Below, piece after piece: positions 1 to 43,733 of a DNA stretch of 43,733 nt. The DNA comes from Treponema denticola (lineage in GTDB: Bacteria > Spirochaetota > Spirochaetia > Treponematales > Breznakiellaceae), in contig DYPP01000005.1 in the NCBI GenBank assembly GCA_020719845.1, positions 10,692-54,424 on the forward strand, read 5' to 3'. The notes under the pieces were generated by a model. The model saw only the letters and a list, made by a program, of their open reading frames with translations, did not search any database and was not told where the DNA came from. The stretch's first letter is position 1, and each line of letters opens with the position of its first letter. The position numbers were made by a program, and so were the translations under genes.

Positions 1-546
1 AACGTGATTCCCCGCAAGGGCGTCCACGTGCTCCTGTCCGCCCTCGGCTTGCTCAGGAAAAACCGTCCCGACGTACCGGCCTGCCGGCTCGGCATCGCCG
101 GCAACGAAGCGGCCGATCCCGGCTATAGCCGCCGGCTCAAGCGCGCCGTCCGGCGCCTGAACCTGACCGCCCGGGTGGCCTGGCTGGGCGCCGTGCCGGA
201 CCAGGACCTGCCGGCGCTCTTTCAGGCTCATGATGTATTGGTGGTGCCTTCCCAGTGCGAGGGCTACGGCATCGTCTACGCCGAAGCCATGCGCTGCGGC
301 TTGCCCGTCGTCGCCGGCAGCTACGGCGGCGCGGCAGAGATCATCACCCCGGAAGAAAACGGTTATCTGCTGGACTGGGAGGACGCCGCCGGCTTGTCGG
401 CGCTGCTTGCCCGGCTGGCGACGGATCCGGCGCTGTTGGCAAGTATGAAAAAGGCCGCCCGCAAGCGGGCGGCCGAACTGGCGGGCTGGGATGAAAGCAT
501 GGCCGGCGCCGCTGATTTTTTGGAATCTATTTCCCGGCGCGGATGA
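1..546 (+). CDS. Glycosyltransferase family 4 (GT-B), C-terminal part
   Basis: This is the C-terminal half of a retaining GT-B glycosyltransferase. The reading frame is open from the first base, so the N-terminal acceptor domain lies outside the window. The visible part begins at a [12 protein letters not shown] segment, the usual start of the nucleotide-sugar-binding lobe. It then has [14 protein letters not shown], and the family hallmark E-x7-E in [12 protein letters not shown], followed by [16 protein letters not shown]. These residues bind the sugar nucleotide in GT4 enzymes. The enzyme would transfer a sugar to a lipid, polysaccharide or small acceptor at the cytoplasmic face, but donor and acceptor cannot be told. 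Its stop codon lies 20 bases inside the 3' end of the convergent aconitase gene. Confidence 0.88.
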
Positions 547-2797
547 TGTTCAACGCCGAACCCGCCCTGAACCAGCGGATGTGCTCGGCGCTCATGGTGT
601 GCCGCGCCGCAAACCGGACTGCATTGCCGTCCTTTTTGGTCAGCACGCAATTCACGTCCTTGCCCGGCGCCAGGTCGGCCAGGTCCAGGATGGAAATCCG
701 GTCGTCTTCTTCGATCAGGTCGTATACCGCCGGATCGGCAAAGGTAAGCGCCAGCACGCCCTGCTTTTTGAGGTTGGCTTCGTGGATGCGGGCAAAGCTG
801 CGCACCAGGATGGCCTTGGCGCCCCGGTAGCGGGGTTCCATGGCGGCGTGTTCCCGGCTGCTGCCTTCCCCCCAGTTCTGGTCGCCCACGGCGATCCAGG
901 GCTGGTTGGCCTGGTGGTAATGCTTGGCGATGTCCGGAAAGGACTTTCTGGTGCCGTCCAGCTGGTCCTTGCCCCGGCCGACGGCGTCGTCGAAGGCGTT
1001 GACCGCGCCCAGGAAAAGGTTGCCGCAGATATTTTCCAGGTGGCCCCGGTACTTGAGCCAGGGTCCGGCCATGGAGATGTGGTCCGTGGTGCACTTGCCC
1101 TTGGCCTTGAGCAGGATGGGCAGGCGGATGAAGTCGTTGCCGTCCCAGGCCTCAAATGGCGCCAGCAGTTGCAGCCGGTCCGACGCGGGGGATACCTGCA
1201 CGCGGATGCCGCTGCCGTCCGCGGGCGGCGGGGTAAACGCGGGCTTGCCGGGGATGAAGCCCGCGGCGGGCAGTTCTTCGCCCTTCGGGACCGCCAGATG
1301 GACCGCTTGCCCCCGGTCGTTGATCAGGGTTCCGTTTAGCGGGTCAAAATCAAGGGTCCCCGCCAGGGCCAGGGCGATCACGGTTTCAGGCGAAGCGACA
1401 AAGGCCAGGGTGTTGGCCGAACCGTCGTTGCGTTTGGGAAAATTGCGGTTGTAGCTGCTGACGATGACGTTGGGTTGCGCCGTTTCGGCGGCGGACCGGT
1501 CCCACTGGCCGATGCAGGGTCCGCAGGCGTTGGCCAGCACCTCGGCGCCGGCCTGTTCGAATACGGACAGCAGACCGTCCCGTTCGATGGTGGCCCGGAT
1601 TTTTTCCGACCCCGGGGTGACTAAAAGAGGGGCCTTGAGCTTCAGGCCCTTGGCCAGGGCGTCCCGGAGAATGGACGCGGCCCGGGTGATGTCTTCGTAG
1701 GAAGAATTGGTGCACGAACCGATCAGCGCCGAGCTGATCGTCAAAGGCCAGCCCCTGGCTCGGGCTTCGGCGCCCAGGGCGGGGACTTCCCGGGCCAGAT
1801 CCGGCGTCTGGGGGCCGTTGATGTGCGGACGGAGCGTCGCTAGGTCGATCTCGATTACCCGGTCAAAGCAGCGGGCCGGGTCCGCCAGCACGTCGTCGTC
1901 CGCCCGCAGGTGGGGCGCGGCTTGGTCGGCCAGGGCGGCGATGGACTCCCGGCCGGTAGACGTCAGGTAGCGGCCCATGGCGGCGTCGTAGCCGAAAAGG
2001 GAACAGGTGGCGCCAATCTCGGCGCCCATGTTGCAGATGGTAGCCTTGCCCGTGCAGCTGAGCTGCTCCGCGCCGGGACCGAAGTATTCGATGATGGCCC
2101 CCGTGCCGCCCTTGACGGTCAGGATTTCCGCCACCTTGAGGATCACGTCCTTGGGCGCCGCCCAGCCGGAAAGCCTGCCCGTCAGGCGCACGCCGATCAG
2201 CTTGGGCCAGGCCATGTTGAAGGGGAAGCCGGTCATCACGTCCACCGCGTCGGCGCCGCCGACACCGATGGCCGCCATGCCCAGTCCGCCGGCGTTCGGC
2301 GTGTGGCTGTCGGTCCCGATGATCATGCCCCCGGGAAAGGCGTACTGTTCCAGCACCACCTGGTGGATGATGCCCGACCCGGGACCCCAGAAGCCGATGC
2401 CGTACTTGGCGGATACGGATTCCAGAAAATCGTAGACTTCCCGGTTCTCCTCGACGGCGCGCTGCAGGTCCGCGGCGGCACCCCGGCGGGCGGAAATCAG
2501 ATGGTCTCCGTGGACCGTAGTGGGCACCGCCACCCGGTCCAGACCGGCGGTCATGAACTGCAGCAGCGCCATCTGGCCCGTCGCGTCCTGCATGGCCACC
2601 CGGTCGGGACGAAAGTCGTGATATCCGGTAGTCGCGGCAAAGTCGCGGGCGGTCGCGCCGGCCAGGTGGTTGAACAGAATTTTTTCCGCCAGCGTCAGGG
2701 GGCGACCCAGTTTTTTTCTTCCCAGGGCGACTCGTTCATCTAAGGTAGAATAAACGGCTTGAATCAGTTCGATCGGGGTTTCCGTGGCTGCGGCCAT
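527..2797 (-). CDS. acn: Aconitate hydratase (aconitase)
   Basis: Interconverts citrate and isocitrate through cis-aconitate in the TCA cycle using a [4Fe-4S] cluster. At 756 residues it matches the mitochondrial-type aconitase length rather than the ~890-residue AcnA/IRP type. Visible motifs are [12 protein letters not shown] (70-81), HGDHLI (96-101), [14 protein letters not shown] (161-174), and the three cluster cysteines: C362 in [10 protein letters not shown], then C425 and C428 in ACGPCIGQW. The C-terminal swivel domain carries [20 protein letters not shown]. An AAGGAG ribosome site at 2804-2809 supports this start. It lies 69 bases downstream of the MFS gene on the same strand, so it may be read from the same transcript, although the functions do not match. 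The 3' ends of this gene and the glycosyltransferase overlap tail to tail. Confidence 0.96.
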
Positions 2798-2866
2798 AGA
2801 CGGCTCCTTGGTAAAAGTCGGTGCGGTTTCTGGGTCGGTATCATAGTATGGCCATGGGGGAGGCGT

Positions 2867-4126
2867 CTACGACTCAGTGTCCGCCGGGTCGGCGATGGCG
2901 GACCGGGTGCGGTTCTTCAAAAAGGAGGAGCAGTCCACCGCCGCCACCGCCACCAGGAACAGCGCAGCCAGGCGGAACATCCAGTGGATGTGGTCGGCCA
3001 GCGCCGTGGCCAGGAGGCCGCCCGCCAGGTAGCCCAGGGGGATGCTGCCCGTGGCGGCCGCCTCAACCGCGCCCTGGCGGCGGGCGGCGCTGCCGGGTTC
3101 CCCCAGTCGGTACACCAGGTGCAGGGTGACGATGTGCAGATAGCCGGCTGCCATGCCGGACAAGAAAAGCAAAGCCAGCAGCGGCCAGATGAACGGGGAA
3201 GCCAGAAAGCTGGCCGCGAAGGCGGCGCCGGCGGCGAGGACCAGGCTGGACCGGGCCAGTGCGGCTTGCCGGGATGGGGGCCAACGACTGCCGGGGCCGC
3301 TCATGAACAGGGTGGAAAGGATGCTGCCCGCCAAAAGGGCGGCCAGGCACAGTCCCAGGTACTCGGCGTCCAACCCCAGGCGGACTTTGAGGAAAGTGGG
3401 CAGGCTGACCACCATGAAGGCGGCGCTGACCTGAAAAGCCAGGTACAGCGACAGGGGTGCGCCGTGTCTGCCCGCTTCCTGCAGTTCCTTGTAAAGCTCT
3501 CCCAGGCTGGTTAGCGCGGACTTCTTCACTGCCGGGTCAGCCTTGATCGTCCCCGGATCGCGCCGGGCGGGTTTGATCAAAAGAATTTCCGAAAGTCCGC
3601 TCAGCATGAACATGAACCCGTTGGCGTAGAGCAGCGGCACCAGACCGTAGCGCAGGCTTAAAAGACCGCCCAAAGCCTGACCGGCCAGGCTGGCCAGGTG
3701 GCCGCCGGCGGTGCGCAGGCTCAGCAGATCCAGGCGATATCGGCGGCGGCGCTGCAGATCAAGGCTCAGGCTGATGATGGCCGGGGTAAAGAGGGCCTGC
3801 ATGGCCGCGTTGGCCAACACCAGCGGCAGGATGATGGGCATCAGGGCGGAGGTGCCGTACCGGGAAAGGGCAAGACCCGCGGCCATCAGGAAAACAGAGC
3901 GCACCAGATCGGTACCGGTGATGATCCCGCCGCGGTTGATCCGGTCGGCCAAGCTTCCGCCGTAGATGCTCAGCAAGAATACCGGCAGATAGGCTGAAGC
4001 CTGGATCAGGCCGATGTTGAGCGGTCCCGGGGCGTAGCGGGCCGCGGCTATCAGCAGGGCTACCAGATAGACGCTGTTGCCGAAGCCGGTAACCACGTTG
4101 CCCAGGACGATGACCACTGCGGTCAT
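2867..4126 (-). CDS. MFS transporter
   Basis: A 419-residue integral membrane protein of the major facilitator superfamily with about 10-12 hydrophobic segments. The loop after the second helix reads GGSLADRINRGGII, a variant of the MFS A-motif GxLaDrxGrr, followed by RSVFLMAAGLAL. The second half begins after a charged cytoplasmic loop (ARRDPGTIKADPAVKKSALTSLGELYKEL). The general fold resembles MFS_3/EntS-like exporters. No substrate can be assigned. Its ATG is separated from the stop of the upstream sulfatase-like gene by a single base, so the two are probably translationally coupled. That links it to the CDP-alcohol transferase/sulfatase group. Confidence 0.85.
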   Translation of the reverse strand: MTAVVIVLGNVVTGFGNSVYLVALLIAAARYAPGPLNIGLIQASAYLPVFLLSIYGGSLADRINRGGIITGTDLVRSVFLMAAGLALSRYGTSALMPIILPLVLANAAMQALFTPAIISLSLDLQRRRRYRLDLLSLRTAGGHLASLAGQALGGLLSLRYGLVPLLYANGFMFMLSGLSEILLIKPARRDPGTIKADPAVKKSALTSLGELYKELQEAGRHGAPLSLYLAFQVSAAFMVVSLPTFLKVRLGLDAEYLGLCLAALLAGSILSTLFMSGPGSRWPPSRQAALARSSLVLAAGAAFAASFLASPFIWPLLALLFLSGMAAGYLHIVTLHLVYRLGEPGSAARRQGAVEAAATGSIPLGYLAGGLLATALADHIHWMFRLAALFLVAVAAVDCSSFLKNRTRSAIADPADTES

Positions 4127-4127
4127 G

Positions 4128-5747
4128 CTACTGCTCCGTCATGGCCAGCGTCTCCAGCAAGGACGCTATGCGGTTCATGTCCGGCGCGGCCGGGTCCGGG
4201 TGGGGTTCAAAACCAGGAATCAGCTTCCGTTCGGCCAGCACGGCGGCGAGATCTTCGGTATACAGATTCCGGGGTAGGATCAGATGGAAGGGCACCTGGT
4301 AATCCGCGCCGGCGTGGCTGACGGGTTTGCGCGGCTGGTGGTCGCCGACGATGAGTCCCAGGTTCAAGCCCTGCAGCCGGCGGGTAAAAAGTCCGACCGA
4401 GGATCGCAGGGAATAGTTGATGCCCGCCAGGTAGCCTTCGGCCAGTTCGGTTCCCCCGAGCCAGTTGTTCTCAAAACGCCGCAGCGCGCCTTCATCTTCG
4501 AACTCAAGGCCTGCTCGGGTAAAATCCCAGGCTTCCCGGTAGACGGGTATGACTTCAAAGGGTACGTGGGAACTGACCAGCAGGTACAGGGCAAAATCCT
4601 TTTGGTCGGGGAGCAGCGCCGTCCGGGCTGCGTAATCCAGCAGGTACTGGTCGGGCAAGGCGCCGAAGCTGATGAAGGGTCCGGTGTACTCAAAGTCGTA
4701 GCGCAGCAGGTAGCGGTCAAAGGGGTACGCCCATCGCCATTCTTCCGGGGCGGTCCGGGTTCCGGGAGCCGCGTAGACGCGGTGGTAGCCCAACCCGCCA
4801 GCCAAGGCCAGCAGCCGGGCGGGCTCTTCGCCCGCGGCCAGGCGGTCGTAGGTCAGCTGGTCGGCGATCTGTATTCCCGTGAGCAGGGTGGCGTCCGCCA
4901 GCCAGCTCCGGCCGCCGAAAGCCGGGGATTGCACCGTGCCGGAAAGCACCGTGTAGCCTGCGCCCGCCAATTCCCGTTCAAGCTCGGCGTACAGGGTCTG
5001 CATGGGTCGGTGGTATTCGGGGCGTTGCAGCAGGGTAGCGCCGTAGGATTCCACCACGATCAGGTGCAGGTCCGCGTCCCGCAACCCCGGAGTTGGGGCT
5101 GCGGCCGGGGACCGGTCCGACGCCGATCCGGTTGGTGCTTGCCCCGCGTCCGGCGGGGCGGCTTGCGCCGGCGGCTCCCGGACCCGCAGCGTGCGGTACG
5201 CGTCCCGGGCGACGCGGATCAGCGGCGATTGCCCGGGCAGGATCAAAATCAGCAGCGCCCCGGCGAGCGCCAGCACGCCGTTGGTCCCCGGAAAACGCCG
5301 GGAATGGGCGTCTGCTCGGCGGCGGTAAGTGCGTTGCAGCGCCCAGACGACCCCCCGGGCGAGCGAACCGAGAAAAAGCGTTGCCAGGCTGACCGAAACC
5401 CAGCGCAGCACACTGTCCGAAACGGGGAGAGTAGGCGCCAGCAAACGGACCAGGCCGGGAATCAAGGCCAGATCGGTCCAGGGATTGAAGCGCTGCAGGT
5501 AAAAAAGGCGATAAAAAAATTCGCCGGCGTTGAAGGCCAGCAGCACGGCTACGAGCAGGGTCAAGGCGAAGCTTTGCAGCCCCGCCGCGATCCGGGTATT
5601 CCGGTCGACGTCCAGCAGGAGGCGGATAAAAAAGAGTTCCCCCAGGGGCACCAAAAACAACCAGGCCGAGGCGTCCGGCAGGGCCAACAGTCGGTGGGCG
5701 CCGAAGGCCAGCTGCAGGATCAGCAGTCGCAGCAGCTCAGGAATCAT
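4128..5747 (-). CDS. Membrane-anchored sulfatase/LTA-synthase-like (alkaline phosphatase superfamily) enzyme
   Basis: A 539-residue protein with four or five N-terminal membrane segments (roughly 5-25, 28-45, 55-78, 115-135, 155-172). A Pro/Ala-rich linker (190-222) joins them to an extracytoplasmic catalytic domain. The domain starts with LHLIVVESYG (228-236), where the Glu is the usual first metal ligand. It has SPAFGGRSWLADATLLTG (274-291), where a Ser/Thr nucleophile is expected, and near the end GDHQPRK, the D-H metal pair. This order matches LtaS, OpgB and EptA-like transferases and sulfatases. Likely roles are transfer or hydrolysis of phosphoglycerol, phosphoethanolamine or sulfate on an envelope glycan or lipid. 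The first 11 bases overlap the CDP-alcohol transferase gene, which suggests work on a product of that enzyme. Substrate unknown. Confidence 0.75.
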   Translation of the reverse strand: MIPELLRLLILQLAFGAHRLLALPDASAWLFLVPLGELFFIRLLLDVDRNTRIAAGLQSFALTLLVAVLLAFNAGEFFYRLFYLQRFNPWTDLALIPGLVRLLAPTLPVSDSVLRWVSVSLATLFLGSLARGVVWALQRTYRRRADAHSRRFPGTNGVLALAGALLILILPGQSPLIRVARDAYRTLRVREPPAQAAPPDAGQAPTGSASDRSPAAAPTPGLRDADLHLIVVESYGATLLQRPEYHRPMQTLYAELERELAGAGYTVLSGTVQSPAFGGRSWLADATLLTGIQIADQLTYDRLAAGEEPARLLALAGGLGYHRVYAAPGTRTAPEEWRWAYPFDRYLLRYDFEYTGPFISFGALPDQYLLDYAARTALLPDQKDFALYLLVSSHVPFEVIPVYREAWDFTRAGLEFEDEGALRRFENNWLGGTELAEGYLAGINYSLRSSVGLFTRRLQGLNLGLIVGDHQPRKPVSHAGADYQVPFHLILPRNLYTEDLAAVLAERKLIPGFEPHPDPAAPDMNRIASLLETLAMTEQ

Positions 5748-6567
5748 GGCCCAACCCGACCAGAGCCAGCCGCAGGCGGGCCGCTGTTTCCAGCAAAAAA
5801 CTCAGCGTGATCAGGACGCTGACCAACGTAAGCGCCGGTCCGTGCAAGAGCGCTCCGAGTTTTGCCGGAAGTCCGTAGGCGTACGCCAGCCAGGCCAGGG
5901 CGATCCAGACCTGGAACAGCGCCGCGGCGATTTTGGAATACCGGCGGTACCAAACCGGAAACGCCGGTGCCGTGGGCACCAAGGCGAATAAAAGTCCGAA
6001 GCCGTAGCGGGCGGCCGCGGGGATCAACAGCAGGGCGGACGCCTGGCCCAGGGCCACCAGGGCCCAGCCGGCCAGCAAAAGGGCCAGCGCGTCGCTTTCG
6101 GCGTCGAATCCCGGACCCAGGCGGGCGGCGTACGAAGTTCCCGACGCTGCGGGCGATTCCCGACGGGCGAGCGCGCCGTCCAGCGCGTCGAGCAGGAACC
6201 CGGCGGCGATCAGCAGCGATCCCGAGGGGACGCCGGAAATGGACAGGGCGATGCCGGCCAGCACCAGCGGCAGCCGGAGGGCGGTAACAATATTGGCCGG
6301 CCGGGACAGAAAATGCCGCAAAAAGGCGGACGCCGGGCGCAGCTTGCCCAGCCCCCGGGGAACCGCGGCGTTCCCAACGACTTCCGGGCGAGCCAGAAGG
6401 TACACGCCGCGCCAGAGCAGAAACAACCCGGCCGGCGCGGCGGCCAAAAAGAAAGCGCCGACCTCCGCTGGGGGCGGCGGGAAAAAGTACGTACCCGTGA
6501 CGAACACGAGCACGATAACGGAAACCGGGGCCAACCAGGCATAAAACGTACGGTTCACCACTTTCAT
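5737..6567 (-). CDS. CDP-alcohol phosphatidyltransferase family membrane protein
   Basis: A 276-residue polytopic membrane protein. It carries RPANIVTALRLP (89-100) and then the catalytic signature of the CDP-OH-P family: D127-A-L-D130-G-A-L-A-R135, followed by G151-P-G-F-D155-A-E-S-D159. All four metal-binding aspartates are present. The family consensus has about 8 residues between AR and the next Gly, but here there are 15 (136-150), so the loop is enlarged. These enzymes condense a CDP-activated lipid with an alcohol such as glycerol 3-phosphate, serine or inositol. The acceptor cannot be read from sequence. An extra N-terminal two-helix segment (about 10-58) precedes the core. It is the first gene of a minus-strand group with the sulfatase-like gene (11-base overlap). 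The ATG follows a promoter directly, with no clear Shine-Dalgarno. Confidence 0.82.
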   Translation of the reverse strand: MKVVNRTFYAWLAPVSVIVLVFVTGTYFFPPPPAEVGAFFLAAAPAGLFLLWRGVYLLARPEVVGNAAVPRGLGKLRPASAFLRHFLSRPANIVTALRLPLVLAGIALSISGVPSGSLLIAAGFLLDALDGALARRESPAASGTSYAARLGPGFDAESDALALLLAGWALVALGQASALLLIPAAARYGFGLLFALVPTAPAFPVWYRRYSKIAAALFQVWIALAWLAYAYGLPAKLGALLHGPALTLVSVLITLSFLLETAARLRLALVGLGHDS

Positions 6568-6604
6568 TGACTACCAATATATGAGGGACGCCGTGGGTAA
6601 ACAA
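6568..6604 (-). promoter_or_regulatory. Sigma-70 promoter for the CDP-alcohol transferase group, near-leaderless
   Basis: Reading the minus strand: TTGTTT (6604-6599), a 17-base spacer, TATATT (6581-6576), then only 8 bases to the ATG at 6567. No AGGAG-like site lies in those 8 bases. Transcription starting 6-7 bases after the -10 would give an mRNA with virtually no leader. Confidence 0.55.
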
Positions 6605-6653
6605 TATAATAAGGCAGCGGTCCCGGGTTTTTGTTTTGCCGATCCGCTATAAT
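6605..6653 (+). promoter_or_regulatory. Two TATAAT -10 boxes ahead of the methyltransferase gene
   Basis: Perfect TATAAT hexamers occur at 6605-6610 and 6648-6653. The second lies 10 bases before the ATG at 6664, so its transcript would start about 3-4 bases before the ATG. A convincing -35 box is not visible for it (GGTTTT/GGGTTT is the best at that spacing). The first is within the divergent promoter zone. Either could serve this gene. Confidence 0.4.
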
Positions 6654-6663
6654 CAGCGATAGC

Positions 6664-7521
6664 ATGTCTACTCTACAAACCCGCCCTCCGGCAGACGGCG
6701 CGGCTACGGGGTCCGCGGACACCGCCGCGTACTATGATAAAAACACCGCGTTGTTCATCCGCACCCAAAAGGCGCTGGCCGCAGATACCATCCATCGGGC
6801 TTTGTACGCGCCGGGGGTGCGGAATCGGCAGCAGGCACTCCAGTACTGTCACACGCTGATTCTGGAAGAAATGGGCCGGGAAGACACCCGGCGGGTGCTG
6901 GATCTGGGTTGCGGCGTGGGGGCGACGATCCGGTTCCTGCGCGCACGGCGCCCGGACGTTGAGTACCGGGGGCTGACCGTTTCCGCGGTGCAGCGGAACA
7001 TCGCCGCGCAGGAGGGCCTGCCGGTGGAGCTGGGGGATTACCATCAAGAGGAATGGTTCCGCGAGCAGCGCCCCTTCGACCTGGTCTACGCCGTCGAGAG
7101 CCTGCAGCACGCCCGGGACCTGGATACCGTCCTGGCCAACGTGGCTCATGCGTGCCCGACGGCCGGCCGACTGTTGGTGATCGACGATTTTCAAAGCGAC
7201 GTCGCCCTGTCGGGGCGCTACCAACGGCTGCAGGACCGCTTCCGGCGCGGCTGGCACGCCCACGGGTATCGCCGTCGGGACGAGTTCATCCGCGCCGCGG
7301 AAGCCGCCGGGTTTGGACTGCAGCGGGACCAGGATTTAAGCGCCTACATGCGTTCCCGGCGGATTTTCAACCTGTTCCTCTACCTGCTGTTGTCTCCCCT
7401 GGGGCAGCTGAAAAAAACGCCGGCCTTCGCCGAAAACCTGCTGGGCGGCAACGCCCTGCTCCGGCTTCAGGACCTGGGGCTCAGTACCTACCGGCTGATG
7501 GTGTTCGAAAAAACTTTGTAA
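6664..7521 (+). CDS. SAM-dependent class I methyltransferase
   Basis: A 285-residue methyltransferase with motif I VLDLGCGVGATIRFL (78-92), the AdoMet-binding glycine loop. A post-I acidic region (VEYRGLTVS) and motif IV (FDLVYAVESLQHA) follow. The Gln-His pair after motif IV and the later LLVIDDF strand resemble the UbiE/tocopherol/geranyl-diphosphate methyltransferase branch acting on small lipophilic substrates, but the substrate is unknown. I place the start at the ATG at 6664. A TTG 33 bases upstream (6631) is in frame but lies inside the promoter region. No ribosome site precedes the ATG, which fits the nearby -10 box and a leaderless message. The gene is divergent from the CDP-alcohol transferase and is followed by glgP after 77 bases. 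Confidence 0.8.
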   Translation: MSTLQTRPPADGAATGSADTAAYYDKNTALFIRTQKALAADTIHRALYAPGVRNRQQALQYCHTLILEEMGREDTRRVLDLGCGVGATIRFLRARRPDVEYRGLTVSAVQRNIAAQEGLPVELGDYHQEEWFREQRPFDLVYAVESLQHARDLDTVLANVAHACPTAGRLLVIDDFQSDVALSGRYQRLQDRFRRGWHAHGYRRRDEFIRAAEAAGFGLQRDQDLSAYMRSRRIFNLFLYLLLSPLGQLKKTPAFAENLLGGNALLRLQDLGLSTYRLMVFEKTL

Positions 7522-7544
7522 TATTTCTCAAGAAAGATTATAAA
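7516..7544 (+). promoter_or_regulatory. Promoter for glgP
   Basis: TTGTAA at 7516-7521 overlaps the methyltransferase stop codon. A 17-base spacer and TATAAA at 7539-7544 follow. The expected leader of about 48 bases contains a small hairpin (CCGGG 7569-7573 pairing with CCCGG 7582-7586) just ahead of the purine-rich ribosome site GGAAAGGTGG. This gives glgP its own promoter, independent of the upstream gene. Confidence 0.55.
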
Positions 7545-7598
7545 TAACGAATAATTCTGTCGGGATGTCCGGGCTGTCGCTCCCGGAAAGGTGGAAAA

Positions 7599-10076
7599 AT
7601 GACTGAAAAACTGGGTCCGTCCAACAACAAGACGCGGGGCATGGACGCGGAAGCGCTCAAGGAATCGGTGGTCGACCACCTGGAATATTCCCTGGGCAAA
7701 GACGAATACACGGCGACGGCCCACGACTTCTACAGCAGTATGGCCCTGGCCGCCCGGGACCGCCTGATCGAACGCTGGATCGAAACCCAGCAGACCTACT
7801 ACAACCAAAACGTCAAGCGGGTCTATTACCTGTCCCTGGAATTCCTCATCGGGCGGACCCTGGGCAACAGCCTGATCAATCTGGACATGTACGCTGCGGC
7901 GGCGCAGGCGATGCAGGAGCTCGGGTACTCGCTGGAGGACATCCGCGAAAAGGAATGGGACGCCGGGCTCGGCAACGGCGGCCTCGGCCGCCTGGCCGCC
8001 TGCTTTATGGATTCCCTGGCCACGCTGGAGCTGCCCGCAGTGGGGTACGGCATCCGCTACGACTACGGCATCTTCTTCCAGAGCATCCGGGACGGTTATC
8101 AGGTGGAAACGCCGGACAACTGGCTGCGCTTCGGCAACGTGTGGGAGTTCCCCCGGCCGGAATATACCTACCTGGTCAATTTTTACGGCAATATCGAGGA
8201 GTATCCGGATTCATACGGCAACGTGCGCAAGCGCTGGGTCAACGCTGAAGAGATCGTCGCCGTCGGCTACGATACGCCCGTGCCGGGCTACCGGAACAAC
8301 ACGGTCAACAATCTGCGCCTCTGGTCCGCCAAGGCGTCCCGGGAGTTCGACCTCAACTATTTCAACGACGGGGACTACATCAAGGCGGTTTCCGCCAAGT
8401 CGGTCTCCGAGAACATCACCAAGGTGCTGTATCCCAACGACAACCAGTTCGAAGGCAAAGAGCTGCGGCTGAAACAGGAATATTTCTTCGTGTCCGCCAC
8501 CATCCAGGATATCATCAGGCGCTACAAAAAGACCCAGAAGGATTTCAAGGCTTTCCCCGACCTGGTGGCCATCCAGCTCAACGATACCCATCCGGCGGTT
8601 TCGATCGCCGAATTGATGCGCATCTTGGTGGACGTAGAACTCCTGGGTTGGGATGAGGCCTGGGACCTCACCACCCGCACCTTCGGCTACACCAACCATA
8701 CCATCCTGCCTGAAGCGCTGGAAAAATGGTCCGCGGGTCTGCTCGGCCGGGTGCTGCCCCGGCACCTGGAAATCATATTCGAAATCAACCGCCGCTTTCT
8801 GGAGGAAGTGGCGGCCAGATATCCCGGGGACCAGGACATGATCCGGGACCTGTCCATCATCGAAGAAGGGGACGACAAGAAGGTCAAAATGGCCAATCTG
8901 GCCATCGTCGGCAGCCATTCCATCAACGGCGTGGCCGCCCTGCACACGGAAATACTCAAAGCCAAAGTGTTCAGCAACTTCTACCGGCTCTGGCCGGAAA
9001 AATTCAACAACAAGACCAACGGCATCACCCAGCGGCGCTGGCTCAAACTGTGCAACCCCCAGCTTTCGGCGCTGATCGGCAAGACCGTGGGCGACGAGTG
9101 GACCACCAACCTTTTTGCCCTGGCCAAGCTGGAACCCTACGCCGAAGACGCGGCTTTCCGGAAAAAATGGATGGCCGTCAAACGGCAGAAAAAGGAATTC
9201 CTGGCCGACTACATCCTGAGCCATAACGGCATCGCGGTGAACAAGGATTCGCTTTTCGACATTCAGGTCAAACGGCTGCACGAGTACAAGCGCCAGTTGT
9301 TGAACGCCCTGCACGTCATCACCCTGTACAACCGGATCACCGACAATCCGGCGGGGGATTTTGTGCCCCGGACGGTCATTTTTGCCGGCAAGGCGGCGCC
9401 GGGATACTACATGGCCAAGCTGATCATCAAGCTGATCACGTCCATCGCCGACAAGATCAACGCCGATCCGCTGGTCGGCGACCGGCTGAAGGTGGTGTTC
9501 CTGCGCAACTATGCGGTCTCCAACGCCGAAAAGATCATTCCCGCCGCGGACCTGTCCGAACAGATCTCCACCGCCGGGACCGAAGCGTCGGGCACGGGCA
9601 ACATGAAGTTCGCCCTGAACGGCGCTCTGACCATCGGCACGCTGGACGGCGCCAACATCGAGATAATGGAAGAAGTGGGCCGGGACAACATCTTCATTTT
9701 CGGTCTCGACGCCGACGGAGTAACGGAACTGAAGAACTCCGGGTACAAGCCCATGGACTACTATTACGGCAACAACGAACTGCACCGGGTGCTCGACCAG
9801 CTGCGCAGCGGGTATTTTTCTCCCCGGCAACCGGACCTTTTCAAGCCGATCACCGACGCCCTGCTCTTTCAGGGCGATACCTACCTGCTGCTGGCGGACT
9901 ACGCTTCCTACGTCGAAACCCAGGACCGGGTGGCCGAAACGTTCCGCGACCAGGACGCCTGGGCGCGGATGTCCATCCTGAACACGGCGCGGATGGGCAA
10001 GTTCTCGACGGACCGCACCATCGCCGAATACGCCCGGGAAATCTGGAACGTCAAGCCCGTGGGCATCGGCAAGTAA
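7599..10076 (+). CDS. glgP: Glycogen/alpha-glucan phosphorylase
   Basis: Releases glucose 1-phosphate from the non-reducing ends of glycogen or maltodextrin using phosphate and pyridoxal phosphate. The 825 residues match the classical GT35 phosphorylase length. Landmarks are YYLSLEFLIGRTLGNSLINL near the N-terminus, GNGGLGRLAACFMDSLATL, the catalytic block KRLHEYKRQLLN, and the PLP segment EASGTGNMKFALNG in which K670 forms the Schiff base. A GGAAAGGTGG ribosome site lies just before the ATG. It stands alone on the plus strand, with its own promoter and no other glycogen gene in the window. The 3' end converges on the small membrane-protein gene, 8 bases away. Confidence 0.97.
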   Translation: MTEKLGPSNNKTRGMDAEALKESVVDHLEYSLGKDEYTATAHDFYSSMALAARDRLIERWIETQQTYYNQNVKRVYYLSLEFLIGRTLGNSLINLDMYAAAAQAMQELGYSLEDIREKEWDAGLGNGGLGRLAACFMDSLATLELPAVGYGIRYDYGIFFQSIRDGYQVETPDNWLRFGNVWEFPRPEYTYLVNFYGNIEEYPDSYGNVRKRWVNAEEIVAVGYDTPVPGYRNNTVNNLRLWSAKASREFDLNYFNDGDYIKAVSAKSVSENITKVLYPNDNQFEGKELRLKQEYFFVSATIQDIIRRYKKTQKDFKAFPDLVAIQLNDTHPAVSIAELMRILVDVELLGWDEAWDLTTRTFGYTNHTILPEALEKWSAGLLGRVLPRHLEIIFEINRRFLEEVAARYPGDQDMIRDLSIIEEGDDKKVKMANLAIVGSHSINGVAALHTEILKAKVFSNFYRLWPEKFNNKTNGITQRRWLKLCNPQLSALIGKTVGDEWTTNLFALAKLEPYAEDAAFRKKWMAVKRQKKEFLADYILSHNGIAVNKDSLFDIQVKRLHEYKRQLLNALHVITLYNRITDNPAGDFVPRTVIFAGKAAPGYYMAKLIIKLITSIADKINADPLVGDRLKVVFLRNYAVSNAEKIIPAADLSEQISTAGTEASGTGNMKFALNGALTIGTLDGANIEIMEEVGRDNIFIFGLDADGVTELKNSGYKPMDYYYGNNELHRVLDQLRSGYFSPRQPDLFKPITDALLFQGDTYLLLADYASYVETQDRVAETFRDQDAWARMSILNTARMGKFSTDRTIAEYAREIWNVKPVGIGK

Positions 10077-10084
10077 AACCCGGG

Positions 10085-10471
10085 TCAGGAAGGCAGGAGC
10101 AGCGGTTTGGCTCCTGCCTTCAGGCGGATCCAGGCCACCCCCCGGGCAATGGCGTCCCGGCGGATCAGGTAGAGCTCCAGCTTCCGCTTGCCCGGAAAGT
10201 TGATCAACAGCAAGCCCGTGAACAGGGTGAGCAGTCCCTGTCCCGGGGTAAAGAGCATGATAGCGCCCAGGATCAGTAGCAAAACGCCCGCCAGGTTCTT
10301 CAGCGCCAGCAGGCCGATCCGCAGCGCCGGATACCGCCGGTAGTGGCGCTGGAAGTAGTCTTTGGAAGTACCCAGGAAATAATCCTCCGGGATGGCCACC
10401 ACCAAGAGCGGCAGGGCCAGCAGGCTGCTGAAAAAAAGCGCCAGCGAGATGCTGCCTAAAAGCAATAACAT
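10085..10471 (-). CDS. Small membrane protein, PGPGW-like
   Basis: A 128-residue protein with three hydrophobic segments (about 1-28, 55-75 and 78-92 from the ATG at 10471). The stretch LFTPGQGLLTLFTGLLLINFPGKRKLE matches the pattern of the putative transmembrane PGPGW family, which has no established function. A GTG three codons upstream (10480) is also possible, but the ATG at 10471 is preceded by GGTGGGAG. It follows the acyl-CoA ligase gene by about 15 bases on the same strand and is probably co-transcribed with it. Its last codons lie inside a long perfect hairpin shared with the end of glgP. Confidence 0.7.
   Translation of the reverse strand: MLLLLGSISLALFFSSLLALPLLVVAIPEDYFLGTSKDYFQRHYRRYPALRIGLLALKNLAGVLLLILGAIMLFTPGQGLLTLFTGLLLINFPGKRKLELYLIRRDAIARGVAWIRLKAGAKPLLLPS
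10090..10120. terminator. Hairpin at the glgP / membrane-protein convergent junction
   Basis: AAGGCAGGAGC (10090-10100) pairs perfectly with GCTCCTGCCTT (10110-10120) across a 9-base loop, an 11-bp stem beginning 13 bases after the glgP stop. No U-tract follows on the plus strand. On the minus strand the next run of T is GGGTTTT about 10 bases later. It probably works as a bidirectional 3' end or mRNA stabiliser, and it also encodes the last residues of the minus-strand gene. Confidence 0.55.
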
Positions 10472-10486
10472 GGCTCCCACCGGAGG

Positions 10487-12433
10487 CTAGCGGCCCAGCA
10501 GATCCGCGATGACCGCCAGGTTGCGCGGGTTCCGGGGGCTGCCGCCTTCGGGGGTGTAGGCGTACTCGATCAGGTCGCGGTTCAGGTCGGCCACCCGGTG
10601 GCGGACCAGCTTCATCGTGCTGTTGATGGTGCCGTCCTTGTCGGAAAACTGGCCGCCCACGAGCATGAAGGTGGCCGGTATCCAGGCGGCCTGCACTTTC
10701 TTGGCCTTGGGTTCGTTCCTGAAGCGGTAGAACTCTTCGTTCAGCCGGTCCAGCACCGTCTCGGGGGTCGGAGTGGCCAGGGACGCGGCCAGCCGTTTGA
10801 CCCGGTCTTCGTCCAGGGTGACCAGGGCGACGGTGTACTTGCGCTGTTCGTTCCAGGCCATGATGGCGCTGAACGCGTCGGTCCCGGTGCCGATGGCTTC
10901 CTCGATCTCCTCGGGACTGTATTTTTCGCCGTCTTCGGCGATCAGCAGGGCTTTTTCCCGGCCGACGACGACCAGGAAGCCGTCGGCGTCGAAGTAGGCC
11001 AGGTCGCCGGTCCAGAGCCAGCCGTCCCGCAGGGCTTTGGCGCTGGCTTCGGGGTTCTTGTAGTAGCCCTTCATCACGTTCTGGCCCTGGATGACGATTT
11101 CGCCGGTTTCCCCCGGGGCGCAGAGTCGGCCGTCTTCCTTGCGGATGGTGCATTTGATGGCATGGATGACCCGTCCGGAAGTCCCGAACTTGTAGGACAG
11201 CGGCGAATTGGAGCTGATGATGGGCGCCGCTTCGGTCAGGCCGTAGCCCTGAAAGATGGGCACCCCGAAGGCGGCAAAGAATTCCTGCTGCTTGACATCC
11301 AGCAGGGCGCCGCCGCCGACGCAGAATTCGATGTTGCGGCCGAAGACCAGGGTTTTTATCTTGTTGAAGATCAGCGCCTTGGCCAGGGTATGCACGGGTT
11401 TGTGCCGCAGCAGCGCGACGATGCCGGGCTTGCGGAAGCCGTTGCCGTTCAGGGCGACGCCCGCCTTGATGCCCGCCTTGAACAGGGCTTCGATCAAGCC
11501 GCCCTTGTCTTCTACCCCGGCGATGATCTTCTTCATGAAATTGCCCGACAGGGCGGGCACGGTCAGCAGGAAGCGGGGTTCCGTTTCCCGCAGGTTGATG
11601 GGTATGTTGCGCAGGATGCCCATGCCGCCGCCCCGGGCGTCGACAAAGTACAGGGCCAGACCGCAGACCAGCCCGGCGTAGATGCCGACGGTGTGGGCAA
11701 AAGAGTGGTCCAGGGGCAGGATGATCAGGGTGCTGTAGTGGTAGATGTCGCCGAACAAGAGCACGCCGTCGGTGCTGTTGGCATAATAATTGAGGTGGGT
11801 GAGCATGATGCCCTTGGGGTCGCCGGTGGTGCCGCTGGTATAGCTGATGGTGACCACGTCGTCGTCTTCGACCGCCGCGGCGATGCGGTCCAGCTCGGCG
11901 GCCCGGCCGGATCCCGGCGCCGCCAGCGCGACCGCGCCTTCCCGCAGGGTATCGGAAAAGAGAACCGCGTTTTGCCGGGGGTAGCCCGCCGCCGCGCAGG
12001 ATTTGTCCAGCGCCGCCGAATCGTCGTCCAGGAACACCACCTGGGGTTGCACGGCCAAACCCTTCAGCGCGGTCAGAACCTTGTCGATCTGGTTTTTGGT
12101 GGTCAAGAAGAGACGCGCGCCGGAATGCTCCACCCGGAAGGGGATCTCTTCCGCCAGCAGCTTGATGGACAGGGGGACGGAGATCAGGCCTGCGGACAAC
12201 AGTCCGAGCTCGCCGATGATCCATTCCGGCGATCCTTCGGCCAGGATGACCGCCGTGTCGGCCTTCCGGTATTTCCGGCCCACCAGCCAGGAACCGAACT
12301 CCCGCGCCTTCTGCCGGGTTTGGGCGTAGCTGACCGCCTCCCAGCCGGCATCGCTCTTTTTGAGCGCGTAGGGATCGTCGGCGTAGGTGATCGCCGCCTG
12401 GTCGAGCAGGGCGAGTATGTTTTTTTGGCTCAT
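10487..12433 (-). CDS. Long-chain acyl-CoA ligase / AMP-dependent synthetase
   Basis: Activates a carboxylic acid, most likely a long-chain fatty acid, to an acyl-adenylate and then to acyl-CoA. At 648 residues it fits the ACSL/FAA family. The AMP-binding P-loop ISYTSGTTGDPKGIML is at 196-211. Adenine-binding GYGLTEAAPIISSN and the hinge region WTGDLAYFDADGFLVVVGREK follow, and the C-terminal lid contains a EDGEKYSPEEIEEAI segment. A GGGAG ribosome site precedes the ATG at 12433. A dyad in its promoter region (12454-12478) could be an operator. It is followed closely by the PGPGW-like gene and is divergent from fpg. Chain-length preference cannot be read from sequence. Confidence 0.9.
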   Translation of the reverse strand: MSQKNILALLDQAAITYADDPYALKKSDAGWEAVSYAQTRQKAREFGSWLVGRKYRKADTAVILAEGSPEWIIGELGLLSAGLISVPLSIKLLAEEIPFRVEHSGARLFLTTKNQIDKVLTALKGLAVQPQVVFLDDDSAALDKSCAAAGYPRQNAVLFSDTLREGAVALAAPGSGRAAELDRIAAAVEDDDVVTISYTSGTTGDPKGIMLTHLNYYANSTDGVLLFGDIYHYSTLIILPLDHSFAHTVGIYAGLVCGLALYFVDARGGGMGILRNIPINLRETEPRFLLTVPALSGNFMKKIIAGVEDKGGLIEALFKAGIKAGVALNGNGFRKPGIVALLRHKPVHTLAKALIFNKIKTLVFGRNIEFCVGGGALLDVKQQEFFAAFGVPIFQGYGLTEAAPIISSNSPLSYKFGTSGRVIHAIKCTIRKEDGRLCAPGETGEIVIQGQNVMKGYYKNPEASAKALRDGWLWTGDLAYFDADGFLVVVGREKALLIAEDGEKYSPEEIEEAIGTGTDAFSAIMAWNEQRKYTVALVTLDEDRVKRLAASLATPTPETVLDRLNEEFYRFRNEPKAKKVQAAWIPATFMLVGGQFSDKDGTINSTMKLVRHRVADLNRDLIEYAYTPEGGSPRNPRNLAVIADLLGR

Positions 12434-12453
12434 GGTTATCTCCCTTTATCTTC

Positions 12454-12478
12454 TACCCGAATAGTCGCACATTCGGTA
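12454..12478. promoter_or_regulatory. Dyad in the acyl-CoA ligase promoter region
   Basis: TACCCGAAT (12454-12462) and ATTCGGTA (12471-12478) form an inverted repeat with one unpaired C and an 8-base centre. It sits 21 bases upstream of the ligase start, around where the -10 would be. It looks like a repressor operator. The regulator is not in the window. Confidence 0.35.
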
Positions 12479-12518
12479 GGTCCGGTCCAGAGGAAAAGAA
12501 GCAGGATCGGCGCCGACT

Positions 12519-12546
12519 TTGCGCTGACGGAATTTACCGGTATTAT
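12519..12546 (+). promoter_or_regulatory. Promoter for fpg, leaderless geometry
   Basis: TTGCGC (12519-12524), a 16-base spacer and TATTAT (12541-12546) lie 6 bases before the ATG at 12553. The predicted transcription start coincides with the A of the start codon. Confidence 0.5.
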
Positions 12547-12552
12547 AAAGGT

Positions 12553-13404
12553 ATGCCCGAACTGCCTGAAGTGCAAACCGTCGTGGATGATCTGCTTGCC
12601 GCCGGCCTGGTCGGCCAAAGGGTGACCTACGTCGAAGCGCGCTGGCCCCGGATGGTGGCGCCGCTGGAACCGGCGGAGTTCAGCCGCCGCCTGGCGGGAC
12701 GGCGGATCGTCTCCCTGGAACGCCGGGCCAAGTACATCATCGCCGGCTTTGATCCGGATGCTGATCCGGAACCGCTGTCGATGATCGTCCACCTGCGCAT
12801 GACCGGCCATTTTGAGCTGGAGCCGGCAGCCCAACCCCGGGACGCGCACCAGCACCTGATCCTGGGTCTGGACGACGGGCGGGAACTGCGGCTGCACGAT
12901 ACCCGCAAGTTCGGCCGGGCGCAGCTCTGCGCCGATCCGGCGGTGGTGTTGGGCGGTCTGGGGCCCGAACCCCTGGGCGACGAACTTGACCCGGAGCGGT
13001 TCCTGATCCGGCTGGGCCAACGGCGCCGGGCGCTCAAGACGTTGCTGCTGGACCAGGGCTTCATCGCCGGACTGGGCAACATCTACACCGACGAAGCCCT
13101 GTGGCGGGCCGGACTGCACCCGGCCCGGAGCAGCAACTGCCTCAGCCCGCAGGAAGCGGCGGCGCTCTTGTCCGCTATCCGCCGGGTGCTGCTCGAGGCG
13201 CTGGCCCACCGGGGCACCAGCCTGGGTACGGGGGAAACCAACTTTGCCTCCGGCAGCCGGGGCTACGGCGACAACCAGCCTTTTCTGATGGTATTCCGCC
13301 GGCACGGGCTGGCCTGCCCGCGCTGCGGAACCGCCATCGCCCGCATCCGCTACGCCGGCCGGGGTACCCACTTCTGCCCCGTCTGTCAGCGATTGGCGCC
13401 GTAG
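12553..13404 (+). CDS. mutM: Formamidopyrimidine-DNA glycosylase
   Basis: Base-excision repair enzyme that removes 8-oxoguanine and ring-opened purines and cleaves the abasic site. The mature N-terminus is PELPEVQTV, where Pro2 is the Schiff-base nucleophile and Glu3 the general acid. RRAKYIIAGF supplies the conserved lysine (K60). The helix-two-turn-helix region reads LLLDQGFIAGLGNIYTDEALW. The C-terminal zinc finger has C-x2-C ... C-x2-C in CPRCGTAIARIRY and HFCPVCQR. The length of 283 residues is normal. No ribosome site precedes the ATG, only a -10 box 6 bases away. It is a single-gene unit, divergent from the acyl-CoA ligase and convergent with the C-P lyase operon. Confidence 0.97.
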   Translation: MPELPEVQTVVDDLLAAGLVGQRVTYVEARWPRMVAPLEPAEFSRRLAGRRIVSLERRAKYIIAGFDPDADPEPLSMIVHLRMTGHFELEPAAQPRDAHQHLILGLDDGRELRLHDTRKFGRAQLCADPAVVLGGLGPEPLGDELDPERFLIRLGQRRRALKTLLLDQGFIAGLGNIYTDEALWRAGLHPARSSNCLSPQEAAALLSAIRRVLLEALAHRGTSLGTGETNFASGSRGYGDNQPFLMVFRRHGLACPRCGTAIARIRYAGRGTHFCPVCQRLAP

Positions 13405-13445
13405 CGGCCGGCCGAAGAGGCTGGACGCGGCTTCAGTGCAAGTCT

Positions 13446-15128
13446 TCAGTCCAGCGCGGTTATTCCCGCTCCAAATTCCTTTCCCGATAAAAGAGCCAGA
13501 ATGGCTTCTCCGATTTTCCGGTTCGACGCGGCCAGAAAGAAGTGCTTGCTCCGGATGCCCAGGTCCCGGCCATGCCGGGGGCCAACCCAACACTGGCCCC
13601 GGGATTCGGCGACGATCAGGCGCGCCGCCGCCCAGTCCCAGGTACCGAGCTTGATGGAAACGTAGGCCCCCAGGGTTCCGCGGGCGACGCGGCAGATGCT
13701 CAGGGAAGCGCATCCGCTGACCCGATGTCCCAACGCTTCGGCGCTCAATTTTTCAAAGTCCGCGCCGGTCCGGCCCAGATGCAGGATGGAATTGACGCTG
13801 ATGTCCACCAGCGCTCCCGCCAGGGGGCGTTCGGTGTCCGGCGCCGATTCCAGCCGGTTCCGGAGCGGGCGGCCGTCGACCTTGGCGCCCATCCCGGCGA
13901 CGGCGGTATAGAGTTGGTCCCGTTCGCCGTCCAGCACCAGAGCCAGTTCGGGTACGCCGTCCACGTAGAGCGCCAGGCTGATGGCGTAGTCCCGACCGGT
14001 AACGGCAAAATTGGTGGTGCCGTCGATGGGGTCCAGAATCCAGATCGGTCCTGGGGGCAGGGCGTCGCCGAGCCAACCGGCGCCGCCGGCCTGTTCTTCC
14101 CCCAGGAACCGGGCATCCGGAAATGCCGCAGACAAGGCGCCGACGATGCGGGTTTCCGTGTCCCGGTCCCAGCGGGTAACCAGGTCCTGGTGGTTTCCTT
14201 CCTTCTGTTCCGTGTCGGCGCTTCCCGGGGCGACGAATTCCGCCGCGGCGACGCGCAGGTCCGCGGCGGCTGCGGCCACCAGCGGGAGGACGATCTTCAG
14301 GGCCGGATGGTCCCGTTCCAAAAGGGCGTAGAGGATGTCCGGCGGGGCCGTGATGTCCCCGATGTGCACCGTCGAACCCAGGCTGCCGTGGTCGTCCGAT
14401 CCGCCGCCGAGCAGCAAGCCGTACCGCTCCGCCAGGGCCAGCGCGCGGTGGTGGTCCGCAGTGCGATGCGATTCGTGCAGGTACTCGATGCCCGAAAGAC
14501 CGGCTGCGACCAGACCGGGGACCGCGTCCCAGTTGTCCAGCTGTCCTGGGTGGGCCAGCACGGCGATGCCCCCGTCGGCCACGACCGCCCGGACCGCGTC
14601 CCGGGCATCGACGTAGTCGATGTCCCCGGCGGCGATTCCCTGGTCTTTGAACAGGTGCTGGTAGAGGGGTCCGTACAGATCATCGTCCAGACCAGCCTGC
14701 ACCAGGACGCGCATCAGGTGCTGCTTGTACAAAACCGGCGCGCCATCGGCCGCCGCGCGCACCTGGTCGATGTCCAGCGGGTAGCCCGCGTGCTGAAGCA
14801 GAGCCAGCTGACGGAGCGTGTTGGCCTGCCGGGCGGCCAGCAGGGGCGCGCAGAGGTCGGTGATGCTGACCGCTTCCGGCCGGTAGCCGTAGCCCAGGAT
14901 GTGGACTTTACGGCCCGACGCCTGGTCCCGGGCGGATATTTCCACCCCGGGAATTACCGTGATCCCCCGGGCGATGCCCAGCTCCACCGCTTCGGCGCTG
15001 CCCGCCACGGAATCATGTTCGGTAAAAGAAATGAAGGAAAGGCCCGCTTTTTGGGCCAGCCGGATCGCTTCCAGATGGGAATACGAGCCGTCGGAAAAGC
15101 GGCTGTGGACGTGCAGGTCGCCGCGCAT
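13446..15128 (-). CDS. PHP-domain cyclic phosphodiesterase (PhnPP-like) fused to an inositol-monophosphatase-family domain
   Basis: A 560-residue two-domain enzyme, the last gene of the C-P lyase operon. Residues 1-275 are a PHP metallo-phosphoesterase with its metal ligands in place: H6-V-H8, E37-H38-D39, E63, H76 (HILGYG), H193 (AHPGQ) and D245/H247 (SDDHG). Residues about 280-555 are an IMPase-family phosphatase with GEE (343-345), the signature WILDPIDGTTNF (363-374, D366 and D369) and GTWDWAAARL (495-504). In other phn operons a PHP enzyme named PhnPP opens 5-phosphoribosyl 1,2-cyclic phosphate and removes the remaining 2-phosphate to give ribose 5-phosphate. Inference: this protein does that job, with the IMPase half handling ribose 2,5-bisphosphate or a related sugar phosphate. 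Its ATG overlaps the phnL stop by one base. Neither half looks degraded. Confidence 0.85.
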   Translation of the reverse strand: MRGDLHVHSRFSDGSYSHLEAIRLAQKAGLSFISFTEHDSVAGSAEAVELGIARGITVIPGVEISARDQASGRKVHILGYGYRPEAVSITDLCAPLLAARQANTLRQLALLQHAGYPLDIDQVRAAADGAPVLYKQHLMRVLVQAGLDDDLYGPLYQHLFKDQGIAAGDIDYVDARDAVRAVVADGGIAVLAHPGQLDNWDAVPGLVAAGLSGIEYLHESHRTADHHRALALAERYGLLLGGGSDDHGSLGSTVHIGDITAPPDILYALLERDHPALKIVLPLVAAAAADLRVAAAEFVAPGSADTEQKEGNHQDLVTRWDRDTETRIVGALSAAFPDARFLGEEQAGGAGWLGDALPPGPIWILDPIDGTTNFAVTGRDYAISLALYVDGVPELALVLDGERDQLYTAVAGMGAKVDGRPLRNRLESAPDTERPLAGALVDISVNSILHLGRTGADFEKLSAEALGHRVSGCASLSICRVARGTLGAYVSIKLGTWDWAAARLIVAESRGQCWVGPRHGRDLGIRSKHFFLAASNRKIGEAILALLSGKEFGAGITALD

Positions 15129-15835
15129 CAGGACGCGGCTCCGGCAAGCTCTCCGGAGTTCATGCTGTATTCCTTGTCGCAGAGGCCTTCCATGAAATCC
15201 AGGTCATGGAAAATGCCCAGCATGGTCGTTCCTTCCCGCTTCAGCTGTTCGATCAAGGCCCGTACCCGGCCTTTGGAGTGCCGGTCCAGGCTGGCGGTGG
15301 GCTCATCCAGCAGCAGCAGCCGCGGCCGCTTGACCATGGCCCGGGCGATGTTGAGCCGGAGCTTTTCGCCCCCCGAGAAGGTGCCGGCGTAGCTGTCCCA
15401 GAGTTCGGGATCCAGCTCAAAATGGCGCAGCATGGCTTCGGCTTCCTGATGGGCCTGATCGGCGCCGCGGTCCATCTCCCGGGCGGCGGCTTCGATCATC
15501 TCCCGGGCGGTGGTGCGGGGAATGACGTTCAGGAATTGGCTGACGTACCCGATCTCCCGGCGGCGCAGGTACAGGATTTGCCGTTCGTCCGCCCGGCAGA
15601 GGTCGAGCCGGCCGAACCGCTCCGAGTCGTACCAGATTTCTCCCTCCCGGGGCAGGTAAGACCGGTATATCATTTTCAGGATGGTGGATTTGCCGCTGCC
15701 GCTCTTGCCGGTGATGCCGACGAATTCGCCCGCTTCAATGGTCATGCCGACGTTGTGGCAGGCGCGGATCTTTTTCTTGAGCTGATGAATGACGAAGTTC
15801 TTGCCTAGGCCGCGGATATCCAGGAGCGGGGTCAT
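15128..15835 (-). CDS. phnL: C-P lyase accessory ATP-binding protein PhnL
   Basis: An ABC-type ATPase of 235 residues needed for C-P lyase function. In E. coli PhnI, with PhnG, PhnH and PhnL, converts MgATP and phosphonate to ribose 1-phosphonate 5-triphosphate. Walker A GKSGSGKST lies near residue 43, the signature is FSGGEKLRLNIARAM, and Walker B is LLLLDEPTASLD. The N-terminal IHQLKKKIRACHNVG is typical of PhnL. The frame is open far upstream, but the ATG at 15835 overlaps the preceding stop as ATGA and has GGAAGAG upstream, so it is the real start. It is placed after the hexapeptide acyltransferase and immediately before the PHP-IMPase gene. Confidence 0.95.
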   Translation of the reverse strand: MTPLLDIRGLGKNFVIHQLKKKIRACHNVGMTIEAGEFVGITGKSGSGKSTILKMIYRSYLPREGEIWYDSERFGRLDLCRADERQILYLRRREIGYVSQFLNVIPRTTAREMIEAAAREMDRGADQAHQEAEAMLRHFELDPELWDSYAGTFSGGEKLRLNIARAMVKRPRLLLLDEPTASLDRHSKGRVRALIEQLKREGTTMLGIFHDLDFMEGLCDKEYSMNSGELAGAAS

Positions 15836-16521
15836 GACGGACTCTTCCGGGACCGATCCGGCGCCCCATCCGGACTGCGGTACGATTGCCGGGGATCGTA
15901 TTTTTCGGCGAAGCCTGCGGCGCTCTCCAGAAAATCCTGGAAGCGTTCCTTGATCAGCTCGTAGGGCCAGTCCCACCAGGCGATGGCTTCCAGGGCCGCG
16001 CCGAGTTCCGGCGTAAAACGGCGGCGGATGAACTTGGCCGGCACGCCGCCGACGATGGTCCAGGGGGCCACGTCCTTGGTGACCACCGCTCCGGAGCCGA
16101 TGACCGCGCCGTGGCCGACGGCAAGGCCCGGCATGACGATGACCCCGTGTCCCAGCCAGGTGTCGTGGCCGATGGTGGTGATCCGGGACGTGCGCTCCCG
16201 GAAGAATTCCACGTCGTCCGTCTCGTCCAGGCCGAACATGACCCGGCGGTAGGTAAAATGATGCAGCGTCGGCCGGTCCAGGGGGTGCATGGTGGGACCG
16301 AGGCGCACTGCGGCGGCGATATTGCTGAACTTGCCGACCCGGGTATTCTGCATGAAGCAAAACTGGCCGCAGTAGGAAAAAGCGTCCAGCACCACGTTTT
16401 CCAGATGGGTGTAGTCGCCGACTTCGGTCCAGGGCCCCAGTTGCGCGTTGGTCAGGTGGACGTCCTTGCCGATCGACGGCTCGGAGCTCAGCTTCTTGAC
16501 GTTGCCGATGTTCATGTTCAT
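15832..16521 (-). CDS. Phn-operon hexapeptide-repeat acyltransferase
   Basis: A 229-residue left-handed beta-helix transferase. Imperfect hexapeptide repeats run through residues about 15-65 and 115-165 (GHDTWLGHGVIVMPGLAVGHGAVIGSGAVVTKDVAPWTIVGG in outline). The tail PAKFIRRRF is like chloramphenicol/virginiamycin acetyltransferases of the XAT group. A distinct subfamily of these is repeatedly found in phn operons and is annotated only as a phosphonate-metabolism transferase. It probably acetylates an aminophosphonate or a pathway intermediate, a role comparable to the unrelated PhnO. Its ATG overlaps the phnM stop (ATGA) and its TGA overlaps the phnL ATG, so it is a true operon member. Substrate unknown. 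Confidence 0.85.
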   Translation of the reverse strand: MNMNIGNVKKLSSEPSIGKDVHLTNAQLGPWTEVGDYTHLENVVLDAFSYCGQFCFMQNTRVGKFSNIAAAVRLGPTMHPLDRPTLHHFTYRRVMFGLDETDDVEFFRERTSRITTIGHDTWLGHGVIVMPGLAVGHGAVIGSGAVVTKDVAPWTIVGGVPAKFIRRRFTPELGAALEAIAWWDWPYELIKERFQDFLESAAGFAEKYDPRQSYRSPDGAPDRSRKSPS

Positions 16522-17696
16522 ATCCTGTAGTTGGTCTGCAGTACCCGGCGGCCGTCGACGAAGGCCGAGCGGACGGTGGGAAACCCGTCTTCCAGTTCCT
16601 CCACGACCAGAATATCCGCTTTCTTACCCGTCGCGATGCTGCCCAGTTCATTATCCATGCCCACTGCTCGGGCGGCGTTCAGCGTAACCAGGTTCACCAT
16701 GCGGTGCAGGTCCAGGCCCCTGCGGCGATGCATGTGGAAGACCGCGTGCAGCAGGGCGGCGGGGTAATAATCGGAGCAGAGGATGTCCACCGAGCCGTCG
16801 ACGATGGCCTCCGCCGCCGACAGGTTGCCCGAATGGGACCCGCCCAGAAGGATGTTGGGCGCGCCGGCGACGGTGTGCATGCCGACGCGCCGGGCCTCCC
16901 GGGCAACTTCCAGGGTGATGGGAAACTCGCTGATTTCCGTGCCGAAGGCCCTGACCAGGGCGATCTTTTCCGTCGTATCGTCGTCATGGCTGGCGACGGA
17001 TACGCCGTTGCGCTTGGCCAGGGCCGCGATGGCGGCGATGATCTCCAGGCTCAGTTTTTGGCGGTTCTGTCCTTCATGCACGATGCGGTCAAGCTCGTTC
17101 TCGCTCAGGTTCTGGTAGCCCTTGAGCATTTTCCGGTACATCTCGATGCTCCGGAACTGCCCCTGGCCGGGACTGTGGTCCATGAACGAGACCAGATGGA
17201 TCTTTTTGTTGCGCAGATAATCTTCCAGTTCTGCTACCCGTTCGATGTTGTCGATTTCAAAACGGGCGTGGAAGCGATGGCGGATCAGGTGGGGCCGGGT
17301 GTGGCTCTGGTGCACCAGTTCCATGAGTTTGGCGGTGTTTTCCGAACTGCGGATCGGGTTGCTGCCGAAGTCCGTATGCCGGTACAGGGAAAGCGAGTGG
17401 AACATGGTGGTGATGCCGTGGCCGACGAGTTCCCGTTCCGCCTCCCGGAGGGCCAGGGAAAAATCCATCAGGCTGGTCGGCCGGGGCGCGGCCATGTGCT
17501 CGATGTAGTCGGCGTGGATGTCGATGAAGCCGGGCATGATCCAGGCGCCGGCGACGTCGAGGATCTCCGTGTCGCCGGCGGGGCGGAAATTGTCCTGATG
17601 CGTCACGTCCTGAATCCGGTCCTGGTCCAGCAGCAGCACGTGGGCTTCAAGGATACCATCCGGGTTTACTATTTTTCCGTTCTTGAGGGCGATCAT
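16518..17696 (-). CDS. phnM: Ribose 1-phosphonate 5-triphosphate diphosphatase PhnM
   Basis: An amidohydrolase-superfamily enzyme of 392 residues that removes pyrophosphate from alpha-D-ribose 1-(alkyl)phosphonate 5-triphosphate to give the 5-monophosphate substrate of PhnJ. Visible landmarks are GFIDIHADYIEH (57-67, with the HxD metal motif and the PhnM-type Glu), SFMDHSPGQGQ, SHDDDT, LGGSHSGN and the late metal Asp in ILCSDYYP. An AGGAGGAGAGG ribosome site lies in the 16-base gap after phnK. The N-terminal strand MIALKNGKIVNPDG is standard for the family. Confidence 0.96.
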   Translation of the reverse strand: MIALKNGKIVNPDGILEAHVLLLDQDRIQDVTHQDNFRPAGDTEILDVAGAWIMPGFIDIHADYIEHMAAPRPTSLMDFSLALREAERELVGHGITTMFHSLSLYRHTDFGSNPIRSSENTAKLMELVHQSHTRPHLIRHRFHARFEIDNIERVAELEDYLRNKKIHLVSFMDHSPGQGQFRSIEMYRKMLKGYQNLSENELDRIVHEGQNRQKLSLEIIAAIAALAKRNGVSVASHDDDTTEKIALVRAFGTEISEFPITLEVAREARRVGMHTVAGAPNILLGGSHSGNLSAAEAIVDGSVDILCSDYYPAALLHAVFHMHRRRGLDLHRMVNLVTLNAARAVGMDNELGSIATGKKADILVVEELEDGFPTVRSAFVDGRRVLQTNYRI

Positions 17697-17712
17697 TTTT
17701 CTACCTCTCCTC

Positions 17713-18561
17713 CTATAGTAAGGAATGAACCAGTTCTTGGGTATACGGATGCTGGGGATCTTCCATGATCTGATCGGTCAGCCCGGATTCCACGATCCGG
17801 CCGTCCAGCATGACCATGGTCCGGTCCGCCAGCATGCGCACCACGCCCAGATCATGGCTGACCAGCAACATGCTGACCGAAAAATCCCGCTGGATTTCCT
17901 TGATCAGGTCCAGCACCTTGGCTTGGACCGAAAGGTCCAGTCCGGTGGTCACTTCGTCCAGCAGCAGGATCGGCGGATTGTTGGAAAGGGCCTTGGCGAT
18001 CTGGACCCGCTGCTGCATGCCGCCGGAAAAGACCCCCGGGGCATCCTTCATCCGCTGGGGTGGGATTTTAACGTGATCCAGCAGGCTGCGCGCCCGCTCT
18101 TCCATGGCGCCCGCGTTGCGCACCCCCGCGGCGATCAGTTTTTCCGCGATGTTGGACAGGGAAGAAAAGGACATCTTCAGTCCCATGACCGGATTCTGGT
18201 ACACCATGCCCAGCAGGTGGTTGCGGATGTAGCGGCGCTTCTGGCTGGAAACGCTGAAGATGTCCGTGCGGCCGTCCTCAAAATCCGCGATCAGGCCGGT
18301 TCCGGCGGTGGGCTGTTGGTCAAAGTACAGGCACTGCATCAGCGTCGACTTGCCGCTGCCGCTTTCCCCGACGATGCCGAGCACTTCGCCTTCGTACAGG
18401 TCAAAGCTGATATTCCGGATGGCGTGGACCGCGCCGCAGGACGGGCAATAGTTTTTTTCCAATGCCGCGGTGTTGTCGTCGGCGCAGCGCGGACAGCCGC
18501 TGCCGAAACGGCGGGACAGTCCGGCGACGGACAGGGTTTTTTTATTGCTGTAGGCGATCAT
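17713..18561 (-). CDS. phnK: C-P lyase ATP-binding protein PhnK, with a cysteine-rich N-terminal insert
   Basis: ABC-type ATPase of 282 residues. In E. coli PhnK docks on the PhnGHIJ core complex and drives turnover. Walker A is GESGSGKST (about 65-73), the signature FSGGMQQRVQIAKAL, Walker B LLLDEVTTGLD. Between the first strand and the next one an insert holds C23-x2-C26-x12-C39-x2-C42, a zinc-ribbon-like tetrad absent from the E. coli protein. An unusual feature in Walker B is DEVTTG where DEPTGG is usual. The ATG at 18561 overlaps the phnJ stop as ATGA, so the in-frame extension upstream is not used. It precedes phnM by 16 bases. Confidence 0.95.
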   Translation of the reverse strand: MIAYSNKKTLSVAGLSRRFGSGCPRCADDNTAALEKNYCPSCGAVHAIRNISFDLYEGEVLGIVGESGSGKSTLMQCLYFDQQPTAGTGLIADFEDGRTDIFSVSSQKRRYIRNHLLGMVYQNPVMGLKMSFSSLSNIAEKLIAAGVRNAGAMEERARSLLDHVKIPPQRMKDAPGVFSGGMQQRVQIAKALSNNPPILLLDEVTTGLDLSVQAKVLDLIKEIQRDFSVSMLLVSHDLGVVRMLADRTMVMLDGRIVESGLTDQIMEDPQHPYTQELVHSLL

Positions 18562-19418
18562 TCCGCCACCTCCGCCGCCCGGCAACCCTTGTTCAGGCGC
18601 TCGGTGCACCAGGAGCTGTCGTTGCACTGATAGGTCGTGGTTCCGGTTTCATTGTCGTAGAGCTCGTCCAGAAAAACATCCGCCGCCCCGCAGAGCCGGC
18701 ATCGCTTGCCGGCAAAGGATTCCCGTCGGAAGGGATGGTCCTCAAAATCCAGGGATTTGACCTTGGTGTACGGCGGCACGGCGTAGATCTTTTTTTCCCG
18801 CCCCGCGCCCAGCAGGATCAGGGCGGGGCTGTGGTCCATTTTGGGATTGTCGAAGCGGGGAATGGGACTGGGCGCCATGACGTAGCGGTCGTGGACCAGC
18901 ACCGGATGGTCCGCGCCGCCGGAGATGGTGCCGTACTTCATGATTTCTTCGAACAGCACCAGGTAGGCGCCGGTGTATTCCTTGTCGGCGTGCAGCCGTT
19001 TGGTCTTGTATTCGCTGGGCTCGGTAAAACGAAGCGGTTCCGGAATCGGGACCTGCAGAACCAGGATCTGGCCGGCCGCCAGGGGTATTTCCGGGATGCG
19101 GTGCCGGGACTGGATCAGCGTTGCCCGCCGGGTGTCCGTGGTGGTGGCGACGCCCGTGGTATTCTGGACCAGTTTCTTGATGTTCACCGCGTTCACCGAC
19201 TCATCGGCTCCTTGATCGATGACTTTGAGGACATCCTGTTTCCCGATCAGGCTGAGGGTCAGCTGCAGGCCACCCGTGCCCCAGCCCCGGGCGATGGGCA
19301 TTTCCCGGGACGCGAAGGGGACCTGATAGCCCGGGATGGCTACCGCCTTGAGCATGGCCCGGCGTATTTCCCGTTTGGAGCCTTCGTCGAAGAATGCAAA
19401 GTTGTAGCGGGAGGTCAT
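18558..19418 (-). CDS. phnJ: Carbon-phosphorus lyase PhnJ (radical SAM)
   Basis: The catalytic subunit that breaks the C-P bond of ribose 1-phosphonate 5-phosphate, releasing an alkane and 5-phosphoribosyl 1,2-cyclic phosphate. It uses a [4Fe-4S] cluster and SAM. The cluster motif is exact: C240-x2-C243-x21-C265, with a further C271 five residues later, equivalent to the essential E. coli cysteines. The AIPGYQVPFASREMP segment contains G30, matching the glycyl-radical site of E. coli PhnJ (Gly32). The length of 286 residues is normal. Start and stop overlap phnI and phnK by four bases each, so subunit synthesis is coupled. Nothing suggests loss of function. Confidence 0.98.
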   Translation of the reverse strand: MTSRYNFAFFDEGSKREIRRAMLKAVAIPGYQVPFASREMPIARGWGTGGLQLTLSLIGKQDVLKVIDQGADESVNAVNIKKLVQNTTGVATTTDTRRATLIQSRHRIPEIPLAAGQILVLQVPIPEPLRFTEPSEYKTKRLHADKEYTGAYLVLFEEIMKYGTISGGADHPVLVHDRYVMAPSPIPRFDNPKMDHSPALILLGAGREKKIYAVPPYTKVKSLDFEDHPFRRESFAGKRCRLCGAADVFLDELYDNETGTTTYQCNDSSWCTERLNKGCRAAEVAE

Positions 19419-20509
19419 TTTGCGCTCCTAACGTGGCGTACGGCCTCCAGCTTGGACTGGAAGGTGACGTAGTGGGGCAGCTTGAGGTGGGAGATAAAAC
19501 CCGTGGCCTCCACCGAATCGATGTGCAGCAGCACGAATTCCTCATCCTGGGTGGGATATTTGACGTCCGGACGTTCAAACCCCTGGTCCAGGATGCTCAT
19601 GGCGATGGCCTTGGTTTCATTTTGGCCAAAAACCAGGCCATAGCCGACGTCAAACTCGATTTCATCTTCCCCACTGCCCCGGGAAACGGCGACGGGCACC
19701 AGGGATTCAACCTCGGTGGCCATAATTTCACCCACAAAGTAGGCATCTTCCGCGCTGTCCGAACCCAGCGGGTCGCCGACTTCCACCGCCAGCAGACCCA
19801 CCCGGAGTTCGCCCACCGTGGGGTGCATCAGCCCGTAGCCCCGCAGGCTGGCGTAGCCGAAGGCGATGACCGCCCCGGTCTGGCCGCGGGTCAGGATCTG
19901 CAGGCGTTCGGAACGGACCGTGGGGAAGCTCAGGCTTTCTTTGGTCACGTCCTTGGGCGGCGTGTCGTCCGGGGCGCGGGCGGTCAGCAGCCCCTGGTCG
20001 CGGATGTAGTCGATGACTTTGGGCACCGGTTCCGAAGGCACCGGGGTCAACCCTTCCTTTTCCTTCAGATAGCGGTCCTGCGTGTCCCGGACCGCTTCGA
20101 CGCTTTCGTTCCAGAGGGAAAAATCGAGCAGGCGATGCGAATAATCCAGGGATGGTCCCAGAATCTGACCGCCGGAAATGTCTTTGAAGGCCGAGGATAT
20201 GCGCCGCTGGACGCGCATTTCTTCCGTCTTGATTACCCGGGAATAGTGAATCCGGGGCAGGGTGGAACGAAAAGCCCGGAGCAGAAAGACCGCCTCTTCC
20301 GGACTTCCTTCCGCCTGCTTGATCGCCAGGGCGGCGATTTCCGGACTGTACAGGCTTCCTTCGCTCATCACCTGGTCGACCAGGGCGCCGAAGCCGTCCC
20401 GCACCGCTTCGGCGGCCAGGACCGCTCCGGTCCCGAGACGGGCGAACCGCACCAGACGCTGGGAAGCTTCGATGGCCTCGGCGCCACCCTTGACCGCGAC
20501 GTAGGCCAT
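19415..20509 (-). CDS. phnI: C-P lyase core subunit PhnI
   Basis: A 364-residue subunit of the PhnGHIJ core complex. PhnI carries the nucleosidase/transferase activity that joins phosphonate to the ribose of ATP, displacing adenine. The start MAYVAVKGGAEAIEAS is the standard PhnI opening. RIHYSRVIKTEEMRVQRRISSAFKDISGGQILGPSLDYSHRLLDF is also characteristic of the family (positions about 88-133). Its ATG follows the phnH stop with one base between, and its own stop overlaps phnJ. Length and order are normal for phn operons. Confidence 0.97.
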   Translation of the reverse strand: MAYVAVKGGAEAIEASQRLVRFARLGTGAVLAAEAVRDGFGALVDQVMSEGSLYSPEIAALAIKQAEGSPEEAVFLLRAFRSTLPRIHYSRVIKTEEMRVQRRISSAFKDISGGQILGPSLDYSHRLLDFSLWNESVEAVRDTQDRYLKEKEGLTPVPSEPVPKVIDYIRDQGLLTARAPDDTPPKDVTKESLSFPTVRSERLQILTRGQTGAVIAFGYASLRGYGLMHPTVGELRVGLLAVEVGDPLGSDSAEDAYFVGEIMATEVESLVPVAVSRGSGEDEIEFDVGYGLVFGQNETKAIAMSILDQGFERPDVKYPTQDEEFVLLHIDSVEATGFISHLKLPHYVTFQSKLEAVRHVRSAK

Positions 20510-20510
20510 A

Positions 20511-21137
20511 TCAAGATTCTCCCATCAGGGTGGTGCGCGGCAGGCAGACGATCCGGCCCGCGTTGTCCACCAGAATCAGATCGATACCCAGGGGGAATTC
20601 CACGCACGCTTCGGTGCGCGCCGCAAAGACGCGCCGCAGGCGCGGCAGGTCCCGGTTGTCCAGGGCCAGGGCAGCAGTATGCTCGATGCCCGGACCGGAC
20701 AGCGACCAACGGGCGGCGTCCGGCGCATCCGGGTCCAGGATGCCCGTGGTTTCCACGATTACCGTCGCGCCGAGCTGGGGGTCGATCAGGGTGCCCCGCT
20801 GAGCCCGGGTCAGCGTTTCGGCCAACACCGGAGCGTCAGCGTCGGCGTCGGTGCGGGGCAGGAAGATGAACGCCGCCTCCGCCGCCGGACTCTGTCGGGC
20901 GTAGGTCAGCTGGGAGATGACGCGGCCCCCCCCGGTCTCGGGATGCTCCACGACGCGGAAATTTGTTTCGGCGTCCAGCAGCGTAAGCCCCAGCAGCAGC
21001 AGGGTCTTGTTGAAGGGAACGTCGATGTCCAGAAGCTCGAGCTCCCGGGCGGTTGAACCGACCGTACCCGGTCTGGCGGTGCAGTCCAGCAGGGTCCGGA
21101 AGGTTTTTTGAAGATCATGCACCAGATCCAGCTTCAA
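20511..21137 (-). CDS. phnH: C-P lyase core subunit PhnH, TTG start
   Basis: A 208-residue core subunit of the C-P lyase complex, structurally related to PLP-dependent transferases but without cofactor in known members. The N-terminus KLDLVHDLQKTFRTLLDCTARPGTV fits the family, in which FDxVxDxQxxFRxLLDAMARPG is typical. No ATG exists near this point. A TTG at 21137 overlaps the phnG stop as TTGA and has GGAGGT with a 6-base spacing, so I take it as the start. The longer open frame upstream runs antisense-like through phnG and is not PhnH sequence. The C-terminal half contains GPGIEH and FPLGIDLILVD, both family features. Confidence 0.94.
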   Translation of the reverse strand: MKLDLVHDLQKTFRTLLDCTARPGTVGSTARELELLDIDVPFNKTLLLLGLTLLDAETNFRVVEHPETGGGRVISQLTYARQSPAAEAAFIFLPRTDADADAPVLAETLTRAQRGTLIDPQLGATVIVETTGILDPDAPDAARWSLSGPGIEHTAALALDNRDLPRLRRVFAARTEACVEFPLGIDLILVDNAGRIVCLPRTTLMGES

Positions 21138-21586
21138 TCCGGGACCTCCGAATCCATGGTCTGAAAGTCCACCTTGGTCTGCAGGATGACCGCGTGTTCC
21201 GCCGCCTGCTCGCGCCGCAGCCGTGCTTCTTCTTCTATAAGAAGGGGAACCCACAGCGAAATGAACGCGCTGGAGGCGTTCCAGGCGCCGTCGATGAGGG
21301 CCAGTTCTTCCGCCGCCGTCGGTTGGTCGCCGACGATGATGCCGAGGCCGATGGCGCCGTCCACGATCAGTTTGGCTTCCGTGACCAGAACCTCGCCGGG
21401 ATGGAAGAGCGTGTTGCGGGCGCTTTCACGGACGGTGAGCATCACCAGGGCCCAGGCCGGCTCCTGCACCACCGTCACCCGGCATCGTTCCCGAACCATC
21501 GAGGCCAGCTGCTTCCGCAAACCAGGATGGCCCAGGACCAGAATGCGGGTTCTTCTGTTGCGTGTCATGGCGGCATGGTGGTTCAT
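21134..21586 (-). CDS. phnG: C-P lyase core subunit PhnG
   Basis: First gene of the catalytic operon, a subunit of the PhnGHIJ complex. From the ATG at 21586 the protein is 150 residues, the length of E. coli PhnG. Recognisable blocks are VVQEPAWALVMLTVRESARNTLFHPGEVLVTEAKLIVDG and IGDGAWNAS-type ALIDGAWN, with VDFQTM near the end as in PhnG (VDFFTM in E. coli). An internal ATG at 21568 is an alternative start, and an in-frame extension to 21667 runs through the promoter. No Shine-Dalgarno site precedes 21586, but a TACTTT -10-like box lies 7 bases upstream, so the message may be leaderless. It is divergent from phnD. Confidence 0.92.
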   Translation of the reverse strand: MNHHAAMTRNRRTRILVLGHPGLRKQLASMVRERCRVTVVQEPAWALVMLTVRESARNTLFHPGEVLVTEAKLIVDGAIGLGIIVGDQPTAAEELALIDGAWNASSAFISLWVPLLIEEEARLRREQAAEHAVILQTKVDFQTMDSEVPD

Positions 21587-21593
21587 AAAAATT

Positions 21594-21621
21594 AAAGTAC
21601 GGTTAGCGAACGACGTGAAAA
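21594..21621 (-). promoter_or_regulatory. Possible promoter of the phnG operon
   Basis: On the minus strand TTTTCA (21621-21616), a 16-base spacer and TACTTT (21599-21594) lie 7 bases ahead of the phnG ATG. The boxes are weak, as is usual for an activated promoter. Confidence 0.35.
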
Positions 21622-21645
21622 CGAACAATTCCGGTTTTTTAACCG

Positions 21646-21657
21646 TTATCGCGATAA
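21646..21657. promoter_or_regulatory. Palindrome between phnG and phnD, candidate operator
   Basis: TTATCGCGATAA is a perfect 12-base palindrome. It is flanked by TTTTTA on one side and AAAAA on the other, so the dyad symmetry extends loosely to about 26 bases. It lies 25 bases upstream of the likely phnG -35 and some 130 bases before the phnD start, where one regulator could act on both divergent units. Nearby, 21667-21677 on minus reads TTGTCATAAGT, close to one half of an E. coli-type Pho box, but the second half-site is poor. Confidence 0.45.
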
Positions 21658-21788
21658 AAACAAACAACTTATGACAAAAAAGCTCATCGTTTTTTCATGG
21701 TGCGGCATATAACCTTGGGCCAATGCCGAAAGGCGTGTATTCGGGCCGTCGATGGGAACGGCGAAATCTTATCAGGAGGATGACAGGT

Positions 21789-22811
21789 ATGAAGAAGGTA
21801 GTATTGACTGGCCTCGTGCTCGCCGTATGCGGGCTTGGTGCTCTCTTTGCTTCGGGCGCGTCGGAAACCAGGCCGCTGACCATGGTGTGGTATCCCAACG
21901 AATCCGGCGAAGAACTCAAACTGGTCCGGGACGAAGTGGGCAAATTGGTGGAAACGGCGACGGGCCGCAAAGTTGAGCACAAGCTGACCACCGACTACGC
22001 CATCGCCATTGAAACCATCGTCAACAAGAACGCGGATATCGGGTTCTTCGGCGCCGAAGGCTACATCCAGGCCCACAATAAAAACGCCAAGGTGCTGCCC
22101 ATGGTGGTCAACTCGGGTAAATCCGGCACCCTCAAAGACGCGGTGTACTACAGCTGGCTCAACGTCAAGAAGGGCAACGAGGAAATGTACAAGAGCGGCT
22201 CCGGCTTTGCCATCGACAATATCCAGGGCAAGCGCTTCTCCTTCGTTTCCAACAGCTCCACCTCCGGCTTCCGGGTACCCTCCGCAGGCATCCAGCGCCA
22301 TTTTTCCAAGAAAGCCGGACTGGAAAAACTGCAAGTCGCCGACCTGCTGGAAGGCGGGGACGGCAAGTTCTTCAAGCAGGTGCTCTTCGGCGGCTCCCAC
22401 CAGGGGTCGGCGGTCAACCTGCTGACGGACAAGGCCGACGTGGCCGCCTTCTGCGACGTCTGCGTGGAAAACTACATCGAACTGGTTTCCGGCACCCACA
22501 ATCGCCCCGGTACCATCTACCGCGTCAAGAAGGGCGCCGCCGAGCCGTTCAACACGCTTGAGGGCGTGGAGTTCGTGCCCATCTCCGTCACCCCGGTGCT
22601 CAACGCCCCCATCGTCTACAACTCGGAGTCCTTGTCCGCCGAGCTGGCCGCCAAAATTCTGGCCGCCCTGACTTCGGAGGCCACCGCCAAGAATGAAATC
22701 CTGTTTGCGCCCAAGGGCACCAAGAACGCCAAACTCTGGAGCCAGCCGGAAAGCTTTTTGGCCGTAGACGACGCCTGGTTCCAGCCCATCCGGGACCTTT
22801 CCGCCAACTGA
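21789..22811 (+). CDS. phnD: Phosphonate ABC transporter substrate-binding protein PhnD
   Basis: Periplasmic binding protein of 340 residues that captures alkylphosphonates, phosphite or related oxyanions for import. Signal peptide: MKKVVLTGLVLAVCGLGALFASG, followed by ASETRPLTMVWYPNESGEELK. The core has IGFFGAEGYIQAH and the ligand-loop type SFVSNSSTSGFRVPS. An AGGAGG at 21774-21779 sits 9 bases before the ATG at 21789. Another ATG at 21780 overlaps that site and is less likely. The Cys in LAVC is not in a good lipobox, so the protein may be soluble or anchored in a spirochaete-specific way. First gene of the importer operon, divergent from the C-P lyase genes. Confidence 0.95.
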   Translation: MKKVVLTGLVLAVCGLGALFASGASETRPLTMVWYPNESGEELKLVRDEVGKLVETATGRKVEHKLTTDYAIAIETIVNKNADIGFFGAEGYIQAHNKNAKVLPMVVNSGKSGTLKDAVYYSWLNVKKGNEEMYKSGSGFAIDNIQGKRFSFVSNSSTSGFRVPSAGIQRHFSKKAGLEKLQVADLLEGGDGKFFKQVLFGGSHQGSAVNLLTDKADVAAFCDVCVENYIELVSGTHNRPGTIYRVKKGAAEPFNTLEGVEFVPISVTPVLNAPIVYNSESLSAELAAKILAALTSEATAKNEILFAPKGTKNAKLWSQPESFLAVDDAWFQPIRDLSAN

Positions 22812-22842
22812 CCTGAAAACTTGCCCTTGGGGAGTCAAAGCG

Positions 22843-23604
22843 ATGAAATTGCTGGAAATAAAAAACCTGACCAAGTATTACGGCGACGTCAAAGCGTTGT
22901 CGGATGTCAGCTTTGACGTCCGCAAGGGTGAACTGGTCATCATCATCGGACCTTCCGGGGCGGGCAAGTCGACGCTCCTGCGCTGCATCAACCGGATGAT
23001 CGAGCCGTCCGACGGAACGATCATCTTCGACGGGCTGAACGTCCGGGCGATGCAGAAGCGGGAACTGCGGCAAACCCGCGCCCGGATCGGCATGATTTTT
23101 CAGCATTATAATCTGGTGTTCCGGTTATCGGTGATTGAAAACGTCCTGCACGGCCGGCTGGGGCATAAATCCGACTTGGACGGCATCCTGGGCCGTTATT
23201 CGGAAGCGGAAAAGGAACTGGCGGTCAGCATCATCGAAAAACTGGGGCTGGAGGATCAAATCTACAAACGCTGCGATACCCTCAGCGGCGGCCAGAAACA
23301 ACGGGTCGGCATTGCCCGGGCGCTGTTGCAGGAACCGGCCATGATCCTCTGCGACGAGCCCATCGCTTCGCTGGATCCGAGTTCGGCCAAGATCATCATG
23401 GACCATCTGCGGAAAATCTCGCATAAAATGGAGATCACCCTGCTGGTCAACCTGCACCAGGTCGACGTGGCGATAAAATACGCGGACCGCATCATCGGCG
23501 TCAACGCCGGCAGCGTCGTCTTTGACGGCGAACCATCCGATCTTACCAAAAAGAAGATACACGAGATATATGGAACAGAAACCGGCGAACTCATCGACGA
23601 ATAA
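22843..23604 (+). CDS. phnC: Phosphonate ABC transporter ATP-binding protein PhnC
   Basis: The ATPase of the phosphonate importer, 253 residues. Walker A GPSGAGKST (36-44), Q-loop region MIFQHYNLVFRLSVIENVLHGRLG (the NLV/VLxGRLG pattern is a PhnC trademark), signature LSGGQKQRVGIARAL, Walker B ILCDEPIASLDP and H-loop NLHQVD are all intact. A GGGGAG site lies upstream of the ATG in the 31-base gap after phnD. The gene overlaps the first permease gene by 35 bases. Confidence 0.96.
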   Translation: MKLLEIKNLTKYYGDVKALSDVSFDVRKGELVIIIGPSGAGKSTLLRCINRMIEPSDGTIIFDGLNVRAMQKRELRQTRARIGMIFQHYNLVFRLSVIENVLHGRLGHKSDLDGILGRYSEAEKELAVSIIEKLGLEDQIYKRCDTLSGGQKQRVGIARALLQEPAMILCDEPIASLDPSSAKIIMDHLRKISHKMEITLLVNLHQVDVAIKYADRIIGVNAGSVVFDGEPSDLTKKKIHEIYGTETGELIDE

Positions 23605-24397
23605 GGCGCTCAGTCCGGCCGCTTTTTTTCGACGGCGGAATCGGCAATACCTGCTGGCTTTCGCCCTGATCGGCGCGTTGAGCGTCGCTTCGGTCATCAT
23701 CACCGAATACGACGTGGCGGATACGTTTACCGCCGTACCCAAAGTGGTGCTCTGGATGGCCCGCAACCTGGTGCCCGACGCCAAGGCCCTGGCCAAACTG
23801 CCGGACATCCTGGACAAGTTGGCCGAGACGGTTTCCATTTCCATCGTCGCCACCGTGGCTGCCGGACTGCTGTCCTTTGCTTTGGCCATCATGGGTTCCC
23901 GCACCACCCGGGTGCATCCCTTCTTTTCATTTTTTGCCCGCTTTGTCGCTTCGGTTTTCCGCAACATACCCGTCGTGGCCTGGGCGATGATTTTTCTGCT
24001 TTCCTTCGGCCAGAGTTCGCTGACCGGTTTTTTGGCTATTTTCATCGAATCCTTCGGTTTTTTGACCCGGGCTTTTATCGAATCCATCGATGAGACCTCG
24101 TCCAGCTCGGTCGAAGCCCTGCGCGCCGCCGGCGCCACGTACAACCAGACCGTATTCCAGGCCGTACTGCCTTCGTTCCTGCCCCAGATGGTCAGCTGGA
24201 TACTCTACATGATCGAAACGAATATCCGCAGCGCCACGCTGGTGGGCATCCTTACCGGCTCGGGGATCGGCTTTGCCTTCGACCTGTACTATAAGAGCCT
24301 CAATTACACTTCCGCGTCCCTGGTGGTGATGACCATTGTGGCCGTCGTGCTGGCGCTGGAATCGATCTCCAATTATGTCCGCAGGATAATTCTATGA
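23570..24397 (+). CDS. phnE: Phosphonate ABC transporter permease PhnE (first)
   Basis: Inner-membrane permease, 275 residues from the ATG at 23570. It has about six transmembrane helices and the coupling-helix motif EALRAAGATYNQTVFQAVLPSFLPQ that contacts PhnC. IPVVAWAMIFLLSFG is a family feature. The gene starts inside phnC, and an alternative TTG at 23522 would lengthen the overlap. Two tandem phnE genes make a heterodimeric channel, a common arrangement in phosphonate importers outside the enterobacteria. The stop overlaps the next ATG (ATGA). Confidence 0.93.
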   Translation: MEQKPANSSTNKALSPAAFFRRRNRQYLLAFALIGALSVASVIITEYDVADTFTAVPKVVLWMARNLVPDAKALAKLPDILDKLAETVSISIVATVAAGLLSFALAIMGSRTTRVHPFFSFFARFVASVFRNIPVVAWAMIFLLSFGQSSLTGFLAIFIESFGFLTRAFIESIDETSSSSVEALRAAGATYNQTVFQAVLPSFLPQMVSWILYMIETNIRSATLVGILTGSGIGFAFDLYYKSLNYTSASLVVMTIVAVVLALESISNYVRRIIL

Positions 24398-25227
24398 CCG
24401 GCATCATCCGCGATCGGCGAACGGGTAACATTATCGTCCACAAGCCGTCCCGGCAGTCGGTGACGCTCAACCTGGTTTTCGCGGCTCTGGCCTTCCTGAC
24501 CGTGGGGGGCGTCTTTTTTATGGACAACCGGGGGGTGGATCTGCACAAAGCCACCCTGGCGGCCATTGAAGACCTGCGCAAGCTGTTCTTTGAACCCAAA
24601 ATGGTCCATTTTACCCTGTTTGAAGCCTTGCACGAAGTTCTGATCACCCTGGCCCTGGCCTTCCTGACCACCCTGATCGGCAGCTTCACCGCCCTGGTCT
24701 TGGGGTTGCTCGCGGCCCGGAACCTGACCAACGTCCGACTGTCCAACCTGATCAAGGGCCTTGTGGCGGTCATCCGCGCCGTGCCCACCGTGCTGTGGGT
24801 GCTGATTTTTGCCATCGGCGCGGGCTTGGGCTCCGTGGCGGCGGTGATCGGCATGTCCTTTCATTCCGTGGGCTATCTACTCAAGGCGTACTCCGAATCC
24901 TTTGAAGAACTGGACTCCGGCGTGATCGAAGCGCTCAAAGCCGGCGGCGCCAGCTGGATCCAGATCGTATTCCAGGCCGTGCTGCCGTCTTCGTTGACCT
25001 ATCTGCTTTCCTGGACCTTCATCCGCTTTGAGATCAACTTTGTCACCGCTGTCGCCATGGGCGCGGCGGCGGGAGCCGGGGGTATCGGATTTGACCTGTA
25101 CATGGCCAGCGGCCACTACTTCAACATCCGGGAAGTCGGCGCCCTGAGCTACCTGATCCTGATCGTGGCCGCGGGGCTGGAAGTCCTGGCTACCCGGATG
25201 AAGGAAAGCCAGCGGCTTAAAGCCTGA
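24394..25227 (+). CDS. phnE: Phosphonate ABC transporter permease PhnE (second)
   Basis: Second permease of the pair, 277 residues, with an N-terminal cytoplasmic segment before the first helix (about 28-45). The coupling motif is EALKAGGASWIQIVFQAVLPSSLTYLLSW, close to that of the partner, so the two come from a duplication. IRAVPTVLWVLIFAIGAGLG and the C-terminal GIGFDLYMASGHYFNIREVG block are typical of PhnE. The last 11 bases overlap the convergent 2H phosphodiesterase gene, leaving no room for a separate terminator. Confidence 0.94.
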   Translation: MTGIIRDRRTGNIIVHKPSRQSVTLNLVFAALAFLTVGGVFFMDNRGVDLHKATLAAIEDLRKLFFEPKMVHFTLFEALHEVLITLALAFLTTLIGSFTALVLGLLAARNLTNVRLSNLIKGLVAVIRAVPTVLWVLIFAIGAGLGSVAAVIGMSFHSVGYLLKAYSESFEELDSGVIEALKAGGASWIQIVFQAVLPSSLTYLLSWTFIRFEINFVTAVAMGAAAGAGGIGFDLYMASGHYFNIREVGALSYLILIVAAGLEVLATRMKESQRLKA

Positions 25228-25801
25228 CCCCCCGCCCCGGGGGCGGAGTCCCCTTTAGACCCGTGCCGGCAAAAGGAATCCACCCGGCGTCGGCCTGATG
25301 CCATAATTCCACCCGATCCAGACGCCAGACCGGCAGCAAGCGCCGGACTTCATCGTTGAACTCCTCATCCAACTGGCGGACGGCATCCGGGGTCACATCC
25401 TGGTAGCAGAGGCTCAGGTGAGGCTCAAAAGGTCCCTGCGGGCCTTTCTGCCAGGCGGTATACGTCAACAAATGATGATGCAGGGCCAGCAGCTCCGGGC
25501 TGCAGGCAATCCGGTAGGCCAGCAACCCGCGCCGCGCGCCGCCGCCGTCCAGGTAGTCGGCGGCGATGACGCTTTCGGCGCCGACCATGAACGGAGCGCG
25601 CTCCGCCGCGCGCGCCAGAAAGTCCCGGGCAACGCTTTCCGCCTGGTCGTCGGGGCAGACCAGGCCGGTCCGGAGGGTGATGTGCGGCGGATAGCGCAGG
25701 GCTTCCGCCGCGTCGGCCCGAGCCCCGATTTTCCGGCGCAGGGCATCGATCGCCGACGCTTGCGGTTCGGGCAGACAGGATATGACGATCAACCGCACCA
25801 T
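25217..25801 (-). CDS. 2H phosphoesterase (2'-5' RNA ligase / cyclic phosphodiesterase family)
   Basis: A 194-residue protein of the 2H superfamily with both catalytic motifs: H40-I-T-L in YPPHITLRTG and H128-L-S-L in FEPHLSLCYQD. Such enzymes hydrolyse cyclic phosphates or 2',5' linkages. The ATG at 25801 has AAGGA just upstream. A longer frame from 25846 adds 15 residues without a ribosome site. It ends inside the 3' end of phnE. 2H proteins also recur in phn loci of other bacteria as poorly characterised accessory genes, so a role in cyclic ribose phosphate handling is possible. A housekeeping RNA-processing role (ThpR-like) is equally possible. Its promoter region is shared with the sugar transporter. 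Confidence 0.82.
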   Translation of the reverse strand: MVRLIVISCLPEPQASAIDALRRKIGARADAAEALRYPPHITLRTGLVCPDDQAESVARDFLARAAERAPFMVGAESVIAADYLDGGGARRGLLAYRIACSPELLALHHHLLTYTAWQKGPQGPFEPHLSLCYQDVTPDAVRQLDEEFNDEVRRLLPVWRLDRVELWHQADAGWIPFAGTGLKGTPPPGRGVRL

Positions 25802-26013
25802 CGCTTCCTTAGGGTTGTTTTTGGGACTATAGGCAAAAGTTACCATCCGTACCGCGTCGTGTCCAGCGCAGGTACATTTATACCGTTATAATACCGCTGG
25901 AATGGTACAATCGTCCCTTCCCGGCGCCCCGGAGCCGTCGTACCCTGTAGGCCTATCAGTCGGCAGTATGCCGTCATAATTTCTTCGACCGGGTACCTAA
26001 GGAGGCAAGGGGT
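25802..26013. promoter_or_regulatory. Divergent regulatory region between the 2H gene and the sugar transporter
   Basis: 212 bases without a gene. It contains TATAAT at 25887-25892 on plus, a perfect TAGGCCTA palindrome at 25948-25955, the dyad CGGCA-GTA-TGCCG at 25961-25973 and an AAGGAGG ribosome site just before the ATG at 26014. No convincing -35 box pairs with the TATAAT. The two dyads close together are candidate sites for a carbon-source regulator. Confidence 0.4.
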
Positions 26014-27239
26014 ATGAAAAAGTCATTGGCTCTTATCGTCGCGTGCGTCGTAGCCGCGGCCGCGTTCGCCGCCGGCTCCAATGAGCTGGTCATCAATTCG
26101 TATATGTCCGATCAGGTACCGAAGGACATCTTCCAGAAGGTGGTGGACGAATTCCAGAAACAGAATCCGGACATCAAGGTGACGGTGAACACCACCGCCC
26201 ACGAGCAGTTCAAGACCCTGCTGCCCAGCTGGCTGACCAGCAAGCAGGCGCCGGACGTGGTCACCTGGTTCGCGGGCTACCGCAAGCCTTTGCCGAAAAA
26301 GGCCTGCTGGAACCCATGGACGAAGTATTCCCCGGCGGCTCCTTCGAAGCCGAGTTCCCCGGGGCTTTCAAGGGACCGTCCAGCTTCGGCGGCAAGGTCT
26401 ACTTTATGCCCCAGAGCTGGTACTGGTGGGCGGTCTACTACAATAAATCGGTATTTGCCAGCCTCGGCCTATCCGTACCCAAGACGGCGGATGAATTCAT
26501 GGCGGTGGCGGAAAAACTCAAGAACGCCGGCATCGCGCCCATCGCCATCGGCGCCAAGGACACCTGGACCGCAGGCGGCTGGTTCGACTACATGAACAGC
26601 GCCGTCAACGGCGGCGACCTGCACGTCAAGCTCACCAAGGGCGAAGTTCCCTACACCGACGCGGCGGTCAGGAAATCCTTCGGCTACATCGCCGAGCTGG
26701 CCCGCCGGGGCTACTTCATGCCCAACGCCTCCAGCTATTCCTGGCAGGAAGCGGCCAACGTCATGTTCCAGGGCAAGGCGGGCATGTACCTGTTGGGCCA
26801 GTTCATCAAGGACGTGGCTCCCGCGGAAGTCAAGGACCAGATCGATTTCTTCAAGTTCCCGATTTTCGAAGGCCGGTCCGAATACTCCGTGGATACCCCT
26901 ACGGACGGCTTCATGATCCCCAAGAACGCCAAGAACAAGCCGGCGGCCAAGAAATTCATGGCCTACCTGGCCACCGCGCAAGCCCAGGAGGCGTTCTGCA
27001 AGCCCCTGGGACGGCTGGCGGCCAACAAGAAGGTGCCGGTTCCCAACGCCGACGCCCAGCGCGGTCTGGACATGGTGCTGGGCGCCAAGAGCGCCATGCA
27101 GTTCTATGACCGGGACGCGCCGGAAGAAATGGCCGCCAAGGGCATGAACGCCATCGTCGACATCATCGTCGATCCGACCAAGCTCGATTCCATCCTGACC
27201 GCCCTGGACAAGGAACGGATCCGCATCTACGCGAAATAG
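26014..27239 (+). pseudogene. Sugar ABC transporter substrate-binding protein, interrupted by a one-base frameshift
   Basis: An extracellular solute-binding protein family 1 member, about 408 residues if repaired. The signal peptide ends AAAAFAAG, followed by SNELVINSYMSDQVPKDIFQKVVDEFQKQNP, a typical carbohydrate-binding start. The frame is right up to TWFAGYRK. It then shifts near 26286, where CGCAAGCCTTTGCC would read YRKAFAEKGLLEPMDEV with one extra G. From 26288 the second frame continues in the normal order (SWYWWAVYYNKSVFASLGL, then the FMIPKNAKNKPAAKKFMAYLATA block) to the true end at 27239. The rest is intact, so this is either a very recent mutation or a sequencing error. An AAGGAGG site precedes the ATG, and the two permease genes follow. 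Confidence 0.85.
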
Positions 27240-27253
27240 CCGATATTGAACAC

Positions 27254-27288
27254 GGAGCGTCCCCGACCAGGGTGGTTCGGGGCGCTCC
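27254..27288 (+). promoter_or_regulatory. Intercistronic hairpin between binding protein and permease genes
   Basis: GGAGCGTCCCCGA (27254-27266) pairs with TCGGGGCGCTCC (27277-27288), with a single unpaired A on the 5' arm and a 10-base loop. No run of T follows. It starts 15 bases after the binding-protein stop. Such structures in maltose-type operons protect the upstream mRNA and so raise the ratio of binding protein to permease. Confidence 0.6.
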
Positions 27289-27329
27289 CTGGCGGGCCGC
27301 GATTTACGAGTGTTGCAGGAGAAGTCCCG

Positions 27330-28214
27330 ATGAAGCGCACCATCAACAAGAACGCCCTGCTTCCCTGGGCTTTTTTGGTCTTGCCCCTGACGATGTACCT
27401 GATCTGGGTCATCGTTCCGGTGCTGCAGAGCCTCCTGTTCAGCATGACCTATCGGGACACCATCATGTACGGCCGCAAGTTCATCGGCCTGGGCAACTTT
27501 GTCCGCCTGGCGCAGGATCCGCAGTTCAGCCTGGCGCTCTGGAACAACCTGGTCTGGCTGATCGCCTTCGTCGGCGTGCCCATCCCCCTGGGGCTGGCCA
27601 TCGCCGTGCTCTTCAACCAGGAATACCCCGGCGCCCGCCTGTATAAAACCCTCTTCTACGTACCCATGACCCTGTCCTTCGCCGTCATCGGCACCATCTG
27701 GGCCTGGATCTACCATCCGGATTTCGGCGCCCTCAACACGCTGTTCCGGGCCGCGGGGATGGATTCTCTGGCGGTCCAGTGGCTGGGGGACAAGCGCTAC
27801 ATGACCATCGCCCTGGTCATCGTCGGCGTGTGGCGGCAGGTGCCCTACGTCATGATCCTTTACCTGGCGGGCCTCAAGAACGTGCCCGAGGAGCTGGTGG
27901 AAGCCGCCACCGTGGATGGCGCCAACTGGGGACAGCGCTTCCGCCACGTGGTTTTGCCCATGCTGGCCCCCGCCACGGTGGTGGCGGTGACCATCTCGAT
28001 CATCGATTCGCTGCGGTCCTTCGACATCGTCTACGTCATGACCAACACCAAGGCCCGGGCGGCGGAAGTGCTGGCCAGCTACATGTATTCCTCGGCCTTC
28101 CATTACCAGGACTATGGCTACGGATCGTCCATCGCCGTGATCCAGTTCCTGATTACCTTCGGCTTCATCGTGGTGTACGTTTCCAACACCCTGAAGAACG
28201 AATTGCAGCGCTAG
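27330..28214 (+). CDS. Sugar ABC transporter permease (MalF/UgpA type)
   Basis: Inner-membrane permease of 294 residues with six predicted helices. The binding-protein-dependent transport motif EAATVDGANWGQRFRHVVLPMLAP contains the EAA loop that docks the ATPase. The N-terminus KRTINKNALLPWAFLVLPLTMYLIWVIVPVLQSLLFSMTYRD is typical of the MalF/UgpA family for mono- and disaccharides. The ATG at 27330 has AGGAG upstream, and an in-frame extension to 27246 runs through the intercistronic hairpin. The next permease starts 5 bases after its stop. Substrate cannot be specified. Confidence 0.93.
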   Translation: MKRTINKNALLPWAFLVLPLTMYLIWVIVPVLQSLLFSMTYRDTIMYGRKFIGLGNFVRLAQDPQFSLALWNNLVWLIAFVGVPIPLGLAIAVLFNQEYPGARLYKTLFYVPMTLSFAVIGTIWAWIYHPDFGALNTLFRAAGMDSLAVQWLGDKRYMTIALVIVGVWRQVPYVMILYLAGLKNVPEELVEAATVDGANWGQRFRHVVLPMLAPATVVAVTISIIDSLRSFDIVYVMTNTKARAAEVLASYMYSSAFHYQDYGYGSSIAVIQFLITFGFIVVYVSNTLKNELQR

Positions 28215-28218
28215 GGGG

Positions 28219-29073
28219 ATGGATGTGAAAACCCGGTTCGGCGGTCGACGCCTGGTCTTCAAGACGGCTTTTTACGTTGCCGGCTCCCTGCTGGTGGCGT
28301 TCTGGCTCATCCCCATCGCCATCGCCTTCTTTACGTCGCTGAAGTCGATGGACGAAATCATGGCCAGCCCGCGCATGTGGGCGCCGCCCAAAAAAGCGGT
28401 ACTGGCCAACTTCGCCGAGGTCTGGAGCAAAGTGGGCATGGCCCGCTACGTCCTCAACACCTTCATCATCACCATTCCTTCGGTGCTCGGCACGCTGGTC
28501 ATCAGCAGCCTGGGAGCCTTTGCCCTGGCTTTCTACCGCTTCAAGCTCAACAAGACCATCCTGATCGTGTTCATCACGGGCATGCTGATTCCCTTCCAGA
28601 TGCTGCTCATTCCGGTATACCGCTTTTCCGACTCCGTCGGACTGATCAACACTTTTCCCGGGGTCATCCTGTTCCACGTCGCCTTTCAGCTGGGCTTCTG
28701 CACCTTCTTTCTGCGCAACTTCATGAAGCAGGTGCCCTTCAGCCTGATCGAAGCGCCGCGCATCGACGGGGCGTCGGATTTTCTCATCTACCGCAGGATC
28801 GTGCTGCCCCTTTCCATTTCATCCATGGCTGCCCTGGGCGTGCTGGAGTTCACCTGGATCTGGAACGACCTGCTCTGGTCGCTGATCCTGCTGCAGGTGG
28901 ATCGGCTCAAGCCGGTTACGCTGGGCCTGGCCAACATGCAGGGCGAATTCATCTCCAACTACAACATGATCGCCGCGGGTTCGCTGATCGCCGCCGCGGC
29001 GCCGCTGGCGGTGTTCCTGCTGTTCCAGCGCTATTTTATCGCCGGGTTGACCGTGGGCGCGGAGAAGGGTTGA
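28219..29073 (+). CDS. Sugar ABC transporter permease (MalG/UgpE type)
   Basis: Partner permease of 284 residues with six helices. SLKSMDEIMASPRMWAPP after helix 1 is characteristic of MalG-type subunits. The EAA loop reads EAPRIDGASDFLIYRRIVLPLS, with Pro where Ala is usual in EAAxIDGA. It ends QRYFIAGLTVGAEKG, as family members commonly do (QRYFVxGLTxGAVKG). No ATPase gene follows, so the importer must share an MsmK/UgpC-like ATPase encoded elsewhere. A strong hairpin lies immediately downstream. Confidence 0.93.
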   Translation: MDVKTRFGGRRLVFKTAFYVAGSLLVAFWLIPIAIAFFTSLKSMDEIMASPRMWAPPKKAVLANFAEVWSKVGMARYVLNTFIITIPSVLGTLVISSLGAFALAFYRFKLNKTILIVFITGMLIPFQMLLIPVYRFSDSVGLINTFPGVILFHVAFQLGFCTFFLRNFMKQVPFSLIEAPRIDGASDFLIYRRIVLPLSISSMAALGVLEFTWIWNDLLWSLILLQVDRLKPVTLGLANMQGEFISNYNMIAAGSLIAAAAPLAVFLLFQRYFIAGLTVGAEKG

Positions 29074-29075
29074 AA

Positions 29076-29094
29076 GTCCGCCGGACCGGCGGAC
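29076..29094. terminator. Hairpin between the sugar permease and lrp genes
   Basis: GTCCGCCGG (29076-29084) and CCGGCGGAC (29086-29094) are perfect 9-base arms around a single A. The structure fills the 29-base gap between two convergent stop codons. TTT follows on the minus strand and GGTTTA on plus, so it is a weak-tailed bidirectional terminator. Confidence 0.6.
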
Positions 29095-29102
29095 GGTTTA
29101 GG

Positions 29103-29564
29103 TCAGAGCGGAACTTCGATCCACTTGTTCTGGGCGTCCAGGTACACGAAGGTGTGGGTGCTCTTGATGCCGTCGATGGTGGGCAGCAGCCCGAACAGAA
29201 AGCGGTTCAGCTCGTCCCGGGAGTGCAGAAACACCTCCACCATCAGGTCGTATTCCCCCGCGGTATTGCAGACCGAAAGCACGCCCTCCAGCTCGGAAAT
29301 CTTTTTCATGGTCGCGTGATGGGTCCGGCTTTCCAGCTGCATGCCGATCTGGGCCAGGATGCTGTTCTCAAAATAAAAAGGGTTGATCAGGGCCGAAATC
29401 CGCAGGATGCCCAACTCCATAAGCCGGTTGACCCGCAGGCGCACCGTGCCGTCGACGATCCGCAGCTTTTCCGCGATGGCGCGGTACGAAGCCCGACCGT
29501 CTTTGCTGAGCTCCCGCAGAATCTGCTTGTCGATGTCGTCCAACTGATATTGGGCTTCTTCCAT
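29103..29564 (-). CDS. Lrp/AsnC-family transcriptional regulator
   Basis: A 153-residue feast/famine regulator. Residues 8-55 form the helix-turn-helix domain (LDDIDKQILRELSKDGRASYRAIAEKLRIVDGTVRLRVNRLMELGIL), and the rest is the RAM ligand-binding domain (VCNTAGEYDLMVEVFLHSRDELNRFL). Such proteins sense amino acids and assemble as octamers. It is divergent from serA-serC across a 143-base AT-rich gap, so it probably controls serine biosynthesis and itself. The ATG at 29564 is preceded by a -10 box only 6 bases away and no Shine-Dalgarno. An in-frame ATG at 29636 would add 24 residues that look like non-coding AT-rich sequence. Confidence 0.9.
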   Translation of the reverse strand: MEEAQYQLDDIDKQILRELSKDGRASYRAIAEKLRIVDGTVRLRVNRLMELGILRISALINPFYFENSILAQIGMQLESRTHHATMKKISELEGVLSVCNTAGEYDLMVEVFLHSRDELNRFLFGLLPTIDGIKSTHTFVYLDAQNKWIEVPL

Positions 29565-29570
29565 GGTCCC

Positions 29571-29598
29571 AGTATACCGTAGTATATAAATATAGCAA
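29571..29598 (-). promoter_or_regulatory. Promoter of the lrp-like gene, leaderless geometry
   Basis: Minus strand: TTGCTA (29598-29593), a 16-base spacer, TATACT (29576-29571), then 6 bases to the ATG at 29564. The layout is the same as at fpg, with the expected start of transcription on the A of the start codon. Confidence 0.5.
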
Positions 29599-29660
29599 GA
29601 AAATTTTATACGCAATTCATAAATATTAAGCTGCATTTGCTCCCTAACGCGCAGAAAAAA

Positions 29661-29690
29661 TTGACAATATTACGAATTAGAGAGTATGAT
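29661..29690 (+). promoter_or_regulatory. Sigma-70 promoter for serA-serC
   Basis: A perfect TTGACA (29661-29666) is followed by an 18-base spacer and TATGAT (29685-29690). The expected start near 29697 leaves about 10 bases of leader holding the AGGAG ribosome site (29698-29702). The upstream 29565-29660 stretch is strongly AT-rich, suited to binding of the divergent Lrp-type regulator. Confidence 0.7.
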
Positions 29691-29707
29691 GCATCTCAGG
29701 AGCGCTT

Positions 29708-30919
29708 ATGAAACGGAAAATTCTGATCGCGGACAAACTGCCCGGGAGCGTCGTACAGCAGCTGGAAGAACTCGGCTGCACGGTAGCCGACAAGCTGGGA
29801 CTGGCGGAAGCCGACTTGGTGCAGGCTATAAAGGATGAAGATCCGTCCATCATCATCGTGCGGTCCACCAAGGTGACCAAAGAAATGATCGGCGCCGCCA
29901 GGCGGCTGGCGCTCATCGTCCGCGCGGGAGCGGGCTACAATACCATCGACGTGGAAGCGGCTTCCGCCAAAAGCATCTACGTCACCAACTGCCCGGGCAA
30001 GAACGCCATCGCCGTGGCCGAACTGGCCATGGGGCTCATCCTCAGCGTCGACCGGCGGATTCCAGACAACGTAGCCGACTTCCGCCGCGGCGCCTGGAAC
30101 AAAAAGGAATACTCCAAAGCCGACGGCGTTTTCGGCAAAACCCTGGCGGTCATCGGCCTGGGCAACATCGGCTCGGAAGTAATCGTCCGGGCCAAGGCCT
30201 TCGGCCTGAAGGTAATCGCCTGGAGCCGTTCCCTGACGCCTGAAAAGGCAGCCGCCCTGGAAATCGGCTACGCGGCCACGCTGGAAGAAGCCGCGGCCAA
30301 GGCGGACATCGTCAGCGTGCACCTGGCCATGAACGCCGAAACCAAGGGGCTGCTCGGACCGGCTTTTTTCAAGGCGCTCAAGCAGGGCGCGGTATTCATC
30401 AATACCTCCCGGGCGGAAGTGGTGGATGAAAAGGCCCTGGTCGAAGCGATCGCCGCCAAAAACATCAAAGCCGGGCTGGATGTATTTGCCGGCGAACCCG
30501 CCGCCGCCCAGGGCGCCTTTGAAAGCCCCCTGACCGCCCTGGCCGCCGTCTACGGAACCCACCACATCGGGGCGTCCACCGAACAGGCCCAGTCCGCGGT
30601 GGCGGACGAGACGGTGCGCATCGTCCGGGAATACCTGGGCACCGGCCGGGTCCCCAACTGCGTCAACGTCATGGCAAAAACGCCCGCCCGCTACCTGGTT
30701 TCGGTGCGCCACCGGGACGCGGTGGGCGTGCTGGCGGACATCCTGCGGGTAATCCGGGACAACGGCATCAACGTCCAGCGCATGGAGAACATCATTTTTT
30801 CCGGGGCCGGCGGCGCCTGCGCCAACATCGAAATCGACGCTGCCCTGAGCGCCGACCAATTGCAAGCCCTGGCGGATTCGAGTAAAAATATATTCGAAGC
30901 TACCATGACGGAAATCTGA
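29708..30919 (+). CDS. serA: D-3-phosphoglycerate dehydrogenase
   Basis: First step of serine biosynthesis: oxidises 3-phosphoglycerate to 3-phosphohydroxypyruvate with NAD. The 403 residues contain the substrate domain (RAGAGYNTID at 72-81), the Rossmann motif G150-L-G-N-I-G155, and the catalytic set R235 (INTSRAEVVDE), E263 (AGEP) and H286 (THHIGAS). A C-terminal ACT domain (about 328-403, YLVSVRHRDAVGVLADILRVI) is likely to give serine feedback inhibition. It is the first gene of an operon with serC, which begins about 11 bases after its stop. A good promoter and an AGGAG site precede it. Confidence 0.95.
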   Translation: MKRKILIADKLPGSVVQQLEELGCTVADKLGLAEADLVQAIKDEDPSIIIVRSTKVTKEMIGAARRLALIVRAGAGYNTIDVEAASAKSIYVTNCPGKNAIAVAELAMGLILSVDRRIPDNVADFRRGAWNKKEYSKADGVFGKTLAVIGLGNIGSEVIVRAKAFGLKVIAWSRSLTPEKAAALEIGYAATLEEAAAKADIVSVHLAMNAETKGLLGPAFFKALKQGAVFINTSRAEVVDEKALVEAIAAKNIKAGLDVFAGEPAAAQGAFESPLTALAAVYGTHHIGASTEQAQSAVADETVRIVREYLGTGRVPNCVNVMAKTPARYLVSVRHRDAVGVLADILRVIRDNGINVQRMENIIFSGAGGACANIEIDAALSADQLQALADSSKNIFEATMTEI

Positions 30920-30930
30920 TGGAGGGGAAC

Positions 30931-32013
30931 ATGAACAGAAAGCTCAACTTTTACGCCGGCCCGGCCACCCTGCCGGTGGAAGTGCTGGAACAGCTCCGGG
31001 ACGAGATGGTCGATTTTCACCACGCCGGCCTTTCGATGATCGAAACCAGCCACCGGGGCGATATGTACGAAACCATCCACCAGGAAACGGGCAAGCTGCT
31101 CCGGGAACTGATGGGCATCCCCGACGACTACGACGTCCTCTTTCTCGGCGGCGGCGCCACGCTGCAGTTCGCCATGGTTCCCATGAACCTGGTAGGCGAG
31201 GGCGGCTTCAGCGAATACACCATCAGCGGCGTGTGGGCCAAGAAAGCCTGGGAAGACGCCCAGAAACTGGGCAACGCCAAGGCGATTTTCGACGGCAAGG
31301 CCGACAAGTACACCGGGCTTCCGGATCCCAAGACCGTATCCGCCGCGGACGGCGCGGCGTACCTGCACCTGACGTCCAACGAAACCATCGGCGGCCTGCA
31401 GTGGAAGACCTTTCCCACCAGCGCCAAAGTGCCCATCGTCGCCGACATGTCCAGCGACATTCTGAGCCGGCCGGTAAACGTCAAGGATTTCGGCCTGATC
31501 TATGCCGGGGCGCAGAAGAACATCGGTCCCGCCGGGGTCACGCTGGTCATCGTCCGCAAGGACCTGGTGCAGCGGTCGCCGGAAAAGCTGCCCGTCTACC
31601 TTTCCTACAAGGTCCACGCCGAGAACGATTCGCTGTACAACACGCCGCCGGTGTTCGCCATCTACGCCGTGCACCACGTGCTCAAGCTGCTGAAGGACCA
31701 GGGCGGCATTCCCGCCATCCAGGCCAAGAACCGGAAAAAGTCCCAGGCCATGTACGACGCCATCGACGGCAGCGGCGGGTTTTACCAGTGCCCGGTGCGC
31801 AAGGACGTGCGCTCCGAAATGAACGTCGTCTTCCGGCTGCCCTCGGAGGAGCTGGAGAAGAAGTTCATCGCCGAGACCGAAGCCCGGGGCATGCTGGGCC
31901 TCAAAGGCCACCGCAGCGTCGGCGGTTGCCGGGCTTCCATCTACAACGCCATGCCCGTCGAGGGCGTGCAGACGCTGGCGGACTTTATGAAGGAATTCGC
32001 CAAAAAGCAGTAA
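30931..32013 (+). CDS. serC: Phosphoserine aminotransferase
   Basis: Second step of serine biosynthesis: transaminates 3-phosphohydroxypyruvate to phosphoserine with glutamate, using PLP. The 360 residues match the family. MNRKLNFYAGPATLPVEVLEQ is the standard opening. ETSHRG holds substrate contacts, FLGGGATLQFAMVPMNL is the cofactor phosphate region, and IYAGAQKNIGPAGVTLVIV contains the Schiff-base lysine K196. GHRSVGGCRASIYNAM closes the active site. A GGAGGGG ribosome site just ahead of the ATG at 30931 decides the start. An ATG at 30919 overlapping the serA stop is in frame but lacks one. No serB is in the window. Confidence 0.97.
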   Translation: MNRKLNFYAGPATLPVEVLEQLRDEMVDFHHAGLSMIETSHRGDMYETIHQETGKLLRELMGIPDDYDVLFLGGGATLQFAMVPMNLVGEGGFSEYTISGVWAKKAWEDAQKLGNAKAIFDGKADKYTGLPDPKTVSAADGAAYLHLTSNETIGGLQWKTFPTSAKVPIVADMSSDILSRPVNVKDFGLIYAGAQKNIGPAGVTLVIVRKDLVQRSPEKLPVYLSYKVHAENDSLYNTPPVFAIYAVHHVLKLLKDQGGIPAIQAKNRKKSQAMYDAIDGSGGFYQCPVRKDVRSEMNVVFRLPSEELEKKFIAETEARGMLGLKGHRSVGGCRASIYNAMPVEGVQTLADFMKEFAKKQ

Positions 32014-32027
32014 GCGGCCAACAAGCC

Positions 32028-33203
32028 ATGCCGGACTGGAAAATCGAAGTAGCCCAGCGCATGGTGGATGTTCCGCGGGAAGAATGGGACGCTCTGGCGG
32101 CGGCAGCCGGGACGCCCCTGATGTCCTGGGGTTTTCTTGCCCTCCTTGAGGAATCGGGCGCGATCGGGCCCCAAACAGGCTGGGCTCCGGCCCACGTCCT
32201 GATGCGGGAACGGGCGACCGGAACATTGGCGGCGGCGGCGCCCTTCTACGCCCGCTCGCATTCCTTGGGCGAGTTCGTCTTTGACCAGGGGTTGGCTCGA
32301 GCGGCGGAAAGGGCCGGGTTGGGGTGGTATCCCAAGCTGTCCGGCGTCGTTCCGGCCACGCCGTCGCCGGCCTGGCGGGTCCTGACCGCGGGCGCCGGCT
32401 ATGGGGACAAGGCTGACCTGTCGGCGCGGCTGCTGGCGGCCGCCGAACATCTGGCCCGTCGCAACGGCCTGGCGGGCATCCACGTCCTTTGGCCGGACGG
32501 GGAAACCGCAGCGCTGATCGGCCTGCAGCCGGGCTGGACGGCCTGGGACCATCAGGCTTTTCTCTGGACCGACGAAGGCTACGGCGACTTCCCGGGTTGG
32601 CTGGACTCTTTTTCCAAGAACATGCGCCGCAACGTGCTGCGCGAACGGGCGGCCCTGGCCGCGTCGGGCGTGGAAACCCGCGTAGTGACCGCCCGGGAAG
32701 CCGCCGCCGATCCGGGGCTTCTGGCCCTCATGGCGGATTTCTACGCTGCCCACAACGACCGATTCGGCCCCTGGGCGGCAAAATTCCTGACCCGGGACTT
32801 CTTCCTGCGGCTACCCGAATTCCTTTCCGACGGGTGGCTGCTCTGCCGGGCCGACCGGGGCGGCCGTACCGTGGGGCTCTCCTTTCTGATCGAAGGCCGG
32901 GATCGCCTCTACGGCCGCTACTATGGCGCCGCCGAAGAGATCCCCTTTCTCCATTTTGAACTCTGCTATTATCTTCCCGTGGAATACGCCCTGACAGGGG
33001 GGATCCGGTCTTTTGACCCCGGCATGGGCGGGGAACATAAGGCGCGCCGGGGATTCCGGTCCTACCTGACTCCGTCCTTTCACCGTCCTTTTGAACCACC
33101 CCTTGCGCGATTCCTTACGGACGTGCTCCCCGAGCTGGGTCGGGAAGAAGCCGCCATGGCCGCGGCCCTGAACGGAGATTTGCCGTATAAGAATGAACCC
33201 TGA
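32028..33203 (+). CDS. FemAB/GNAT-like protein (peptidogalycan biosynthesis/recognition family)
   Basis: A 391-residue protein of the acyl-CoA N-acyltransferase fold annotated only as a peptidogalycan biosynthesis/recognition family. Visible features are TPLMSWGFLALLEESGAIGPQTGWAPAHVLM near the N-terminus, SKNMRRNVLRERAALAASGV in the middle, and the C-terminal acyltransferase block YGRYYGAAEEIPFLHFELCYY, SFDPGMGGEHKARRGF. It starts 14 bases after serC without a clear ribosome site, so translation may depend on coupling. Third gene of the serA-serC unit by position. Why it travels with serine genes is not evident. A link through serine or alanyl transfer would be guesswork. Substrate unknown. 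Confidence 0.78.
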   Translation: MPDWKIEVAQRMVDVPREEWDALAAAAGTPLMSWGFLALLEESGAIGPQTGWAPAHVLMRERATGTLAAAAPFYARSHSLGEFVFDQGLARAAERAGLGWYPKLSGVVPATPSPAWRVLTAGAGYGDKADLSARLLAAAEHLARRNGLAGIHVLWPDGETAALIGLQPGWTAWDHQAFLWTDEGYGDFPGWLDSFSKNMRRNVLRERAALAASGVETRVVTAREAAADPGLLALMADFYAAHNDRFGPWAAKFLTRDFFLRLPEFLSDGWLLCRADRGGRTVGLSFLIEGRDRLYGRYYGAAEEIPFLHFELCYYLPVEYALTGGIRSFDPGMGGEHKARRGFRSYLTPSFHRPFEPPLARFLTDVLPELGREEAAMAAALNGDLPYKNEP

Positions 33204-33257
33204 ACACCATCCAGCCCCGTCGGATCGTCCAATACATTGCGACGAAAATAGTAAATA

Positions 33258-33280
33258 GGGTACCCACTGTAGTCTACAGT
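33258..33280. promoter_or_regulatory. Two adjacent palindromes upstream of the DUF1028 gene
   Basis: GGGTACCC (33258-33265) is immediately followed by ACTGTAG-T-CTACAGT (33266-33280), perfect 7-base arms around a single T. They lie about 95 bases before the TTG start at 33376, in a 172-base gap. Dyads this close and this perfect are typical of dimeric-regulator operators. No regulator is adjacent. Confidence 0.45.
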
Positions 33281-33375
33281 CGCATGGGCGGACAGCGGAC
33301 GAGAAAATCCCCGTATTCCTTGACTCGAACCCGCAACCCCATTAGAGTTGATGTATCGACACGAGGGAGACTGAC

Positions 33376-34440
33376 TTGAAAATTAAAATCCTTGGCACAA
33401 ACCGGTTTCTTTGTGCGGCGGTAGTATCGCTGGTGCTGGTTTCCAACGTCGACGCGACCTGGTCTATCGTCGCCGTCGACCCGGCAACGGGCGAGGTCGG
33501 GTCGGCGGGGGCGTCGCATACGCCCGCCGTGTGGCCGATACTGGGCATCGTCGGAGGCAAGGGTGCGGTCGTGGCACAGGCTTTGGGAAACGAAGCCGCC
33601 CGCCTGCTTGCCGTCGCGCAGCTGCAGCAAGGGGTTGATCCCGCCGCCATCATGAAAACAATCAGCAGCCCGGAATTCAGCGCTACGGTCGACAGCCAGC
33701 AATTCGGCCTGGCGACCTTGTACGGCGGCAGCGCCGGTTTTACCGGCGCCGCATGCGCGTCCTGGGCCGGTCACGCGGGGGATTACAGCGTCATGGTTCA
33801 GGGAAACATTCTGGCCAGCGATCACGTCGTTTCGGACGCGCTGGCTGCGTTCCGCGCGGCGAAGGCGGCGGGTTCGACGCTGTCGGAATGCCTCGTATCG
33901 GCGCTTCTTGCCGGTTCGTACGCGGGCGGCGATTCGCGGTCGGACGGAACGGACAGCGCCATGACCGCGTATATCGCGGTAGCCCAAAAGGACGATGCGC
34001 CGGGGAGACCGTCTTTCGCGCTTATCGTACCTCCGCAGGGAAAAGGGGTGAATCCCGTAAAGGTATTGTCGGATCGTTTTCTGGAGATGAAGGGACGGGA
34101 ACACCCGCTGTATTTTCCTTCATTAAACGAAATCATGCTCCTGTTGATCGGCATACCTCTGGCGGCAAGCATGATTGCGGGAATTCTCCTGCGAGTCAAA
34201 GCCGGTCCCCGGAAATTCGGCCGGTATACCTGGCTGGATCTCAGCATCAGCGCCGGTGTCCCGGTCCTCGGCTTTTTCTCGATGGCGGGACTTTCCCTTT
34301 TAATGTCCTGGGCGGCTCCGATCTACGGCGCCTATACGTGGGTGGTTCCATTGGCGCTGTTCACGCTGAGTATTCCCCTCTTCGGTATCGCGCGCGGTCT
34401 CTATTGGATGATCGCCAGGCTCGCGAAAAAAGGTCGATGA
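33376..34440 (+). CDS. Exported DUF1028 (putative Ntn-hydrolase) protein with C-terminal membrane helices
   Basis: A 354-residue protein starting at a TTG with GAGGGAG 6 bases upstream. The signal peptide (about 1-27) ends VSNVDA, followed by TWSIVAVDPATGEVGSAGASHTPAVWP, the conserved start of the DUF1028 family, which has an Ntn-hydrolase-like fold and no settled function. Cleavage after A27 would leave Thr28 as the free N-terminus, where an Ntn nucleophile belongs. The domain runs to about residue 225 (WAGHAGDYSVMVQGNIL, LAGSYAGGDSRSDGTDSA). The tail has three membrane helices (about 250-272, 283-312, 316-345), unusual for this family. Base composition looks less GC-rich than its neighbours, hinting at transfer. 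It is followed by a small GATGAT-AAA-ATCATC hairpin. Confidence 0.8.
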   Translation: MKIKILGTNRFLCAAVVSLVLVSNVDATWSIVAVDPATGEVGSAGASHTPAVWPILGIVGGKGAVVAQALGNEAARLLAVAQLQQGVDPAAIMKTISSPEFSATVDSQQFGLATLYGGSAGFTGAACASWAGHAGDYSVMVQGNILASDHVVSDALAAFRAAKAAGSTLSECLVSALLAGSYAGGDSRSDGTDSAMTAYIAVAQKDDAPGRPSFALIVPPQGKGVNPVKVLSDRFLEMKGREHPLYFPSLNEIMLLLIGIPLAASMIAGILLRVKAGPRKFGRYTWLDLSISAGVPVLGFFSMAGLSLLMSWAAPIYGAYTWVVPLALFTLSIPLFGIARGLYWMIARLAKKGR

Positions 34441-34450
34441 TAAAATCATC
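34436..34450 (+). terminator. Small hairpin at the DUF1028 stop
   Basis: GATGAT (34436-34441) pairs with ATCATC (34445-34450) over a 3-base loop, overlapping the stop codon. Weak stem and no T-run. It may only mark the convergent 30-base gap. Confidence 0.25.
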
Positions 34451-34470
34451 AGCATGATCCAACGTACCGC

Positions 34471-35466
34471 TCAGCTCATGGGCCGGTGCCAGGCCGCCAG
34501 CACCCGTTCCATGACTTCGCCGATTTCGGGTTTGGTCTTCTGCCGCGCCGGATCGGCCAGGAACCAGGCTATCGATTCGCGCACGCCGCGGTGGAAGGGT
34601 ATGGTGGTGCGGAACTCGGGCACCAGCCGCTTGAGCTTGGAACAATCGTAGAGGGACGACCACATCTTGTCGCCCAGCAGTCGGGCGCCCATGTCCGGGT
34701 CCACCTGGGCGATGAATTCCGAAGGTATGTGCACGATTTTGGGCGTTACCCCCAGCACTTTGGCCACCGTCTGATGAATCGCGTCCCAGGTAAGCGCCTC
34801 GTCCCCGGTAATCTGCACCGCCTCGCCGACGGCGGCGGGATTGCCCAGCAGGCCGACCAGGCCGACGGCAAAATCCCGGGTGTGCGTCAGGGTCCACAGG
34901 GACTGCCCGTCGCCGTGGACGACGATTTCTTTGCCCGCCAGCATGCGGGAAGGGACGGTGAAGTCCGCTGACGTCCACACGTTCGGAATCCAGGTCTTGC
35001 CGTAGGTGTGGGCCGGGCGCACGATCGTGGCCGGAAAACCGCTGGCCTGCCATTCCCGGCGCAACAGCTCTTCGCCGGCGATCTTGTCCCGGGAATACTG
35101 CCAGTAGGGGTTGTCCAGGGGCGTGGACTCGGTGAATACGTGGTGCGCCGCGGGCTTCCGGTACGCCGAGGCGCTGGAAACGAACACGTACTGGCCGGTG
35201 CGTCCCCGGAAAAGCCGGACGTCCCGTGCCACCTGTTCCGGCTTGTAGGCGATGAAGTCCACCACGGCGTCGAATTCCAGCTTGCCCAGGGCTTTTTGGA
35301 CCGCCTCCTCGTCGTTGGCGTCGGCCACCAGGTTGTGGATGCCCTCCAGGCCTTCAACCGGGTGGAGCCCGCGGTTCAGGTGGTACAGTTCGTATCCCAG
35401 ATCCAGCGCCCGTCGGGAACTGTCCAAAGACAGATTGCCCGTTCCGCCGATAAACAATACGCGCAT
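34471..35466 (-). CDS. NAD(P)-dependent epimerase/dehydratase-like SDR protein
   Basis: An extended short-chain dehydrogenase-like protein of 331 residues. The nucleotide loop is GGTGNLS (7-13), close to the GGTGFIG form. VSSASAY holds the serine region, and Y-x3-K is present in QYSRDKIAGEELL. The later TIVRPAHTYGKTW and ALTWDAIHQTVAKVLG blocks resemble sugar-nucleotide epimerase relatives and chloroplast-type mRNA-binding SDRs. An AGGAGG site precedes the ATG. It lies 18 bases downstream of the beta-galactosidase gene and is presumably co-transcribed, so it may act on a sugar released or made by that enzyme. Product unknown. Confidence 0.82.
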   Translation of the reverse strand: MRVLFIGGTGNLSLDSSRRALDLGYELYHLNRGLHPVEGLEGIHNLVADANDEEAVQKALGKLEFDAVVDFIAYKPEQVARDVRLFRGRTGQYVFVSSASAYRKPAAHHVFTESTPLDNPYWQYSRDKIAGEELLRREWQASGFPATIVRPAHTYGKTWIPNVWTSADFTVPSRMLAGKEIVVHGDGQSLWTLTHTRDFAVGLVGLLGNPAAVGEAVQITGDEALTWDAIHQTVAKVLGVTPKIVHIPSEFIAQVDPDMGARLLGDKMWSSLYDCSKLKRLVPEFRTTIPFHRGVRESIAWFLADPARQKTKPEIGEVMERVLAAWHRPMS

Positions 35467-35484
35467 GCGTCGCCTCCTCCAGCC

Positions 35485-39808
<4,324 letters not shown>

Positions 39809-39813
39809 GGCGG

Positions 39814-41151
39814 CTATTCTGCGCCGGGCGCCGCTTTTTCCGAAGCGTGGAACAAGACCGCTCCGGCTACGAACAGGATGATCAGCGACAACACGCCGTA
39901 GCGCATGGTGCCCCCGGGTTGCGGTCCGGCGGCGTTCAGGACCAGCAGGGAAATACCCCCCACCAGCGCCGGACCGAGCACGGACGCGAACCGGCCGAAA
40001 ATCGTGTAGAATCCGAAGAATTCGTTGGCCATGTTCTTGGGGATGATTTTGCCGAAATACGATCGGGACAGGGACTGGATGGCGCCCTGGGAAGATGCTA
40101 CCAGCAGTCCGAGCACCCAGAACTGCCAGATGGCGTGGATGAAGAGCGCGAAGACGGCGATGACGACGTACACGGCGATGGTGATGAACAGCAGGGTGCG
40201 GGTCCGGTAGGTTTTGGAAAGCCGGGCGAACAGCAGGGCAAAGAAGAAGGCCATGACCTGGATGGCCAGCAGGATGGGCAGCAGGATGGCCGTGGCGTTG
40301 TCTGCGGTCACCGCCTCGATGGCGTCGGCGGCAAAGGGCACGGCCATGGCGATGACCGTATGCACGCCGTCGATGTACAGAAAATAGGCCAGCAAAAACA
40401 GAAAGACCGGTTTGTAGCTGCGCGCGTCGGCAAAGGTGCGTCTCAGGCGGACAAAAGATTTGCGGACCGGCTGGGGCTCGGGATCGATGCCGTGCACCTG
40501 CTGGACGTTCTTGATGAAGGGCAGCGAAAAAACCAGCCACCAGATCGACGTCATGATAAAGGTGATCCGGAAACCCGTATACGCGTCGTAGGGAAAGGAT
40601 AGCCCCAGCATCGAAAGCCGCCCGTCCACCGTCAGACCCGGCAATACCTGTAGCAGTACGATGGACAAGATCAGCGGAATGGTGCTGCCGCCGATATACC
40701 CGAAGGCGTAGGCCGTGGTGGAGACCCGATCCATGTTTTCGTCGCTGGTGGCGTCCACGATGAAGGAATCATAGAACACATTGGTGCCCGCATAGCCGAT
40801 GGACGCCAGCGTATAGGGTATCAGGACCATCCACCAGAAGGCCGGGTCCGCGGGATAGAACCCGATCAGGAAGGTAAAGACGATGCCGATGGCAAAAAAG
40901 AACATGAAGACCCGTTTTTTATAGCCCCGGTAGTCCGCCACCGTCCCGAGGATCGGGGACAGCACCGCGACGGAAAGGCTTACCGCGGAAACCAGGAACC
41001 CGTACAGGGAATTGGCCCCGATGATGTCCTTGGTCAGCAGACCGTAGAGCATGGGAAAAATGAAGGCGCTCACGATCACGGTAAAACAGGATTCCGCCCA
41101 ATCGTAAAAAATATACGACCATTCTTTTTTGTTGAAACTCATAATCGCCAT
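39814..41151 (-). CDS. UMF1-family MFS transporter
   Basis: A 445-residue major facilitator of the UMF1/Atg22-like family with about 12 helices. Hallmarks: NKKEWSYIFYDWAESCFTVIVSAFIFPMLY at the N-terminus (the YDWA motif), SPILGTVADYRGYKKR as the A-loop, YDSFIVDATSDENMDRVSTTAYAFGYIGG, and later SLSRSYFGKIIPKNMANEFFGFY. Related proteins export amino acids in yeast vacuoles, but the bacterial substrates are unknown. The ATG at 41151 has AGGGGGA upstream. An ATG at 41181 and one at 41142 are alternatives. First gene of a unit with the phospholipase-like gene. Confidence 0.92.
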   Translation of the reverse strand: MAIMSFNKKEWSYIFYDWAESCFTVIVSAFIFPMLYGLLTKDIIGANSLYGFLVSAVSLSVAVLSPILGTVADYRGYKKRVFMFFFAIGIVFTFLIGFYPADPAFWWMVLIPYTLASIGYAGTNVFYDSFIVDATSDENMDRVSTTAYAFGYIGGSTIPLILSIVLLQVLPGLTVDGRLSMLGLSFPYDAYTGFRITFIMTSIWWLVFSLPFIKNVQQVHGIDPEPQPVRKSFVRLRRTFADARSYKPVFLFLLAYFLYIDGVHTVIAMAVPFAADAIEAVTADNATAILLPILLAIQVMAFFFALLFARLSKTYRTRTLLFITIAVYVVIAVFALFIHAIWQFWVLGLLVASSQGAIQSLSRSYFGKIIPKNMANEFFGFYTIFGRFASVLGPALVGGISLLVLNAAGPQPGGTMRYGVLSLIILFVAGAVLFHASEKAAPGAE

Positions 41152-41304
41152 ACTAATCCCCCTGATATAACGATGATACATGGAAATCGTGTTTGCGCCA
41201 CTCTTTCTTCGATTAAAATAAGATCAGAAATGCACCGGTACGGTCGCTTCCCCCGGAAACAGGCAACCTGTTCGCCCGTGTGGTGTCTAAACGGCAGAGG
41301 TATC

Positions 41305-41958
41305 ATGATGGCATATCCTGATTTTACGCCCCGGCAAGAACTGGCCAACGCCCTGACGCACGGAGTCGGCGCGCTGCTGGCGGTCGCGGCTTTGGCGATA
41401 CTGGTGGTCGCCGCGGCGATCCGGGGCAACGCCTGGTACGTGGCGGCGTATTCGGTCTTCGGCGCCAGCATGGTGCTGCTGTACGTCGCCTCCACGCTCT
41501 ACCACGCGGCAAAAAAGCCTGACCGGAAGCGCTTTCTGGAAAAATGCGACCACGGCGCCATCTACATCCTGATCGCCGGCAGCTACACCGCCTTCGCGCT
41601 GACCATCCTGCGCGGACCTGCGGGCTGGTGGCTGTTCGCGCTGGTCTGGGCCATCGCCGTCTTCGGCATCATCATGGAGTCCTTCTTCCTCAACCGCTGG
41701 CCCTACCTGTCGCTGGTGGCCTACCTGGCCATGGGCTGGCTCATCGTTCTGGTATGGGAACCGCTGATCCGGGTCGCGCCGCCGCGGATGCTGCTGTTCC
41801 TGATGACCGGGGGCATCCTGTACAGTCTGGGCACCATCTTTTACGCCCTGGGCCGCCGTATCCCCTGGGTCCACCCGGTTTGGCATCTTTTTGTGGTCGC
41901 GGGTACGGTCTTTCACTTTTTCTCCGCCCTGGCGGCGCTGCCGCCGCTCCGGATGTAG
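41305..41958 (+). CDS. Hemolysin III family (YqfA/PAQR-like) membrane protein
   Basis: A 217-residue membrane protein with seven hydrophobic segments. The family pattern is clear: EELANALTHGVGALLA-type start (RQELANALTHGVGALLAV), ASTLYHAA, LEKCDHGAIYILIAGSYTAFAL, GTIFYALGRRIPWVHPVWHLFVVAGTVFHFFS. The His/Asp/Ser residues in these segments form the zinc site of the PAQR fold. The name comes from a Bacillus hemolysin. In most bacteria the role is membrane homeostasis and unproven. The ATG at 41305 has GGCAGAGG just upstream. The in-frame extension to 41173 is in the promoter region shared with the divergent UMF1 transporter. Confidence 0.92.
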   Translation: MMAYPDFTPRQELANALTHGVGALLAVAALAILVVAAAIRGNAWYVAAYSVFGASMVLLYVASTLYHAAKKPDRKRFLEKCDHGAIYILIAGSYTAFALTILRGPAGWWLFALVWAIAVFGIIMESFFLNRWPYLSLVAYLAMGWLIVLVWEPLIRVAPPRMLLFLMTGGILYSLGTIFYALGRRIPWVHPVWHLFVVAGTVFHFFSALAALPPLRM

Positions 41959-42083
41959 CGGACGTTCCGTCGGCGGCGTTACGTGGGTTCCCGAGGGATT
42001 TCCACCCGATTCCCGGCGGGGTTTAAAAACTGACACCCGAACCTTTACCGGTTACCATGTTATCTGATTCAAAGGAGTCGGGA

Positions 42084-43733
42084 TTGAAGAAGCTCTCGCA
42101 CAAGCTGGTTCTTTTTGTCGGTGTGGCCATCATCAGCGTGGTCACCGTGGTCGGAGCGCTTTCCCTGTACTTCCTCTACCAGCTCGCCTCGACGGACGCG
42201 GAGCACCTTGAAACATTCCTGATGGAAAAGTACGACGAGGAAATCCGCTGGCAGACCGAACAGGCCAACAGCATGCTGGTGGACATCGGCAAACTCCGCG
42301 ACTCGGGACTGCTGGCCGATGAGCAGGCTTTCACGGTGGCCCAAACCCTGCTCAACGCGCTGCGCTATGGCAAGGAAGGCTATTTTTGGGCCGATACGGT
42401 GGAAGGCGTCAACGTCGTCCACGGCAGCAAGCCGGAAAACATCGGCCGCAACCGGATCAACGACCTGGACGCCAAGGGTTTCAAATTGGTCGCCGCCTTG
42501 ATCGAGAAGGGAAAAGCCGGCGGGGGCTATACGGACTACTACTATCCCCGGCCGGGTTCGGAAGTTGCCGAGCCCAAGCGGGGCTACAGCCTGCTGAACC
42601 CCACCTTCGGCTGGGTGCTGGGCACGGGCAATTACTTTGACGATATCCAGAAAGCCGTTGAACAACAAAGAATCGCCGCCGGGGACAACGTCAAGCGCAT
42701 CGTCGGCCTTGTCACCCTGGCCATCATCCTGATCACCGGCTTGATCATCCTGATCGTGGCTTTTTCCAGCCGGCTGATCACCCGGCCCATCCAGGCGGTC
42801 AGCGCGGCGCTCAAGGAAATCTCCTGCGGCGCCGGGGACCTGACCCAAAAACTGCCCGTCATCGGCCGGGACGAGATCGGCCAGCTGTCGCATTACTTCA
42901 ACGAATTTCTGGCCAGCCTGAATACGACCATGGTGGAAGCCAAAGCCGCGTCCGGAAAGGTGGTGGCGCTGGGCAACCAGATGCGCGCCAACGCGGATGA
43001 TCTAAAAAAATCGACCCGGGAAATCCACGGCGGCGTCGACCAGATGCGCAGCAAGGTGGGCGACCAGGCCCAGAGCATCAGCGGCACTTCTTCCGCGGTG
43101 GAGCAGATTGCCCGCAACATCGAGTCCCTCAGCCAGCAGATCGAAGCCCAGGCTTCCAACGTCACCGAGTCTTCCGCCAGCATCGAAGAAATGGTTGGCA
43201 ACATCCGGTCGGTCACGCACAACCTGTCCATCACCTCGGAACAATTCGCCCAGCTCGTCGACGCTTCCCGGGTCGGGCGGGAAAAGATCGACGGCGTGGC
43301 CCAGAGCGCCCAGAGCGCCCAGACGCACTCGGACCACCTGATCGAAGCCAACGCCATCATCCAGTCCATCGCCAGCCAGACCAACCTGCTGGCCATGAAC
43401 GCCGCCATCGAGGCCGCCCACGCCGGGGACGCGGGCCGGGGCTTTACCGTCGTGGCCGAAGAGATCCGCAAGCTCGCGGAAAACGCTTCCAACCAGTCCA
43501 AAGAGATTGAAGGCAACCTGCGGCGGATCAAAGAAACCATCGACCTGGTCGTCACGAGTTCCGGCGACGCGGGCAGCGCTTTTTCCAACATCGAACAACT
43601 GGTGCGCCGGGTCGAAAACCTGGTCACCGAGATTCAGCAGGCCATGCAGGAGCAGAACGAGGGCAACCAGCAGGTACTGGAATCGCTGAAGGACATGCAG
43701 AACATCACCACCGAGGTCAAGGACGGCTCGGGC
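42084..43733 (+). CDS. Methyl-accepting chemotaxis protein with a single Cache domain (partial)
   Basis: A transmembrane chemoreceptor, 550 residues visible, open at the window end. TM1 is at about 8-31. A periplasmic single-Cache (sCache_2-like) sensor at about 35-195 contains [10 protein letters not shown] and [19 protein letters not shown]2 is at about 205-228, HAMP at about 230-285, and then a coiled-coil signalling domain. The conserved hairpin tip is present at about 429-466 ([20 protein letters not shown], then [19 protein letters not shown]), which binds CheA and CheW. sCache_2 sensors typically bind small organic acids, but the ligand is not known. Start: TTG at 42084 with AAGGAG 6 bases upstream. 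An in-frame ATG at 42057 has no ribosome site. Confidence 0.95.

Follow-up and report, generated by a model that had tools for sequence, protein, structure and literature searches.

The locus described here raises the question of whether export by itself could activate an enzyme: an earlier note on this DNA had claimed that the signal peptide of an exported DUF1028 protein ends exactly before TWSIVAVD and that signal peptidase may thereby expose a catalytic threonine. DUF1028 is a widespread family for which we know of no function. The gene lies in the window, by which we mean the whole stretch of 43,733 nucleotides analysed, and its open reading frame of 354 codons begins with TTG (Table 1). 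The first 27 residues, LKIKILGTNRFLCAAVVSLVLVSNVDA (first residue read as Met), consist of basic residues followed by a hydrophobic core and VDA at positions -3 to -1, and TWSIVAVD follows directly. The cleavage site was placed by the (-3,-1) rule and by comparison of relatives; where the window protein reads VDA/T (the slash marks the bond in question), its two closest homologues read AYA/T and LSA/T. The Pfam match to DUF1028 starts at that same Thr, residue 28, in agreement with the claim.

Table 1. Features of the DUF1028 gene and its product, with positions in the window
Feature	Position	Strand	Evidence or remark
DUF1028 gene, exported, three C-terminal membrane helices, 354 aa	33376..34440	+	ORF; Pfam; full-length homologues L009, L223
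Ribosome-binding-like GAGGGAG	33363..33369	+	Ends 6 nt before TTG; sequence, inference
Signal peptide, 27 aa, ends VDA	33376..33456	+	Sequence; comparison with relatives
Thr28 codon, proposed N-terminal nucleophile Thr1	33457..33459	+	Conservation; residue 1 of HslV and of 20S beta chains in the same register
DUF1028 / Ntn-fold domain, mature residues 1-210	33457..34086	+	Pfam match itself 33457-33963; model
Membrane helix 1, mature 226-244	34132..34188	+	Kyte-Doolittle mean 2.5; model helix 223-249
Membrane helix 2, mature 264-282	34246..34302	+	Kyte-Doolittle mean 1.79; model helix 271-289, low confidence
Membrane helix 3, mature 294-312, then basic tail	34336..34392	+	Kyte-Doolittle mean 1.85; model helix 293-324

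The profile PF06267 matched the window protein with 108.7 bits (cut-off 26.2, E 4.1e-31) over positions 1-164 of 193. Alignments of 202 and 83 sequences revealed the DUF1028 signature in it, namely the start T-[WFY]-S-I together with Gln41, Gln82, Gly97, Asn117 and Asp159, and an NCBIfam scan of 5 proteins gave no match at E 0.1 or better. An AlphaFold2 model was calculated from the mature window protein and 80 relatives. Its mean pLDDT was 84.8, with block means of 92-98 over residues 1-210 and 41-83 beyond, and the first strand begins at residue 2. A Foldseek search with this model returned the DUF1028 structure 2imh at the top (E 5.5e-14), followed by proteasome subunits and taspase-1 from E 5.9e-4 upward. 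VIA-align superposed the model on 2imh with Z 28.6 (rmsd 2.2, 199 residues), on circularly permuted taspase-1 with Z 15.9 (rmsd 3.5, 199 residues), on HslV with Z 12.3 (rmsd 3.2, 150 residues) and on 20S beta chains with Z up to 11.9 (e.g. rmsd 4.0 over 164). The alignment opens with residue 1 of the model paired to residue 1 of the chain, which we take to be the catalytic Thr, for E. coli HslV (1e94_A) and for many beta chains. The Lachnospiraceae homologue L009 was modelled as well (mean pLDDT 86.7); its strands and helices follow one another in a similar order, again with three helices at the C-terminus. The mature domain is thus confidently predicted to have the alpha-beta-beta-alpha fold of Ntn hydrolases, and the structural comparison proposed in the earlier note bears out both fold and Thr register for the predicted model against HslV, 20S beta chains and taspase-1.

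Our homologue set comprised 202 distinct sequences, drawn from 221 loci. All but three have the Thr (199 of 202); the exceptions are L004, which is the rear portion of a gene broken across two frames, and L187 and L188, which have Ala or Ser. The motif search that yielded 80 of the loci required Ala or Met before Thr, and these loci are therefore uninformative on the preceding residue. A subset of 114 rows from L089-L221, found by profile or precursor similarity and called unfiltered here, represent the best approximately 30 per search by similarity, weaker relatives lying outside the counts. Among the matches listed, Thr occurs in 112 of these 114, the other two having Ala and Ser. The reading in the earlier note depended on Thr being conserved among exported homologues, and it is conserved. 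Ser3, Gln82, Gly97 and Asp159 are conserved about as well (Ser3 in 201 of the 202), so that conservation alone does not single out Thr1.

Behind the domain, the window protein has three hydrophobic segments, and AlphaFold2 gave low confidence for the membrane part in both models. Lys and Arg residues number 5 in the loop between helices 1 and 2, 0 in the loop between helices 2 and 3, and 5 in the tail; the corresponding numbers are 4, 1, 5 and 2, 0, 4 in the two full-length homologues. By the positive-inside rule, this pattern places the DUF1028 domain outside and the tail inside, so the claim that the C-terminal helices hold the domain at the outer face is supported in three homologues. That the protein is exported and held in the membrane is very probable. 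At least two hydrophobic segments after the domain were found only in the window protein and L009 among the 202 sequences, L223 being found later, whereas a single C-terminal segment occurs in L013, L146 and L174.

The anchored three-helix form is rare and was seen in three genomes: that of the window, one from a different family within the same order, and one of the Lachnospiraceae. Of 58 related genomes, the window's alone contains PF06267, and across the window's phylum the profile matches in 4 of 392. A search with the window protein across the order gave matches in 3 of 136 genomes: the window's own, the genome encoding L223 (G1853, of the other family; 43% identical over 9-349) and a third whose match (E 9.9e-4, two stops) is probably due to chance. 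L009 is 42% identical over 16-354, and the same search found matches in 4 of 391 genomes of its class and 1 of 120 of its family, L009's own included. The L009 gene has 41.7% GC on a Herbinix sp. contig with 37.0%, far from the 60.8% of the window gene.

The window gene had been described as less GC-rich than its neighbours and possibly acquired. The first part stands only for third codon positions. Seven Pfam-supported neighbours range from 59.3 to 67.7% GC, so a plain GC of 60.8% is not exceptional, whereas the GC3 of 70.1% is the lowest of the eight genes (neighbours 75.8-87.4%). Synonymous codon usage also deviates most in the window gene, with z 8.0 against -0.1 to 3.1 for the other seven when two unsupported ORFs are left out of the reference set; with them included, the value is 5.6, those ORFs reach 12.4 and 8.2, and two others 4.8 and 5.2. 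Two ORFs of the window (38906-40540 and 42069-42893) are long, lie on the minus strand, have no Pfam match and show codon-position GC unlike that of their neighbours; they are perhaps not genes. The patchy distribution and deviant codon usage make the suggestion of acquisition reasonable, and they fit horizontal acquisition by the window's organism, with neither donor nor direction indicated. As to mobile carriage, no phage match was found, 74 stretches of viral contigs matched a pattern with none confirmed, 36 plasmid records matched with none over 80% of the query, and scans for repeats, promoters and terminators around the gene gave nothing usable.

Upstream of the window gene lie SerA-like, SerC-like and FemAB-like genes, and it converges with an epimerase gene; none of these neighbours suggests a substrate. 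The ORFs beside L009, read by eye, looked different. A common ORF layout is shared by the alphaproteobacterial loci L016, L069 and L070. In L016 and L069 (approximately 2900-5700), an exported DUF1028 gene stands between luciferase-like monooxygenase and lysine-decarboxylase-like genes, in which we saw no bearing on the window. On three annotated plasmid regions, the cytosolic DUF1028 genes L006, L225 and L008 belong to operons for ABC transporters; a gene of the gamma-glutamyltransferase family adjoins two of them, and an M20 hydrolase gene lies near one. This context, from as few as three loci, suggests that the cytosolic relatives may act in the breakdown of peptides or amides, and on this basis we propose that the window protein could be an ecto-amidohydrolase activated by signal peptidase.

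How Thr would be exposed was assessed from what precedes it. By a hydrophobicity rule whose boundaries we set ourselves (an 11-residue hydrophobic window with a mean of at least 1.7, called near if it ends at -10 or nearer), and with L078 and L178 added and L003 removed by hand, 94 of the 202 sequences bear a signal. Class E0 (28 of 202) has a core ending 3-10 residues before Thr and obeys the (-3,-1) rule exactly at Thr; in class E2 (6 of 202) the core is equally near and the rule fails; in class ES (60 of the 94) the core ends 11-34 residues before Thr, leaving a spacer. Class M (79 of 202) has a start codon directly before Thr, which in 37 of the 79 is the sole one after a stop within 12 codons, and class X (29) has other extensions. 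The 114 unfiltered rows, among the matches listed, divide into E0 14, E2 6, ES 50, M 21 and X 23, with a spacer in 50 of the 70 signal-bearing proteins.

Proteins with Trp as the second residue (TW, the type of the window protein) behave uniformly. All 21 that bear a signal belong to class E0, with Ala (20) or Gly (1) at -1 and Ala (19), Val (1) or Ser (1) at -3. Twelve unfiltered TW proteins were found among the matches listed. Ten are of class E0, with Ala or Gly at -1 and Ala or Ser at -3; the other two, L177 and L180, have a GTG start codon directly before Thr and no signal in any frame. A site of the signal-peptidase type exactly before Thr, as claimed for the window protein, therefore recurs in every signal-bearing TW protein of the set, including ten found without a motif for the preceding residue.

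As a family-wide rule, exposure by signal peptidase is not supported. Considering that 60 of the 94 signal-bearing homologues have a spacer, signal peptidase alone would be insufficient to expose Thr there, and the Thr of these relatives is internal unless they cut themselves or are cut again. Outside the window's clade, the spacer occurs in 59 of 63 signal-bearing proteins. Within the clade, L144, L145, L147 and L150, from the Bacteroidota search, read QD/T, and L146 reads QH/T; signal peptidase is not known to accept such a residue at -1, so these five probably keep at least two residues before Thr. Activation by signal peptidase is thus a prediction that sequence comparison supports well for the TW branch only. 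An N-terminal nucleophile freed in this way is predicted for the TW branch, and the simple rule is contradicted by the spacer-bearing relatives.

Trees were built after removal of near-copies, with 80 rows by a quick method and 38 rows by a careful one. In the 80-domain tree, 30 sequences including the window protein (25 E0, 4 E2 and 1 M) form a group separate from the remaining 50 with SH-aLRT 100, and class E0 requires 5 changes on this tree as against 22.8 in shuffles. In the 38-row tree the window's clade has support of 100/99, the three-helix proteins group together (94/93, just below a star), the window protein being sister to L009 (98/88), and cytosolic L177 and L180 nest beside exported proteins (98/91). 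Our list of 33 clade members consists of the group of 30 plus L145 and L180, which fell in the clade in the 38-row tree, and L070, which was in neither tree. The nesting of L177 and L180 among exported members implies that two processing routes would reach the same Thr. The clade thus seems to have exchanged one means of freeing Thr for another, signal peptidase or presumably methionine aminopeptidase, at an unchanged position; these trees, lacking a sure root, do not give the direction. Among the present results, this change of route at a constant position argues most strongly for the importance of a free Thr1.

The clade also carries a pair of cysteines. In mature numbering these are Cys21 and Cys162; 31 of the 33 members have both, whereas none of the remaining 169 among the 202 does, one of them having Cys21 alone. 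The two exceptions within the clade are the window protein and L009, and L223 likewise lacks both; the window protein has His (33517-33519) and Ser (33940-33942) at these sites. A disulfide in the exported proteins would be the obvious guess, and because cytosolic L177 and L180 keep both residues, another role for the pair is possible. Domain architecture varies among the clade members scanned: Pfam finds DUF1028 with PKD in L042, with a secretion tail in L064, and with an invasin-like domain and a secretion tail in L144, and finds DUF1028 alone in L010, L013 and L171. The actinobacterial member L013 has a strong hydrophobic segment at mature 241-259, a possible independent membrane anchor.

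The domain identity, the fold, the register and conservation of Thr, and the signal-like and anchor-like segments were all shown computationally. From these we infer a cut at the VDA/T bond, catalysis by Thr1 and the class of substrate. The signal peptide would export the DUF1028 domain, and signal peptidase I would cut VDA/TWS, freeing the alpha-amino group of Thr1. This group would serve as general base and the hydroxyl of the same residue as nucleophile for hydrolysis of an amide bond, probably of a small peptide or amide, while the three C-terminal helices would tether the domain to the cytoplasmic membrane on its outer side. That the protein is a membrane-anchored ecto-enzyme of the Ntn type with such a Thr1 mechanism seems to us somewhat better than an even bet. 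Extending this to a clade in which export equals activation falls a little short of even and is offered tentatively: signal peptidase I would be the sole maturase, the three-helix enzyme, tethered outside, would have moved between phyla, and in the signal-less pair a start codon before the same Thr would let methionine removal substitute.

The most serious competing explanation, which we consider unlikely yet worth weighing, is that Thr1 is conserved for a structural role at the start of the first strand, and that the protein binds a ligand or acts through Ser3, Gln41, Gln82, Asn117 and Asp159. The coincidence of the signal site with Thr would then merely reflect where the domain starts. This explanation accounts for the retention of Thr where it is seemingly internal (the 60 spacer-bearing proteins and the 29 with other extensions among the 202) and for the near-invariance of Ser3, although L223 has Thr at position 3. 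Against it stand the TW branch, in which nothing would be left before Thr in either compartment, and the match of the fold to Thr-dependent Ntn hydrolases with Thr in the correct register. Self-cleavage before the nucleophile is common to many Ntn hydrolases, and if the family as a whole cleaves itself before Thr, the signal-peptidase site of the clade would be a secondary short cut or unnecessary. Such a scheme would unify spacer-bearing and directly exposed members, and the spacer proteins indeed have mostly Ala, His or Ser before Thr (24, 17 and 12 of 60), preceded by apolar residues. We nevertheless regard it as improbable, since the ten unfiltered exported TW members have a usable site at Thr and no propeptide. 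Finally, a signal that is uncut or cut elsewhere, for instance at LVS/NVDATW, so that Thr is not N-terminal in the window protein, is very improbable: LVS/N also conforms to a loose (-3,-1) rule, but VDA/T has Ala at -1 and the closest two homologues read AYA/T and LSA/T.

Exposure of Thr1 by signal peptidase thus gives a concrete activation hypothesis for one clade, in which export would equal activation, and it names the residue to mutate. The comparison also sets this clade apart from spacer-bearing relatives, which would need other processing if Thr is the nucleophile at all. A domain of unknown function thereby becomes a directly testable enzyme candidate. The family itself is already known as DUF1028, and the anchored exported form is a new variant within it.

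Several known systems can be compared with this protein. In some Gram-negative choloylglycine hydrolases the signal ends at the nucleophile, a case that our literature search did not retrieve; nor did it find a direct precedent for an Ntn nucleophile exposed by signal removal, or the terms DUF1028, PF06267 and COG3342, which says little about subscription journals. Choloylglycine hydrolases are Ntn enzymes whose N-terminal residue must be freed for activity (PMC8066178). These enzymes, bile salt hydrolase and penicillin V acylase, belong to another sequence family and use a Cys nucleophile, whereas the window protein has Thr at that position; they are not known to carry a C-terminal membrane anchor. 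The nearest solved structure is 2imh (SPO2555 of Silicibacter pomeroyi), which belongs to the same Pfam family and matches in sequence with E 3.4e-5 and 22-25% identity. Its chain begins two residues ahead of the position that pairs with Ala27 in the window protein and so has extra residues before Thr, and no signal peptide or membrane helices were seen. Compared with HslV and the proteasome, the window protein has no known self-compartment, and no counterpart of the proteasome Lys33 was identified in it. With HslV, 20S beta chains and taspase-1, at 10-16% identity, it has in common the fold and the place of the first residue.
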